Below, one piece after another: positions 1 through 64,000 of a stretch of 64,000 bases of DNA. The stretch lies in assembly GCA_021200565.1 (NCBI GenBank), contig JAJQGJ010000011.1, positions 1-64,000 on the forward strand, written 5' to 3'. This stretch comes from Oscillospiraceae bacterium (lineage in GTDB: Bacteria > Bacillota > Clostridia > Oscillospirales > Ruminococcaceae). A program made the position numbers and the translations under genes. Numbering within the stretch: position 1 is the first letter of the stretch; each line of letters begins with the position of its first letter. The notes beneath the pieces were generated by a model. The model ran no database searches. It was not told the DNA's origin and saw only the letters and a list, made by a program, of their open reading frames with translations.

Positions 1-90
1 CCAAGAGGTTTCATACGGGTTCTCTTTAAATTACCTGTAAATACATTATACGAGGGAGTGAACCGGGAAGATGGACACATTCAACGTTGA
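1..90 (+). CDS. C-terminal fragment of an upstream CDS (truncated by window start), unknown product
   Basis: Frame 1 is open from position 1 (PRGFIRVLFKLPVNTLYEGVNREDGHIQR*) and overlaps the start of the next CDS by about 20 nt, as in translationally coupled operons. Confidence 0.4.
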   Translation, partial: PRGFIRVLFKLPVNTLYEGVNREDGHIQR

Positions 91-859
91 GTTTTCAGGG
101 CTCACAATCGAAATTAAAACCCGGTATGAGTATATGAGATGGTTCTGCCGGAATTATCTTTCGGAAACCAAAACTCCCGATTTCTCAATTTATGCCGAAG
201 ACTCAAAGCTTGCAGAGCTCAGGGAATATAACCCCGAAATGCGTGACGAGTATTTAGAGCGTGATGCGCTCTATTCGGTTCTGTCTTCAAAGCTCCCTTA
301 TTATGACCGTGTCATAATCCACGGCGCATGCATTTCCTACAAAGGCAGGGGCTATCTCTTCACTGCCGCAAGCGGAACAGGAAAGTCAACTCATATCAGC
401 CTCTGGAAAAGATACTTAGGCGATGATGTTGGAATCGTAAACGGCGATAAGCCCATCTTCCACATCAAGCCGGACGGCTCTATAACAGCCTATGACACTC
501 CCTGGTGTGGCAAGGAAAGCTGGAACCGAAAGCATAGCGCTGAAATGGCGGGAATCTGCTTCATAAGAAGGCTCGAAGAGGAGGGTGGAGAAAACAGAAT
601 CCGTCCTGTCGACCCTGATGAGGCAATCGCACTCATGCTCCGCCAGATGTTTCATCCGTACTATGAGGAAGCAACTGGACTGATGCTCGAGCTTTTTGGC
701 GAGATTATCTCAAGGCTTCCTATGTATCTTCTTGAATGCGACATTTCAGAGGAAGCTGTCAGGACAAGCTTTGAAGCGCTCACCGGTGAGAAGTATCACC
801 GCTCAGAAAAAGAAACCACAATAGAAGAAATAAACAGATTATGGAGGATGCCAAAATGA
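71..859 (+). CDS. HPr kinase/phosphorylase-like (PEP carboxykinase-fold) protein
   Basis: P-loop AASGTGKSTHISLW; IVNGDKPIFH and TPWCGKE motifs typical of HprK-like proteins that neighbour PqqD; followed by a PqqD gene. Confidence 0.8.
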   Translation: MDTFNVEFSGLTIEIKTRYEYMRWFCRNYLSETKTPDFSIYAEDSKLAELREYNPEMRDEYLERDALYSVLSSKLPYYDRVIIHGACISYKGRGYLFTAASGTGKSTHISLWKRYLGDDVGIVNGDKPIFHIKPDGSITAYDTPWCGKESWNRKHSAEMAGICFIRRLEEEGGENRIRPVDPDEAIALMLRQMFHPYYEEATGLMLELFGEIISRLPMYLLECDISEEAVRTSFEALTGEKYHRSEKETTIEEINRLWRMPK

Positions 860-1134
860 AAATCAAGGATGGCTTTATAATAAGAAAGGTTGCCGGAAAG
901 TATGTTGTAGTCGCTACCGGCGAAGCAAGTAAGAGCTTTCACGGAATGGTCAAGCTGAACGGAACCGCAAAGACCATCTGGGAGGGCTTGGCTGCTGGCA
1001 AAACTCCCGATGAAATCACCGGTGAACTTATGAAGATTAACGGCGCCGAGACCGAGGAAGACCGTTTGAAGATTTCTAATGACGTCCAGTCGATGGTAAA
1101 AGAGATGCAGGACGCCGGCTTCTTAGTAGACTGA
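841..1134 (+). CDS. PqqD family protein (RRE-like)
   Basis: Small winged-helix-like sequence (LNGTAKTIWEGLAAGKTPDEITGELM...) typical of PqqD; overlaps the upstream HprK-like CDS. Confidence 0.8.
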   Translation: MEDAKMKIKDGFIIRKVAGKYVVVATGEASKSFHGMVKLNGTAKTIWEGLAAGKTPDEITGELMKINGAETEEDRLKISNDVQSMVKEMQDAGFLVD

Positions 1135-1143
1135 TCGCTGATT

Positions 1144-1617
1144 ATGGAAAACACAACAAGGCTCAGTGAGCTTGAAAATAACGGCTTCATCGTCATCCCG
1201 ATAAAGGGCGTCAGCATGAACCCTCTTCTTTATAGCTATACTTCTCATGTGATGATAGAAAGGCTTGACGGAAGACCAGAGGTAAACGATGTGGTCTTAT
1301 ATGTCCGTGACGACGGAACCCAGGTGCTCCACCGGATCATCTCCTTCGATGGCGATGTTGCCCTCATCCGGGGCGACAACACCTATTCACTCGAAAGGGT
1401 GCCTCTTTCCGACATAAAGGGCGTCGCAAAGTCATTCTGGCGGAGCGGAAAGAAGAATTCACACGAGATTTCGGTCAATGACCGCTCATATAAGCTCTAT
1501 GTTCGGTTCTGGAATTTCATCTATCCCATAAGAAAGCTCTGGTTCAGGGTAAAAAACAAGCTCAAGCGGATACTGAGGCGAATAATCAAGAGAAAGAATG
1601 TGGAATATGGGAACTAA
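1144..1617 (+). CDS. S24/S26 family peptidase-like protein (signal-peptidase fold, His-type)
   Basis: KGVSMNPLL Ser motif, VLHRIISF (His instead of Lys, SipW/ER-like) and LIRGDNTY motif; strongly cationic C-terminus. Confidence 0.75.
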   Translation: MENTTRLSELENNGFIVIPIKGVSMNPLLYSYTSHVMIERLDGRPEVNDVVLYVRDDGTQVLHRIISFDGDVALIRGDNTYSLERVPLSDIKGVAKSFWRSGKKNSHEISVNDRSYKLYVRFWNFIYPIRKLWFRVKNKLKRILRRIIKRKNVEYGN

Positions 1618-2569
1618 TACCAACCATTTCAGAAGAAATTTAATATTTGCTCTGCTGTCAGTAATAGTTCTAGTCGTATTCTTCGTGATGGCATATAACT
1701 ACAAATCGAGAACCTCTGAGCAGAAAAGCCGACTCGAGGCGGCAGTCGCTGAAGCAAAGCAATATGAGGATGAGGTTACCGAGCTCAAAAGAAGCATCAC
1801 CTCCGCCACAGATGCCCTTTCCGACAAAAGCGACACCGCAAGATTTGTAGTCGGCTATGTCGTATCATCTGAGGAGGATATAGCTACTGCCGAGGCGCAG
1901 GCTGCTGAATACGGCTTCGAGCCGCTTATAGTTTTAGACTGCATCGACGATCTGACCGTTCTTGAAGGCTTAGCGCTCGTTGCCAGCGATGCAGGGCATG
2001 AAATCATGCTGACAGCATCAGTTTTCACGGTTGAAGCTAACGAAACGGTGAAGTCGCTTCTCTCGTATATGTCAGAAAACGGAATCGATTGCGCAGACAT
2101 TTTCCTTCTCCGAAGCGACTATAGCTCCAGCTCGAATGTTGAGCTCGTGATTTCCGACGGCTTCTCGGGCTATACCATCTATAACTCCACTCCCACATCC
2201 GGAATAACGGATGACGGCTATATCACCTTTGACTACTCCTTCCTCACCGTCGACAGCACGTCGCTGACCCGCTTCAGCTCGTCCTACTCAAATCTGGCTT
2301 CGATGGTTGTGGCGATAGAGCTCGACTCTGTCCGTGCCGGAACACTGACCGACAGCTTCATTTCAAAGCTTCTTACCACACTCGCAGCCTACTCCAAAAA
2401 CGATGACTGCGAATTTACGAGTATCGCTGGCGTTGCGGAAAGCCTTCTTGAAGAAAACGAATCCGCAGAGGAAAGATTGCTCGAATACGAAGCCTATGTT
2501 GCAGAATGCGAAGCAAGAATAGACGAGCTCGAGGAAATAATAGCAGAAATCTATTCTCAGCTGGATTAA
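1598..2569 (+). CDS. Membrane-anchored coiled-coil protein of unknown function
   Basis: N-terminal TM (FALLSVIVLVVFFVMAY) followed by coiled coil, long extracytoplasmic domain, C-terminal coiled coil; overlaps the S26 gene. Confidence 0.6.
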   Translation: MWNMGTNTNHFRRNLIFALLSVIVLVVFFVMAYNYKSRTSEQKSRLEAAVAEAKQYEDEVTELKRSITSATDALSDKSDTARFVVGYVVSSEEDIATAEAQAAEYGFEPLIVLDCIDDLTVLEGLALVASDAGHEIMLTASVFTVEANETVKSLLSYMSENGIDCADIFLLRSDYSSSSNVELVISDGFSGYTIYNSTPTSGITDDGYITFDYSFLTVDSTSLTRFSSSYSNLASMVVAIELDSVRAGTLTDSFISKLLTTLAAYSKNDDCEFTSIAGVAESLLEENESAEERLLEYEAYVAECEARIDELEEIIAEIYSQLD

Positions 2570-2588
2570 CAAGCTACCATAAAAAATC

Positions 2589-2630
2589 AGCCTCATTTCT
2601 CACTTTTTCAGGAATGGGGCTTTGTTTTTT
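2589..2630 (+). terminator. Rho-independent terminator
   Basis: AGCCTCATTTC...GGAATGGGGCT stem followed by TTGTTTTTT. Confidence 0.7.
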
Positions 2631-2694
2631 AAGCATAATAAGTTGATTTATGTCGGAAAAGGTGGTATAATCTATGGAAATAAGGGGTGATATT

Positions 2695-4731
2695 ATGGAA
2701 ACGAAAAAGGTCGTTTCAGATTCCAATCAAAAACCCGGCAAAGCGAAAGGCTCGGTCACGCCTGGCAGAATTGCCGCCGTCGCTTTGCTTACACTGATAC
2801 TTCTCTACCTTGCGGGAGCAAGAGCCTTTGGTCTTCCTGCGCCGTTTCTTGAGGGAAATGTGTCCGTCATGTCTCTTGTGCGGCTTGCTCTTTTCGTTCC
2901 GATTCTCTTTCTTGGAAGGGAGATTTACATCCGTGGCTTCGCAAGGCTTGTGAAATTCAATCCGAATATAGAAAGCCTCGCAACGGTAGCAACGACGCTT
3001 GCAACCGCCACATCGTTCTATTCGCTAATCATGATAGTTATAAGCTATGAAGAGTATGCCGACAGAATTCATTTCGAGGCGTGTGCCGTTATAATTCTTT
3101 TCATGATGATAGGGGAGTATCTCGAAGAAAGGATGAACAAGGAGAAAGGCTCAACTGCCGACAAGCTTGGCGAGCTGTTTCCTGAAAATGTAACGGTTGT
3201 GAGAAACCACGTTGAGCAGACTGTTTCGATTTCTGAAATCTCAGTCGGTGATATGATTCTGGTGCAGCCTGGCGAGAGCTTTCCGTGCGACGGTACCGTG
3301 GTTTCCGGAAGAGCAGGCGTCGACGAAAGCCTTCTGACCGGTGAAGCGATACCGGTTGAAAAGACCTCTGACGACAAGGTTTTTGCTGGAACCGTCTGCC
3401 GGAGCGGATTTATAACAATCAGAGCTGAAGCTCTCGGCAGCGATACGAGCCTCGGCAGGATGATTTCAGCTGCCAGAAATGCGGAAGCGGTCAAAAGCAC
3501 CGATTCAAAGGTCTACACCCACCTTCAGAGAAATGAGAGAGTTTATTCTCTCTGCTCAGTAGGCGTTGCAATTCTCACGTTCTTCATCTGGCTGATGGCT
3601 TCAAAGGATTTCGGGCGCTCGCTCGAAGCAGTTGAAAGAATGCTTCTCACCTCCTGCCCGTGCGCATCACTGTTTGCGGTCCCGTTTGCGGTTAACTCAG
3701 CGGTCTCAAGAGGCGAGAGGGAGGGCATTGTCTACAAAAGCCCGTCAGCACTTGAAAAAATCGAGTCGGTCAATACCATCGTGATGGACAAGACCGGCGT
3801 CATAACCGTCGGGAAGCCGTTCGTGACCGACGTGATTCCGTTCGGAACGGATGCCGCCACGGTTGTCATAATAGCAGCTTCGCTTGAATCCCATTCGACT
3901 CACCCGATAGCCTCAGCGGTTTTGGATTATGCCAAGAAGAACGACATCGAGCCGATGGACTGTGATGTTTTCGAATCGGTTGAGGGCTTCGGAGTGAAGG
4001 GAGTTATAGAAGAGGACAGCGTTTCTGTCGGCAGAGCTGATGCTATATTCACAGGCGAATTTGAGGGCTATGCCGCAATCTGCCAGCCTCTTACTGAGCA
4101 GGGCAAAACGATAGCCGCCGTCACCAAAAACGGCTCTCCGATAGGAGTCGTTGCATTCCAGGACAAGCTCAAGCCGACGAGTAAGGCAGGAATTGAACGT
4201 CTTGCCAGGCTTGGCATAAGGACGATAATGGTCACCGGCGACAGCGAGGGAACCGGAACGTCGGTGGCGGAAGAGGTCGAAGTATACGACCGCGCAGAAA
4301 ACGTGACGCCTTCTCAGAAAGCCGACATGATACGCAAGCTTCGCTATGGCGGAAGAACCGTCGCAATGATAGGCGACAGCTCGAATGACGCCCTTGCTCT
4401 CGCAGCAGCGGATGTCGCAATTTCCATGAAGGATGCTTCCGACGTCGCACTCGAGGCAAGCGAAATAATTCTTCTCAAGAACGACCTGAGAGACGCTTCA
4501 GCCGCCGTCAGAATCTCATCTGAAACGAAAAAGACAATCTCATCAAACTTCCTCTTCGGAATGATATTCAACGCCGTAACCGTCCCGATAATGGCGTTCT
4601 CGCCGCTTTTCATCCAGAACTCCACGGTAGATGCGTTCATCTGTGCTGTCTGCCTCATAGTCTCTACCGCCGCCGTCCTGGTCAACAGCGTCAGAATCAA
4701 AAAGATGGACCTCACCGCCGCAAAGGACTGA
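2695..4731 (+). CDS. Heavy-metal P1B-type ATPase (divergent)
   Basis: CPC motif in TM (TSCPCASLF), TGEAIPVEK, MDKTGVIT, SHSTHPIA, GDSSNDALAL. Start chosen at ATG 2695 after AGGGGTGA RBS rather than 2674. Confidence 0.85.
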   Translation: METKKVVSDSNQKPGKAKGSVTPGRIAAVALLTLILLYLAGARAFGLPAPFLEGNVSVMSLVRLALFVPILFLGREIYIRGFARLVKFNPNIESLATVATTLATATSFYSLIMIVISYEEYADRIHFEACAVIILFMMIGEYLEERMNKEKGSTADKLGELFPENVTVVRNHVEQTVSISEISVGDMILVQPGESFPCDGTVVSGRAGVDESLLTGEAIPVEKTSDDKVFAGTVCRSGFITIRAEALGSDTSLGRMISAARNAEAVKSTDSKVYTHLQRNERVYSLCSVGVAILTFFIWLMASKDFGRSLEAVERMLLTSCPCASLFAVPFAVNSAVSRGEREGIVYKSPSALEKIESVNTIVMDKTGVITVGKPFVTDVIPFGTDAATVVIIAASLESHSTHPIASAVLDYAKKNDIEPMDCDVFESVEGFGVKGVIEEDSVSVGRADAIFTGEFEGYAAICQPLTEQGKTIAAVTKNGSPIGVVAFQDKLKPTSKAGIERLARLGIRTIMVTGDSEGTGTSVAEEVEVYDRAENVTPSQKADMIRKLRYGGRTVAMIGDSSNDALALAAADVAISMKDASDVALEASEIILLKNDLRDASAAVRISSETKKTISSNFLFGMIFNAVTVPIMAFSPLFIQNSTVDAFICAVCLIVSTAAVLVNSVRIKKMDLTAAKD

Positions 4732-4748
4732 CAAATTGAGCATAGTAA

Positions 4749-4774
4749 ACCCCTCCTGGGATTCCGGGAGGGGT
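4749..4774. terminator. Bidirectional terminator between convergent genes
   Basis: ACCCCTCCTGG-GATT-CCGGGAGGGGT near-perfect stem. Confidence 0.7.
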
Positions 4775-4780
4775 ATTATA

Positions 4781-5431
4781 TCAAACCAAAACTTTTGGTT
4801 TACTTTCTTTTAGCTTGTCATCAAGCAATGACAGAATTTCATCTGACAACGATTCAACAGGCGTGGAATTATCTGAGTATAGAAGCTCGGAATACTTTTT
4901 ATCATCATTGCCTTTTGCAAATATGTGAGTCACAGCGTATATGGATTTGCTTCTTGAAAAGCAGTCGCCGTCCCTGAGAGACTGTACAACATAGCCGTCG
5001 CTTAATTCTTCACCGTTTACATTTTTATCCCTGTTTAAACAAAGTGTGAATTTGAGGTCGGTTGTCCCGAATTTATATGACATTGTGTCCGTTTCTATCT
5101 CTTCCAGCATTATGCATTCAGAGGTAGCCATTTTTGCAACATCATCAATGTGTTTCAGTTTCCTCACGCACAAGTCAAAAATGTGGTGAGAATCAAAGCC
5201 AATGTCATTTTCAGTCAGTTTTCCTTTAACGGCATTGCTGTAAAAAGCCTTGGCTGACAAATTAGTGTATACTCCGGTCAGATGCCTGAAATTAGCGGTT
5301 TTGTAGATAACTTCAATATATCTCCCGTCAAATACATACATGAACTTTCTTCCAACGAGATGTTTCTTGTAGGTTATCGCTGAGTCTTTAATCAGCTGTA
5401 CTATTGCTTTTCTGTCATGACTTATAGTCAT
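4781..5431 (-). CDS. PBECR4-like (phage barnase-EndoU-ColicinE5/D-RelE-like) putative nuclease domain protein
   Basis: Conserved-looking core ANFRHLTGVYTNLSAKAFYSNAVKGKL...IGFD remembered from PBECR4 proteins. Start taken as MTISHD (5431) because the upstream extension crosses the ncRNA terminator. Confidence 0.6.
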   Translation of the reverse strand: MTISHDRKAIVQLIKDSAITYKKHLVGRKFMYVFDGRYIEVIYKTANFRHLTGVYTNLSAKAFYSNAVKGKLTENDIGFDSHHIFDLCVRKLKHIDDVAKMATSECIMLEEIETDTMSYKFGTTDLKFTLCLNRDKNVNGEELSDGYVVQSLRDGDCFSRSKSIYAVTHIFAKGNDDKKYSELLYSDNSTPVESLSDEILSLLDDKLKESKPKVLV

Positions 5432-5465
5432 CGTTTTGCGTCCAATCTGGTTGTAGTAAAAGAAA

Positions 5466-5490
5466 AAGCCGGATAACATCACGTCATCCG
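5466..5490 (-). terminator. Rho-independent terminator of the small RNA / attenuator before the PBECR4-like CDS
   Basis: GCCGGAT GACGTGATGTT ATCCGGC followed by TTTTTCTTTT on the minus strand. Confidence 0.75.
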
Positions 5491-5708
5491 GCAGTTGTAA
5501 GCAAATCAGCGGTTTTATGCTGGCTGTCAGCCTCAATGTCCTTCCGAACATCTAATCAGTCGCCGAAATCATTAAGTCCCCGGCGCGGACTGCATCTGTA
5601 ACCGGATGCAAGGTTAAGCAATCGGTGATTGCTTGGCTGTGGGTTTCACCCTGTCCCACATACAGTACAGCTTTTTCGTGCCGCCACACGAGAAGCATCT
5701 CTGCTTCT
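5466..5708 (-). ncRNA. Structured small RNA (~240 nt) with own promoter and terminator; raiA-motif RNA is one candidate identity, not verified
   Basis: Series of near-perfect hairpins on the minus strand: AGAAGCA-GAGA-TGCTTCT, TCGTG-TGGCGG-CACGA, GTGGG..CCCAC, AAGCAATC-ACC-GATTGCTT, TGCATC..GATGCA, AGTCC..GGACT, ATGTTC-GGAA-GGACAT, GGCT-GAC-AGCC, ending in terminator GCCGGAT..ATCCGGC-TTTTT. Confidence 0.65.
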
Positions 5709-5714
5709 ATGTAT

Positions 5715-5743
5715 ATTGTAGCATATTTTGCCCGCAATATCAA
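5715..5743 (-). promoter_or_regulatory. Sigma70-type promoter of the small RNA
   Basis: TTGATA - 17 nt - TACAAT on the minus strand, about 7 nt upstream of the first hairpin. Confidence 0.7.
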
Positions 5744-5784
5744 GAGCTTTTTTGACAATATCAAAATTTATTTTTCTCTTGTCA

Positions 5785-6255
5785 TTACTTACACCTATAC
5801 CTTACCTGCCTGAACCGGATTCCGTCATCTTCTCCCTCAGCCGACACCTCAGCCTGATACTTGGATTTGTCGAATTCAGGGAAATATGCATCCGCTTCGG
5901 GGCATTCTGCATCAATTTCCGTCAGAACGAGTTCATCTGCAAGCTCTAAAGCCTGCGAGTAAATCTGTGCTCCGCCGATGACGCAGCAGTCGTGCCCGCA
6001 GAGCTTAAGCGCTTCCTCAAGCGAGCCTGCAATTTCAACGCCATCTATATCAAGAGACTTATCTCTGGAGACCACAATGTTTCTTCTCTTCGGAAGAGGT
6101 CCTCCTATCGAAAGATACGTCAGCCTGCCCATTATAACCGTCTGTCCAAGGGTTTCAGCACGAAACAGCTTCATGTCAGTCGGAAGGTGCCATATAAGCG
6201 AATTGTTTTGCCCAAGCTCACGGTTTCTGCCAATCGCCGCAACAATCTTGATCAT
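5785..6255 (-). CDS. folA: Dihydrofolate reductase
   Basis: MIKIVAAIGRNRELGQNNSLIWHLPTDMKLFR...VIMGRLTY...IGGPLPKRRNIVVSR; adjacent to thyA. Confidence 0.9.
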   Translation of the reverse strand: MIKIVAAIGRNRELGQNNSLIWHLPTDMKLFRAETLGQTVIMGRLTYLSIGGPLPKRRNIVVSRDKSLDIDGVEIAGSLEEALKLCGHDCCVIGGAQIYSQALELADELVLTEIDAECPEADAYFPEFDKSKYQAEVSAEGEDDGIRFRQVRYRCK

Positions 6256-6266
6256 ATATAGTCTCC

Positions 6267-7172
6267 TCACTGCGCAATCGGGAACGAAATCCTTCCCATA
6301 TGCTGGTAACCAACTAGCTTAACGTCCTTGCATTCCGCCGAATTGTCGAACTTGTAGAAGTCATCGACCTCGGGATTCAGCCAGAGCTTTGGTGCCGGAT
6401 ACCCGCCGCCGTTCTCGTCGTAACGCCTTATCTGCTCATCAACGCCTGAAATCTGGTTGACATAGATGTGCGCATCCTTAATCGACCAGTCGATAGTTCC
6501 GGGTTTAAGCCCTGTAACTTGTGCAAGCATACAGAGAAGCACCGAATATTGGGTGACGTTGAATGGAAGCCCCAGAGGAACGTCGCAGCTTCTCTGGTGA
6601 ACCCAGGCGTTAAGCCTGCCGTCGGTCACGTCCCACTCGCTGCTCCATACGCAGGAGGGCAGAACCGCAGTCTCAAGATAGTCGTTCTGCCAAAGAGACA
6701 TCACCATTCTGCGGTCAGTCTGATTCGTTTTAAGTTTATTTATTAGCTCATCAATAAGTCCGAATTTATGGACAATCCAGCCATAGGCTGTGCCGATAGT
6801 ATGCGCCCACTTCCTGCCGAATTCTTTTTTTACCTCTTTTTTAGTAAGACCCCCGTTTCCATCGGGAACCATTTGGGTGGCAGTCCAGAAGCCATCATCG
6901 TCAATCTCCCATTCGTTCCAGATGTTGACGTTTCTTTCTTGTAGCCACCTGACGTCGTTCGACTGTGCCTGGTAAATCCAGAGCATCTCGAGAACCGCCT
7001 GGCGGATAAAGAGCTGCTTGGTGGCCAGTATCGGGAATTCCTCGCCGATATTGAGAGAAAAGTGCCATGCTGGAATCTTTATTGAGTTGACACCGGTGCG
7101 GTTTTCAACCTCGATTCCATCAGCTCTTATTTTCTTGAGAAGCCGGACATATTCATCATCCCACATTGACAT
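6267..7172 (-). CDS. thyA: Thymidylate synthase
   Basis: LPSCVW, QRSCDVPLGLPFNVTQYS, KDAHIYVNQ motifs; start at MSMWDDEY. Confidence 0.9.
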   Translation of the reverse strand: MSMWDDEYVRLLKKIRADGIEVENRTGVNSIKIPAWHFSLNIGEEFPILATKQLFIRQAVLEMLWIYQAQSNDVRWLQERNVNIWNEWEIDDDGFWTATQMVPDGNGGLTKKEVKKEFGRKWAHTIGTAYGWIVHKFGLIDELINKLKTNQTDRRMVMSLWQNDYLETAVLPSCVWSSEWDVTDGRLNAWVHQRSCDVPLGLPFNVTQYSVLLCMLAQVTGLKPGTIDWSIKDAHIYVNQISGVDEQIRRYDENGGGYPAPKLWLNPEVDDFYKFDNSAECKDVKLVGYQHMGRISFPIAQ

Positions 7173-7368
7173 GCTTGACACCTCGCATTCTGTAATTATT
7201 ATAGCATGACTCTGTTTTAAAAGCAAGACATAAGAATAATACTGTCTGTAAATTCCCAAAAACCGTGATAAAATTTTGAGTTTTGTGCAAATTGCCTCTG
7301 GAATTTTGGTGAGAAATGTGTTATAATTAACTCATAGTAATTGAATTTGAGACAGTAAAGAGGTAGTA

Positions 7369-7878
7369 ATGATGTTTTGCGTGAATGATTACGTTGTCTA
7401 TGGCAACGAAGGCGTTTGCAAGGTGGAGGACATCGGCAAGCCCTCAATATCGGGGCTGGACAAGCAGAAGGAGTATTATACTCTCGTGCCGTTTTACAGA
7501 AAGGGCAAAATCTACACACCGACAGACTCAACGATTCTTATGCGTAAGGTCATAACGAAGGAAAACGCCGAGGCACTGATTTCAAGAATAACCGAGATAA
7601 GCCCTACACTGGATGTCCCGAGGGACTCAAAGCTTGCCATGGAGTTTTACAAGAGCCTTGTCAAGACCCATGAATGCGAAAAGCTCATCAGCATTATAAA
7701 GCATGTCTTCGAGAAGCAGAAGACGCTTGTCGCCGAGAAGAAGAATGTTCCGGCAGTGGACTTGAGGTACATGAAGATTGCCGAGGATATGCTCTATGGC
7801 GAACTCGGCTTTGCACTGAACATAAAGCCCACTGACGTCAGAGGATATATTATCAGAAGCTGCGAGATGGAGGGGTGA
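7369..7878 (+). CDS. CarD family transcriptional regulator
   Basis: NDYVVYGNEGVCKVEDIG...YYTLVPFYRKGKIYTPTDS...LMRKVITKEEA-like CarD/CdnL N-domain. Confidence 0.85.
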   Translation: MMFCVNDYVVYGNEGVCKVEDIGKPSISGLDKQKEYYTLVPFYRKGKIYTPTDSTILMRKVITKENAEALISRITEISPTLDVPRDSKLAMEFYKSLVKTHECEKLISIIKHVFEKQKTLVAEKKNVPAVDLRYMKIAEDMLYGELGFALNIKPTDVRGYIIRSCEMEG

Positions 7879-7968
7879 CCCCTCAGTCAGCAGGTGTTCG
7901 CCCTGCGGGCTCGCACACCTCTCAGTCAGCTTCGCTGACAGCTCCCCTAAGCTTAGGGGAGCCATTTT
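7873..7968. repeat. Dispersed palindromic repeat, copy a
   Basis: CTCAGTCAGCTTCGCTGACAGCTCCCC..GGGGAGCC; same building blocks as other copies in the window. Confidence 0.75.
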
Positions 7969-7999
7969 TTTATTCTCTCAAAGGTTTCATAGAAGTGAA

Positions 8000-8110
8000 A
8001 AAAAGCCTCCCCTGTCAAGGGGAGGACAGGTAGGCTTGCCTACCTGAGACCGCCGGCGTAAGCCGGTGGTGGAGGGGTGTGCGAGCCAAAGGCGAGCGCA
8101 TCTCCGCAGG
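8000..8110. repeat. Dispersed palindromic repeat, copy b
   Basis: AAGCCTCCCCTGTCAAGGGGAGG...GGAGGGGTGTGCGAGCC. Confidence 0.65.
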
Positions 8111-8113
8111 CGC

Positions 8114-8596
8114 TTATTTGTGATACTTCACCCCATTATTAATCGTCAACGCTCTGTAAATCTGCTCCGTCAGCACCACTCTTGCAAGCTGATGTGGAAG
8201 TGTCATCCTTGACATAGAAATTCTCAGTTTGCAGGATTTTTTGACTGTGTCGGAAAGCCCGAATGAGCTTCCGATGAAGAAATTGATGTTTGAGAAGCCA
8301 TTGACTCCTGTGGAGTCGATTTCTTTGGCAAGCTCTTCGCTCGAAATAAGCTTTCCCTCAACGCACATTGCAATATTATAAGAGCCTTTCCTGTCAAGAT
8401 AAGGCTGCATGAGCTTTGCTTCCGATTGGAGTGCCAGGGCTATCTCGGCATCAGACGGATTGTCGCTGAGCCTCGACTCGGGGAGTTCAATTATCTCAAA
8501 ATGAGCAAATCTCGAAATTCTCTTCGAGTATTCCTGGATGGCTTCCCGCCAGTAGCTTTCTTTCAGCTTTCCAACGGCGATAACCGAGATATTCAT
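8114..8596 (-). CDS. rlmH: 23S rRNA (pseudouridine1915-N3)-methyltransferase RlmH
   Basis: MNISVIAVGKLKESYWREAIQEYSKRISRFAHFEIIELPE; FFIGSSFGLSD; MTLPHQLARVVLTEQIYRA. Confidence 0.95.
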   Translation of the reverse strand: MNISVIAVGKLKESYWREAIQEYSKRISRFAHFEIIELPESRLSDNPSDAEIALALQSEAKLMQPYLDRKGSYNIAMCVEGKLISSEELAKEIDSTGVNGFSNINFFIGSSFGLSDTVKKSCKLRISMSRMTLPHQLARVVLTEQIYRALTINNGVKYHK

Positions 8597-9438
8597 CAGA
8601 AGGTCACCGCCATTCCGGTGGTTTCGACGGGGGCTATGTAGAGAAGATAGTCTCTGTTTCTCTCGAACTCGTCACCGAGCTCACGGACAAGCGAATTCTC
8701 GGCGATGTGAGGAGTGTTGTTTTCCCGACTCAGGTGCCCTAAAATCACTTTTGTCAAGCCATTTTCAATGAGGCTGTGGATCTCTCTTGCACTTGCGCTG
8801 TTTGAAAGGTGTCCGTCAGGAGAGGCAATTCGCTGCTTCAGATGAAATGGATAGGGACCGTTTCTCAGCATATTCTCATCATAGTTCGATTCTAAGAAAA
8901 CGAGATCAGCAAGCCTTAAATTCTCGTCTACTTCCTTTGTGACGTGTCCGAGGTCGGTGCAGTAGACACAGGTTTTTCCGTCCGGCATACCGATCCGATA
9001 GCCGACGCTTTCGATGGCGTCGTGAGGCGTTTTGAAGGAGGTGATGGAGAAGTCCCCGATAACAACTTCCTCGCCTACCTCCTGCTGATGGCAGCCACGG
9101 CTCAGGTAGCCGCCATCAATCAGCCAGCGCATAGTCTTTGCCGAGGCGTAAACCGGGATGTCATGGTGTTTGTTGAAGACCTTGAGAGCAGCAATGTGGT
9201 CGGTGTGGTCATGAGTTATGAAAACTGCCTTTATCGCTTCAATCTGGATTCCGTTCTGCAGAAGAGCCTGCGAAAGCCTCCGGCAGTTAAGTCCCGCATC
9301 TATGAGAATTCCTTCATCAGGATTTCCAATAAAGCAGGAATTTCCCGAGCTCGACGAAAACAGCGGATATATTCTTGACAATGTGACACGTCCTTTTTTG
9401 TGAAATAGGGCAAAGAAAACCCTGCGTAAATCCCGCAA
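8596..9438 (-). CDS. MBL-fold metallohydrolase (WalJ/YycJ-like)
   Basis: FSSSSGNSCFIG, ILIDAGLNCRRL, ITHDHTDHIAAL; true start probably internal (near 9370-9390). Confidence 0.85.
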   Translation of the reverse strand: MRDLRRVFFALFHKKGRVTLSRIYPLFSSSSGNSCFIGNPDEGILIDAGLNCRRLSQALLQNGIQIEAIKAVFITHDHTDHIAALKVFNKHHDIPVYASAKTMRWLIDGGYLSRGCHQQEVGEEVVIGDFSITSFKTPHDAIESVGYRIGMPDGKTCVYCTDLGHVTKEVDENLRLADLVFLESNYDENMLRNGPYPFHLKQRIASPDGHLSNSASAREIHSLIENGLTKVILGHLSRENNTPHIAENSLVRELGDEFERNRDYLLYIAPVETTGMAVTF

Positions 9439-9475
9439 AAGGAGATACGCAGGATAATTTTATTATGGAAGATGA

Positions 9476-10762
9476 TCAGCCGGTTCTCTTGACGGCTTCA
9501 TACTCTCTGACTCTGACGATGTCTGCACCGAGTCCCATGAGCTTGTCCTCGATGTTCTCGTATCCTCTTTCGATGTGGTAGATGTTTTCAACAACCGTGG
9601 TTCCGTTCGCCATAAGACCTGCAATAACAAGTGCAATACCGGCTCTCAGGTCAGTGGCTCTTACGGCGGCGCCATTGAGCTTGGGAACGCCCTGGATGAC
9701 GGCAGTTGTGCCCTCTACGGTGATGTCTGCTCCCATGCGTCTCAGCTCGTTAGCATACCTGAATCTGTTGTCGAATATGTCATCCGTTACAACGCTTGTC
9801 CCTTCGGCAATCGTGAGTAAAGTCGAAAACTGTGGCTGCATATCGGTAGGGAAGCCGGGGTGGGGAAGGGTCTTGAGAGTGGTCTTGAGAAGCGGACCGT
9901 CGACATAGACATGTACGCACTCATCGTATTCTTCGACAGTGGCGCCTACTTTTCTGAGCTTAGCTGTGATGGATTCAAGATGCTTCGGGATTACGTTCTT
10001 GACCCAAACATCGCCCTTTGTGGCTGCAGCTGCAACCATATATGTTCCGGCTTCAATCTGGTCGGGGATAACCGAGTAGGTGATTCCCTTGAGATAGTCG
10101 ACGCCACGAATCTTTATAACGTCGGTGCCGGCACCCATGATGTCAGCTCCCATGGAGTTTAAGAAGTTAGCAAGGTCAACGATGTGCGGCTCCTTGTTTG
10201 CGTTCTCGATAACTGTCAAGCCCTTTGCCTTAACAGCAGCGCAGATGGCGTTGATAGTTCCGCCGACAGTGTGCTTGTCAAAGAAAATCTGGCTTCCGAT
10301 GAGCTCTTTAGCTCTGAGCCGGACGATTCCGCCTTCGAGCGAGTATTCAGCTCCCAAAGCGTTGAAAGCCTTGATGTGCTGGTCAATAGGTCTGTCTCCG
10401 AGGTCGCAGCCTCCGGGAAGTGGAACATCGGCTTTCTTGAATCTGCCAAGAAGCGTTCCCATGAAGTAGCTCGAAGCTCTGATGGAACGAGCGAGCTCGT
10501 AGGGAACAACCGGGTCAGAGATCCCTCTTGTGTCTATTCTTATTGTGTTTTTGTCGATGATTTTTATACTTGCGCCCATCTCATAGAGAATTTTGACGCA
10601 GATGCCGATGTCGCCGATTTCGGGGACATTCTCAAGGGTTACCGGCTCGTCACAAAGAATTGTGGCAGCAACAATGGCTACGGCTGCATTTTTTGCGCCG
10701 CTGATATAGACGTCGCCCTTCAAGGGCTTTCCGCCGCTTATAACTAATTTTTCCTGATCCAT
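9476..10762 (-). CDS. murA: UDP-N-acetylglucosamine 1-carboxyvinyltransferase
   Basis: ISGAKNAAVAIVAATILCDEPVTLENVP; catalytic loop LPGGCDLGDRPID retains Cys. Confidence 0.95.
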   Translation of the reverse strand: MDQEKLVISGGKPLKGDVYISGAKNAAVAIVAATILCDEPVTLENVPEIGDIGICVKILYEMGASIKIIDKNTIRIDTRGISDPVVPYELARSIRASSYFMGTLLGRFKKADVPLPGGCDLGDRPIDQHIKAFNALGAEYSLEGGIVRLRAKELIGSQIFFDKHTVGGTINAICAAVKAKGLTVIENANKEPHIVDLANFLNSMGADIMGAGTDVIKIRGVDYLKGITYSVIPDQIEAGTYMVAAAATKGDVWVKNVIPKHLESITAKLRKVGATVEEYDECVHVYVDGPLLKTTLKTLPHPGFPTDMQPQFSTLLTIAEGTSVVTDDIFDNRFRYANELRRMGADITVEGTTAVIQGVPKLNGAAVRATDLRAGIALVIAGLMANGTTVVENIYHIERGYENIEDKLMGLGADIVRVREYEAVKRTG

Positions 10763-10981
10763 ATATGTTTATCTCCTGAGAGCAAATATCAAAATTTAAG
10801 AGTCTGAAGCGGATTTCCGGCAAAAAAACAGACCGTCTTTCAGCTTCATTCTGTATCCACATTATTGTATCACACTTGGAGAGAAATTACAATTACAATT
10901 TTGTTACAATTTTCGCCCTGATTTGTGCAAATTGACGAAAGCGATGACGAAAACAAAATTGCGAAAGTTTTCTCATCGTGA

Positions 10982-11010
10982 TTGACAAGAAGCACTTTTA
11001 CGGGTATAAT
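10982..11010 (+). promoter_or_regulatory. Consensus sigma70 promoter for the FGGY kinase
   Basis: TTGACA - 17 nt - TATAAT. Confidence 0.8.
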
Positions 11011-11045
11011 TAAAGGTAACATTTTACTTTGGAGGATTATATACT

Positions 11046-12632
11046 ATGGCTACTGTCAATCAGTCTGAAACCTATCTTGGAATAGAATTCGGCTCCACAA
11101 GAATCAAGGCAATACTCACCGGCAAGCATGGCGAGGTTCTTGCGAGCGGCGCTCACGATTGGGAAAACCGCCTCGAGAACGGCATCTGGACTTATTCTCT
11201 TGAAGACATTCACACTGGGCTGCAGGACTGCTATGCATCTTTAGCGAAAGACTTTGCTGAGAAGTACGGCGAAACCATCACCACATTCGGCGCAATGGGC
11301 TTCAGCGCAATGATGCACGGTTACATGGCTTTCGATAAGGATGGCAATCTCCTTGTTCCGTTCAGAACCTGGCGAAACACCATCACTGCAAAGGCGGCAT
11401 CAGAGCTGTCAGAGCTTTTCCAGTTCAACATCCCTGAGCGCTGGTCGATTGCACATCTATATCAGGCAATCCTGAACGGCGAGGAGCATGTCAAGGACAT
11501 TTCCTATGTACTGACCCTCGCAGGCTACATCCACTATATGCTGACAGGCAAGAGAGTTTTAGGCGTCGGCGAGGCTTCCGGAATGTTCCCGATAGATTCA
11601 AGCACTGGAAAGTTTAATGAAACCATGGTCTCGAAGTTTGACGAGCTTGTAAAGCCATATGGCTTTTCATGGACACTGTCGGAAATCTTCCCTGAAATTC
11701 TCCCAGCAGGCGAGAATGCAGGCACTCTGACTGAAGCTGGCGCTAAGTTCTTAGACCCGACCGGAAACCTCAAGCCCGGAATTCCTCTTTGCCCTCCCGA
11801 GGGCGACGCAGGAACCGGAATGGCTGCAACAAATAGCGTCAGAGTCAGAACCGGCAACGTTTCAGCCGGAACGTCGGTATTTGCAATGGTTGTCCTCGAC
11901 AAGCCTCTTTCGAAGTATTACCCCGAGATAGATATGGTCACCACTCCCGACGGCAAGCCGGTTGCTATGGTTCACTGCAACAACTGCTCCTCCGACCTCG
12001 ACGCCTGGATGAAGATTTTCATGGAGTTCGCCACTCTCTCCGGTCACCCGATAAGAAAACCCGACCTCTATGATCTGCTTTTGACCCATGCAATGACCGG
12101 TGACCCGGATTGCGGCGGCGTCTGCTCCTGCAACTACTTCTCCGGCGAGAGCATCACCAAGCTCGATGAGGGCAGACCGCTTTTGGTGAGAACACCCGAC
12201 GGCAGCTTCACGCTCGCAAATCTTATTAGAAATAATCTATTCTCGGCTCTTGCTACACTCAAGATGGGTCTTGATATTCTGGCGGCTGAAAGAGTAGAAA
12301 TCGAGCGGATCACCGGTCACGGCGGTTACTTCAAGACAAAAGGTGTCGGACAGAAGCTTCTTGCCGCCGCTATGAACACTCCTGTTTCCGTCATGGAGAC
12401 AGCCGGTGAAGGCGGTGCCTGGGGAATGGCACTCCTGGCGCAGTATATGGCGCTCAAGTCCGACGGTGAGTCCCTCGCCGATTATCTTGAGAATAACATC
12501 TTCTGTGGCAACAATATGACTTCCACTACCGAAGCTCCCTCGGAGAGCGACATTGACGGCTTCAATAGCTACATGAAGCGTTACGAAAAAATGCTTTCTG
12601 CCGAGAGAGCAGCAGTAGAAAATTATAGGTAA
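11046..12632 (+). CDS. FGGY-family carbohydrate kinase
   Basis: [66 protein letters not shown]. Confidence 0.85.
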
Positions 12633-12660
12633 ATCTCTAAAATCGAGAAAGGAGACATAA

Positions 12661-14247
12661 ATGAAAAACAAATGGCTGTTCTACGCCACGGCGTTCTTTT
12701 CGGGACTGTCGGTAATGGCGATAGAGCTCGGTGCGTCAAGACTTCTGGCGCCATACTTCTCATCGAGCCAGATAGTCTGGACGATTGTCATCGGAACTAT
12801 AATGATAGCAATGGCGATAGGAAACGTCCTCGGCGGAAAGATGGCGGATAAGCACAACAACCCAGACCATCTTTTCGGCTGGCTTTTCGGTGCTGCAACC
12901 TGGACAATGCTGATTCCGCTTGTCGGAAAGTTCATAATTGCCGGAGTTGCACTCGTTCTTGCAATGTTCGTGACGACGAATTACCTCATTGTTGCAGCGT
13001 TTGTCTCCTGCATCCTGGTCTTCGTTTTCCCGCTTCTGGTCTTAGGAATGGTAACTCCGAATCTCGTCAAATATGCGACCTCGAGCCTTGAGGAAAGCGG
13101 AAGCGTTGCCGGAAGAATCGAAGCCTGCGGAACCATCGGCTCGATAATCGGCACATTCCTCCCGACGTTCGTGACCATTCCGAATATCGGAACAGCTCTC
13201 ACGTTCGTTCTCTTCGCAAGCATTCTCTACGTCGTCTGCATCGTCTACTGGATTCTCAAAAAGAAGAAGTTCATCGGCAAAGGTGTCGTAATTGCGGCTG
13301 CGCTCGCTTTGGGAATCCTTTCAAACAACATCGGCGTCGCTTTCTGGGAGACTGACATCCTCTATGAGGGCGAATCAATCTATAACTACCTAAGAGTTGA
13401 AGAGGACAGCAGTTCGATATATCTATCGACAAACGTCCTCTTCGGCGTTCAGTCGGTAAAGATGAAGACACCCGGTCTCACCGGAATGTACTATGACTAT
13501 GCGCTTGCAGCTCCCGTGATGGCTGGAGCCGCCGAAGATGAAGATACTTCTGTCCTTATTTTAGGACTCGGCACCGGCACCTTCGCCACCCAGTGCGAGG
13601 ATTATTTCGGAATAACCGACATCGACGGCGTCGAGATTGACCAGAAGATAATAGACCTTGCCTATGAATACTTCGACCTTTCCGACTGCGTGACAACCTA
13701 CACCCAGGACGGAAGAGCCTATATAAACCTGACCGACAAAACCTATGACGTGATAATGGTAGACGCTTATCAGGACATAACTATTCCTTTCCAGATGTCA
13801 AGCGTCGAGTTCTTCGAGGAGGTTTCGGAACAGCTTAACGACGGCGGAGTCATGGTAGTAAATATGAACATGTACTCAACCAGCGATGAAGACAGCATCA
13901 ACGACTACCTATGCGGAACGATAAAGTCGGTTTTCGACAGCGTCTACACAGTCGCGACAAGCGGCTCGAACCTCGTTCTCTTCGCTTCCAACAGCTACGA
14001 TTGCCAGGAGCAGCTTGAAGAAAACCTTGACTCCCTCGATTCAACAGTGAAAACGTTCATGACCCGTGTCTCAAGCCGCATGACCGAAGTAGAAGCAAAC
14101 GACCTTATTCTGACCGACGATAAAGCCCCGGTAGAGCTATTAGGAATGAGAGTTCTTGACGAAATGATTTCATCGGAACTCGAATCTCTCAAACGAATGA
14201 TGCAGGATATGAGCATAAAAGAGCTCTATCAGTATCTGGTGGCGTGA
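12661..14247 (+). CDS. Fused membrane / spermidine-synthase-like protein
   Basis: Multiple N-terminal TMs (FFSGLSVMAIELGASRLLAPYFSSSQIVWT) and C-terminal Rossmann domain (VLILGLGTGTFATQC, GVEIDQKII, YDVIMVDAYQD). Confidence 0.85.
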   Translation: MKNKWLFYATAFFSGLSVMAIELGASRLLAPYFSSSQIVWTIVIGTIMIAMAIGNVLGGKMADKHNNPDHLFGWLFGAATWTMLIPLVGKFIIAGVALVLAMFVTTNYLIVAAFVSCILVFVFPLLVLGMVTPNLVKYATSSLEESGSVAGRIEACGTIGSIIGTFLPTFVTIPNIGTALTFVLFASILYVVCIVYWILKKKKFIGKGVVIAAALALGILSNNIGVAFWETDILYEGESIYNYLRVEEDSSSIYLSTNVLFGVQSVKMKTPGLTGMYYDYALAAPVMAGAAEDEDTSVLILGLGTGTFATQCEDYFGITDIDGVEIDQKIIDLAYEYFDLSDCVTTYTQDGRAYINLTDKTYDVIMVDAYQDITIPFQMSSVEFFEEVSEQLNDGGVMVVNMNMYSTSDEDSINDYLCGTIKSVFDSVYTVATSGSNLVLFASNSYDCQEQLEENLDSLDSTVKTFMTRVSSRMTEVEANDLILTDDKAPVELLGMRVLDEMISSELESLKRMMQDMSIKELYQYLVA

Positions 14248-14274
14248 AAATATAGTAGGTATGGAGATAGATAT

Positions 14275-15723
14275 ATGGAAAACTTGTCGCTTTTAGTAGC
14301 AGAGTTATGCTCTTATTCAAGTGAAACACAATGGATAGAATTCAAAAAGGACAACTATATGCCGGATATGATTGGCAGAGACATTAGTGCACTTGCTAAC
14401 AGTGCAGTCCTCTGTGAAAAGAGCTGTGCCTACATGTTATGGGGAATTGACGATAAAACACATGAAATTGTTGGCTCGAATCATGATCTGCAATCGCTTA
14501 AAAAGGGCAATGAAGAACTTGAAAACTGGCTAAGATTCAAGCTTTCGAGCAATGCGAATTTTGAATTTCACACTGTTGTAGTAAATAATGTTAACGTTTG
14601 TGTGATGATAATATATGCAGCGATAAATCAGCCGGTCACGTTTGATAAAGTTGACTATATCAGAATTGGAAGCTATACCAAGAGGATGAGTGATTATCCG
14701 GCAGTACAAGCTCAGTTATGGGATAAGCTTAGAGATTCAAAATTTGAAGAGCGATATGCAAAGCATGACTTGAGTTTGAATGATGCGCTTAATCTTGTAG
14801 ATTACGCAGCATACTTTGAAATGATTCAGATGCCGATGCCTACAGATATGAATAGTGTATGTTATTATATGATTGAAGAGGGCATTTTATCAAAACAAGA
14901 CAACGGGTTATTTGCGATAACAAATATGGGAGCTATTTTGTTTGCCCGTAAGCTCTCCAACTTTCCTAGGCTCTCAAGAAAATCAATCCGTCTTATCAGG
15001 TACCATGGCAATAATCGACTTGATATTGAGAATGAAATTATCAATGAAAAAGGATATGCTATTGGATTTGAAGAATTGATAAACTATATAGAGATCGCAA
15101 CCCCTACTCGTGAGACAATCGAAAAAGCTCTCAGAGAAAAGAAAACGGCATATCCGATGCTTGCAATAAGAGAAATTATAGCTAATGCGTTTATGCATCA
15201 GGATTTTTCAATTACAGGCACGAGCCCGATTATTGAAATATTTGACAATCGAGTTGAAGTGACAAATCCAGGAACGCCACTAGTGGATATAAGACGAATC
15301 ATAGATAATCCGCCAAGATCCAGAAATGAAAAGCTTGCAGCTTTGATGCGTCATCTAAGGATGTGTGAAGAACTTGGTACCGGTTGGGACAAAATCGTAA
15401 CCGTATGTGAGCTAGCACAGCTTCCGGCACCTAAAATTGAATTGTTTGAAGAAAACACAAAGGTCACTATTTTTTCGAAAATTCCATTTGCTAATATTTC
15501 TAGGGAGGATAAGCTCTGGGCTTGTTATCTTCATGCATGTATAAAACACATTCAAAACGAACAAATGACAAATGCATCTCTTAGAGAAAGATTCGGATTA
15601 GGAGATACGCATATAAGCACAATTTCACGTCTTATTAGAGAATCAGTCGACGAGAAGCTTATCAAGCCGTTTGATGCAAATACTGCTCCTAGATATATGA
15701 AGTATGTTCCGATTTGGGCGTAG
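14275..15723 (+). CDS. AlbA_2/Schlafen-type ATP-binding protein with C-terminal winged-helix-like region
   Basis: SSETQWIEFKKD...DISALANSA; IREIIANAFMHQDFSITG; LGTGWDKIV; clearly more AT-rich than neighbours. Confidence 0.8.
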   Translation: MENLSLLVAELCSYSSETQWIEFKKDNYMPDMIGRDISALANSAVLCEKSCAYMLWGIDDKTHEIVGSNHDLQSLKKGNEELENWLRFKLSSNANFEFHTVVVNNVNVCVMIIYAAINQPVTFDKVDYIRIGSYTKRMSDYPAVQAQLWDKLRDSKFEERYAKHDLSLNDALNLVDYAAYFEMIQMPMPTDMNSVCYYMIEEGILSKQDNGLFAITNMGAILFARKLSNFPRLSRKSIRLIRYHGNNRLDIENEIINEKGYAIGFEELINYIEIATPTRETIEKALREKKTAYPMLAIREIIANAFMHQDFSITGTSPIIEIFDNRVEVTNPGTPLVDIRRIIDNPPRSRNEKLAALMRHLRMCEELGTGWDKIVTVCELAQLPAPKIELFEENTKVTIFSKIPFANISREDKLWACYLHACIKHIQNEQMTNASLRERFGLGDTHISTISRLIRESVDEKLIKPFDANTAPRYMKYVPIWA

Positions 15724-15880
15724 ATTTAACTTGCTTGTAACTTGCCACATGATTCATCTTATTTAATTTATCATTGCGGCAATGACGTATTTAAGCCATT
15801 TTGTGGCGTGTTTGAACAAATGGTACTTGCAATTTTAACTTGATTGCTATTTGCACATGACAAATTTATAGTGAAAAATG

Positions 15881-15918
15881 AATGCCGCCCCGAACTATCA
15901 TCGAGGCGGCATTTTTTT
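15881..15918. terminator. Rho-independent terminator
   Basis: AATGCCGCC..GGCGGCATTTTTTT. Confidence 0.7.
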
Positions 15919-15926
15919 CATCCTGT

Positions 15927-16832
15927 CTATTTACTTTTTTCCTGAACAAGCACTTTCAAAGCCTTCCCTCTGACCTCAATCATCGTCTCCCTGAACTCTC
16001 CGCCTTTCTCACCGTCCACCGTCCAGGCAATCGGCGTCTGGCAACGAAGGGTGATTTTCGACGTCTTGAAGCCGTCCATATACTCGTTGTCGAAATCGAG
16101 CTTCATGACTGATGAAATGATGTGGTTGAGCTCGTTGGTGTTTTTCGGATTCCTGATGAGAAGGACTTCGAACATCCCGTCGTCGAGGCTGATGTTGTCG
16201 ACGCCACGGATCTTCATCCCGCCGACATGAACCGTATTGAGAATAAGTCCTAAGATATAGTCGCCTTTGCCGCTTCTCTCCTCCGACTCAAAGCTCAGCT
16301 TATATGAAGTCATAGCAGGAAGAGAAGCCAGTCCCTCAAGGATATATGCGCTGAAGCCGAGCTGGTTCTTTGCGTTCTGAGGCGTGCTGTAGGAGACCTC
16401 GGCAAGAGTTCCGAAAGCCGCAACATAAGTGAAATATCTGCCGTTCAGATTTCCTACGTCGCAAACGAAAGGAACGCCGTTTATAGCGGTTTTAGCAGCA
16501 TCGAGAGTCCTTGTCGGGATTCCTACCGACTTCGAGAAATCATTTGTCGAGCCGCAGGGAATGTATCCGAAATCTCCCTGATAGCCAGCTGAAATAAACC
16601 CGTTGACAGCTTCGTTCAGCGTTCCGTCGCCGCCTGCGATGACTATTCTGTCAAAACCGCTGTTGCAGTTTTCGGAGACCGTCTCAAGGCAGTCAAGCCG
16701 CCTCTGTGTCGGATGGACAGTGACCGAGTAGCCACCTTTTGTGAAGACATCCACGATGTCGGAAAGCTTTTTTGCAATGGTCTTAGTCCCGGAATTTGGG
16801 TTATATACGAGTAACAGCCTTCTTGAATTCAT
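15927..16832 (-). CDS. Diacylglycerol kinase family lipid kinase (YegS/DgkB-like)
   Basis: LLVYNPNSGTKT; VIAGGDGTLNEAVNG; IPCGSTNDFSKS. Confidence 0.9.
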   Translation of the reverse strand: MNSRRLLLVYNPNSGTKTIAKKLSDIVDVFTKGGYSVTVHPTQRRLDCLETVSENCNSGFDRIVIAGGDGTLNEAVNGFISAGYQGDFGYIPCGSTNDFSKSVGIPTRTLDAAKTAINGVPFVCDVGNLNGRYFTYVAAFGTLAEVSYSTPQNAKNQLGFSAYILEGLASLPAMTSYKLSFESEERSGKGDYILGLILNTVHVGGMKIRGVDNISLDDGMFEVLLIRNPKNTNELNHIISSVMKLDFDNEYMDGFKTSKITLRCQTPIAWTVDGEKGGEFRETMIEVRGKALKVLVQEKSK

Positions 16833-16881
16833 GATTTCGCCTCCAATTCTCAATTTACGGGAATTTTATTTTCTGCAGAAA

Positions 16882-17196
16882 TTATTTTCTGTAGTATGAA
16901 TAGTGCGCAGTGACAAAACGCTTTTCGCCGGTGTAGTCGTCATACCCGACAATCTCAACGCCGTTTCCGCTGAGAAGCTCGCCCATAGTCGCATCCTTGA
17001 TTCTGCATCTGAAAACCTCGTGAGCCTCGCACATGACGACGATGACGTCACCAAGGATTATGATACCTCCGTCTTTTCCCAAGACCTTTTCCTGACCGTC
17101 GATCCTCTCAACAGCGTACTGAATCGACTTGCCGTTGAATTTCGCCAGGTCTTTCTGCGACAGAGCATATTTGTCCTTCTTTTTGAAAAGCCCCAT
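16882..17196 (-). CDS. Conserved hypothetical protein (104 aa)
   Basis: ORF in operon-like spacing between maf and the lipid kinase; no family recognised. Confidence 0.55.
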   Translation of the reverse strand: MGLFKKKDKYALSQKDLAKFNGKSIQYAVERIDGQEKVLGKDGGIIILGDVIVVMCEAHEVFRCRIKDATMGELLSGNGVEIVGYDDYTGEKRFVTAHYSYYRK

Positions 17197-17199
17197 CTC

Positions 17200-17775
17200 T
17201 CAGCCTCCTGCGAGCATAACGAGCTTGTCGATCTCACGCTTAAGCTTAGCAATCGGCAGCCCCATGACGTTGTAGTAATCACCCTTGATGCCCTTTATGA
17301 AGAGTGCGCCGCCGTCCTGAACGCCGTAGGAACCGGCTTTATCAAACGGCTTGAACTCGGCTATGTAGCTCTTAATCTCAGAATCTGAGAGGGGATAGAA
17401 CTCGACATCCGTCTCCTGCGAGAAGGAGAGAGTCTTGCCCTTATAGCAGATGCAGACGCCACTGACAACGGTGTGCGTTCTTCCCGAAAGCGTTCCGAGC
17501 ATGTCATAGGCGACAGATTCATCCTTAGGCTTCCCGAAAATGACGCCATCTAAAATTACAACCGTGTCGCACCCGACGACAATTTCATCGGGATGACTTT
17601 TCGCCACGCTCAGAGCCTTCCTCACAGCCAACATCTCCGGCACAGAATAGGGATCCACTCCGTCCGGCAAAACCTCATCGCAATCAGGCGAGATGACCTC
17701 AAAGTCTTTGGTAATAAACGTAAAAAGCTCATGCCTTCTCGGCGAACTTGATGCCAATATGTATTTTATAGCCAT
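17200..17775 (-). CDS. maf: Maf family nucleoside triphosphate pyrophosphatase
   Basis: YILASSSPRRHELF; VGCDTVVILDGVIFGKPKD; PFDKAGSYGVQDGGALFIKGIKGDYYNVMGLP. Confidence 0.95.
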   Translation of the reverse strand: MAIKYILASSSPRRHELFTFITKDFEVISPDCDEVLPDGVDPYSVPEMLAVRKALSVAKSHPDEIVVGCDTVVILDGVIFGKPKDESVAYDMLGTLSGRTHTVVSGVCICYKGKTLSFSQETDVEFYPLSDSEIKSYIAEFKPFDKAGSYGVQDGGALFIKGIKGDYYNVMGLPIAKLKREIDKLVMLAGG

Positions 17776-17897
17776 ACAGATTCCTCCATAGTACAATCTA
17801 AGACTATTGTAGCACAAAAATCAGTGAAAATCAACTTGACAGTGAAACCTAATTAATGTACAATGTACAATGTACAATGATATACCGGCAGATTATG

Positions 17898-17960
17898 GTT
17901 CCCCTGTCAAGGGGAGCTGTCAGCGAAGCTGACTGAGAGGTGCGCCGACCAAAGGGAGGC
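17898..17960. repeat. Dispersed palindromic repeat, copy c
   Basis: CCCCTGTCAAGGGGAGCTGTCAGCGAAGCTGACTGAGAGGTGCGCCGA. Confidence 0.7.
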
Positions 17961-17976
17961 GACATAAGGGAGTAGT

Positions 17977-18828
17977 ATGGATTTAATAAAAGACGTATTC
18001 TTGGACGCACTCATAGACACGGCAAAAATGCTGCCGTTTCTGTTTGGAGCGTACTTATTGATAGAGTTTCTGGAGCACAAGGCGAGCGACAAGCTTGCGG
18101 ATTCACTTCGCAGGATGGGACCTTTCGGACCTATTGGAGGTGCAATAATCGGCTGTGTTCCGCAGTGCGGATTTTCGGTTGCGGTGACGAATCTCTTTTC
18201 AGGAAGACTCGTAAGCCTCGGCACACTTATGGCTGTCTATATTGCCACGAGTGATGAAGCGATTCCGATTCTTTTGTCTGGAGGAAACGCCGCCGATGTC
18301 GGCAAGCTTATCCTGGCAAAGCTCATAATAGCTGTTCTTGCGGGACTTCTGATTGACACGATTCTCAGATTCTTTCATAGAAAAGGCAACGAGGAAGAGG
18401 AGCCGTTCAGCGACCTATGTGAGGGCTGCGGCTGCGAGGAGCACGGAGTGGTCTATTCCGCCTTGAAGCACACCATCCAGATATTCATATTCCTCTTCAT
18501 AACGTCGCTTGTCTTAGGCTTCGCAATGGAGCTTTTGGGCGAAGAGAGACTCGGAAGCATATTAATGACCGACAGCATCTTCCAGCCGTTCTTAGCAGCA
18601 CTCATCGGACTCATCCCGAACTGCGCCGCATCGGTGCTCCTGACCAACTTATATGCCGCTGGAAGCCTTTCATTCGGCTCGGTAGTCGCTGGACTCTCAA
18701 CCGGAGCGGGCTTGGGAATAGTCGTTCTCTTCAAGACAAACAAGCGGATAAAAGAAAACATAGCAATCCTTCTGCTTCTGTACCTCATCGGGTCACTCAG
18801 CGGATTGATAATAAATCTTGTAATGTAA
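17977..18828 (+). CDS. Putative manganese/arsenic efflux-type membrane permease
   Basis: Two repeats of TM blocks with GCVPQCGFSVAVTNLFSGRLVSLGTLMAVYIATSDEAIPIL and LIPNCAASVLLTNLYAAGSLSFGSVVAGLSTGAGLGIVVLFK. Confidence 0.75.
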   Translation: MDLIKDVFLDALIDTAKMLPFLFGAYLLIEFLEHKASDKLADSLRRMGPFGPIGGAIIGCVPQCGFSVAVTNLFSGRLVSLGTLMAVYIATSDEAIPILLSGGNAADVGKLILAKLIIAVLAGLLIDTILRFFHRKGNEEEEPFSDLCEGCGCEEHGVVYSALKHTIQIFIFLFITSLVLGFAMELLGEERLGSILMTDSIFQPFLAALIGLIPNCAASVLLTNLYAAGSLSFGSVVAGLSTGAGLGIVVLFKTNKRIKENIAILLLLYLIGSLSGLIINLVM

Positions 18829-18843
18829 AATAGGAGGTTCACA

Positions 18844-19119
18844 ATGGACGAACAGCTTAACAGTGAAGAAATAGAGTTCAGGTATGATACCCAGCTCCTC
18901 ATCGACGGCGATAACCTTGACGAGGACGAGATTGACGACTACTTTGTCGAGCATTTCAAGGGCGACTGCCTCTTGGCATACGGCGACGAGGAGACAATCA
19001 AGATTCACTACCACACAAACGAGCCCTGGAAGGTGCTTGAGTACTGCGCCACCCTTGGCGAAATCTACGACATAGTAGTTGAGGACATGAACCGTCAGGC
19101 AAGAGGTCTTAAAGGCTGA
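18844..19119 (+). CDS. Stand-alone DAK/FakA-like accessory domain (91 aa)
   Basis: FRYDTQLLI...DEDEIDDYFVEHFKGDCLLAYGDEETIKIHYHTNEPWKVLEYCATLGEIYDIVVEDM resembles the region following DAK2 in FakA/YloV. Confidence 0.65.
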   Translation: MDEQLNSEEIEFRYDTQLLIDGDNLDEDEIDDYFVEHFKGDCLLAYGDEETIKIHYHTNEPWKVLEYCATLGEIYDIVVEDMNRQARGLKG

Positions 19120-19126
19120 TAAAATC

Positions 19127-19164
19127 AGAGCGCAGCGAACCTTTAATATGGCTCACTGCGCTTT
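19127..19164. terminator. Bidirectional terminator
   Basis: AGCGCAGCGAACC..GGCTCACTGCGCTTTT between convergent genes. Confidence 0.6.
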
Positions 19165-19174
19165 TGCAACTTCA

Positions 19175-19900
19175 CTATTTCACCGGCTCGATATAGGAAA
19201 TCGGGTCTATCCATGCATTCTCGTACTTGAGCGCAAAGTGCAGGTGAGAAGACATGTCTGATTCAATATCCGCCGTATTGCCGACTGTTCCTATAACCGT
19301 TCCCGAAGCCACTTTGTCACCGATGCTGACCGAAATGTCATCCGAGAGTCCGCAATAGTAGCCGATAACCGTGTCGCCGTGGTCGATGACGACGCAGTTT
19401 CCCCAGAGCGTGTCGCTGTAGATGTCGGTGACCGTTCCGGAGGTCATTGATTTGACTGCTGTGCCCTCTTCGGCGGCGATGTCAATCCCGTCATGGGTCT
19501 TCCAGACGCTGCCCGTCATCTTCACGAGCTCTCCCCAGGAGAAGTCGTTTAAGATTTCTCCCGACACCGGCAGAACCTTTGCCTCCTCATAGAAAAGCGT
19601 TTCGAGCTCCCCGGTGATGTCAGCTGCGGTCACAGCTGAGGCATCTTCCGGCTCAACTATCACTGCTTCATCGGTCTTCTCAGCGTCGGTGACTATCGAG
19701 TCGACTGTCTGATAGTCATCAAGATCAGGAAGCTCAAGCGTGTCGCTCACATCCGGAATAAGCGTCTCGGTGAGTGAGCCCACCGCCGCCCGGTATCCAA
19801 CCGCCGTCGCCACTCCGACAGCCAAGATTCCCACGCACAAGGCAATGTACACTCCACTCGATTTAAGACTCTTTTTGACTTTATCATTCATACTAAACAT
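19175..19900 (-). CDS. M23 family metallopeptidase-like membrane protein (SpoIIQ-like)
   Basis: N-terminal TM; HDGIDIAAEEGTAVKSMTSGTVTDIY..WGNCVVIDHGD...SHLHFALKYENAWIDPISYI. Confidence 0.85.
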   Translation of the reverse strand: MFSMNDKVKKSLKSSGVYIALCVGILAVGVATAVGYRAAVGSLTETLIPDVSDTLELPDLDDYQTVDSIVTDAEKTDEAVIVEPEDASAVTAADITGELETLFYEEAKVLPVSGEILNDFSWGELVKMTGSVWKTHDGIDIAAEEGTAVKSMTSGTVTDIYSDTLWGNCVVIDHGDTVIGYYCGLSDDISVSIGDKVASGTVIGTVGNTADIESDMSSHLHFALKYENAWIDPISYIEPVK

Positions 19901-19969
19901 GCACTCACTTTCTGCCCTTTCGGGCGTTCTTTAAAGCTAAGTATTAGCAGATTTTTTGGAAATATACAT

Positions 19970-20135
19970 CCGAGCCAAAGTCGGCTTCGCCGACCGCACC
20001 TTCGGTGCACCCTCTCAGTCGCCTATGGCGACAGCTCTCCCAGAGGGAGAGCCGAGATGTCGTCCTCTACAAAACTTGGCTCCCCCTTTGGGGGAGCTGT
20101 CAGCGAAGCTGACTGAGAGGGTGCGCGAAGCGCAA
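19970..20135. repeat. Dispersed palindromic repeat, copy d (composite, two inverted units)
   Basis: CTCTCAGTCGCC..GGCGACAGCTCTCCC..GGGAGAGCC plus GGCTCCCCCTTTGGGGGAGCTGTCAGCGAAGCTGACTGAGAGGGTGCGC. Confidence 0.75.
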
Positions 20136-20159
20136 TTTTTGCCACAAAAGGAGACTATC

Positions 20160-20642
20160 ATGGACAACTCAACTCTTTGCTACATGGAAAAAGACGATTC
20201 ATATCTCATGATGCATCGTGTCAAGAAGAAAAACGATATGAACCACGACAAATGGATCGGCATCGGCGGGCATTTTGAGTTTGGCGAGTCGCCCTATGAC
20301 TGCGTCAGACGTGAAGCCTATGAAGAAACCGGCGTCAATCTCGTAAACCCAAAATACCGTGGCATCGTGACTTTCGTCACAGACGACACATATGACGAGC
20401 AGATGCATCTCTTCACATGCACCGACTACGAAGGTGAATTAAGCCTTGATTGCAACGAAGGCGACCTCGAATGGGTCAGAAAATCGGAAATAAGAAACCT
20501 CCCTATCTGGGAAGGCGACAAAATCTTCTTCCAGCTCCTCGACAGCGAAGAGCCGTTCTTTTCGCTGAAGCTTGTGTATGAGGGAGGCGAACTCAAAAAA
20601 GTTGTGCTGAACGGAGAGAAAACCCTTGACAGGAGCCTATAA
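20160..20642 (+). CDS. NUDIX hydrolase (8-oxo-dGTP diphosphatase-like)
   Basis: Nudix box GGHFEFGESPYDCVRREAYEETGVNL; ATG 20160 after AAAGGAG; the longer ORF (19956) only reads through the repeat. Confidence 0.9.
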   Translation: MDNSTLCYMEKDDSYLMMHRVKKKNDMNHDKWIGIGGHFEFGESPYDCVRREAYEETGVNLVNPKYRGIVTFVTDDTYDEQMHLFTCTDYEGELSLDCNEGDLEWVRKSEIRNLPIWEGDKIFFQLLDSEEPFFSLKLVYEGGELKKVVLNGEKTLDRSL

Positions 20643-20655
20643 TTTATGCTATAAT
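20626..20655 (+). promoter_or_regulatory. Sigma70 promoter for the surface-protein gene
   Basis: TTGACA - 18 nt - TATAAT overlapping the nudix stop codon. Confidence 0.7.
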
Positions 20656-20754
20656 TAGATGAGGGAATTAAAATAAGCAACCACTTATTATTTTGATTCC
20701 GAAAAGCACTCATTCTGTGGGGGGGTAACGCGCTCCGCACGTTTACCCAATAAA

Positions 20755-20820
20755 AACCTCCATACCGAAAGTATAGGAGGTTATAACTATAGCCTCCTGA
20801 CAAAACAAGGAGGATTTTTT
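20755..20820 (+). promoter_or_regulatory. Attenuator-like leader with mutually exclusive hairpins sequestering the Shine-Dalgarno
   Basis: A AACCTCC (20755-20761), B AGGAGGTT (20775-20782), C CCTCCT (20793-20798), D AGGAGG = SD (20808-20813), then T7 and ATG 20822. Confidence 0.55.
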
Positions 20821-20821
20821 T

Positions 20822-22576
20822 ATGAAGAAATTATTAGCAATACTTCTTTCAGCACTTTTAGTTGTTGCACTTATCCCAACGGCTGTTTTTGCGACAGGAC
20901 AGGCAAGCGGAACTGGGACTACTATTTCCGGGCAGCTCAATTTATCAAGCCTCACTGACAGTGACAGCGACGACGGCTGGAGCTGGAATGCGGATTCCAA
21001 AACACTTACGCTTACCAATCTGACCATTACAAGTGATGGCAAATACAGAAGTGCGATTGTGTTGCCTGCTGATGCAGATGGTGATACGATTACTATTGTT
21101 CTGGAGGGAGATAACTATATTTCCAGCTTCGATCAGACGTCTGGAAGAGCCTTTGTTGTTGGCTACGACGCTAATGCCAGTTCCAGCGGTGATCTGACGC
21201 TGACCGGTGACGGCTCACTTACAATTTCAGATTGTGGATGGGTTCAAAATGGCTCTTTCACGAATGTGATAATAGATAATACAACTATTACTGCTGAAAC
21301 CGTCAGCGGTTGGACGGTTGGCGGAACTCTCACCATACAGGATTCTGATGTAACTATCAATGCCACTGGAACATACAATGCTCTTTATGCGGTAGAAAGC
21401 ATTACAATCATTGACAGTACAGTAACCGCATCCGCTCCCAACAGTAGCAATGCTGTAATTGCAACACAGAACACAAGAAGCTCCGGCACTACTGAGGCTG
21501 CTTTTGTCATCGAAAACAGCACCATCATTATAAGTGGTGGCTTGGGGTGGGGACTTTGGTGCGACTCTTATAACGGAACGTCATCTATGACCATTACGGA
21601 TTCTGATATTACCATAGCCAGTGCTGCCGGAGCATATTCCGCCGATTCTCTTACTTTGGTTGGCGATGTGAATATCCTCACGAAAAGTAACAGGCAAGTT
21701 CTACTCAGCGATTCAATCGACACAGATGAGTTGACGGATGATGCGGTTATTCAGGGCTATTCCCGTCAGGGGAACGACATGTTTTATTTCACCGACTACA
21801 CCCTCACATCTGAGTTCTCAGTTATAACAGGTCGGACTCTGACCATCCCCGAGGGCGTAACGCTTACTTTGGCTGATGACGTTACGCTGTCTTCTGAAGA
21901 TGAGGGTGCAATCATCAATAATGGTACTATTATTGTTCCATGCACCAGTACAGGAGGCGTTGCTGATGGCTCATTGAGCACAGAAAGTAATAGTGTTGTT
22001 AGTGAGCATAGCTACAATTACGAAAATATTGTCTGGGATTATAACAATGCAACAGCAACAGTTACATGTCTGATTTGTGGCGAGAGTATAACCGTCGATG
22101 CGACTATAACATCAACAAACCACCTCGGCGTAGTAACCTGGACAGCTAAAGCAACGATTAACGGTGTGGAGTACACCTCCACCCAGACCACCGGCACCAG
22201 CCTCCTCAACGTTCAGGCAAACTATGCCGCAGTCACTGCTGCTATCTCGAAGGCGAATGCTTTGAACGCAAGCGACTATGTTGACTTCTCAGGAGTAACG
22301 GCTGCAATAAATGCGGTTAACTGGAATCTGAACGTTCTCAACCAGTCGGTTGTCAACAGCTATGCCGAGGCGATTGAGACGGCTATTGCAAATCTCGTTC
22401 CGGTAGACAATACCGGGGTGGAAATTGACGAACCGGTAGAGGGCACAGATACCGAAACCGAACCCGATGAGGAGCCTACGGTTGAGGAAAACCCGACAAC
22501 CGGAATTGTGATAACATTATTGCCGATGGCGATTGCAATAGCAACAGCTGTTGCAAATAAACAGAAGCTGAGATAG
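20822..22576 (+). CDS. Secreted surface protein with beta-helix-like carbohydrate-binding region and C-terminal NPTTG wall-sorting-like signal
   Basis: Signal peptide MKKLLAILLSALLVVALIPTAVFA; serial ITITDS/TVT repeats; FIVAR-like helix; C-term ENPTTGIVITLLPMAIAIATAVANKQKLR. Confidence 0.75.
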   Translation: MKKLLAILLSALLVVALIPTAVFATGQASGTGTTISGQLNLSSLTDSDSDDGWSWNADSKTLTLTNLTITSDGKYRSAIVLPADADGDTITIVLEGDNYISSFDQTSGRAFVVGYDANASSSGDLTLTGDGSLTISDCGWVQNGSFTNVIIDNTTITAETVSGWTVGGTLTIQDSDVTINATGTYNALYAVESITIIDSTVTASAPNSSNAVIATQNTRSSGTTEAAFVIENSTIIISGGLGWGLWCDSYNGTSSMTITDSDITIASAAGAYSADSLTLVGDVNILTKSNRQVLLSDSIDTDELTDDAVIQGYSRQGNDMFYFTDYTLTSEFSVITGRTLTIPEGVTLTLADDVTLSSEDEGAIINNGTIIVPCTSTGGVADGSLSTESNSVVSEHSYNYENIVWDYNNATATVTCLICGESITVDATITSTNHLGVVTWTAKATINGVEYTSTQTTGTSLLNVQANYAAVTAAISKANALNASDYVDFSGVTAAINAVNWNLNVLNQSVVNSYAEAIETAIANLVPVDNTGVEIDEPVEGTDTETEPDEEPTVEENPTTGIVITLLPMAIAIATAVANKQKLR

Positions 22577-22577
22577 A

Positions 22578-22692
22578 ACGAAAAAGGCTCCCCTTATTAA
22601 GGGGAGCGCAGAAGTTCGCAAGCGAACTTCGGGAGATTTGCTTCGCAAACTCCGACTGAGAGGTGCGCCGACGCAAGTCGGCGCCCTTTTTT
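22578..22692. repeat. Dispersed palindromic repeat, copy e
   Basis: AAAAAGGCTCCCCTTATTAAGGGGAGCGCAGAAGTTCGCAAGCGAACTTC...GACTGAGAGGTGCGCCGAC. Confidence 0.7.
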
Positions 22693-22695
22693 GCA

Positions 22696-25035
22696 TCATA
22701 ATTCAATCGTAACCTCAGTCGACCCAGCCGGGCAAGCAACTGCCTTGTCCGAGCCACTCAGCTTGACTGTGAAGTCGCAATCGCACTTGTCATAGCTGAC
22801 AGTAACGGTATTGCCGGAGCGTGAAGCGGTGATTTCAGTAATCTTGACAGCGTCCTTGTCGTAGACAACAGCTGAGGCAGTCTTTCCGTCGTCGAGCTCA
22901 TAGATGACGACTTCAGCGCCGTTCATGTAGTCATACTCGAAGTCTCTCTTGAAATCGCCCCAGACGATGATTGAGTTGGGCTTCGCAAGAACCGGCATGC
23001 GGAAGTAGTTCATGGTTTCACGGTGCCACTTTTCGCCCTCGTAGACCTCGCCGGTGATGACGTCGGTCCACTTTCCCTCAGGAAGATACCAGAGAGCCTC
23101 GCTTCTGTCATTCATGATAGGAGCGCAGAGGAGGTTGTCGCCGAGCATATACTGCGTGTCGATGGTTCTGCATGTCGGGTCATCGGCATACTCCATGACC
23201 ATAGCTCTCATCATCGGAATGCCAGTGACGTGCGTCTTGACAGCCTGAGAGAAGATGTAGGGCATCAGCTTGCCCTTGAGCTTGGTGAAGAAGCCGAGGA
23301 CGTCGCAAGCCTCGTCGTCAAAGAGCCACGGAACACGGTATGAGCTGTTTCCATGAAGTCTTGAGTGAGTCGAGAGAAGTCCGAAAGCGCACCAACGCTT
23401 GTAGATGTCGGGAGTAGCAGTAGATTCGAATCCTGAAATGTCGTGAGAGAAGAAGCCAAATCCTGAGAGCGAAAGTGAAAGTCCGCCACGGAGAGTTTCA
23501 GCCATCGAGCTGTACTCAGCCGAGCAGTCGCCGCCCCAGTGAACAGGGAACTGCTGCGAGCCGACGGTTGCACTTCTTGCAAAGAGGCAAGCCTTGTTTT
23601 CACCATAGTAGTCTTTGAGGACGTTGAAAACGGTCTGGTTGTAAAGATAGGTATAGTAGTTGTGCATCTTTATCGGATCTGCACCGTTGTAATAGACGCA
23701 TTCAGTCGGGATTCTCTCGCCGAAGTCGGTCTTGAAGCAGTCAACTCCCATCTCGCATAGAGCACGGAGCTTACTTGCATACCATTCGCATGCAGCAGGA
23801 TTCGTGAAGTCCACAATAGCCATTCCCGGTTGCCACATGTCGCACTGGAATACCGAGCCGTCAGGATTCAGGATGAAGTAGTCGTTCTCTACGCCCTCAT
23901 CAAAGAGCTTCGAACGCTGTGAAATGTAAGGATTGATCCAGACGCAGGTCTTGAGCCCCTTGTCGTCGTGAAGCCGCTTGAGCATAGCCGGAGGATCCGG
24001 GAACTGCTTGAGATCCCACTCGAAGTTGCACCACTCATACTCCTTCATCCAGAAGCAGTCGAAGTGGAATACAGAAAGCGGGATGTCTCTTTCAGCCATT
24101 CCGTCGATGAACGATGTGATAGTAGCCTCATCATACTGAGTGGTGAACGAGGTTGTCAGCCAGAGACCGAATGTATATGCCGGAGGAAGCGAAGGCTTTC
24201 CGGTGAGGGCAGTGTAGTTGGAAAGAACCTCTTCAAGATTCTCGCCGCCGATAACGAAGTACTCAAGACTCTCACCCGGAAGAGTGATTGAAACCTTGGA
24301 AACCGTGTCAGAAGCGACTTCAAACGAGACATTGTCTGAGGAATTAACAAACACGCCGTAGCCGTTTGAGGAAACATAGAACGGAATCGACTTGTAGGAC
24401 TGATCGCAGCAGGTGCCGCCGTCGGAATTCCATACCTGAACATTCTGACCGTTCTTTACAAACGGAGTGAACTTCTCGCCGAAGCCATAGACATACTCTC
24501 CGACATCAAGAGTCAGCTGCTCACGGATGTATGAAGTGTGTGCATCAGCAGGATAAGACCAGAACGTATCGTCGATGTGAGTCTGGAGCCTCTTCTCAGC
24601 GTGGCTGTTCTGCTCTGTGATGTAGCTTAAAGCCCTGTAGCTTCCGCCGGTGAGGTGCCGATCCTTATAGTAATACTCGATGCCCCAGTTTTCCTTGTTG
24701 ATGACAACTTTCGTCTTGCCGCTTGTGATGGTGGCACACTTTTCGCCGTTTTCGACGACGGGAGTGAAGCCTGTGTCCTCGTTCAAGTCGAACTTCGGCG
24801 AATCATCGAGAGTTCCCTTGTAGTGGACAACCGAAACCTTGATGACGTTCTCCATGGTGGAGGTTATCTCAAGCTCGAGAGTAGGTCCTCCAAGAGTCTG
24901 ACCACGGTTCCAAATCTTAGCGTTGGTAGCCAGGATTTTGACACCGTTCGGGATTTCGTCAACCTCATAAGCCTGATTAGCGTAGTTGACCGAATACCCG
25001 ACCTGATTAAGCCAATATCCGTCTGCAAATTTCAT
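22696..25035 (-). CDS. yicI: Glycoside hydrolase family 31, alpha-xylosidase-like
   Basis: GH31 nucleophile region VDCFKTDFGERIP; WGGDCSAEYSSMAETLRGGLSLSLSGFGFFSHDISGF; N-term MKFADGYWL. Confidence 0.9.
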   Translation of the reverse strand: MKFADGYWLNQVGYSVNYANQAYEVDEIPNGVKILATNAKIWNRGQTLGGPTLELEITSTMENVIKVSVVHYKGTLDDSPKFDLNEDTGFTPVVENGEKCATITSGKTKVVINKENWGIEYYYKDRHLTGGSYRALSYITEQNSHAEKRLQTHIDDTFWSYPADAHTSYIREQLTLDVGEYVYGFGEKFTPFVKNGQNVQVWNSDGGTCCDQSYKSIPFYVSSNGYGVFVNSSDNVSFEVASDTVSKVSITLPGESLEYFVIGGENLEEVLSNYTALTGKPSLPPAYTFGLWLTTSFTTQYDEATITSFIDGMAERDIPLSVFHFDCFWMKEYEWCNFEWDLKQFPDPPAMLKRLHDDKGLKTCVWINPYISQRSKLFDEGVENDYFILNPDGSVFQCDMWQPGMAIVDFTNPAACEWYASKLRALCEMGVDCFKTDFGERIPTECVYYNGADPIKMHNYYTYLYNQTVFNVLKDYYGENKACLFARSATVGSQQFPVHWGGDCSAEYSSMAETLRGGLSLSLSGFGFFSHDISGFESTATPDIYKRWCAFGLLSTHSRLHGNSSYRVPWLFDDEACDVLGFFTKLKGKLMPYIFSQAVKTHVTGIPMMRAMVMEYADDPTCRTIDTQYMLGDNLLCAPIMNDRSEALWYLPEGKWTDVITGEVYEGEKWHRETMNYFRMPVLAKPNSIIVWGDFKRDFEYDYMNGAEVVIYELDDGKTASAVVYDKDAVKITEITASRSGNTVTVSYDKCDCDFTVKLSGSDKAVACPAGSTEVTIEL

Positions 25036-25070
25036 TTACACATCTTCCTTTCAATTTTGGTGTTTTGGTT

Positions 25071-26318
25071 TTATTCAATAGAGAGATATTCTTCGGGAAT
25101 GTAACTGAGAACCTTGTCTATAGTATCCTGAGTGAACCCGGAGCAACCGTGGGAGGACAAAAGATCATCCGTGTACGTCGCATACGGTTCAATGTGAATA
25201 TTCGAGTAGTTATAGCCATACTGAGTGATGATGGGAATCGCCTTGACGTTATCGATAGTCACTTCGCCTGTGTCCATGTTCTTGGTGACTTCAAGCTTTC
25301 CGATAACTCCAACCATAGCTAGCGGGTCAGCCATTGCAGAAACGAGATTTCCGAGCCCATAAAAGACAAACGCCTGCCCGCCATCCGGCTTGTCTATGTA
25401 TTCCATAGTTTCAACGGTGTGTGCCTGAGTGCCTATGATGAGGTCTGCACCCCATTCAACAAGCTTCGGGGTGAAGGTCTTCTGCAGAGTTGAGAGCTCG
25501 TTCGACACTTCTGTGCCATAGTGAACCGAAACGACAACGACATCCGCAATGCTGTCTGCATACCTGACCTGCTCTTCAATCAGTTCCATATTCGCATCAG
25601 TGATCCTTATAACCCAGCATTCTGTGTCAGATGGAAGATAGAGCCCGTTTGTGTGCTCGGTGTAGCCAAGGAAAGCGAAAGTGATGCCGTTAACTTCCAT
25701 AGTGCGGATGTTATTCATGTCCTCTTCGCTCTCGTAAGCACCGTAGCAGATAACTCCATCCTGCTCCTTCCAGTAGTTGAGAGTGGAAATAAGCCCGGTT
25801 TCGCCTCTGTCTAAGACATGGTTATTTCCTATAGACATGACGTTGAAGCCTAAAGAAACCATCTTTCTCCCCAGGTCTCCCGGCGAGCAGAAATTCGGAT
25901 AATCGCTCGGCTCAAGCTCATCGGTGACAATAGTCTCCTGATTAAGGATCGCAATATCGACGCCTTCGAGATAGCCTTCGATCTTCTCATAAACATAGTC
26001 GAAGTCATATCCGTCATCATCGCCGTTGGCTTTCGCTCTTCTTTGCGCCTGATTGTAGATAGACGAATGGATGAGATTGTCACCGGCGCAGAGGAGGCTC
26101 ACGGTCCTTATATCCGGCTCCGGCTCAGTAGTTGTGACAGTAGTCGCCTCTGTCGCAACAGTTGTGGGCGCAGTTGTCGCTTCTGTTGCAGCAGTAGTGG
26201 CTTCTGTAACCTCGCCTATGGTGGTTTCCGACGGATTATCTTCAACCAGTTTTGTGCAGGCGACTGTAGTCATAAGACATGCAGCCGCCAGCAATGTAGC
26301 AAAAATTTTTTTAAGCAT
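25071..26318 (-). CDS. CapA family lipoprotein (poly-gamma-glutamate synthesis type phosphoesterase)
   Basis: Lipobox LMTTVAC; LLCAGDNLIHSSIY; NNHVLDRGETGL; IIGTQAHTVETMEY. Confidence 0.85.
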   Translation of the reverse strand: MLKKIFATLLAAACLMTTVACTKLVEDNPSETTIGEVTEATTAATEATTAPTTVATEATTVTTTEPEPDIRTVSLLCAGDNLIHSSIYNQAQRRAKANGDDDGYDFDYVYEKIEGYLEGVDIAILNQETIVTDELEPSDYPNFCSPGDLGRKMVSLGFNVMSIGNNHVLDRGETGLISTLNYWKEQDGVICYGAYESEEDMNNIRTMEVNGITFAFLGYTEHTNGLYLPSDTECWVIRITDANMELIEEQVRYADSIADVVVVSVHYGTEVSNELSTLQKTFTPKLVEWGADLIIGTQAHTVETMEYIDKPDGGQAFVFYGLGNLVSAMADPLAMVGVIGKLEVTKNMDTGEVTIDNVKAIPIITQYGYNYSNIHIEPYATYTDDLLSSHGCSGFTQDTIDKVLSYIPEEYLSIE

Positions 26319-26319
26319 T

Positions 26320-27921
26320 TCAACCTAAATACTCTTTCAGAGTAGCCCTGACAGTACCGGTTCCGGAAATTTCTTTCAGGAAAATCTCTGTAATCTTCTT
26401 CGAGAGTCCGTTTTTAACAAGATCTGTTCCGAAAATCTCGGAATTCGAGAGAATAGAGTCGAGCTTGTTTCCGACTGTTTCCGGCTTGCCAAGCTCAATT
26501 CCTGAAAGCGTAGCTTTCAGTTCATCCTTAAGCGGATCGTTCGAAATCTCCATAGGCTCGCCGTTGTCGTCGACACCCTGGAGGTATCTGAGCCAGCCTG
26601 CAATAGCAAGAGGAACCGCAACGAGACTGTCGACATTGCCGCTCACTTCATAGCTCTTGATCGTCTCACCGAAACGGATTCCCACCTTCTGAGAAGTGTC
26701 TGTGGCGATTCTCTGCGGAGCATCCGGCATGAACGGATTTGGAAGTCTTTCATTGATGACTTCGTCGATAAACGCCTTGGGCGAGAGAATGCCGGGATCT
26801 GTCACAACCGGTAAGCCCTCATCATAGCCAAGCTTTCTTACGAGCCTGACCAGATCTTCATCCTTCATCTCTTCGCAGATGAGAGTGTAGCCAAGGAGGC
26901 AGCCATAAACAGCAAGCGCCGTGTGCAATGGATTGAGGCAGGTGGTTACCTTCATGCGCTCAACGTTGTTGACGGTGTCTCTGTCGGTCATGTATACGCC
27001 AGCTTTTTCGAGCTGTGGTCTTGAATTCGGGAAGCTGTCCTCGATAACGAGATACTGCGGCTTCTCGGCGTTGACAAACGGAGCAATAAACGTCTTTTTC
27101 GATGTGATGATGGGGAACATCTCCTCGAGTCCGGCATCTTTAAGAATAGCCTCAACCTTTTCGGACGGGCGGGGAGTTATCTTGTCAATCATGCTCCATG
27201 GGAACGCAACAACGCTTTCGTCGTTGAGATAATCCAAAAATCCCTTGTCAGCGAATCCGTTCTCAACCCATCCACCAGCGATAGTCATGACGGAAGACTT
27301 GAGCTTCTCACCGTTATGTGAGCAGTTGTCCATGCTGACAAGAGCAACAGGCAGTTTTCCAGCCTTGTATCTTTCGAGCATAAGCCCGGTAACAAAGCTC
27401 ATAGCGTGTCTTGCGTGCTCAGGACCCTCACTTATGTCGGCAACGACCAGAGGAGTGAGCTCGCCCTGAGTGTTCTTAACGGCATAGCCCTTTTCGGTGA
27501 TGGTGAAGCTTATCATCTGGAGTGACGGGCTCTTCGCAATCTCGTAAAATCTCGCCATCTCTGTTTCATCCGAAATGTCAGCCTTCAGAGCCTCGCATAC
27601 AGAAGCTATAACCTCGCTCTCAACCGAGCCGTCAGGGAGTAGACTTGCGCTGACGGTCAGATTGTCGTGAGCCTTGAAAATATTATCAATAATCTCATAA
27701 TCGAAGGTATCAGCTGCAATGATTCCCGTCTCAGAAAGACCCTGATCGAGCAGGCTCTGCTGCAGGCTTGCAATGAACCCTCTGAAAATGTTTCCGGCTC
27801 CAAAGTGCAGCCAGACAGGGTTCTTGTGCGTATTTTTCGCTACTTTTTCTACGTCATACCCGGGAAGCTTTATATCTCCCCAAGCAGAGGCATTCTTAAG
27901 CGAATCCAAAGAAAGCTTCAT
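26320..27921 (-). CDS. uxuB: Mannitol dehydrogenase family protein / fructuronate reductase-like
   Basis: VWLHFGAGNIFRGFIA; LVSMDNCSHNGEKL; context next to uxuA. Confidence 0.8.
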   Translation of the reverse strand: MKLSLDSLKNASAWGDIKLPGYDVEKVAKNTHKNPVWLHFGAGNIFRGFIASLQQSLLDQGLSETGIIAADTFDYEIIDNIFKAHDNLTVSASLLPDGSVESEVIASVCEALKADISDETEMARFYEIAKSPSLQMISFTITEKGYAVKNTQGELTPLVVADISEGPEHARHAMSFVTGLMLERYKAGKLPVALVSMDNCSHNGEKLKSSVMTIAGGWVENGFADKGFLDYLNDESVVAFPWSMIDKITPRPSEKVEAILKDAGLEEMFPIITSKKTFIAPFVNAEKPQYLVIEDSFPNSRPQLEKAGVYMTDRDTVNNVERMKVTTCLNPLHTALAVYGCLLGYTLICEEMKDEDLVRLVRKLGYDEGLPVVTDPGILSPKAFIDEVINERLPNPFMPDAPQRIATDTSQKVGIRFGETIKSYEVSGNVDSLVAVPLAIAGWLRYLQGVDDNGEPMEISNDPLKDELKATLSGIELGKPETVGNKLDSILSNSEIFGTDLVKNGLSKKITEIFLKEISGTGTVRATLKEYLG

Positions 27922-27923
27922 GA

Positions 27924-29003
27924 TTATTTGCACTCCTTCTTACTCTTGTCAATAGCCTCCCAGAGACCATTGAGGTAGCAAATGCCCAACGCTCTGTCGT
28001 AAAGACCATAACCCGGTCTGCCGGTTTCTCCCCAGATCATTCTTCCGTGGTCGGGACGGATGTAGGTGTCAGGGCAGACTTCATAGATAGCTTTCATAAT
28101 CTCGTACATGTCGAGCTCGCCGTCAGATGAGAGGTGGCTTGTCTCGCAGAATCTGCGATCAGAGCCAAGGTGCTTGATGTTTCTCACATGCATGCAGCCG
28201 ATCTTTCCCATTTCGCCGAAGTGACGGATGATGGAGACAACATCATTCTCGGTATTTGAACCAAGAGAACCGGTGCAGAGGCAAAGAGTGTTGCAGGGGC
28301 TGTCAACCAAGCCCACAATCTTGTCATAACCCTCCTGAGTGTGGGCGAGTCTCGGAAGCCCGAAAATCTTCCATCCCGGATCGTCCGGATGACATGCCAT
28401 CACAACTCCGCACTCCTCGCATGTCGGGATAATTCCTTCGAGGAAGTACTTGTAGTTTGCCAAAAGCTGCTCTTCGTCGACGCTTTCATACTGCTTGAGA
28501 ACTTTTTCGAGGTCTGCAAGTCTTTCCGGCTCCCAGCCGGGGAGGGTGAAGCCGTTCGAACCTTCAGCGGTTTTCCTGACTATCTCAAGAGGAGTCATGC
28601 TTCCTAATTCTTCTTCGTCGTAATACATGCTTGTTGAGCCGTCGGGATTCGGCTTGGCGAGGTCGGTTCTCAGCCAGTCAAGAACCGGCATGAAGTTATA
28701 AACTATGCATTTTACGCCATACTTGGCAAGGTTGCGAATTGTGATGCAGTAGTTTTCAATATATTTGTCCCTTGTGGGAAGACCAAGCTTTATGTCCTCA
28801 TGGACGTTTACGCTCTCGATGACCTCACATTCAAGTCCTGCAGCGTGAACCTCGTCAATATAAGCCTTGATTTCCTCTTCGGTCCAGACCTCTCCAGCCG
28901 CTTTGTAGTCTAAAACCCCCATAAGTCCGCTTACATTCGGAATCTGGCGGATCTGCGAAAGGGTTACGCTGTCGCTGTCATGCCCGAACCACCTGAATGT
29001 CAT
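27924..29003 (-). CDS. uxuA: Mannonate dehydratase
   Basis: [59 protein letters not shown]. Confidence 0.95.
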
Positions 29004-29113
29004 TTTCAATTTATTCACAGCCTTTCGATGTATTTTTAAGCTTTGCGCCCGAAACCCGACTCCGGGCAAATCTCACTTTTTCACAAGATAATAATAGCAT
29101 TTTGAGCGGCTCT

Positions 29114-29152
29114 TTTCAAGACTTTTTTGTACAATGCCTGGACTTTTTTGTA
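29114..29152. promoter_or_regulatory. Phased 12-bp direct repeat (putative operator) in the uxuA/eda divergent region
   Basis: GACTTTTTTGTA at 29120-29131 and 29141-29152 (21-bp period), abutting the minus-strand -35 TTGAAA (29114-29119). Confidence 0.5.
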
Positions 29153-29170
29153 ATTTTGAAATGTGGATTA

Positions 29171-29199
29171 TTGACAATGAGAGACAAAGTCTTTATAAT
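29171..29199 (+). promoter_or_regulatory. Consensus sigma70 promoter for eda-kdgK
   Basis: TTGACA - 17 nt - TATAAT. Confidence 0.8.
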
Positions 29200-29236
29200 T
29201 ATGGAGTAATAAAATTTCAAAGGAGCGGATAAAGCG

Positions 29237-30196
29237 ATGTCTTATCAAGCTATTGCAGATAAAATTTATAATCTCGGAATCCTTCCTGTAATTGCCATAG
29301 AGGATGCAGACAAGGCTGTGCCTCTTGCTAAAGCTCTTTGCGACGGCGGTCTGCCGGCGGCTGAAATCACTTTCAGAACCGCATGCGCCAAGGAAGCGAT
29401 CATGAGGATAAGAAAAGAGCTTCCCGAAATGCTCGTCGGAGCGGGAACAGTATTGACAAAAGAGCAGGTCGACGATGCATTGGATGCCGGAGTAGAATTC
29501 ATAGTAACTCCCGGCTTCAACCCGGAAATAGTGAAGTATGCGCTCTCCAAAGGCGCAGTAATAATGCCCGGAACAGCAACTCCCGGCGAAATGGAGCAGG
29601 CTATGAGCCTGGGTCTTGACATAGTCAAGTTCTTCCCGGCAGAGCAGAACGGCGGTCTTGCAAAGTTAAAGGCAGTCGCAGCTCCATATCAGAAGCTGAG
29701 ATTTATCCCCACCGGCGGAGTAAATGCCGGAAATCTCGTCGACTATATCAAATTCAATAAGATTATCGCTTGCGGCGGCACATGGATGGTCAAGAAAGAT
29801 TTAATCGATGCCGGAAACTGGGCTGAAATCACTCGCCTCACCAAGGAAGCAGTTCATGCAATGTTGGGTCTTGAATTTGCTCACATGGGAATCAACTGTG
29901 ACGCTCCCGAAGAGGCATTGAAGGCGGCTTCGCTTCTTGAGACGATGTTTGGATTTGGCTATAACGAGGGCAATTCCTCAGTCTTCACAGCGGATAAGAA
30001 AATAGAAATCTGCAAGACTCCGAAGCCCGGAAAGTATGGTCACATCGCAATCGCCACCAACTCAACAGCCCGTGCGGTTGCCTACTTCAAGTCAAAGGGC
30101 TATGAATTCGCAGACGAATCCACGATTTCAACTGGTGCCGTATACTTCAAGGACGAATTCATGGGCTTTGCAATTCATCTCGTTCAGAAAAAGTAA
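29237..30196 (+). CDS. eda: KDPG/KHG aldolase fused to a C-terminal VOC/glyoxalase-like domain
   Basis: LPAAEITFRTACAKEAI, VGAGTVLT, FIVTPGF, KFFPAEQNGG, FIPTGGVN; extra ~110-aa C-terminal EFAHMGINCDAPEEALKAASLLETMFGF...GHIAIATNSTARAVAYFKSKGYEF. Confidence 0.85.
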   Translation: MSYQAIADKIYNLGILPVIAIEDADKAVPLAKALCDGGLPAAEITFRTACAKEAIMRIRKELPEMLVGAGTVLTKEQVDDALDAGVEFIVTPGFNPEIVKYALSKGAVIMPGTATPGEMEQAMSLGLDIVKFFPAEQNGGLAKLKAVAAPYQKLRFIPTGGVNAGNLVDYIKFNKIIACGGTWMVKKDLIDAGNWAEITRLTKEAVHAMLGLEFAHMGINCDAPEEALKAASLLETMFGFGYNEGNSSVFTADKKIEICKTPKPGKYGHIAIATNSTARAVAYFKSKGYEFADESTISTGAVYFKDEFMGFAIHLVQKK

Positions 30197-30213
30197 TATA
30201 GGAGGGTAATACA

Positions 30214-31239
30214 ATGGGAAATAAGGCAGTAACCTTCGGTGAAATAATGCTTCGGCTTAATCCGGAGGGATATTTAAGATTTTTGCAGGCTAATTCATAC
30301 GAGGCCACATTTGGCGGTGGAGAAGCGAACGTTGCAGTATCTCTTGCCAATTACGGAATAGACGCATCGTTCGTCACCAAGCTTCCAAGTCACGAAATAG
30401 GTCAGGCAGCAGTCAATGAGTTAAGACGCTATGGCGTTGATACATCTGACATCATCAGAGGCGGCGACAGAGTCGGAATCTACTTCGCTGAGAAGGGCGC
30501 ATCCCAGCGCCCCTCAAAGGTTATCTACGACAGAGCCTACAGCGCAATCTCCCTTGCAAAGCGTGATGAATTCGATTGGGACAAGATTTTCGAAGGCGCA
30601 AAGTGGTTCCACTTCACCGGCATCACTCCCGCACTCGGCGGCGAGCTCCCGGAAATCTGCCTCGATGCAGTCAAAGCAGCTCATGCTAAGGGCGTAACAG
30701 TCAGCTGTGACCTCAACTATCGCAAGAAGCTCTGGACAAGGGAGCAGGCTAGAGAGTGCATGAGTAAGATCGTTCCTTATGTCGACGTCTGCATTTCGAA
30801 TGAAGAGGATGCCAAGGACGTTTTCGGAATCGAAGCTGAGAACACTGACATCGACTCCGGAAAGCTGAATCACGAGGGATATATCAGCGTAGCTCGCCAG
30901 CTCCATGAGAGATTTGGCTGCAGCCATGTTGCGATCACACTCCGCTCCTCAATCTCCGCTAACGACAATGACTGGGCAGGTATGCTCTACACAGGCGACA
31001 ACGCCTACTTCTCCAAGCAGTATCATATGCATATCGTTGACCGTGTAGGCGGCGGCGACAGCTTCGGCGGCGGACTTATCTACTCTTTGATGAACGGCTA
31101 TGAGCCTCAGAAGGCAATCGACTTTGCAGTTGCGGCTTCCTGCCTTAAGCACTCCATCGAGCACGATTTCAATCTCTGTTCGGTAGCTGAGGTTGAATCG
31201 CTTGCAGGCGGCAACGCATCAGGAAGAGTTCAGCGTTAA
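30214..31239 (+). CDS. kdgK: Sugar kinase (2-keto-3-deoxygluconate kinase-like, PfkB family)
   Basis: FGEIMLRLNPEGYLRFLQA; GGGEANVAVSLA; VDRVGGGDSFGGGLIYSL; operon with eda. Confidence 0.85.
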   Translation: MGNKAVTFGEIMLRLNPEGYLRFLQANSYEATFGGGEANVAVSLANYGIDASFVTKLPSHEIGQAAVNELRRYGVDTSDIIRGGDRVGIYFAEKGASQRPSKVIYDRAYSAISLAKRDEFDWDKIFEGAKWFHFTGITPALGGELPEICLDAVKAAHAKGVTVSCDLNYRKKLWTREQARECMSKIVPYVDVCISNEEDAKDVFGIEAENTDIDSGKLNHEGYISVARQLHERFGCSHVAITLRSSISANDNDWAGMLYTGDNAYFSKQYHMHIVDRVGGGDSFGGGLIYSLMNGYEPQKAIDFAVAASCLKHSIEHDFNLCSVAEVESLAGGNASGRVQR

Positions 31240-31270
31240 ACAGGAAAAATGTGATAGGGTACAGATATAC

Positions 31271-31311
31271 AAAAAGCTCAGACAGGGATTTAGCCTTGTC
31301 CGAGCTTTTTT
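31271..31311 (+). terminator. Rho-independent terminator of eda-kdgK
   Basis: AAAAAGCTCAGACAGG..CCTTGTCCGAGCTTTTTT. Confidence 0.8.
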
Positions 31312-31352
31312 GAGGTTTTGAATATGGAGGATGATTGTCGAAATATATGGCA

Positions 31353-31432
31353 AACCCGCCGAATGAACACAAAACAGGAAGTGAGGGTGAAACGCTTAGT
31401 GGAGAATGTGAAGATGTTCATTCAGGCGGGTT
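31353..31432. other. Long stem-loop element downstream of the DUF4353 gene
   Basis: AACCCGCC-G-AATGAACA ... TGTTCATT-CA-GGCGGGTT: 8+8 bp stem enclosing ~45 nt, no clear U-tract. Confidence 0.5.
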
Positions 31433-31442
31433 GTACCCAAAA

Positions 31443-34199
31443 TTAAGTTAATGTGCCTGCGCCTTTGCTACCGTTCATGTCGCCGCCTCGACCGCCTCCG
31501 CCGCCGAAGCCGCCTTGGTTGCCGCCCATATCTCCTCCCGGAGTAGTTGAGCCGCTGTCAGGAGTGGTCATGTTGCCGTCCAAGCTGTTGTCAAAGCCGC
31601 CACCCATATTGCCGCCAGTCATTCCACCCATGCCCGTTGTTTCACTGTAGATAAGGCTTGAGAGGGTGACAGATGTGCTGTTGCTGCCATAGGTGATGGT
31701 GTAGGTTGAACCGGTAGTGAGACTTGGGCAGCTTATGAGTATGCAGGAATAGGATGATTCGCAGGTGTATGAAACCAAAACGTTTCCACTTGAATTTTTA
31801 AGTGTGATAGTGTCGCCCGAAGAACCGCTTGCTGAGAGAAGCATTGAGCCCTGAGTTGAATTCGAGCCAAAGTTCTCCTGCATTCCGGATGCGCCGACTG
31901 CTATAAGTGTTCCTCCGGTAATAGTTCCGGAAGTTTCCCAGTCAACAGGCGCATCAGCCGCAGTTGTAGGACCTGAGACATATAGTTCGCCGCCGGACAT
32001 AGTGAATGTTCCGTTCGAGTCAATTCCATCTCCGCTTGCCTTGACATAGATGACGCCGCCGGAGATTGTTATAGATGAGCTTGAGCTGCCCGTAGAGAAT
32101 GTATCTCCGCCGAAGCCGCCAAAGCCTCCGAATCCGCTTGAGTCGCCACCGCCTGCTGCATTGATGCCGTCGTCACTTGAAACGAGGTCGATATTGCCGC
32201 CTGAGATGACAACCGTCTCTCCCTCCAAGCCTTCATAGCTCTGGGTGATGGTGATAGTGCCTCCCGAGATGTTCAGCTCTTCATCGGCGTGCATTCCGTC
32301 GTCGCCGGTTGCGATGTCGAATGAGCCGCCTGAGATGGTTACATCATCGTTCGAGTGAACACCATCATCCTCTGAGTCTATCATGAATGTGCCGCCAGAA
32401 ATGGTCACATAGGTCCCGCCCTTCAAGCCCTTTGTGCTCGAAGAATCGTCGGAAGATGATGAACCTGAACTCCAGCCGTCCCAGCTGAAAGCTCCACCGG
32501 AGGTGTATGAAGTCGAAACCTCGCCTGCGCCGTCGGCAGTGGTGATGTCAAAATCTCCGTCTTCGATCTGAAGATAAGTTGCTGCACTGATTCCGTCGCC
32601 GTCAGCAGTGATTTTGAACGTGCCGCCAGAGATGTAGACAAAGCCAATAGATGTGTCGGTTGAATCCTCAGCGTGAATTCCATCTTTTCCAGAGGAGATT
32701 GTGAAGCTGCCCTTTGCAATTCTGACGCTTTTGCCAGCCGAAAGCCCGTGGCTTCCTGCTGTAATTTTAGCCGAAGACAGGGAAGTGATCTGAAGAGTTG
32801 TATCTGCATGAATTCCGTCGTCAGTAGCGTCGATTGTGAATGTTCCGCCGGAAATGGTGACGCTTGCATCAGAGTGAATCGCATCGTCTGACGAATCGAT
32901 GGTGAGGGTTCCACTTGTAATCTTTATAGAACTGACAGCCTTGATGCCTTTGAGGCTTGTATTTGAGGTTGAAAGCCCGGCATCGATGGTGATATTTCCG
33001 CCCTCAATGGTGACATATGTCGCTGCACTGATTCCGTCGTCGTCAGCGGAAATCTTGAGCGTGCCGCCGGAGATATAAACAAATCCTATTGTGGAATCCT
33101 CTGAACTCTCCGAGTGAATTCCATCTTTGCCGGAAACTATTGTGATAGTTCCGTCGGCGATTCTGACGCTTTCATAAGCCGAAAGCCCATGACCGTCGGA
33201 GGTTATATCGATTGTCGAATCGGTTATGATCGTTGCCAGGTCTGACTGTATGCCCTCATCAACAGCAGATATTGTGATGTTGCCGTCCTTGATGGTGACG
33301 CTGTTAGATGCGCTGATTCCGTCATCAGAAGAGGTAATATCGAAAGTTCCGTCGGTGATATAGATGTAGCCGAGGCTCGAATCATCCGAATTCTCTGAAT
33401 GAATTCCGTCCTTGCCAGCTGAAATTATGAATGTGCCGCCGGCAATCTTGACACAGTCTTTGCCACTTAAGCCGTGGCTTGCTGCGGTAATCTTATAGGT
33501 TCCGCCTGTGATGACCAGATCGTCCTTCGAGACAATTCCGTGTCCTGCACTTGCAGTAATGGTGAGAGTTCCCGAGCCATTAAGCGTCAGATCGTCCTTA
33601 GAGTAGATAACCACATCGATGCTGTTTTCATCAATAGCTACGTAGCTTCCGCCGTTCGCAAGGGTGTTTGTGGTGCCGGAAGAGGTTGTGATATAGACTT
33701 TGTCGGCATTCAGAACGTAGATAGCGGCAGAAGTCTTGCTAGTTATGGAAACTCCGTTCAGAACAAGCTGCACTTCATCCTTGCTGTCGGCGTCGACAAT
33801 GATCATGCCGTCAGAAAGCGTGCCGGAAACGATATATGTTCCCGCATCGGTTATGGTAACGGTGCTTCCTGATACGCTGACAGATGACGATGCGCTAGAA
33901 GCTGAGGTTCCTGAGAGGGTGATGGTGTTGCTCGACTCCTCATCATACTCTTCGTTATAGTCCTCTTTGCTGAACACTTCGCCCGATTCGGCATCAGCTA
34001 CTGCGTCTTCAAACATCGTTTCGGGATCTGCTTCAACAATCTCCGAATCTACTACTATTTCTGCGAACATCTCGCTCGAATCAATCGAAACAAGCGGATT
34101 GTCGCTCTCCGAAGCGGACGTCGCACATCCGGAAAGAAGCGAACTTAACACAGCTGCCGAAACAATCAGCGGCAGAATTCTTTTTATCCTTTTTCTCAT
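31443..34199 (-). CDS. Large lipoprotein with DUF4353-like carbohydrate-binding beta-helix repeats
   Basis: Lipobox SLLSGC; many repeats of (I/V)TISGG(T/N)..I.(A/S)(D/G)(D/K)DGI(H/S); Gly-rich C-terminus. Confidence 0.8.
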   Translation of the reverse strand: MRKRIKRILPLIVSAAVLSSLLSGCATSASESDNPLVSIDSSEMFAEIVVDSEIVEADPETMFEDAVADAESGEVFSKEDYNEEYDEESSNTITLSGTSASSASSSVSVSGSTVTITDAGTYIVSGTLSDGMIIVDADSKDEVQLVLNGVSITSKTSAAIYVLNADKVYITTSSGTTNTLANGGSYVAIDENSIDVVIYSKDDLTLNGSGTLTITASAGHGIVSKDDLVITGGTYKITAASHGLSGKDCVKIAGGTFIISAGKDGIHSENSDDSSLGYIYITDGTFDITSSDDGISASNSVTIKDGNITISAVDEGIQSDLATIITDSTIDITSDGHGLSAYESVRIADGTITIVSGKDGIHSESSEDSTIGFVYISGGTLKISADDDGISAATYVTIEGGNITIDAGLSTSNTSLKGIKAVSSIKITSGTLTIDSSDDAIHSDASVTISGGTFTIDATDDGIHADTTLQITSLSSAKITAGSHGLSAGKSVRIAKGSFTISSGKDGIHAEDSTDTSIGFVYISGGTFKITADGDGISAATYLQIEDGDFDITTADGAGEVSTSYTSGGAFSWDGWSSGSSSSDDSSSTKGLKGGTYVTISGGTFMIDSEDDGVHSNDDVTISGGSFDIATGDDGMHADEELNISGGTITITQSYEGLEGETVVISGGNIDLVSSDDGINAAGGGDSSGFGGFGGFGGDTFSTGSSSSSITISGGVIYVKASGDGIDSNGTFTMSGGELYVSGPTTAADAPVDWETSGTITGGTLIAVGASGMQENFGSNSTQGSMLLSASGSSGDTITLKNSSGNVLVSYTCESSYSCILISCPSLTTGSTYTITYGSNSTSVTLSSLIYSETTGMGGMTGGNMGGGFDNSLDGNMTTPDSGSTTPGGDMGGNQGGFGGGGGRGGDMNGSKGAGTLT

Positions 34200-34239
34200 A
34201 TTTCTTATTCTCCTACCAAGCAATCCCAGAATTCTGGGA

Positions 34240-34935
34240 TTAAAGCTCCGCCACCTGAGTTTCCTGCTTTGAAATGGAAATCTCAAGATTGCCGTTGCGG
34301 CAACGAAGCTGGTCGATAAATTCCTTTTCCTTTGACGGGTCTCTCAAAACGAGGTCGTAAGTAAGGCGGTAAAGGCTTCCCATATTGGTGGTCTTGACGT
34401 GGGTGAGCTCATACTCGGAGGTGTACTCCTTGAGGAGGTCGTCAAAAACTCCGGTGTAGTCAAGGTCTTCAGGGATGGTGATGTGAAGGGTCTTATACTT
34501 CTGTCCTCTCTTTCTCACTCCGAAGTCAAGAGTTGAGTAGAGCATGCTGACAGCTCCGAAGAGAACAGCACACAGGAACCCAAAGCCTATGTAGCCCATT
34601 CCGACGACAAGTCCCGTTCCCATTGCAAGAAAGATTGCAAGGATTTCTTTTGCAGTTCCGGCTGCAGAACGGAATCTTACCAAGCTGAATGCTCCTGCAA
34701 CTGCAACCGCAGTGCCGATATTGCCGTTTACCATCATTATTACAACGCACACAACCGCCGGTAATAGTGCGATTGTAGCGACAAAGCTCTTAGTGTATCT
34801 GGTCTTATACATGTAACATAACGCCAGAATCAGTCCAATGAGAAGCGCAGAAACCACGCAGGCTAAAAAGTCCAAAATAGCGATTATTGATGCGCTGTCT
34901 GAATCGAAAATTCCTTTGAAGATACTGTTAAGCAT
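34240..34935 (-). CDS. DUF4956 domain membrane protein
   Basis: Multi-TM; VAVAGAFSLVRFRSAAGTAKEILAIFLAMGTGLVVGMGYIGF typical DUF4956 core; between VTC and DUF4353 genes. Confidence 0.85.
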   Translation of the reverse strand: MLNSIFKGIFDSDSASIIAILDFLACVVSALLIGLILALCYMYKTRYTKSFVATIALLPAVVCVVIMMVNGNIGTAVAVAGAFSLVRFRSAAGTAKEILAIFLAMGTGLVVGMGYIGFGFLCAVLFGAVSMLYSTLDFGVRKRGQKYKTLHITIPEDLDYTGVFDDLLKEYTSEYELTHVKTTNMGSLYRLTYDLVLRDPSKEKEFIDQLRCRNGNLEISISKQETQVAEL

Positions 34936-35686
34936 AAAGACGTCCTCCGGTTGTTACTTTAATTGTGTTGACAGGTGCAGTCTTGTCAAGACTGTGTTCC
35001 TCAAACATTCTGCGATAGGCAGTGCCGTATTTCGAGAATGAGGTTTTGAAAATTCCAAGGTGATTGAGCTCGTGGCTCATCCAGAGAGGATACCCTCCGG
35101 AGGTTTTGATCTCCATGAGTGTCGCTCCCTCGGGAAGTATTGAAAGCCCATAAGCATCGCTTGAAAGCGAGAAGTCGTCCTGGCGGCAGAGAATGTTTTC
35201 GTCAAATGTGACTCTGAAATCCGAGCCGTCGTCCGAGTAGAAGGCTTCTCTTTCGTAGGAGATGAACATTGCAGGTCTTAAGTCGCCGTAGTAGTTGCGG
35301 AAATATTCAATTTCGTTCGCAATCTGCGAGTGAACCGGCAACGGAATTCCGTGCAAGAGACAGAGCGTTGCGTCTCCTGCCGGAAGCTCAAGCCGTCTTT
35401 TGTATACAACCGATTTGTATTTCTTCTTGAGCTCCACAAATGCCGGATCCTCAGGACCGGCTTTCCGGTAGCTGCGAAGCCTCAGCTTTTCCTTGTAGGT
35501 CGGGCTTTCGAGCGAATGCCTTATAAGGCGGTAGTTTTCTGTATCAAAATATATATTTCTTATCGTGGTTCTTCCATACTTGTCGAGCTCCATGTACGGT
35601 CTCATCGTTTCAAGCATTGCATACTTCTGAGCACGACTGAGCATGTATTTGACTTCATAGCGTTTGAACGTTGCCTGATAGTCCAT
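34928..35686 (-). CDS. VTC domain (polyphosphate polymerase-like) protein
   Basis: RYEVKYMLSRAQK; IRNIYFDTENYRLIRHSLESPTYKEKLRLRSYR; VELKKKYKSVVYKRR; LMEIKTSGGYP. Confidence 0.85.
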   Translation of the reverse strand: MDYQATFKRYEVKYMLSRAQKYAMLETMRPYMELDKYGRTTIRNIYFDTENYRLIRHSLESPTYKEKLRLRSYRKAGPEDPAFVELKKKYKSVVYKRRLELPAGDATLCLLHGIPLPVHSQIANEIEYFRNYYGDLRPAMFISYEREAFYSDDGSDFRVTFDENILCRQDDFSLSSDAYGLSILPEGATLMEIKTSGGYPLWMSHELNHLGIFKTSFSKYGTAYRRMFEEHSLDKTAPVNTIKVTTGGRLYA

Positions 35687-35742
35687 TTTTGTCCTCCTTT
35701 ACGGTTTTGAGGGGTATTGCATAAAACTTTGAGGTGGGGGTT

Positions 35743-35818
35743 CCCTAAGACACATCCCGGAGTAGGCGTTCCGAAAGGAGTTCAGAAGGTGTACGAACAT
35801 GCAGGACGTGTCTTAAGG
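35743..35818 (-). ncRNA. Structured 5' leader RNA of the VTC operon
   Basis: CCTTAAGACACGTCC ... GGGATGTGTCTTAGGG: 15 contiguous pairs (two G-U) enclosing ~45 nt, starting at the predicted +1. Confidence 0.55.
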
Positions 35819-35827
35819 ATAGCTTAA

Positions 35828-35860
35828 ATTATACTTTACATTCCTTAATCTTACCTTAAA
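35828..35860 (-). promoter_or_regulatory. PhoB/OmpR-type promoter of the VTC operon
   Basis: Minus strand TTTAAGG-N4-ATTAAGG (11-bp period), 9 nt, TATAAT. Confidence 0.6.
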
Positions 35861-35885
35861 TCAAGGTGAAAATGACGTCAAAGTT

Positions 35886-37160
35886 TTATGATGGAAGCGT
35901 GACTGTTATGAGAAGAGATTTCTCGTCCGCTGTAGATGCCGAAATCTTTCCCTTGTGAGCCGTGACAATAGCCGCTGCTATCGAAAGACCCAAGCCATAG
36001 CCTCCGGTCTGCGAGTTTCTGCTTTCGTCTGCACGGTAGAACCGGTCAAAGAGATGTGGCAGGCTTTCCTTGGGCATGTAAGGGCAGGTGTTGAACACCG
36101 TCAGCTTCACGCTGCCTCTTTGCTGCTCGAGCGTCAGTGTGATGCTTCCGTGCTCGTCCGAATACTTCATGGCGTTGTCAAGAAGTACCGAGAGAAGCCT
36201 TCTTATAGCTTTTTCGTCGCCATTAAGGCTTATCATCGGTTGAATTGAGCCGGATAAATTCTTTTCATGTGTTTTAGCGAGCGAGCGATATTCCTCCAGA
36301 ACCTCCTCGACAATGTCCGAAAGAGGGAAGTCGATCATCTGATACTGCGGCTCCGGCTCCTCCATTCTTGAAAGCATGATGAGGCTGTTTGTCATGTCTG
36401 TGAGCCTTGAAACCTGATTCTTGATGTCGCTGACCCACTCATTCTCACCGATGTCCATCTCGAGCACTTCGGCATCAGCACCGATGACAGTGAGTGGAGT
36501 CTTGAGGTCGTGACCTGCGTCGGTGATGAATCTGCGCTGTTTTTCATAGTTTTCCCAGAATGGCTTGACTATTCTTCCGGAAAGGAAAATAAGAAGAATA
36601 AGAACCATCACAAGTCCGGTAACAGAAATACCAAGGCTAGCTGTTACGACAGTTTTAAATGTCGAGAGATTTCTCGCACAGTCGAGAAATACAATAGTAG
36701 TTTCCGTCTCCGATTCGTAGACGAGATACCGGTAGTCGTCAAGGAAGCCTTTTGTCTTGCTTTTTGAAAGAGCAGCTTCGGCATATTCAACCGCCTGAGT
36801 GCTGTCGACAGCCGCAATCATTCCTGTATTCACAGATACGAGATCTCCCGCTCTGGTGTTGTAGGTGACTGTGAAGTATCTTGTCTCATATTCGAGCTCA
36901 GGCGATTCGAGAATGTCGTTCTGACGCCTTGTTACGTTGCCGTCATCACCGCCAGGTCCCATTGGACTGCCATCCGGCGGCGTTTCGTCCTTTTCCGGAA
37001 AGCTTCCGCCGTTGTCGGCTAAGAGAGTCAGTATAACATCCGCATCGTCGGTGATTCCTCGGTATGTCGCATATGCGATAACACCAACGACAATCGAAAG
37101 AACCACTATGAGAGAAAGCATCGTCGCACCGATGAGCTTAAGTCGCAGATTGTTAATCAT
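35886..37160 (-). CDS. Two-component sensor histidine kinase
   Basis: Two TMs; H-box FITDAGHDLKTPLTVI; N-box RRLLSVLLDNAMKYSDE; GYGLGLSIAAAI. Confidence 0.95.
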   Translation of the reverse strand: MINNLRLKLIGATMLSLIVVLSIVVGVIAYATYRGITDDADVILTLLADNGGSFPEKDETPPDGSPMGPGGDDGNVTRRQNDILESPELEYETRYFTVTYNTRAGDLVSVNTGMIAAVDSTQAVEYAEAALSKSKTKGFLDDYRYLVYESETETTIVFLDCARNLSTFKTVVTASLGISVTGLVMVLILLIFLSGRIVKPFWENYEKQRRFITDAGHDLKTPLTVIGADAEVLEMDIGENEWVSDIKNQVSRLTDMTNSLIMLSRMEEPEPQYQMIDFPLSDIVEEVLEEYRSLAKTHEKNLSGSIQPMISLNGDEKAIRRLLSVLLDNAMKYSDEHGSITLTLEQQRGSVKLTVFNTCPYMPKESLPHLFDRFYRADESRNSQTGGYGLGLSIAAAIVTAHKGKISASTADEKSLLITVTLPS

Positions 37161-37833
37161 CCGGAATCTCCTCCAACGAATATCCTGCGTTTCTCACTGC
37201 CTTGATCTGAATGTTTGCTTTCAGAGCGTCTAACTTTTTGCGCAAGTATGAGATATAAACCCACACGACGTTTATTTCCGAGTCGCTGTCATATCCCCAT
37301 ATTTTTTCTAAGAACCTTTCAGAAGGAATGATTGTGTGTGGATTGCTCATCAGGAATTCGAGCATCTGGAACTCCTTGTTGGCAAGCCTCAAGCTTCCAG
37401 ATGGAGTCGAGAGCTCAAAGGTCGCTCTGTCAAGAGTAACATTTCCGAACTTTATCTGTGAGCTCTGATGCTGGGTTGATGTCCTTGTCATCGCCCTGAT
37501 TCTCGCCAAAAGCTCCTGAGAGTTGAAAGGCTTCGTCAGGTAGTCGTTAGCTCCGAGATCCAGACCCGCAACCTTGTCGCTCACCTCCGAGCGTGCTGTG
37601 AGCATGAGAACGGGAACGGTATTGCCTTTTCCTCTCATCTCTTTCAGAACGGTGAAGCCGTCGACCTTCGGCATCATGATGTCGAGAATAACTCCGTCAT
37701 AGTTGTCCGCTTCGAGGAAGTCAAGCGCTTCCTGCCCGTCATAAACTGCATCAACCGAGTAGTTGTTTCTTTCGAGTATCGCAACCAACGCTTTTGACAG
37801 AGCCCTTTCATCCTCTGCTAAAAGAAGTCTCAT
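37153..37833 (-). CDS. OmpR/PhoB-family response regulator
   Basis: LLLAEDERALSKAL; GVILDIMMPKVDG; LMLTAR; C-terminal winged helix; start MRLLLAED after AGGGAGG. Confidence 0.95.
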   Translation of the reverse strand: MRLLLAEDERALSKALVAILERNNYSVDAVYDGQEALDFLEADNYDGVILDIMMPKVDGFTVLKEMRGKGNTVPVLMLTARSEVSDKVAGLDLGANDYLTKPFNSQELLARIRAMTRTSTQHQSSQIKFGNVTLDRATFELSTPSGSLRLANKEFQMLEFLMSNPHTIIPSERFLEKIWGYDSDSEINVVWVYISYLRKKLDALKANIQIKAVRNAGYSLEEIPDD

Positions 37834-37863
37834 GTTAATCCTCCCTCTAAGGTTCGTGTTTCT

Positions 37864-37899
37864 ATTATAATACAATTCCAACCTAAAATCTACCTTAAA
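37864..37899 (-). promoter_or_regulatory. PhoB/OmpR-type promoter of the TCS operon
   Basis: Minus strand TTTAAGG-N4-TTTTAGG (11-bp period), 9 nt, TATTAT (or 12 nt, TATAAT). Confidence 0.6.
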
Positions 37900-37935
37900 T
37901 TTAGGTGAATGTTCGAAAAAACATAAGAAAATGCA

Positions 37936-37966
37936 AAGACCGAAGCCCTCATATGACTTCGGTCTT
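37936..37966 (-). terminator. Putative terminator downstream of rqcP
   Basis: AAGACCGAAG..CTTCGGTCTT stem. Confidence 0.55.
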
Positions 37967-37985
37967 AAGCTTATGAGTCCTGTCA

Positions 37986-38228
37986 TCAGGAAATAATCTC
38001 ATACTGAGCAGCAGCGGTTTCCTTCGTCGCATATTCCGAGACAGAAAGAACCCTCACCTTGAGTGGCGTCTTCCCGAGGTTAATCTCAAGGATGTCTCCA
38101 ACCTTGACCTCATATGATGCTCTTGCGGGCTTGCCGTTCGCCGAAATTCTTCCTGCATCGCATGCCTCATTGGCAACGGTTCTGCGCTTGATAAGACGGC
38201 TTACCTTTAAGTATTTATCGAGTCTCAT
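37986..38228 (-). CDS. rqcP: S4-domain RNA-binding protein (RqcP/Hsp15-like)
   Basis: MRLDKYLKVSRLIKRRTVANEACDAGRISANGKPARASYEVKVGDILEI. Confidence 0.9.
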   Translation of the reverse strand: MRLDKYLKVSRLIKRRTVANEACDAGRISANGKPARASYEVKVGDILEINLGKTPLKVRVLSVSEYATKETAAAQYEIIS

Positions 38229-38257
38229 ATTTATCTCTCCCTATCATTTCTAAAAAA

Positions 38258-38283
38258 TAAAGCCGACGGGTGGGTCGGCTTTT
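38258..38283 (-). terminator. Rho-independent terminator of the HU gene
   Basis: Minus strand AAAAGCCGACCCACCCGTCGGCTTTATTTTT. Confidence 0.7.
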
Positions 38284-38302
38284 CCACGAATTACGTGTAT
38301 TA

Positions 38303-38572
38303 TCAGACAGACTCCTTAAGAGCCTTTCCGGGCTTGAAAGCAGGTACCTTTCTGGCAGGGATCTCAATCTTCTCGCCGGTTCTGGGGTTGATGCCCTCTT
38401 TAGCCTGACGCTCTCTAACTTCAAATGTTCCGAAACCGATGAGAGAAACCTTCTCGCCTTCGGAAAGAGCCTCGGTGATTGCGGCAACTACTGCTGATAC
38501 AGCCTTTTCTGAATCCTTCTTGGAAAGACCTGACTTATCCGCAACCTTGCTTACTAATTCAACTTTTGTCAT
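38303..38572 (-). CDS. HU family DNA-binding protein
   Basis: [25 protein letters not shown]...[43 protein letters not shown]. Confidence 0.95.
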
Positions 38573-38705
38573 GATGACTTCCTCCGTAATTATTTCGCCC
38601 GGCAGATGCAGATCCATAAGCTACAACTGCCCCGCAAATGCGCCGGTAATAACCGACAAATCGATATGTATATCTTACACTGATTTTTTTAAAAATACAA
38701 GAGTT

Positions 38706-40394
38706 TTAATAAAAAAATTGCGAGCGGATTCGATTTTTGTAGGTTATGTCCAATAATTCTGCCATCAAAATGTAGGTTATTATAGCAAATATAACAGAAA
38801 TCATAAGTGAAACTGCTCCCGACAGATATAATAGGGCATACTTGTAGATATAAGTCGAGGAAAAGCAGGAAATTGCACCCAACAGGCTGGGTATGATGAC
38901 GGAATATGAAAGTTTTGGCTTAGTTCCCGTGAGCCGGTAGAGGGCAACTACCGACAAAATACACATAACGAAATATGAAACTACTGTAGCCATAGCTGCA
39001 CCAGAAAGTCCAGTCGGATTTCCTGGAATGAAAACCATGTTGAGAGCGAGCTTCAGAATAGCTCCGCCTAAGTTGATTTTCAGCGGAATATCCGTCCTCC
39101 CGAGAGCCTGAAGCATCGAGCAGGCTGACCCCAGGACTGTCATGAAAGCCGTCGAAGTTGCCAGGATTGCAAGCGGCTTCGCTGACACCGAAACCTCCGC
39201 CATGCGGGACGGAAAAATGAGGCTCAGAATCTCCTCCGAATAAAGGCAAAGCCCCATTCCAGCCGGAATCGAAATATACAGAGACAGGCACATCACTCTT
39301 CTTATCTCTTTCGAGACAGCCTCCTTGTTTCCCCTTGCATTGTTTTCTGAGACTGAAGGAAAGGCACTTCTCCCGAAAACTGCGCATAAAGACGGCGCAA
39401 GAGTGAAAATAGACATTGAAAGCCCGGTAAACGAGCCGTAAAGAAAGCTCGGCAAATCCTTAAGGCTCACTCCGCTTTCAATTACCTGAGCATATTCTGA
39501 AATATACAGCTCCGGATTCTTTCTCAAGCTGTTCCCGATGAGCATCACTATCGTCGACAAATCAATAGTCCCAAGAAGACTCGACACAACAGATGCAAGC
39601 GATATAGGTGCGCAAAGCTTCACAAGCCGCTTTATAATCTCAGCCTTTTCGGCTCTTTCCGGATTTTCGCAGATGATGCCTCTGTCTTTCCGAAATTTTC
39701 CAAAAAGAATAAGGCTCAGCATTCCCGATAGGTCAGCTGCCGTCGTTCCCAATACAGCAGCGCAGGAAATGACCGGCAACGCCACCTCAAGAGCTTCAGC
39801 TTCTGATGAACAGTACACACCGAAAACAGCCTGACCGGCTTCAAAAAGTCCTAAAGCATAGCTTCTCACCGCCATAGAAAGCCCGAGCCCGACGATAAGC
39901 TTGACTATTGCGTCAACCGTCTGCGAAACTGACGACGGCGTCATATCTCCTAAGTCCTCGTAGTAGCCTCTGAGAATCGCTGTGATGGTTCCTAAGAACA
40001 CGCAAGGGGAGATAGCCATGATTGAAAGCTTCGCTTCCGGAATTCCTATGAGTCTGTTTGCAATGAATTCCGAGAAGAGCAGAGGAATAAGAGTGAGAAT
40101 AAGCCCGGCAGCTCCGAAAAACCAGACCGAAAGCTTTCTTATAAGAAGCATCCGCCGTTTGTTTCCGAAAGCCGAGCTCTCCGAAACCATCTGCGCCACG
40201 GCAATAGAAAGGCTTCCGGCACACAGCGAATAAAGCGGCATGAAAACGGCATAAGCTCCCGAATAGTAGCCGATACCTGTTCCACCCAAAAGATTTGTAA
40301 GCGGAATCTTCAAAAGAAGCCCTGCAGCCCTCGAAATAACGACAGAGACTAAAAGCACTACCGAACCGGCAAGCGCAGTTTTTTTAGTGCTCAA
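38706..40394 (-). CDS. SpoVB/MurJ-like oligosaccharide flippase (MVF family)
   Basis: GSVVLLVSVVISRAAGLLLKIPLTNLLGGTGIGYYSGAYAVF; multi-TM. Confidence 0.85.
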   Translation of the reverse strand: MSTKKTALAGSVVLLVSVVISRAAGLLLKIPLTNLLGGTGIGYYSGAYAVFMPLYSLCAGSLSIAVAQMVSESSAFGNKRRMLLIRKLSVWFFGAAGLILTLIPLLFSEFIANRLIGIPEAKLSIMAISPCVFLGTITAILRGYYEDLGDMTPSSVSQTVDAIVKLIVGLGLSMAVRSYALGLFEAGQAVFGVYCSSEAEALEVALPVISCAAVLGTTAADLSGMLSLILFGKFRKDRGIICENPERAEKAEIIKRLVKLCAPISLASVVSSLLGTIDLSTIVMLIGNSLRKNPELYISEYAQVIESGVSLKDLPSFLYGSFTGLSMSIFTLAPSLCAVFGRSAFPSVSENNARGNKEAVSKEIRRVMCLSLYISIPAGMGLCLYSEEILSLIFPSRMAEVSVSAKPLAILATSTAFMTVLGSACSMLQALGRTDIPLKINLGGAILKLALNMVFIPGNPTGLSGAAMATVVSYFVMCILSVVALYRLTGTKPKLSYSVIIPSLLGAISCFSSTYIYKYALLYLSGAVSLMISVIFAIITYILMAELLDITYKNRIRSQFFY

Positions 40395-40454
40395 AATAAC
40401 ACCCTTTCTTCAAATAAGCTTTGTACAAGTTTATTTTCGGAAAGGGTGAGTTAT

Positions 40455-41219
40455 TCATGCCTTGGGCTTTCTCAGATAAGGTATGTAGAGAATTGTGATT
40501 ACAGCCGCTGCAGCAATAACTATTGCCAGGAAGTATAGCCGCCACTGATTTATATCTGTAAATGTCATCATCCAGTCCTGACTTCCTGTGACAAAGTAGT
40601 TTGTCGCAAAGTCCACGCTCACAAGCTCTCCGTCAATATACGTAGGAGAAGCGCAGAGTGAATTTATATAGATAGAAGAAAATCCAATAGCGTAGAAGAT
40701 TCCCATTGTTGTGGCATACTGCCGTCTTCCAAAGCGAGCCTCTCCCGACATCGGAATATACACGCCGAGGGTAACAAGCATCGTGTGGTAGAGGAAGAAC
40801 TGATACCCTAAGGGATGTGTAAAAGCCTGATCGGAAGTGATGCTGAAAGTGAATATCGTCGGAAGAAGGATGGCACCGATTGCACCTGCAATACATGTAG
40901 GGTACATAAACCCTAGAACCGTCTTTCTCAGCTTTTCGCTGCCTGTCAGCCTCGCTATGAAGATGAAGATAATCTGAATCGAACACAGGTTAAACGGAAG
41001 CTGGTTGAGCTCCAGATACGGCGTCATCATCGAACCGTCGCTTGACGGGACAAGCTTTATCATGCTCAATACTTTCGTAATCTCCGACAAAACAGCGATA
41101 ACGCAGCATACTGTCAGAACGTTTTTAAGCGGCGGTCTGTATTTTCTGAGAAAAACAATAGCGACTACAAACAGAACGACTGATATTCCTATCCATATAA
41201 AGTGATTGAGTGAGAACAT
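40455..41219 (-). CDS. YwaF/TMEM164-like membrane protein
   Basis: LNQLPFNLCSIQIIFIFIARLTGSEKLRKTVLGFMYPTCIAGAIGAILLP; multi-TM. Confidence 0.75.
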   Translation of the reverse strand: MFSLNHFIWIGISVVLFVVAIVFLRKYRPPLKNVLTVCCVIAVLSEITKVLSMIKLVPSSDGSMMTPYLELNQLPFNLCSIQIIFIFIARLTGSEKLRKTVLGFMYPTCIAGAIGAILLPTIFTFSITSDQAFTHPLGYQFFLYHTMLVTLGVYIPMSGEARFGRRQYATTMGIFYAIGFSSIYINSLCASPTYIDGELVSVDFATNYFVTGSQDWMMTFTDINQWRLYFLAIVIAAAAVITILYIPYLRKPKA

Positions 41220-41248
41220 TTGCGAGGATTCCTTTCAGTGCTGCGGGG

Positions 41249-43492
41249 TCAGAGGGTATACTGGTTCGGGTCTTCAAGATCTTTTGCGAATGGTCCTGCT
41301 GCCGGAAGAGTTTTTGTGCGGTACTTCGAGAGCTCCTTGGCTTTTTCTTCGGAGACGATAACCGCAGATTCAACATAGCTTCCTTTTGCTTTGAGAACCA
41401 TTGCCTGAACGCCGATGGTGTTCTTGGTGGTCTTCGGAAGAATCATTCCGGTATTGAAAAGTATTGCTCTTCCGTTGGTGGAACGGAGCATAACATCCGC
41501 ACCATCTCCGATGTCAAGAATTTCAACAAGCTCTTCCTTGTCGGAATAAGCATTCTGGAGCATCTTTCTGTTAGTCTTAGTCTGATAGGATTCAAGCGGC
41601 ACCTTTGCAACCTTGCCATTTTTATAGACAAACATGAGGCATCCGCTGTAATCCTGGGTCACAGCCATTCTTGTGACAGTCTCGCCCTCCGAGAATTTTA
41701 GAGTAACGGGAATGAAGTCGCCGAGTAGGCTCGCTTTAGAATCGCCAAATTGCGCAAGCTTCGCCTTATAGACGTTATGCATATTAGTGAAGAAGAGAAG
41801 CTCAGCAGAATTGGTTGTATCGAACTCCTGCATCATGACGTCATTCTCTTTTACCTTCTGCTCGCCGGACATCCTGAGCGACTGAGGCGTAATCTTCTTG
41901 AAGTATCCTTCACGTGTCAGGAACACCCTGCAGGGGTAATCCGCAACAGTTTTTTCTTCCTTTGGAAGCGGCTCGTCGGCGACATAGATAATCTCAGTTC
42001 TTCTCGGCTGACCGTACTTTTCGGCGACCTTCTTCAGCTCATCGATTATGATAAGCTTTATTTTTCTTTCAGAGCCCAGAATTCCGTTCAGCTCGTCAAT
42101 TTCAGCTTTCAGCTGTTCAACGTCAGCCAAGCGGTTCAGGATAAATTCCCGGTTTAAGTGCCTCAGCTTGATTTCAGCAACATATTCCGCCTGAATCTCA
42201 TCAATAGAGAATCCGATCATGAGGTTCGGAACAACATCCGACTCCTCCTCAGTTTCCCTTACAATCTTTATAGCCTTGTCGATGTCAAGAAGTATCTTTT
42301 CAAGACCTTCAAGGAGATGAAGCCTTTCCTGCTTCTTCTTGAGGTCAAAAGCAGTTCTTCTCTTGACGCAGCCTACACGGAACTTAATCCATTCTCTTAT
42401 GATGTCGTTGACGCCTAAGACCTTCGGATAGCCGTTGACCAGGATGTTGAAGTTCGCCGAATAGTTGTCCTGCAAAGGCGTTTTCTGATATAGCTTCTTC
42501 ATGAGAAGATCCGGGTCAGTTCCACGCTTGACGTCGATTGCAATCTTCAAGCCATCGAGGTCGGTTTCATCTCTGACATAAGCAATCTCCTTCATGCCGT
42601 TTTTGGCAAGGTCGATTACTTTCTCGATGATAGCTTCAACCGTCGTTGTTGGCGGAATCTCGGTTATCTCGATGCAGCCGGCTTCTTTGTCAAAGGTATA
42701 CTTGGCTCTTATCTTGACCGAGCCACGCCCGGTGTCGAAGATCTGTCTGAGCTTCTCCGGCTCGTTTATCATATATCCGCCGCCGGGGAAGTCGGGACCC
42801 TTCATAACTTCGAGCGCATCATAATCTGGATCCCTGATTATGTTGATAGTAGCCTCGCAGAGCTCTCTTAAGTTGAACGGACAGACAGAGCTCGCCATCG
42901 AAACGCCGATACCGACGTTTGAATTTACTAAGATAGAGGGGAATGTGACCGGCAGAAGCTCCGGCTCAAGCATCGTGTTGTCATAGTTCGGAACGAAGTT
43001 GACGGTGTCCTTGTCAATATCTCCGAAAAGCTCGTTGCAGATGGGATCCAGCTTCGCTTCTGTGTAACGTGAAGCGGCATAAGCCATGTCGCTCGAATAC
43101 GCCTTACCGAAGTTGCCTTTCGAATCTATATATGGGTGCAGAAGCGCCTCGTTGCCTCTGGCAAGTCTGACCATTGTCTCGTAAATAGCCTGGTCGCCGT
43201 GAGGATTAAGCTTCATCGTCTGACCGACAATGTTCGCAGATTTCGTCCTCGGACCAGTCAGAAGCCCCATTTTGTACATCGTGTAGAGAAGTTTTCTGTG
43301 AGAGGGCTTGAAGCCGTCAATTTCCGGGAAAGCTCTCGAAACGATGACGCTCATCGCATAGGGCATGTAGTTCTTTTCAAGCGTGACGGTTATAGGCTCG
43401 TCAACGACAGTTCCGGCACCGGCAATATAGGCGTCGTGCTGCCGCTCGGTCAGCTTGACCGGCTTGTCCGCCGGCTTTTTCTTTTTCGGCAT
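41249..43492 (-). CDS. Type IIA topoisomerase subunit A (topoisomerase IV/gyrase A-like)
   Basis: ALPEIDGFKPSHRKLLYTM; NPHGDQAIYETMVRLA; AASRYTEAKL active-site Tyr; KTPLQDNYSANFNILVNGYPK. Confidence 0.9.
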   Translation of the reverse strand: MPKKKKPADKPVKLTERQHDAYIAGAGTVVDEPITVTLEKNYMPYAMSVIVSRAFPEIDGFKPSHRKLLYTMYKMGLLTGPRTKSANIVGQTMKLNPHGDQAIYETMVRLARGNEALLHPYIDSKGNFGKAYSSDMAYAASRYTEAKLDPICNELFGDIDKDTVNFVPNYDNTMLEPELLPVTFPSILVNSNVGIGVSMASSVCPFNLRELCEATINIIRDPDYDALEVMKGPDFPGGGYMINEPEKLRQIFDTGRGSVKIRAKYTFDKEAGCIEITEIPPTTTVEAIIEKVIDLAKNGMKEIAYVRDETDLDGLKIAIDVKRGTDPDLLMKKLYQKTPLQDNYSANFNILVNGYPKVLGVNDIIREWIKFRVGCVKRRTAFDLKKKQERLHLLEGLEKILLDIDKAIKIVRETEEESDVVPNLMIGFSIDEIQAEYVAEIKLRHLNREFILNRLADVEQLKAEIDELNGILGSERKIKLIIIDELKKVAEKYGQPRRTEIIYVADEPLPKEEKTVADYPCRVFLTREGYFKKITPQSLRMSGEQKVKENDVMMQEFDTTNSAELLFFTNMHNVYKAKLAQFGDSKASLLGDFIPVTLKFSEGETVTRMAVTQDYSGCLMFVYKNGKVAKVPLESYQTKTNRKMLQNAYSDKEELVEILDIGDGADVMLRSTNGRAILFNTGMILPKTTKNTIGVQAMVLKAKGSYVESAVIVSEEKAKELSKYRTKTLPAAGPFAKDLEDPNQYTL

Positions 43493-43504
43493 ATTTTCAC
43501 CCCT

Positions 43505-45484
43505 TTAGCTGATGTCCGCCATCTCGAGATAGTCGTGACCATTGTTGTTGATGAACTCTTTTCTTGCAGGCAGGTTGTCGCCCAAAAGCATGTCAAACAT
43601 AAACTTTGTATGCTCAGCTTCGTCAGGCGAAACCTGAATAAGCCGCCTTGTTTCCGGATTCATAGTCGTCAGCGACATCATGTCCGGTTCGTTTTCACCA
43701 AGTCCTTTCGAGCGCTGGATGGTGAATTTCTTGTCGCCTATCATGTTCATGATTTCCGTTCTCTCGCTCTCGTCATAGGCGAAATAGGTTCTGTCTTTCG
43801 TGTTGATTTCATAAAGCGGAGACTCCGCAATGAAGACATAGCCTTTCTCGATGAGGGTAGGGCAGAGGGTATAGATCATTGTAAGAACAAGCGTCCTTAT
43901 CTGGAAGCCGTCATAGTCGGCATCGGTGCATATTATAACCTTATTCCACCGGAGATTATTTATGTTGAACGACGAAAGCTCCTTATTCTTTGCACTCTTT
44001 ATCTCAACGCCGCAGCCTAAAACTTTCATGAGGTCGGTTATAATCTCGCTCTCGAAAATCTTGTTGTAGCTGGCTTTGAGGCAATTAAGAATTTTGCCTC
44101 GGATTGGTATAACAGCCTGAAACTCCGCATTTCTTGCGAGCTTTACAGAGCCCAATGCCGAATCGCCCTCAACGATGTAGAGCTCACGCTTCGAAATGTC
44201 CTTGGTTCTGCAATCGACAAACTTCTTGACCATGTTCGCCATGTCAAGCTTTTCGGCGTAGAGCTTTTTCGTGTTGATTCTCGTCTTCTCTGCGCTCTCA
44301 CGGGAACGCTTGTTGATAAGGATCTGATCGCATATCTTCCCGGCATCGTCCGGCTTCTCGATGAAGTAAACCTCAAGCTGATGCTTTAAAAACGCAACAG
44401 CCGCATCGTAGATAAATCGGTTGTTGATAGCTTTCTTGGTCTGGTTCTCATATGAAGTCTGAGTCGAAAACGAGCTCGAAACCATAACAAGGCAGTCCTC
44501 AATGTCGGTGAACTGGATCTTCGCTTCGTTCTTGAGGTATTTGTTGTTTGCTTTAAGATAGCTGTCGATGTATGAGGTGAAAGCCTGTCTGACAGCCTTC
44601 TCGGTCGAACCGCCATATTCAAGAAAGCTCGAATTGTGGAAGTATTCAGCCTGTTTTATCGTTTTCGAAAAAGCGAAAGCAAAGTTATATTTAACCTTGT
44701 ATTCGTTCATGTCCTCTCTGTCCTTGCCCTTTCGCTCAGCGGTCCAGAGCTGCGGTTGCGTGAGAGCCTCATCCCCGACAATCTCGGCGACGTAGTCAAG
44801 GATTCCGTTTTCATAGAGATATTCTTCCTGAGTGAAGCCTCCGTCCTCATCCTGATACCGAAGTACAAAGGTGATACCCGGGTTGACAATAGACTGCTTC
44901 TTGAGAACGTCGGTGAAATACTCTTTTTCGATGGCAATGTCGGTGAAGACATCAAGGTCTGGCTTCCAACGGGTCTTTGTGCCGGTTTTGCGGGTAGAGA
45001 CCATTTCTTTTTTCAGCCCACCGATATTTTCGCCCTTTTCAAAGTGCAGATTATATCTGTAGCCGTCCCTCAGGACCTCGACATCCATATATTCGGAAGA
45101 ATACTGCGTGGCGCAGGCTCCCAAGCCATTAAGACCCAAAGAATATTCATAATTTTCGCCGGAGACGTTGTCATACTTTCCACCGGCATAAAGCTCGCAA
45201 TAGACAAGCTCCCAGTTGTAGCGGTTCTCGCTCTTGTTGAAGTCAACCGGGCAGCCTCTGCCCATGTCCTCAACCTCAATCGAGAAGTCGTTATACCTGG
45301 TGACGATAATCTTCGAGCCATAGCCCTCTCTCGCTTCGTCTATCGAGTTCGAAATAATTTCAAAAACAGAGTGCTTGCACCCCTCCAGCCCATCCGAGCC
45401 GAAGATGACAGCGGGTCTTTTCCTGACTCTGTCCGCTCCCTTCAGAGAGCGAATCGCTTCATTTCCGTAATCCTTCTTAGGCAT
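43505..45484 (-). CDS. Type IIA topoisomerase subunit B (topoisomerase IV/gyrase B-like)
   Basis: RKRPAVIFGSDGLEGCKHSVFEIISNSIDEAREGYG; YIVEGDSALGSVKLARNAEFQAVIPIRGKILN; IICTDADYDGFQI. Confidence 0.9.
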   Translation of the reverse strand: MPKKDYGNEAIRSLKGADRVRKRPAVIFGSDGLEGCKHSVFEIISNSIDEAREGYGSKIIVTRYNDFSIEVEDMGRGCPVDFNKSENRYNWELVYCELYAGGKYDNVSGENYEYSLGLNGLGACATQYSSEYMDVEVLRDGYRYNLHFEKGENIGGLKKEMVSTRKTGTKTRWKPDLDVFTDIAIEKEYFTDVLKKQSIVNPGITFVLRYQDEDGGFTQEEYLYENGILDYVAEIVGDEALTQPQLWTAERKGKDREDMNEYKVKYNFAFAFSKTIKQAEYFHNSSFLEYGGSTEKAVRQAFTSYIDSYLKANNKYLKNEAKIQFTDIEDCLVMVSSSFSTQTSYENQTKKAINNRFIYDAAVAFLKHQLEVYFIEKPDDAGKICDQILINKRSRESAEKTRINTKKLYAEKLDMANMVKKFVDCRTKDISKRELYIVEGDSALGSVKLARNAEFQAVIPIRGKILNCLKASYNKIFESEIITDLMKVLGCGVEIKSAKNKELSSFNINNLRWNKVIICTDADYDGFQIRTLVLTMIYTLCPTLIEKGYVFIAESPLYEINTKDRTYFAYDESERTEIMNMIGDKKFTIQRSKGLGENEPDMMSLTTMNPETRRLIQVSPDEAEHTKFMFDMLLGDNLPARKEFINNNGHDYLEMADIS

Positions 45485-45607
45485 TATATCCCTCCGCAAA
45501 TCTTGCGTGAAATTCACATATTGAGCACAATATATAGATATTATAGCACAACGAATTTTAAAGTGCAATAGTTAGTTTAGTGGCTAGTAGGAAGTGAGGG
45601 AGAATGA

Positions 45608-45697
45608 AAAAGGCTCCCCTGTCAAGGGGAGCTGTCACAAAGCGACTGAGGGGTGTGCGAGCCCATAGGGCGAGCACGTCGCCGCAAAGTGGCGACA
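45608..45697. repeat. Dispersed palindromic repeat, copy f
   Basis: AAAAAGGCTCCCCTGTCAAGGGGAGCTGTCACAAAGCGACTGAGGGGTGTGCGAGCC. Confidence 0.7.
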
Positions 45698-45698
45698 A

Positions 45699-45809
45699 GT
45701 AGGGGCGGATATTATCCGCCCGCTGTTTCTTGCCGATAGTTTTCGGGCGGATATTATCCGCCCGCTGTTTCTTGCCAATGGTTTTCGGGCGGATAATATC
45801 CGCCCCTAC
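45699..45809. repeat. MITE-like element: 23-bp perfect terminal inverted repeats and three phased palindromes
   Basis: GTAGGGGCGGATATTATCCGCCC (45699-45721) and its exact reverse complement (45787-45809); middle palindrome 45745-45763; 42-bp period with TTTCTTGCC linkers. Confidence 0.75.
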
Positions 45810-45810
45810 A

Positions 45811-47769
45811 TCAGCCTGTGATCACAATCTTCGTCAGCACCCCATATTCCACCGTCAGCGTCACCGTTCCGTAATCGCTCTTGATGGTGATAACGCAGTC
45901 ATCAGCCAGGTTCTGACCTGATACAGCTGTTGATGAGGTGGAAAGCTTCTCTTTGACCGTGGCAAGACTATCTCCGACTGAAATGCCTCTGAACTGGATG
46001 CCAAGCGGGCAGCCGGAGCTTGTAATCTCAATCTCCGTTACTCCGCCCGTGAACGGCGTGTCAGAGGAGAAGGTGAGGTGCCCTCCGACAAACATCGCAG
46101 TGGATGTGCCGTCGCCGATAGCCTCTCCGGTCATGGAGTTCTCATAAAGCACTCCCAGCCTCTCAGCGGTTGCACTGTCGTTCATGGAGATGGTTTCTCC
46201 GGCGGCAGTCAGGCTGAAGTAGCTCGTCGAGGAGCCGGCATTGATGCTCAGGGTCGACTTAGCCTCGCTTGTCGTCTCCTCTTCAGCTGTGTCCTCGGTT
46301 GAAGTCACCGAGGCGAACACGCTGTATGATGCAAGACCCATGCTGTACTGAGAAATCTTTTCAAGGTCGGCAAGGTTGTATCCCTCGCCGGTCACTTTTC
46401 GCCTGATGTATCTCGTCAGCTCTCTTGCAGACGCCTTGTGGACGTATATTGCCGGGTTGTTGGCGGTAGTGGTGTAGTACTCTCTCTCACTGTCAAGGAT
46501 TCCCATGTCGGTGCTTCCGGGGTTGACATTTTCATAAACCCTGTGGTAGGCGATGTCGACGCCGTTGAGAGTATATGCATCATAGATGAGCTCGTCAACA
46601 ACCGTTATGCAGCCGTTCTCACCGAGCATGAGCGACACGATGAGGTCATCTCCTGTCTCATAGGTCGGCATGCCTTCAATCTGGTAATCATCGGTTCCTC
46701 TGATCCAGACATAGATGTCGATGTCGCAGGAAACAGCGCCAAGGTAGTCGTAGCTGATATTCGCACTGTAGAGAGTGTAGCCGCCGGATGTCGGTGCCGG
46801 AACGCCCGAAGCGCCAGGAGTGCCGGTTATCGTAATCCACACGAGGCTTACGCCTATCGTCTCAGATTCGTCTCCCATCTGGTTGTAGAGAACGTCGTAG
46901 AAGTTCGAAGCTGTTCCGTAATCAGTTGTGATTGAGGGAAGTGAGCTTGATGAATAGGAGGAAGTGGAAGAAGTGGAGGTATCCTCAACCGGAGACTCAG
47001 TTTCGGCGCTTTCAACCGGTATTTCTATATTCAGTCCGCTCTCGCCGCTCTCAACCGATTCGTCGTTTTCTTCCTCATATTCCGTTTCAGATTCCGCCGC
47101 TCCATAGTCGTTAGGACCTGCATCAAGTGACAGTGCCGAGAAGCTCGTGTAGATGCTTGCAGTGTTGGAGGCGCTGGTGTTGCTTCCGCCAAGGACATAA
47201 TCCTCTGTGTTGTAATCTCCGTCGTAGTCGCTGGGAGAGGAGCTGCTTGCGGGATTTGCCGTGAGTATTGCATCCGAATCTTCGACAGGAGCCTCGTCCT
47301 CAGCATCAAATTCGCTTTCGACAATAGCATCCTCTTCTTCTGTGACCTCCAATTCGTCATCCCACAGCTCGCCGAACTCGCCTTCCTCAACCGGATCCTC
47401 TTCGGTGGTTTCAAGCTCTTCCGATTCGTCTATGGACATGGTGTCATACGACTCCTCAGAAGTTGCAGAATCTGAGCTTCTTGCCGTTGTCGAGAACACG
47501 CTCGACATGATGGACGCACCGCCGACAATCGACACAGCAGCGACCAGGCATGCCGCAATCGCAACATAGCGGTAAATCTTCATCTGCTTGTAGATTTTGC
47601 CCGATTTCGTCTCCTGAATCTCAGGAGCATTTTCCTCTTCGGTGTCCGAAGCCTTGTCAAGACCAGCTTCGGCTATACACTGTTCCTTGAGCTTAGCCTT
47701 AAAATCATCGCTGAGAGTAAGGCGGCTTAATTCACTTTTGTAGTCTTCAGATAATTTCATCTTCGCCAA
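45811..47769 (-). CDS. Large membrane anti-sigma-like protein
   Basis: Cytoplasmic N-term, single TM (YVAIAACLVAAVSIVGGASI), long acidic Ser/Glu linker and extracellular domain; start overlaps ECF sigma stop. Confidence 0.65.
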   Translation of the reverse strand: MAKMKLSEDYKSELSRLTLSDDFKAKLKEQCIAEAGLDKASDTEEENAPEIQETKSGKIYKQMKIYRYVAIAACLVAAVSIVGGASIMSSVFSTTARSSDSATSEESYDTMSIDESEELETTEEDPVEEGEFGELWDDELEVTEEEDAIVESEFDAEDEAPVEDSDAILTANPASSSSPSDYDGDYNTEDYVLGGSNTSASNTASIYTSFSALSLDAGPNDYGAAESETEYEEENDESVESGESGLNIEIPVESAETESPVEDTSTSSTSSYSSSSLPSITTDYGTASNFYDVLYNQMGDESETIGVSLVWITITGTPGASGVPAPTSGGYTLYSANISYDYLGAVSCDIDIYVWIRGTDDYQIEGMPTYETGDDLIVSLMLGENGCITVVDELIYDAYTLNGVDIAYHRVYENVNPGSTDMGILDSEREYYTTTANNPAIYVHKASARELTRYIRRKVTGEGYNLADLEKISQYSMGLASYSVFASVTSTEDTAEEETTSEAKSTLSINAGSSTSYFSLTAAGETISMNDSATAERLGVLYENSMTGEAIGDGTSTAMFVGGHLTFSSDTPFTGGVTEIEITSSGCPLGIQFRGISVGDSLATVKEKLSTSSTAVSGQNLADDCVITIKSDYGTVTLTVEYGVLTKIVITG

Positions 47770-48247
47770 ACTCTCCTTTCAGCATTTCGCCAAGTTTTTT
47801 TCTTCCACGCATGAGAAGAGAAAGCACCGTGTTCTGGTTGGTACCTGTTATCTCTGCAATCTCTTTGGTGGGGTAGCCTTCAAAGTAGTAGAGGTAGATA
47901 GCGGTCCGGTGTTTTTCCGGAAGCTCTCTCACTGCGCTCAGAACCGAACCCTCATGAGCATATTCGTCTGTCACGGGAATAGTCTCCGACAGTTCAACGC
48001 TCGGATGAGTGTAGGCTTTTCTGTTGTAGTTTTTGCACATATTGATTGTTACCCTAAGAATCCATGCCTTTTCATGCTCCTCCGATTCAAAATCGGGGAG
48101 TGAGCGGCATAGCTTCAGAAATACCTCCTGTGTGATGTCTTCGGCATAGTGGGTGTCAGCAAGCGCATGAAACGCCGTCCGATATACCATATCCGAATAT
48201 TTATCGACCACGGAAGCTATGTAGACATTTACATCCTTCTTAGCCAT
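47747..48247 (-). CDS. ECF-type RNA polymerase sigma factor
   Basis: YSDMVYRTAFHALADTHYAEDITQEVFLKLCRSL; LPEKHRTAIYLYYFEGYPTKEIAEITGTNQNTVLSLLMRGRKKL. Confidence 0.9.
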   Translation of the reverse strand: MAKKDVNVYIASVVDKYSDMVYRTAFHALADTHYAEDITQEVFLKLCRSLPDFESEEHEKAWILRVTINMCKNYNRKAYTHPSVELSETIPVTDEYAHEGSVLSAVRELPEKHRTAIYLYYFEGYPTKEIAEITGTNQNTVLSLLMRGRKKLGEMLKGEFGEDEII

Positions 48248-48550
48248 GATCTTTTTTTCTGATACCGCATCTGGAAAGCTTAAGCAGCAAATTCCTCTGC
48301 GGCAAGAACTCCTTTCATATATGTGATCGCACTCTCGAATCATGTTTTCAATACTAATACACATCAGAGTGGCGGATTATTGCATCCATACAAAATATTT
48401 TATCAGAAATTTTCGAAATGTAAACCCATTTTCTTCGAATAGCCGAGATTTTTTTCTTATCTGACATAAAAATTTTGCAAAAAACAGTCCAAAAGAGTGC
48501 TTATTTCGAGCTTTTTTTCGAAAATTAGTACTTTTTTCGTCTTATATGTA

Positions 48551-48579
48551 TTGACAAAAAACAAAAAATATGAGATGAT
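48551..48579 (+). promoter_or_regulatory. Weak sigma70-like promoter for the argC-like gene
   Basis: TTGACA - 17 nt - GATGAT. Confidence 0.4.
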
Positions 48580-48615
48580 ATCTGTGTGCAACTCTAAATC
48601 AAGGAAGTGTAAACC

Positions 48616-49566
48616 TTGGACCAAAAGAAAGTTTTAATCGATGGGCACTATGGTGCCGTGAGTCTTAATATAGGTGCAATGCTGAGCGGCAGGGAAGACC
48701 TTGAGGTCATCCATCTCGAGGACAGAACCAGGTTCACCGAGGAGCAAAGGCTCAATCTTCTCAACACTGCAGACATTGTGATTCTCTGCCAGTCCACAAA
48801 GACTGTGGCAGAAACGATGCCTCTGATTTCAAATCCAGACACCAAGGTGCTTGACACGTCAAACGCCTACAGGATGTCGCCTCAGTGGGCATATGGTCTG
48901 CCGGAGCTTTCCCAGGAGCACAGAAGAAAGATAGCTCAGTCAAGATATGTAGCACTTCCTAACCCTCTTGCAACCGGTGCAGCTCTTCTTGTGATGCCGC
49001 TTCTCAAAGCGAAAGTCATGCCGCCATACCATACTCTGATGATAAATTCCGTCACCGGCTACACCAATGGCGGTTCGAATATGATTTCCATGTACGAGAG
49101 TTCAACCCGTCCGTACGGTTTCTCGTCGGCAAGACTCTATGCGCTTGAGCAGACGATGATGCTCCAGAAAGAGCTGATGCACGCCTGTGGGCTTTCCTAC
49201 AAGCCGGCAATAAGCCCGATTATAGACGACTACCCGAGCGGTGCGCTGATAACCGTTCCGCTGCACTTGAGAGCACTCGCAAAGCGCCTCCATTCCCGCC
49301 AGGTATGGGACTACATGGCAAGAGCCTACGAGCACGAGCCACTTATTGACGTCATGGACTTCGAGAGTTCCATCAATGACCTTGACGGCTTCCTTGAAGC
49401 GAACGGCATGGCGGGCTCAAACAAGCTGCAGATATTTGTCTTCGGCGACAACGACATCTGCCTTTTGGCTGCACGCTATGACAATCTCGGCAAAGGCGGA
49501 GCCGGAGCGGCAGCCCAGTGCATGAATCTGATGCTCGGACTCGATGAATTAACAGGAGTACTATAA
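48616..49566 (+). CDS. Type-2 ArgC-like (N-acetyl-gamma-glutamyl-phosphate reductase fold) protein lacking the catalytic Cys
   Basis: IDGHYGAVSLNIGAML; LDTSNAYRM..WAYGLPEL; ALITVPLHL; ARYDNLGKGGAGAAAQCMNLMLGL; but ALPNPLATG replaces NPGCYxTG. TTG start. Confidence 0.85.
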   Translation: MDQKKVLIDGHYGAVSLNIGAMLSGREDLEVIHLEDRTRFTEEQRLNLLNTADIVILCQSTKTVAETMPLISNPDTKVLDTSNAYRMSPQWAYGLPELSQEHRRKIAQSRYVALPNPLATGAALLVMPLLKAKVMPPYHTLMINSVTGYTNGGSNMISMYESSTRPYGFSSARLYALEQTMMLQKELMHACGLSYKPAISPIIDDYPSGALITVPLHLRALAKRLHSRQVWDYMARAYEHEPLIDVMDFESSINDLDGFLEANGMAGSNKLQIFVFGDNDICLLAARYDNLGKGGAGAAAQCMNLMLGLDELTGVL

Positions 49567-49571
49567 TATAG

Positions 49572-50807
49572 ATGATAGAAAACACACAGGAAAAACCAAG
49601 AGTAATTTTAGTGTCGGTTGACACCGGCGAATTCGACGCAGAGCGCAGCATGGAAGAGCTCTGCGCTCTTTGCGATACAGCGGGAGCAGAGGTTGTAGCC
49701 ACCGTCATCCAGAAAAGACCGTCTGTTGAGGGCGCAACCTGCATAGGCTCAGGAAGACTTTCGGAGCTTGCGGAGCAATGTGAATCCCTTGAAATTGACC
49801 AGCTCATCTTTGACAGAGAACTCACTGCCACCCAGATAAGAAATATCGAGGACGCAACCGACACATTTACAATAGACCGTACAATGCTCATCTTAGACAT
49901 ATTTGCTCAGCGTGCCACAACCCGTGAGGGCAAACTTCAGGTTGAGCTGGCGCAGAATAAATATCGCCTCACAAGGCTTGCTGGAATGGGTGTGAAGCTC
50001 TCTCGCCTTGGAGGAGGAATCGGCACACGTGGACCCGGCGAAACCAAGCTTGAGACCGATCGCCGCCATATCCGTTCAAGAATCACGCAGCTCGAAAAGG
50101 ACCTCAAGGAAGTCGAACAGCGCAGGGACATAACCCGCAAACGCCGCAAAAAGGATGGAGTTCTGACTGCCGCCATCGTCGGCTACACAAATGCCGGAAA
50201 ATCGACGCTTTTAAATGCCTTGACCGACGCCGGAGTTCTTTCGGAGGACAAGCTTTTTGCAACTCTCGAAACAACCTCCCGTGCAATTCTTCTCCCCGAC
50301 GGCAGAAGTGTGACCCTGATCGACACAGTTGGTTTGATTTCAAGGCTTCCTCACCAGCTCGTCGAGGCTTTCAAGTCGACTCTCGAGGAAGCTGCCAGTG
50401 CAGATCTTCTCATCCACCTTATAGACGCTTCAAGCGAATACTATGAGGAGGAAAAGCGTGTCACCGAAGAGCTTCTCCATGACTTAGGCTGTGACGGAAT
50501 CCCGACCCTGACGGTTCTCAATAAGTGCGACCTCGTCCCTGAAATAACCGTCCAGGACAGCTCAATAGTCTGCATATCTGCAAAGAATTCAACCGGTCTT
50601 GACTCGCTCTTAGACGGAATTGCAAAAGCTCTCCCGGAAACAGCAAAGCGGATGACAATACTTCTCCCATACACCGAAGCCGGACTTCTTTCAGAGATAA
50701 GAAAAGACGGAACGGTCTATTCGGAAGAGTACACTCCCGACGGAATCAAAGCCGATGTGCTGGTGGACATAAAGCTATGCAGTAATGTAGAAAAGTATAG
50801 GCAATAA
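49572..50807 (+). CDS. hflX: GTPase HflX
   Basis: IGSGRLSELAE; LIFDRELTATQIRNIE; GIGTRGPGETKLETDRR; VGYTNAGKSTLLNALTDA. Confidence 0.95.
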   Translation: MIENTQEKPRVILVSVDTGEFDAERSMEELCALCDTAGAEVVATVIQKRPSVEGATCIGSGRLSELAEQCESLEIDQLIFDRELTATQIRNIEDATDTFTIDRTMLILDIFAQRATTREGKLQVELAQNKYRLTRLAGMGVKLSRLGGGIGTRGPGETKLETDRRHIRSRITQLEKDLKEVEQRRDITRKRRKKDGVLTAAIVGYTNAGKSTLLNALTDAGVLSEDKLFATLETTSRAILLPDGRSVTLIDTVGLISRLPHQLVEAFKSTLEEAASADLLIHLIDASSEYYEEEKRVTEELLHDLGCDGIPTLTVLNKCDLVPEITVQDSSIVCISAKNSTGLDSLLDGIAKALPETAKRMTILLPYTEAGLLSEIRKDGTVYSEEYTPDGIKADVLVDIKLCSNVEKYRQ

Positions 50808-50855
50808 CCCCTCAGGCGCTTTGCGGCAGCTCCCCTTAACAAGGGAGCCTTTTTG
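50806..50855. repeat. Dispersed palindromic repeat, copy g (short)
   Basis: ACCCCTCAGGCGCTTTGCGGCAGCTCCCCTTAACAAGGGAGCCTTTTT. Confidence 0.55.
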
Positions 50856-50927
50856 TGCACCTGCATAACTTATGAATATTTCGGAGATTCCTGCTTAACA
50901 TATACCAAAAAAGAAAGGAACTATGTT

Positions 50928-53075
50928 ATGCAGATTATTATACTTGCCGGAGGAGAGGGGACTCGGCTGCGACCACTGACAGCTGACACTCCAAAGCCTC
51001 TTGTAAGAGTTCTTGGAATCCCGGCTATCGAACGGCTTACTGCGCTTTTATTCCGCAGCGGCTTCAAGGAGGCTACAATCGCAGATTTTTATCTTGCCGA
51101 CAAGCTCGAAGAAACATTAGGCAGCTTTTCAAATGGCATAAAGCTCGGCTATGTCCGTGAAGACGTTCCTCTTGGAACTGCTGGCTGCGTCCGCAAAGCC
51201 TGGAACGGCGACGATGTGATGGTTCTTAGTGGCGACGGCGTCTGTGACTTCAATCTTCCAAGAATTATCGATTTCCATGAGCGCAACGAAGCCGATGTGA
51301 CAATCGTCTCCCATGAGGTGAGTGACCCGAGGGAGTACGGTCTTGTCACCGCTGATGAAACCGGCAGAGTAATCGGCTTCTCGGAAAAACCAGCCTATGA
51401 TTCCTGCCTCACCGACCTCGCCAACACCGGAGCCTATGTCATCTCGAAGGACATTATTTCGAGAATCCCGGAGAACGAGAAGGTGGATTTTGCTTCCGAC
51501 GTTTTTCCGGAGATCCTGAAAACAGGCGGCAGGATTTTCACAATCCCTGAAACCGGAATCTGGTTCGACATCGGCGATATTTCCTCGCTCCTTTCCTGCC
51601 AGTCGGCTCTTCTGGACGAAGAGAATAAAGACTACCTCATCTTCGAGGGCTGTTCTGTAGAAAACGGAACCACAGTCACAGGCGGAAGCGTCATCGAACA
51701 TGGTGCAACCGTCGGGCGTAACTGCCGGATTCAGTCATCGCTCGTCATGAACGGCTCATCAATGGGCGACGGCTGCGAGCTGAATAAGTGCGTAATCTGC
51801 GAAGACGTCACAATAGGAAGAGGCGTCACCTTCGGAGAGCTTTCGGCAGTTGGAGCCGGAAGCGTCATCGGCTCAGCCGTGACTATAGCTCCCGGCGTCA
51901 AAATCTCTCCGAATTCAAAAATTCCGGCAGGAATCAGAGTCCGCCGGGATGTCACCCCATCCGGCTATAAGCTCCTTGAGATGGGCGAGGGCGGACGTGC
52001 AGACGGAATTGAACTCACAACTGAAAATCTCATGTTCCTGGGAAAAGCCATAGCCAAAGCTTTTCCGGAGGAGAGCATCACCGTCGGCTGCTCACGCGAT
52101 AGCGCAAGCATGCTGGAAGCTTTGTCTCTCGGACTGCGATCTTGCGGCACAGCGGTGTACTATCTTAATGATGCCTCGTTCGGCGAAACTGTTTTCTCTG
52201 CAAGAAGATTGAAAACCAAATATGCCGCCTATATTTCGGATAGCTCTGTAAGAATCTTCCACAGCGGCAACTGCGAGCTTGCACGTTCCGAGGAGCGAAA
52301 GCTCTGTGAAAAATACAACAGAGCCGAACTCGCCGACACCGAAACCGCACCGCTTATAAACGCCGACGCAGAGAGAAAGCTATATCTTGATGAACTCAGA
52401 AGCATTCTTCCTGGAGATTTTGCCGGAAGCGTTCAGATTTCGTCAAGAGTTACCAGAGAAAAAGAGATTTTCACGGAAGCCATGCGGAGTCTCGACTGGT
52501 CAGATGGCGAAAAGCTGAAATTCACTGTCGGAAACAGCATCGAAGACACCGTATGTGAATTCCCTGGCGGCAGAATGACCTATGAGCAGCTGCTTCTTTT
52601 AGCCTGCCGCTCCCGCTTTTCAGAAGGCGAAAACGTCGTCCTGCCGGATGGCTCGCCTTTGGTATGCGACGAATATGCAAAGGAATCGGGTAGCAGAGTG
52701 TTTCGTATTTCGCCGCCAGATAGCGGCGAGCTGTCCATGTTTTCAATAGACCCGCTGTTTCTCATTGCCGAAGCAATCAGGTATCTGAGGAGAAGAGAAA
52801 TCTCCGCATCGGTGGCACTCTCCGAGCTCCCCAGTATCTGCTACTACCGCAAAACCGCCAGAATCGGCAAGGGGCTTCCGAAGCTTTTGAACCGGGAATT
52901 CTCGGAAAACCGCCATGGCTCGGACATCATAGTTGAATCTGCGGATGCAAGGGCGTTTGTCCGACCAATGAAGAGCGGCAAAGAACTCAGAATGTATGTC
53001 GAATCGGTGTCCCAGGAGGCGGCAACTGCAATTTGTCAGGATATATTGTCACGACTTAAGGCACATCAATCTTGA
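50928..53075 (+). CDS. Nucleotidyltransferase / left-handed beta-helix / degenerate phosphohexomutase fusion (mannose-1-phosphate guanylyltransferase-like)
   Basis: IILAGGEGTRLRPLTADTPKPLVRV; hexapeptide repeats; C-terminal VGCSRDSASMLEAL region aligned by eye to phosphohexomutases. Start MQIIIL after AAAGGA. Confidence 0.8.
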   Translation: MQIIILAGGEGTRLRPLTADTPKPLVRVLGIPAIERLTALLFRSGFKEATIADFYLADKLEETLGSFSNGIKLGYVREDVPLGTAGCVRKAWNGDDVMVLSGDGVCDFNLPRIIDFHERNEADVTIVSHEVSDPREYGLVTADETGRVIGFSEKPAYDSCLTDLANTGAYVISKDIISRIPENEKVDFASDVFPEILKTGGRIFTIPETGIWFDIGDISSLLSCQSALLDEENKDYLIFEGCSVENGTTVTGGSVIEHGATVGRNCRIQSSLVMNGSSMGDGCELNKCVICEDVTIGRGVTFGELSAVGAGSVIGSAVTIAPGVKISPNSKIPAGIRVRRDVTPSGYKLLEMGEGGRADGIELTTENLMFLGKAIAKAFPEESITVGCSRDSASMLEALSLGLRSCGTAVYYLNDASFGETVFSARRLKTKYAAYISDSSVRIFHSGNCELARSEERKLCEKYNRAELADTETAPLINADAERKLYLDELRSILPGDFAGSVQISSRVTREKEIFTEAMRSLDWSDGEKLKFTVGNSIEDTVCEFPGGRMTYEQLLLLACRSRFSEGENVVLPDGSPLVCDEYAKESGSRVFRISPPDSGELSMFSIDPLFLIAEAIRYLRRREISASVALSELPSICYYRKTARIGKGLPKLLNREFSENRHGSDIIVESADARAFVRPMKSGKELRMYVESVSQEAATAICQDILSRLKAHQS

Positions 53076-53210
53076 CATTTAGGAAGATTTGTAGTATCAT
53101 ATCATGTATATTTCTATTTTCATTCTGGAATCTTATGCACAGGCGAGGCGATGCTGAGCCGAGCCTAGTGCCTACATAAAATATAAAATAATTTTTGAGA
53201 AAGGAAATTC

Positions 53211-55184
53211 ATGTCAACAACTGAAGAAAAGAAGTTAAAGTCATCAAGAAAAAGCCGCTCGAAGCAGACAGATTCAAGTGTAACGAGGGACAGTGCGCTC
53301 GATGCCGCAATAGCTGCGGCAATATCCGCACCGAAGCCTCCCAAGAAAGCGGCACAGTACCAGAAATCAAGAGGCTCGCAGCCATCAAGAAAGAAATCAC
53401 AGACAACCAGTAAGAAATCAAAAACCACAAGATCAGAAGCTCTCCAGCAAAGAAGCACCCAGGCTCCCGCAGCAGTACAGCCTGCAGCCAAGCCTCAGGA
53501 AATAGTAAGTAACGCAGTAGTTCACGATTCAAAAACTCCGCTCAGAATAATCCCTCTCGGCGGTCTCGGCGAAATAGGCGAGAATATGACACTTGTTGAA
53601 TATGGCAACGACATTGTCATTATCGACTGTGGAATGACATTCCCCGATAACGAAATGCCGGGAGTCGATATGGTCATCCCCGACTTCACCTATGTCGAGA
53701 AGAATGCCGACAGAGTCAGGGGTGTTCTGGTTACCCACGGTCACGAGGACCACATCGGCGGGATTCCATATCTTCTCAAGAAGATAAACGTTCCTGTCTA
53801 TGCCACAAGGCTGACTATCGGTCTTATCGAAAACAAATTCAAGGAGCATAACCTTGGAAAATCGATGCTCCATGTAGTCTCGCCGTCAGATAAGGTTCAG
53901 CTTGGCGCATTCACTGCAGAATTCGTTAAAGTCAACCACTCTATTCCCGATGCGGTTGCTATTGCGCTTCACACTCCCGCCGGTACAGTCGTTCACATGG
54001 GCGACTTCAAGGTTGACTATACCCCCATTGAGGGCGGCATCATAGACCTGCCGAAGTTTGCTCGCCTTGGAGATGCGGGAGTTTTAGCTCTCATGAGCGA
54101 CTCGACAAATTCTGAGCGCAGGGGCTTTACACCGAGCGAAAGAACCGTCGGAGAAAGCTTTGAGCGGCTCTTCAACAAAGCCGGCAGCAAGAGAATCATA
54201 ATAGCAACCTTCTCATCAAATATCCATCGTGTTCAGCAGATAATAAATTGCGCAGCCAAGCATAACCGCAAGGTTGCAGTTTTCGGAAGGAGCATGATAA
54301 ACGTCATCGGTCTTGCAACCGAGCTCGGCTATCTCAAGGCTCCAGCAGGCGTCATGATAGATATAGCCGACATGCATAACTATTCCGACGACGAGATAGT
54401 TCTCATAACAACAGGCAGCCAGGGTGAACCGATGAGTGCGCTTACGAGAATGGCAACCAACGACCACCGCCAGGTGAGCATCACTTCAAACGACTTTATC
54501 ATAATTTCTGCAAGACCGATCCCCGGCAACGAAAAGTTCGTAGGAAAGGTTGTAAACCAGCTTCTGAAGCTCGGCGCAGAGGTGGTATATGAAGAGATGT
54601 ATGAGGTTCACGTTTCCGGTCACGCCTGCCAGGAGGAACAGAAGCTCATCATAAGCCTCGTAAGACCGAAGTATTTCATCCCGGTTCACGGCGAGTATAA
54701 GCATCTGACACGCCACGCTGAGACAGCACGTGAAATCGGCATTCCTGAAAAGAATATCCTGATAGCCGATGTCGGAAATGTAATAGAACTCCGCCAGAAT
54801 GGCATTAAAGTCAATGGCAGCGTTCCAGCCGGCAAGGTTATGGTCGACGGCTTGGGAGTCGGAGACGTAGGAGCTGCAGTCCTGAAGGACAGAAAACGCT
54901 TGGCGGAAGACGGGGTTATCTCAGTTTCAGCGACTATTGATAAGATAGACCGTAAGCTTCTTTCCGGTCCTGAGATAGTTTCAAAGGGCTTTGTATATGA
55001 AAAGACGAACGAAGAGCTTTTCGCTGAAGTGACGAAGAAGGCTAATCAGGTGCTTAAGCAGGAGCTTTCCACCAAGCACGACTATGCCGCTGTCAAAAAC
55101 AAGCTGCGTGACGAGATAAGCGACTTCGTCTTCTCAAAGACCAAGCGCAGACCTACTATAATAGTAACCGTTCTGGACATCTAA
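53211..55184 (+). CDS. rnj: Ribonuclease J with long basic N-terminal extension
   Basis: LRIIPLGGLGEIGENMTLVEYG; VTHGHEDHIGGIPYLL; VHVSGHACQEEQKL; ~100-aa Lys/Ser/Thr-rich N-terminus. Confidence 0.95.
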   Translation: MSTTEEKKLKSSRKSRSKQTDSSVTRDSALDAAIAAAISAPKPPKKAAQYQKSRGSQPSRKKSQTTSKKSKTTRSEALQQRSTQAPAAVQPAAKPQEIVSNAVVHDSKTPLRIIPLGGLGEIGENMTLVEYGNDIVIIDCGMTFPDNEMPGVDMVIPDFTYVEKNADRVRGVLVTHGHEDHIGGIPYLLKKINVPVYATRLTIGLIENKFKEHNLGKSMLHVVSPSDKVQLGAFTAEFVKVNHSIPDAVAIALHTPAGTVVHMGDFKVDYTPIEGGIIDLPKFARLGDAGVLALMSDSTNSERRGFTPSERTVGESFERLFNKAGSKRIIIATFSSNIHRVQQIINCAAKHNRKVAVFGRSMINVIGLATELGYLKAPAGVMIDIADMHNYSDDEIVLITTGSQGEPMSALTRMATNDHRQVSITSNDFIIISARPIPGNEKFVGKVVNQLLKLGAEVVYEEMYEVHVSGHACQEEQKLIISLVRPKYFIPVHGEYKHLTRHAETAREIGIPEKNILIADVGNVIELRQNGIKVNGSVPAGKVMVDGLGVGDVGAAVLKDRKRLAEDGVISVSATIDKIDRKLLSGPEIVSKGFVYEKTNEELFAEVTKKANQVLKQELSTKHDYAAVKNKLRDEISDFVFSKTKRRPTIIVTVLDI

Positions 55185-55238
55185 AATCCGGATTTGTCGG
55201 TAATCACTCCATAGAACTCTTAAAAGAGGTGGGATATT

Positions 55239-57188
55239 ATGAAAAAACGCTTATCGTGGGTATTGGCAGTCGCACTGCTCCTTTTGGGAATAACATCCCT
55301 GGCGCTCTGCATTGTGCTTTTTGCCGACGGTAGAACCGCTATGTGCGTTGCTGCCGGTATGGTGCTTCTGTGTGCTTTGGTCATGTTCATAGTGATAACA
55401 GTCATGAACAAGGACATTGCCAAGTACGTCACCAAGATGGATAAGTCCATCGAGGCTATCAACCGGGAGGCTTTCTATGATTTCCCTGAGTCTATCATTA
55501 TAACTGACGCTGATGACAGAATTGTCTGGTACAACAGGCGTTTTGAAGAGAAATTCTTCGAGGATGACCGTGCTTATGGCTTGCCGCTGACGAATCTTGT
55601 CGGAAATAATACCGCCAAGGTCTACTCCCAGACAGGAGCATGTGTCAAGATTTTCGACAGGTATTATAACGTCTATGCCAAGAAGTCTGACACCGGTCCG
55701 CTTTCGATAATAAGGCTGACAGACGTGACAGACCGTGTCATGCTCGAAGAGGAATATAACGCCCAGAAGAAGACGGTTCTCATCATGACCGTTGACAACT
55801 ACGATGACGCTTTCCAGAACTCAAAGGAGAGCGACAAGGCGAGCGTTCAGGCTCAGATAGAGCAGATTTTTGAGCAGTTCATCGAGCACACAAACGGCGT
55901 GCTTCACAAAATTTCGAATGACCGATTCTTCGCAATAATTGAGGAGAGGCATCTTTCGAGAATTATCGAGGGTAAATTCGACATTCTTGACGAAATCCGT
56001 TCTATCCAGCTTGGCAGAAGACCCTGCGTGACCCTTTCAATAGGCGTCGGCAGGGGAGCCAAAACCTTAGCCGAAAGCGAAGTCTACGCCAAGCAGGCGC
56101 TTGACATGTGCTTGGGGCGTGGTGGCGACCAGGCGGCAGTCAAGACAGAAAGTGGCTTCGAATTCTTCGGAGGCATTTCAAAGGCTGTCGAAAAGTCTAA
56201 CAGAGTAAGATCCCGCATCATCGCAACAGCTTTGAGGGAGCTCGCCGAGAGCTGCAGCACAGTGTATCTCATGGGACATAACTTAGCCGATTTCGATGCC
56301 GTCGGTTCCTGCATAGGACTATGCGGAGCCTTGAGAAGCGTCGGAAAAGAGGCTTATGTCGTAGTAGACCCTGAAAAGAATCTTGCAAAGAAGCTGATAG
56401 ATTACATATCCGCAAGCGGCGAGGGCGACTATTTCAAATCCTGCACTGAGGCTGTAAACGAAATTGCTCCCGATTCACTTCTGATAATCTGTGACACCCA
56501 TAATCCCAATTTCCTTGATTCAAAGGAGCTTTACGAAAAGGCGAAGACTGTAGTCGTTATAGATCACCACAGAAAGATGGTCAACTTCATCGACAACTCA
56601 GTCATCTTCTTCCACGAGCCGTTTGCCTCGAGCGCATGCGAAATGGCGACAGAGCTTGTCCAGTATTTCGGGGTTGATTGCAGGATTTCCGTTGCCGACG
56701 CAGAGGCTCTCCTTGCTGGAATTAACCTCGATACAAAGAACTTTGTCATGCGTTCAGGAACAAGAACGTTCGAAGCTGCGGCATACCTGAAGAGGCTTGG
56801 CGCCGACACAGTCACCGTCAAGGGCTTCTTCAGTGACAGTCTTGAAACCTATCGTGAGAGAAGCAAGCTCATCCAGGCAGCGGAGCTCTTCCACGGATGC
56901 GCTATAGCAACCACCGATTCTGAGAAGCCGGAGCTTATCCTGGCAGCTGCACAGGCAGCCGACGAGCTGCTTGGCATCAACGGCGTCAAGGCTTCGTTTG
57001 TTGTATATCACCTTGACGGCAAGAGCCGTGTTTCAGCAAGATCTCTCGGCTCGTTCAACGTTCAGCTGATAATGGAATCTGTGGGTGGCGGCGGTCATCA
57101 GACGATGGCGGGCGCACAGCTTGATCTCTCGATCGAAGAGACGGTAGACAGGATAAAGAATGCTATTGAAGACTTCATCATAGCTTAA
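55239..57188 (+). CDS. gdpP: c-di-AMP phosphodiesterase GdpP-like (DHH-DHHA1, PAS, degenerate GGDEF)
   Basis: Two N-terminal TMs; GHNLADFDAVGSCIGL; VVVIDHHRKMVNFID; GGGGHQTMAGAQL; synteny with rplI and dnaB. Confidence 0.9.
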   Translation: MKKRLSWVLAVALLLLGITSLALCIVLFADGRTAMCVAAGMVLLCALVMFIVITVMNKDIAKYVTKMDKSIEAINREAFYDFPESIIITDADDRIVWYNRRFEEKFFEDDRAYGLPLTNLVGNNTAKVYSQTGACVKIFDRYYNVYAKKSDTGPLSIIRLTDVTDRVMLEEEYNAQKKTVLIMTVDNYDDAFQNSKESDKASVQAQIEQIFEQFIEHTNGVLHKISNDRFFAIIEERHLSRIIEGKFDILDEIRSIQLGRRPCVTLSIGVGRGAKTLAESEVYAKQALDMCLGRGGDQAAVKTESGFEFFGGISKAVEKSNRVRSRIIATALRELAESCSTVYLMGHNLADFDAVGSCIGLCGALRSVGKEAYVVVDPEKNLAKKLIDYISASGEGDYFKSCTEAVNEIAPDSLLIICDTHNPNFLDSKELYEKAKTVVVIDHHRKMVNFIDNSVIFFHEPFASSACEMATELVQYFGVDCRISVADAEALLAGINLDTKNFVMRSGTRTFEAAAYLKRLGADTVTVKGFFSDSLETYRERSKLIQAAELFHGCAIATTDSEKPELILAAAQAADELLGINGVKASFVVYHLDGKSRVSARSLGSFNVQLIMESVGGGGHQTMAGAQLDLSIEETVDRIKNAIEDFIIA

Positions 57189-57215
57189 ATATACCAAAAG
57201 AAAGGATTCTGAAAA

Positions 57216-57665
57216 ATGAAAGTAATTCTTTTAAAGGATGTAAAGGGCTCCGGCAAAGCCGGAACGGTTCTCAACGTAGCCGACGGCTATGCAAGAAACT
57301 ATCTCATAGTCAAGGGTCTTGCGATTGAGGCAACCCCGAAGAACATAAACGACCTTGAGGGCAAGAAGGCATCCCAGCAATATAAGCTCGACACCGCAAA
57401 AGCCGAAGCTGAGGCTGCAGCAAAAGCCATCAATGGCGGGAAAATTGTCATCAAGTCGAAAGCCGGTCAGAACGGCAAGCTTTTCGGCTCTGTCACGACA
57501 AGCATTATCAGTGAAAAGATAAAAGAGCAGTTTGGCGCAACGATTGACAAAAAGAAGATTTCGCTTAATAATGACATCAAGGCTTACGGCGACTATGACG
57601 TCGAGATAAAGATGACTCAGGGAGTCAACGCCAAGCTCACAGTCAGCGTAGTTCCAGAGGATTAA
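57216..57665 (+). CDS. rplI: 50S ribosomal protein L9
   Basis: [36 protein letters not shown]. Confidence 0.97.
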
Positions 57666-57717
57666 GGGTCCTCGTGGACTGAACCTGATTTGAATAAACC
57701 GTAAAGGAGGGAACATA

Positions 57718-59079
57718 ATGCCTGTCAACAATCTGACTGCCGCTGATTTGGGAGGAAGAGAGCTGCCGTATAGCCTCGAAGCAGAGCAAACGGTTTTGGG
57801 AGCACTTTTACTGAATCCGGAAGCGCTTCCGATAGCTATTGCGCACCTTAAGCCGGAAAGCTTCTACAGAGAGCAGCACAGAGAGCTCTATTCGATAATT
57901 CTTCGGATGTTTTCAAATGGTCAACGTTCTGACATCATAACCGTCATGAATGAGGCTGTCAGCGAGAAGATCTTCGAAACGCCCGAAATGGCTAAGGTCT
58001 ACCTCAAGGGCATTATGGACAGCGTTCCCTCTACCTCGAATATCGAGTCCTATTGCAGGATCGTCGAGGATAAATACTTGACACGTTCTCTTATCAACGC
58101 TTCACGTGAGATTTTAGACACCGCAATGGACGGTTCTGAGGATTCGAAAACCCTTCTTGACATGGCGGAGCAGAAGATATACGAAATCCGCCAGGGCAGG
58201 GAAGTCGAAGGCTTAACCAGGCTCAGCGACATAGTCGTTACAGCTTATGATCACATCCAGAAGCTCTCAGGTGAGGATAAGGATCTGTACAAAGGCTTGA
58301 GCAGCGGCTTCTCGCTTCTTGACAGCTACATATCCGGTCTTAACAAGTCCGACCTCATAATAGTTGCCGCCCGACCCGGTATGGGTAAATCCGCATTCGC
58401 ATTCAACGTCGCTTCAAACGTCGCCAAGAGAAATCCCGATAAAACCATCTGCGCATTTTCTCTCGAAATGAGCAAGGAGCAGCTTGGAATCAGAATGCTG
58501 AGCTCAGAAGCTCTCGTTCCGAATACCAACCTGACATCAGGAAAGCTCACTCCCGAGGACTGGATCAAGTTAGCAAGTGCGGCTGAATCACTCTCGAAGA
58601 TGAATATTTATATCGACGACACCGCCGGCATCACCGTTCCTCAGATAAAAGCAAAGCTAAGACGGATGCGAAACTTAGGTCTTGTCATAATAGACTACCT
58701 CCAGCTGATGGAATCAACCGGAAATCACGCCAGCCGTGTAAACGAGGTCTCGGAAATAACAAGGCAGATAAAGCTCATGGCGAAGGAACTCGACGTTCCG
58801 GTCATGCTTCTGTCGCAGCTGAACCGTTCTGTTGAGGGAAGACAGGATCACCGTCCGCTTCCGTCCGACCTCCGTGAATCGGGCTCTATCGAGCAGGATG
58901 CCGACATCATTCTCTTCATCTTCCGTGAAGGCGTTTACAACAAGGAAGCCGAGAATCAGGCTGCAACCGAGTGCATCGTCTCAAAGAACCGCCATGGCGC
59001 AACCGGCACCGTTCCTCTTGCGTTCATCGGAGAATACACCTTATTCAGAAGCACCACACGGGATGAAGGCAATGCTTAG
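57718..59079 (+). CDS. dnaB: Replicative DNA helicase DnaB
   Basis: PYSLEAEQTVLGALLLNPEAL; ARPGMGKSAFAFNVASNVA; SQLNRSVEGRQDHRPLPSDLRESGSIEQDADII. Confidence 0.97.
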   Translation: MPVNNLTAADLGGRELPYSLEAEQTVLGALLLNPEALPIAIAHLKPESFYREQHRELYSIILRMFSNGQRSDIITVMNEAVSEKIFETPEMAKVYLKGIMDSVPSTSNIESYCRIVEDKYLTRSLINASREILDTAMDGSEDSKTLLDMAEQKIYEIRQGREVEGLTRLSDIVVTAYDHIQKLSGEDKDLYKGLSSGFSLLDSYISGLNKSDLIIVAARPGMGKSAFAFNVASNVAKRNPDKTICAFSLEMSKEQLGIRMLSSEALVPNTNLTSGKLTPEDWIKLASAAESLSKMNIYIDDTAGITVPQIKAKLRRMRNLGLVIIDYLQLMESTGNHASRVNEVSEITRQIKLMAKELDVPVMLLSQLNRSVEGRQDHRPLPSDLRESGSIEQDADIILFIFREGVYNKEAENQAATECIVSKNRHGATGTVPLAFIGEYTLFRSTTRDEGNA

Positions 59080-60382
59080 CACCGTTTCAGAAACAATAAG
59101 AAAGTATAACATGCTTTCTCCAGGCGAGAGGGTTCTGGTAGCTCTTTCCGGAGGAGCTGACAGCGTCTCACTTCTCGTGGCTCTCAAAGAGCTCGGCTAT
59201 CAGGTGTTTGCAGTTCATGTAAACCATCACCTGAGAGGGGAAGAGAGTGACCGTGACGAAGCCTTCTGCAAAAGCTTATGCGAAAGGCTTGGGGTTGACC
59301 TATTTGTTGAACACGTCGATGTAGTCAGCTACTGCGAAAAGACTGGTAAGTCGGTTGAAGAAAGCGCAAGAATACTGAGATACGTTGCACTCAATAAGCA
59401 TGCGTGCGGCTGCAAGATAGCCACAGCGCACAATCTGGACGACTGCTTCGAGACAACGCTATTCAATCTCGTCAGGGGTTGCGGAATTGGCGGCTTGACC
59501 GGAATCCCGCCGGTCAGGGACAATATAGTAAGACCGCTTATCGGAACCCGAAGAGCTGAAATTCTCGAGTTTCTGAAATCACGTAATGAGAGTTATGTTA
59601 CAGACAGTACCAACTTGGAAGACGATTGCTCCCGCAACATAATCCGGCTAAATGTAATCCCGGAGCTTGAAAGAATCAATCCGTCGCTTCTGAAGACATA
59701 TAAATCGAGTCTTGAGAATTTCGAAAATGCGGAAAGCTATATAGATAAAGAAGCAGAAAGGCTTCTTGGTATTTCAGAAAATGGTTTTCCGGAGGGTTGC
59801 GACGACTTTATTCTGGCAACAGCCCTCAGCAAAATCCTGCGTAAGAACGGCATCGAGCCCTCGAAGCCGAAAATCGACGAGCTTAAAGAGCTTGTCAGAA
59901 CCGGCGGCAAGGTAAACCTGAAAAAAGGCGTTTATGCCGTCTCGAAGGACAGAAAGCTTAAAATAATCGGTGAACCCGAGCCAGTTCCCGAGCCGATGCA
60001 GCTATCCGACACAGGGGACTTCATCTGGGGGACAATGTTGATAGAATTCACTGAGATTTCACAATTTGATATATCGACTTATAACAAAAGAAGTTTAAAA
60101 TGGCTGATGGATAAGGACAGACTCTGCGGCAGCCTTGTCGTAAGAGCCTATTCCGGTTCCGAAAAGATAAAACTAATGGGAAATGGCTTCTCATCCACAG
60201 TCAAAAAGCTTCTTGCCGGTGTTCCCGCAGAAAAGCGCAAGCTGATTCCGATTATTTCTGATGATCAGGGCGCAGTTTTCGTTAAGGGCTATGGCGTCTC
60301 CGAAAGGGTTTCATGCACGGACAAAACCACCGTTGCTTTGAAAATAAATGTAAGAGAAAAATTTGACAAAAGGGATGAGTGA
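59072..60382 (+). CDS. tilS: tRNA(Ile)-lysidine synthetase
   Basis: VLVALSGGADSVSLL; VHVNHHLRGEESDRDEAFC; start ATG 59072 overlapping the dnaB stop. Confidence 0.95.
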   Translation: MLSTVSETIRKYNMLSPGERVLVALSGGADSVSLLVALKELGYQVFAVHVNHHLRGEESDRDEAFCKSLCERLGVDLFVEHVDVVSYCEKTGKSVEESARILRYVALNKHACGCKIATAHNLDDCFETTLFNLVRGCGIGGLTGIPPVRDNIVRPLIGTRRAEILEFLKSRNESYVTDSTNLEDDCSRNIIRLNVIPELERINPSLLKTYKSSLENFENAESYIDKEAERLLGISENGFPEGCDDFILATALSKILRKNGIEPSKPKIDELKELVRTGGKVNLKKGVYAVSKDRKLKIIGEPEPVPEPMQLSDTGDFIWGTMLIEFTEISQFDISTYNKRSLKWLMDKDRLCGSLVVRAYSGSEKIKLMGNGFSSTVKKLLAGVPAEKRKLIPIISDDQGAVFVKGYGVSERVSCTDKTTVALKINVREKFDKRDE

Positions 60383-60383
60383 C

Positions 60384-60908
60384 ATGGAATATTCGAATAA
60401 TATTGAGGTCATGATTACGAAGGAGGAAATCGCCGAAGCAGTGAAAAAGCTTGGCGCAAGAATCACCGAGGACTACAGGGATAAGGAAATAGAGCTTATC
60501 GGCGTTCTCAAGGGCTCGTTCGTATTCATGTCGGATTTGATAAGAGCTATCGATCTGCCCATAACTCTCGACTTCATCAGCGCAAAAAGCTACGTTGGAA
60601 CTCAGTCGGTTGGGGCAGTCAAAGTGTATATGGACACCGAGCTTGACGTAGCCGGCAAAAGCATTCTTTTGGTCGAGGATATTCTGGACACCGGAAGAAC
60701 TCTGAGTGTTCTCAAGGAAACAATGCTTGCCCGTGGTGCCAGGGACGTAAAAATAGCAGCTTTCATGGATAAGCCTTCCCGCAGAACTATCGAAATAGAA
60801 GCAGACTATTGTTGCTTTACAATAGAGGACAGATTTGTAGTCGGCTACGGTCTTGACTACGATGAGCAGTACAGAAACCTCGATTATATCGGAGAGGTGA
60901 TTCTTTGA
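60384..60908 (+). CDS. hpt: Hypoxanthine phosphoribosyltransferase
   Basis: ELIGVLKGSFVFMSDLIRAI; LLVEDILDTGRTLSVL; VVGYGLDYDEQYRNL. Confidence 0.95.
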   Translation: MEYSNNIEVMITKEEIAEAVKKLGARITEDYRDKEIELIGVLKGSFVFMSDLIRAIDLPITLDFISAKSYVGTQSVGAVKVYMDTELDVAGKSILLVEDILDTGRTLSVLKETMLARGARDVKIAAFMDKPSRRTIEIEADYCCFTIEDRFVVGYGLDYDEQYRNLDYIGEVIL

Positions 60909-60945
60909 ACTGCCGCCAATTCCAACAAGAAATGAGGAGTAACAT

Positions 60946-62865
60946 TTGAACCATAGAAATAACCGTTCAAGAGGACTGGTAGCATACTTTATATTTGCCG
61001 CAGTGATTCTCTTGTTTATGATGATTGCTTTCAGAAGCATGATGTCCACAGGCGAGACCTATTCTTATTCTTATTCCGAGATAATGAGCTACTTCGACAA
61101 CTACGAGGTCAGATATTTCTCACTGAATCTAGGCTCCGGCGAGCTTGACATGGTGCTCGACTCGGGCGAAGAGATTACGTATGACGTTCCAAGCGTAAAC
61201 GCTTTCTATAATGAGCTTTTCGGCGATGGAAACAATTATCGTGACGAATACAATGCAATCCATTCAACACCTCTTGAATACGACCTGGTTGCCGCAACCG
61301 ACAGCTCCTTCTGGCTGAACCTCATCCCGACGCTTCTTATGATCGGCGTCATGATATTCCTTGTAATATCGATGTCGAGAAGCATTTCTTCGGCAGGAAA
61401 AATCGGCTCTGTAGGGAAAGCCAATGTCAAGGTTGAAAACGGCGGTCAGACAAAGGTAACATTCGAGGATGTTGCCGGCGCAGACGAAGAGAAAGCCGAG
61501 CTCCAGGAGATAGTTGAGCTCCTCAAAGACCCGAAGAAGTATCAGGACATCGGCGCAAAGATTCCGAAGGGTGTTCTGCTCGTAGGACCTCCTGGTAACG
61601 GTAAAACTCTTCTTGCAAAGGCTGTTGCCGGTGAAGCAGGAGTTCCGTTCTTCTCGATCTCCGGATCCGACTTCCTTGAGCTTTATGTCGGTGTCGGTGC
61701 CGCAAGAGTAAGAGATCTCTTCGACCAGGCAAAGAAAGCTGCGCCTTCAATCATCTTCATCGATGAGATTGATGCCGTCGGACGCAGAAGAGGAACCGGC
61801 TTGGGCGGCGGACATGATGAGCGTGAGCAGACCCTCAACCAGCTTCTTGTTGAGATGGACGGCTTCGAGGGCAACTCAAACGTCATCGTAATGGCAGCTA
61901 CCAACCGTAAGGATGTCCTTGATCCCGCACTCTTAAGACCCGGACGTTTCGACAGACAGGTTTACGTAAACTATCCCGACATCAAGGGAAGAGAAGCAAT
62001 CCTGAAGGTGCATTCAAAGAACAAGCCTCTTGCTCCCGATGTCGATCTCCATACAGTTGCAGCAGCAACAGTTGGATTCACCGGTGCGGATTTGGCTAAT
62101 CTCGTAAACGAAGCAGCTCTGTTGGCTGTAAAGGCGGGAAGAAAGGCTATCACCGCTCAGGATCTCAACGATGCTTCTATAAAAGTTATTGCAGGACCTG
62201 AGAAGAAATCCAAGGTTGTCACCGAAAACGACAAGAAGATCACCGCTTATCACGAATCCGGTCATGCTATCTGCCACTACTACTGCCCGACTCAGGATAA
62301 GGTTCAGGAAATCTCAATCATTCCACGTGGTCAGGCTGGCGGCTACACAATGGCTTTGCCAGACCACGACAAGGCATATGCCACCCGTAAGGAGATGGGT
62401 GAGGAGATTGTCACCCTCCTTGGAGGAAGAGCCGCAGAAAAGGTTGTCCTTGACGACATCTCAACCGGTGCTTCAAACGACCTTGAGCGTGCCACCAACA
62501 TAGCAAGAAGCATGGTAACCCAGTATGGCTTCAGCGACAAGATCGGTCCCGTAGTCTATGGCAGAGACGATGATGAAGTCTTCTTAGGACGTGACTACAA
62601 CTCGAACAAGGCATATTCCGAAGTCATTGCAAGCGAGATTGACTCTGAGGTTCGCTCAATAATCCACGGCGCATATGACAAGGCGCAGGCAATCCTCACC
62701 GAGCATATCTCTCAGCTTCACACAGTTGCAGGCTATCTCTATGAGCACGAAAAGGTCACCGGCGAGCAGTTCATGCAGCTTATGCAGGGCATCAATCCCG
62801 ACGACCCGAATCCTGAGACTCCGAGCGAGCCTACTCCCGAGCTCACACCAGCTCCTGCACAGTAA
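60946..62865 (+). CDS. ftsH: ATP-dependent zinc metalloprotease FtsH
   Basis: [42 protein letters not shown] start. Confidence 0.97.
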
Positions 62866-62877
62866 TCTTCAAACACC

Positions 62878-62911
62878 AAAGCCCGTTTCCGAAAGAAAGC
62901 GGGCTTTTTTT
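62878..62911 (+). terminator. Rho-independent terminator of ftsH
   Basis: AAAGCCCG..CGGGCTTTTTTT. Confidence 0.75.
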
Positions 62912-62934
62912 GCCTGAAAATTTTCAATTTACTA

Positions 62935-62964
62935 TTGACAAGCTGCCTGAACCTGTTATACAAT
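62935..62964 (+). promoter_or_regulatory. Sigma70 promoter for the permease
   Basis: TTGACA - 18 nt - TACAAT. Confidence 0.65.
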
Positions 62965-62999
62965 AATAGTCGAAAAATATGCCTATTGGAGGTATCAGC

Positions 63000-64000
63000 A
63001 TGAAACTCACCTATGGAATTTCAGACAGACCGAAGCCCGGTCAGCTAATCGTTTTCGCCATCCAGCAGCTATTGGCAATACTCGCCGCTACTATCGCAGT
63101 ACCTGCAGTTATCAATCAAAACGTTGCAAGCGTTGCAGCAAATGGCGGTATGTCCCAGTCAGCTGCTCTTTTCGGTGCAGGCGTCGGAACTATCGTCTAT
63201 CTCTTATTCACCAAATTCAAAAGTCCTGTATTCTTAGGATCGTCGTTTGCGTTTATTGGCTCTATGATAGCAGCATTCGCAGGCGGCGTTTCTATGTCGG
63301 TAGGTTATCTGGGACTCATCATCGGCGCAGTCATGGCGGGACTTGTCTATGTCGTTCTCGCTGTAATTGTCAAGTTTGCAGGAGTCGCCTGGATCAGTAA
63401 GCTCATGCCTGCCGTTGTAATCGGTCCTACGGTTGCCATCATTGGATTATCGCTTGCAAGCAGTGCTGTCGGTAGTTCTTTGGGTAACATCGAAACTGTC
63501 GAAGACAAATATGTAATGACGACAAAAGGAATCATTTGCCTTATCTGCGCTCTTATAACACTCTTTGCCGTGGTTATCAGCTCGGTTTACGGCAAGAAGA
63601 TGGCTAAGCTCATCCCATTCATAATCGGCATCGCTTGCGGTTATGTTGTCGCCACAGTCTTCACCCTTATCGGCATGGCAACCGGCAATGAGCAGCTTCT
63701 CATCGTCGACTTTTCACTCTTCTCGAGTATGCAGTGGTATCCCGACTTCACATTCCTTAAAGCCTTCAGCGGTAGCTATGACTTCGGCGAGGTAGGAAAT
63801 ATCGGAGCATATCTTGGGACTATCGCAGTTGCCTATGTCCCTGTTGCACTTGTTGTATTCGCTGAGCATATCGCCGACCATAAGAACCTTTCGACAATCA
63901 TCGACCACGACCTTCTTGAAGACCCCGGTCTTTCGAGAACACTTCTTGGCGACGGCGTCGGCTCGATGGCTGGTGCAATCTTCGGCGGCTGCCCGAACAC
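63000..64000 (+). CDS. Uracil/xanthine permease family protein (truncated by window end)
   Basis: YGISDRPKPGQLIVFAIQQLLAILAATIAVPAVI...GCPNT; multi-TM; ORF open at 64000; RBS TTGGAGG. Confidence 0.9.
   Translation, partial: MKLTYGISDRPKPGQLIVFAIQQLLAILAATIAVPAVINQNVASVAANGGMSQSAALFGAGVGTIVYLLFTKFKSPVFLGSSFAFIGSMIAAFAGGVSMSVGYLGLIIGAVMAGLVYVVLAVIVKFAGVAWISKLMPAVVIGPTVAIIGLSLASSAVGSSLGNIETVEDKYVMTTKGIICLICALITLFAVVISSVYGKKMAKLIPFIIGIACGYVVATVFTLIGMATGNEQLLIVDFSLFSSMQWYPDFTFLKAFSGSYDFGEVGNIGAYLGTIAVAYVPVALVVFAEHIADHKNLSTIIDHDLLEDPGLSRTLLGDGVGSMAGAIFGGCPN

Follow-up and report, generated by a model that had tools for sequence, protein, structure and literature searches.

A pseudoknot RNA encoded upstream of a PBECR4 gene in a gut bacterium: a probable type III-like toxin-antitoxin cassette

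To our knowledge, the classical type III toxins are all ToxN homologues. Type III toxin-antitoxin loci are composed of a promoter, an RNA of tandem H-type pseudoknots, a Rho-independent terminator and an endoribonuclease gene (PMC5086642). The main exception to ToxN-type toxins found in our literature search was the AbiF system, where the RNA RCd22 (RF03085) neutralises the toxic protein by direct binding; AbiF belongs to the Abi_2 group and is linked to Cas13 (PMC12373285). PBECR RNases are predicted to be metal-independent, with an active-site histidine in a helix and a C-terminal serine or threonine, according to Iyer et al. 2017 (PMC5512222). A literature search, with preprints and most subscription journals outside its scope, showed that the PBECR domain is discussed mainly in this paper on polyvalent proteins, and returned no mention of PBECR4 or PF18813.

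Here, we analysed a locus within a 64,000-nucleotide stretch of Oscillospiraceae DNA, which we call the window. An earlier note, made from the sequence alone, had described a promoter, a strongly structured RNA, a terminator and a PBECR4-like gene in this order, and the same arrangement was found in our analysis, with all the elements on the minus strand:

5715 to 5743, minus strand: sigma-70-type promoter TTGATA-N17-TACAAT (read from 5743 to 5715), 10/12 consensus positions, with TG before the -10 element.
5468 to 5492, minus strand: intrinsic terminator, an 11-bp stem followed by TTTTTCTTTT, which separates the RNA from the gene.
4781 to 5431, minus strand: PBECR4 (PF18813) gene, encoding a predicted BECR-fold RNase whose predicted active site is matched by H50 and S151.
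4754 to 5795, no strand: the whole inserted cassette, missing from the folA-ATPase site of a congener.

The RNA (5712-5445) folded at -95 kcal/mol, with a z of -4.57, and none of 200 shuffles was equally stable, in line with the strong structure that had been claimed for it. The ORF runs from the ATG at 5431 to position 4781, and its only match in Pfam was PBECR4 (PF18813, 85 bits against a cut-off of 27, E = 9e-24). It starts 36 nt past the terminator stem, close to the 35 nt or so first proposed, and this gap is too short for a separate promoter, so that expression of the gene presumably needs read-through of the terminator. As in type III loci, the RNA gene is directly upstream of the putative toxin gene, on one strand and behind a common promoter, and a Rho-independent terminator stands between them.

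Next, the identity of the RNA was addressed. The earlier note had guessed a raiA-motif RNA (RF03072); this identity was rejected, as no match was obtained at any threshold. The window RNA matched no Rfam family at E ≤ 10, even in a 421-base search, nor did it match the covariance model of drum RNA (RF02958) at E ≤ 10, and five loci with relatives of this RNA had no Rfam match at the gathering threshold. The features of the AbiF system were not found at this locus either, i.e., there was neither an RF03085 RNA nor an Abi_2 protein. Comparison of related genomes gave the first four loci (the window copy, a paralogue in the same genome and one locus in each of two other genomes), and a 21-base pattern taken from the 3' portion conserved in their alignment was used against 85,462 species genomes. 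This pattern was found at 69 loci, 62 of which were confirmed by the covariance model at 90 bits or more; class-wide matches to this model that scored no more than about 20 bits were treated as chance. About 60 full-length copies, found through the RNA sequence alone, occur in Firmicutes, mostly Lachnospiraceae, Oscillospiraceae, Selenomonas and Erysipelotrichaceae, and the RNA was also found in single MAGs labelled Treponema, Paraprevotella and Collinsella. Judged from these searches, the RNA of the window and its relatives, here called class A, appear to be a new, previously undescribed family of gut Firmicutes. Of 58 class-A RNAs, 53 were preceded by a promoter with at least 9/12 consensus positions, compared with 43 such cases in 600 random stretches, and a terminator followed 3' of the RNA in 64 of 66.

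The following elements were assigned to the window RNA:

5691 to 5708, minus strand: 5' hairpin P1 (AGAAGC/GCTTCT), with compensatory changes at 6/6 pairs among 57 sequences.
5677 to 5690, minus strand: first ring hairpin CGTG-TGGCGG-CACG, 98.7% paired, with a loop that pairs to CCGCT in the 3' tail (5512-5508).
5615 to 5665, minus strand: pseudoknot unit 1, with stems S1 CTGT/ACAG and S2 TGTGGG/CCCACA (6/6 S2 pairs compensatory) and hairpin AGCAATC-ACC-GATTGCT.
5592 to 5609, minus strand: linker hairpin (GCATC/GATGC) between the two units, 5/5 pairs compensatory.
5535 to 5590, minus strand: pseudoknot unit 2, with stems S1 GTCC/GGAC (4/4 pairs compensatory) and S2 CGCCGG/TCGGCG (6/6), 98.8-99.6% paired, and hairpin GATGTTC-GGAA-GGACATT.
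5508 to 5531, minus strand: last ring hairpin GCTG-ACAGC-CAGC and tail ATAAAACCGCT; the loop ACAGC pairs with GCTGT at 5671-5667, 97.9% paired and mostly invariant.

In the alignment of the first four RNAs, an H-type pseudoknot with a hairpin behind it made up a structural unit that is present twice; compensatory changes were seen at 19 of 44 pairs, and none of 500 shuffles was as good. With 57 class-A sequences, compensatory changes were present at 36 of 51 pairs, and again the observed values were not reached in any of 500 shuffles; standard pairs filled 95.0% of the pair cells, against 31-48% when partners were slid by 1-3 columns. This alignment was fitted to a model that included the S2 stems and hairpins and left out the S1 stems and the ring pairs; the counts for the latter two are therefore the cleaner test of covariation. 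All four S1 pairs of unit 2 were compensatory, with 99.6% pairing across the alignment. The pairing between the first-hairpin loop and the 3' tail was kept in 91.5%, with compensatory changes at 4 of 5 pairs and 0/500 shuffles reaching this value, as exemplified by TACGG/CCGTA in L095, TAAGAG/CTCTTA in L018 and TGTGG/CCACA in L038. The last-hairpin loop, in turn, pairs with the stretch 3' of the first hairpin. Because the first and last hairpins pair mutually in this way, the whole class-A RNA is predicted to close into a ring, whose pseudoknots are backed by covariation of S1 and S2 in unit 2 and of S2 in unit 1. The statement that the RNA lacks tandem repeats has to be revised, since it contains two degenerate units of an H-type pseudoknot plus a hairpin; at the sequence level, Tandem Repeats Finder and a direct-repeat search found no tandem repeat in the window RNA. 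In a relative (G097/L012), the repeat is visible in the sequence, with 29 nt, 90% identity and a spacing of 78 nt, and three others (L097, L070 and L084) carry one unit, not two.

The genes next to the class-A RNAs were then analysed. Among the 62 loci with at least 90 bits, 31 have an intact PBECR4, five a broken one and 19 none, and seven end too soon; hence, PBECR4 is directly downstream and on the same strand in 36 of the 55 full-length RNAs with enough downstream DNA. As background, a search of 392 genomes of the class found PBECR4 (PF18813) in only 29. The first four loci had RNA and gene together in 4/4 cases, in four different neighbourhoods. The orphan count is slightly too high, because one locus listed as lacking the gene (L100) does have a PBECR4 further along its contig; the roughly 1.2 kb between the intact RNA and the downstream gene (from 6911 of L100 to position 16103 of the contig) hold no long ORFs and are possibly an insertion. 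From the protein side, inspection showed that a promoter, a structured RNA and a terminator preceded 31 of 32 distant PBECR4 genes, the sole exception (L115) having a degenerate gene start. A crude terminator scan was positive upstream of 26/32 of these genes versus 11/42 control genes, and the median upstream fold z was -2.4 versus -1.1. The class-A model matched only two of the PBECR4 loci in the 29 genomes. Both sides answer the question raised by the earlier note, i.e., whether this RNA accompanies PBECR4 elsewhere or adjoins it by chance; a strong Rfam match and no linkage had been put forward as the signs of chance adjacency, and the opposite was found, no match and conserved linkage.

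RNA orphans are common and PBECR4 genes without RNA nearly absent, which is the pattern that loss of the toxin before the antitoxin would leave. At the noc locus, where L090 and L053 were compared with L079 and L042, RNA and PBECR4 are both retained in some genomes and the intact RNA stands by itself in others, which looks like loss of just the toxin. The idea that the orphan RNAs are paired with another toxin family was rejected, as their downstream genes are mutually unrelated. In L035, a protein that by eye resembles nucleotidyltransferase-HEPN proteins is encoded 160 nt after the orphan RNA, and this may be chance.

Other RNAs were found ahead of PBECR4. Drum RNA scored above the Rfam cut-off upstream of many PBECR4 genes: among 16 loci, five cases were clear and one was just at the gathering score, and it was also present at four of five plasmid loci and at L154. 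Its hairpin-loop pseudoknot was paired in 56/56 cells, with compensatory changes at all four pairs. It is thus a sister class with its own covarying pseudoknot, unlike the window RNA in sequence and length (the drum model has 112 positions). A three-hairpin class with the same ring logic precedes the gene in L106, L111, L112, L114, L117, L118, L131, L155 and L156; loop and tail were perfectly complementary in the eight members that were tabulated, a match equalled rarely or never by shuffles, and L114 contains a 53-nt tandem repeat (x 2.1). Further RNAs with no Rfam match precede PBECR4 in L127, L128, L130 and L145, and that of L127 apparently forms two pseudoknots as short as ToxI units (about 36 nt).

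The RNA occupies the gene's 5' leader, ahead of the terminator, and this would also suit a cis-acting leader, i.e., a riboswitch- or attenuator-like RNA that controls read-through into the nuclease gene, as the earlier note had contemplated. However, no conserved pairing between the RNA body and the terminator arms was found: the longest helix was 5.3 bp in native and 5.2 bp in mismatched combinations for the 3' arm, and 5.0 versus 4.8 bp for the 5' arm. The attenuator reading was rejected, as nothing competes with the terminator for pairing. Moreover, 19 full-length RNAs persist with no gene to control, and several unlike RNA classes stand ahead of one protein family, so we regard a cis-acting leader as unlikely.

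The RNA-PBECR4 pair is a mobile cassette of about 1 kb. The site between folA and the P-type ATPase gene is empty in a genome of the same genus (L151, G504), with 44 nt in place of 1043 nt, and the insert therefore contains, apart from RNA and gene, no other sizeable element. This congener is one of the genomes that supplied the first four loci, and it thus has the module elsewhere. The genome of the window (G000) has three PBECR4 modules in all; one of the others (L011, on G000:C22) has a class-A RNA and shares its contig with relaxase-like and helicase genes, and the other (L112, G000:C5:114232-114777) has the three-hairpin RNA. PBECR4 is also present on Enterococcus and Streptococcus plasmids, some of them mobilisable or conjugative. 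The Butyrivibrio plasmid pCY360 carries it as well. In L141 (2495-4492), a mobilisable plasmid of Enterococcus faecalis, a PBECR4 gene accompanied by drum RNA is immediately followed by an AbiH gene. Carriage by phages was rejected, as phage records gave no tblastn match with two PBECR4 queries, although the PHROG family phrog_18856 matches and two phage protein models resemble the fold.

About a third of the full-length class-A RNAs and three of seven drum RNAs have no neighbouring PBECR4, and an RNA that stands alone could have a function of its own. It might be an independent trans-acting regulator or a housekeeping RNA, with the gene as a frequent but incidental passenger. Against this, the gene, where linked (36/55), is always downstream and on the same strand, the reverse direction gives 31/32, broken nuclease remnants adjoin intact RNAs, and RNA and gene were inserted together; we consider this explanation highly improbable.

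crRNA guides Cas13-like HEPN proteins, and an RNA acting as guide, activator or sensor of a ribonucleoprotein effector would switch the nuclease on, not off. The near-obligate RNA-protein pairing, the long and structured RNA and the defence-like and plasmid contexts would fit such a role. However, the aligned class-A RNAs have no variable, spacer-like part, the architecture is that of type III loci, and the RNA outlasts loss of the gene, as expected for an antitoxin, which makes a role in activation improbable.

In the protein, His50 and Gly53 were invariant in 26/26 diverse PBECR4 members, and position 151, read from the alignment, was Ser or Thr in 25/26. At the level of sequence, the His50 and Ser/Thr151 pattern matches the active-site description in PMC5512222. 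The domain shares with the PBECR domains of phage polyvalent proteins the predicted metal-independent RNase activity, the helix His and the C-terminal Ser/Thr; here, unlike those, it is a stand-alone protein with an RNA partner, and such a partner is unmentioned in the passages of PMC5512222 considered here. The AlphaFold model of PBECR4 was confident (pLDDT 91.7). A relative was looked for in the PDB, and neither sequence nor fold gave a match. A ToxN-like fold is thus unsupported, and the assignment to BECR is based on Pfam and PMC5512222. No homology to ToxN, AbiQ, CptN or TenpN was found (Pfam, PBECR4 only; PDB, no match), and the locus is therefore not assignable to ToxIN, CptIN or TenpIN. 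PADLOC has no model for an RNA-PBECR4 system.

Collectively, we think it likely that the locus is a toxin-antitoxin cassette of type III-like design, whose toxin shows no recognisable relationship to ToxN. The likeness proposed in the earlier note stands with regard to the linkage, the order of promoter, RNA, terminator and ORF, the tandem pseudoknots, the mobile cassette and the orphan RNAs, and fails with regard to toxin homology. The locus shares with ToxIN, CptIN and TenpIN (and AbiQ) the single promoter, the tandem H-type pseudoknots, the Rho-independent terminator, the endoribonuclease gene (predicted here) and the occurrence on chromosomes and plasmids of Firmicutes; it differs in its protein, PBECR4, which is not recognisable as a member of the ToxN superfamily, and in its RNA, which is built from hairpins and one or two long units and closes through pairing of the first and last hairpins. 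AbiF-RCd22 likewise has a small RNA with two structured motifs, a terminator and then a protein, toxic in AbiF and putatively so here, and differs in its Abi_2 protein and in an RNA motif unrelated to the window RNA.

We infer the following mechanism. The promoter would drive an abundant small RNA, with transcription mostly stopping at the terminator, and read-through would give a little PBECR4 mRNA. The RNA, folded as a closed chain of H-type pseudoknots, would bind and inhibit the PBECR4 RNase, which possibly cuts it into units before being bound. When transcription stops, because a phage takes over the cell or the element is lost, the RNA, presumably the less stable partner, would decay and the freed RNase would cause growth arrest or block the phage.

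A broader reading, to which we give an even chance, is that PBECR4 as a whole comprises the toxins of a large unrecognised RNA-antitoxin superfamily. In it, pseudoknot RNAs as different as drum, the new ring RNA and the tandem-repeat class, among others, would be built on one principle: loop-tail pseudoknots strung into a chain (ring-closed in two or more classes), by which the toxin is kept within a closed assembly of RNA and protein with a new geometry. If a further unrelated toxin has pseudoknot RNA antitoxins, type III-like control evolved repeatedly. PBECR4 genes annotated by domain alone, including those of Enterococcus plasmids, gain a testable function, and so does drum RNA, whose role was previously unassigned; our literature search on it found only structure-prediction and database papers, in which only its structure is discussed.

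Elsewhere in the window, at 71-2569, we observed by eye a small group of kinase-like, PqqD-like, S24-like peptidase and coiled-coil proteins, which may belong to a peptide-modification locus.
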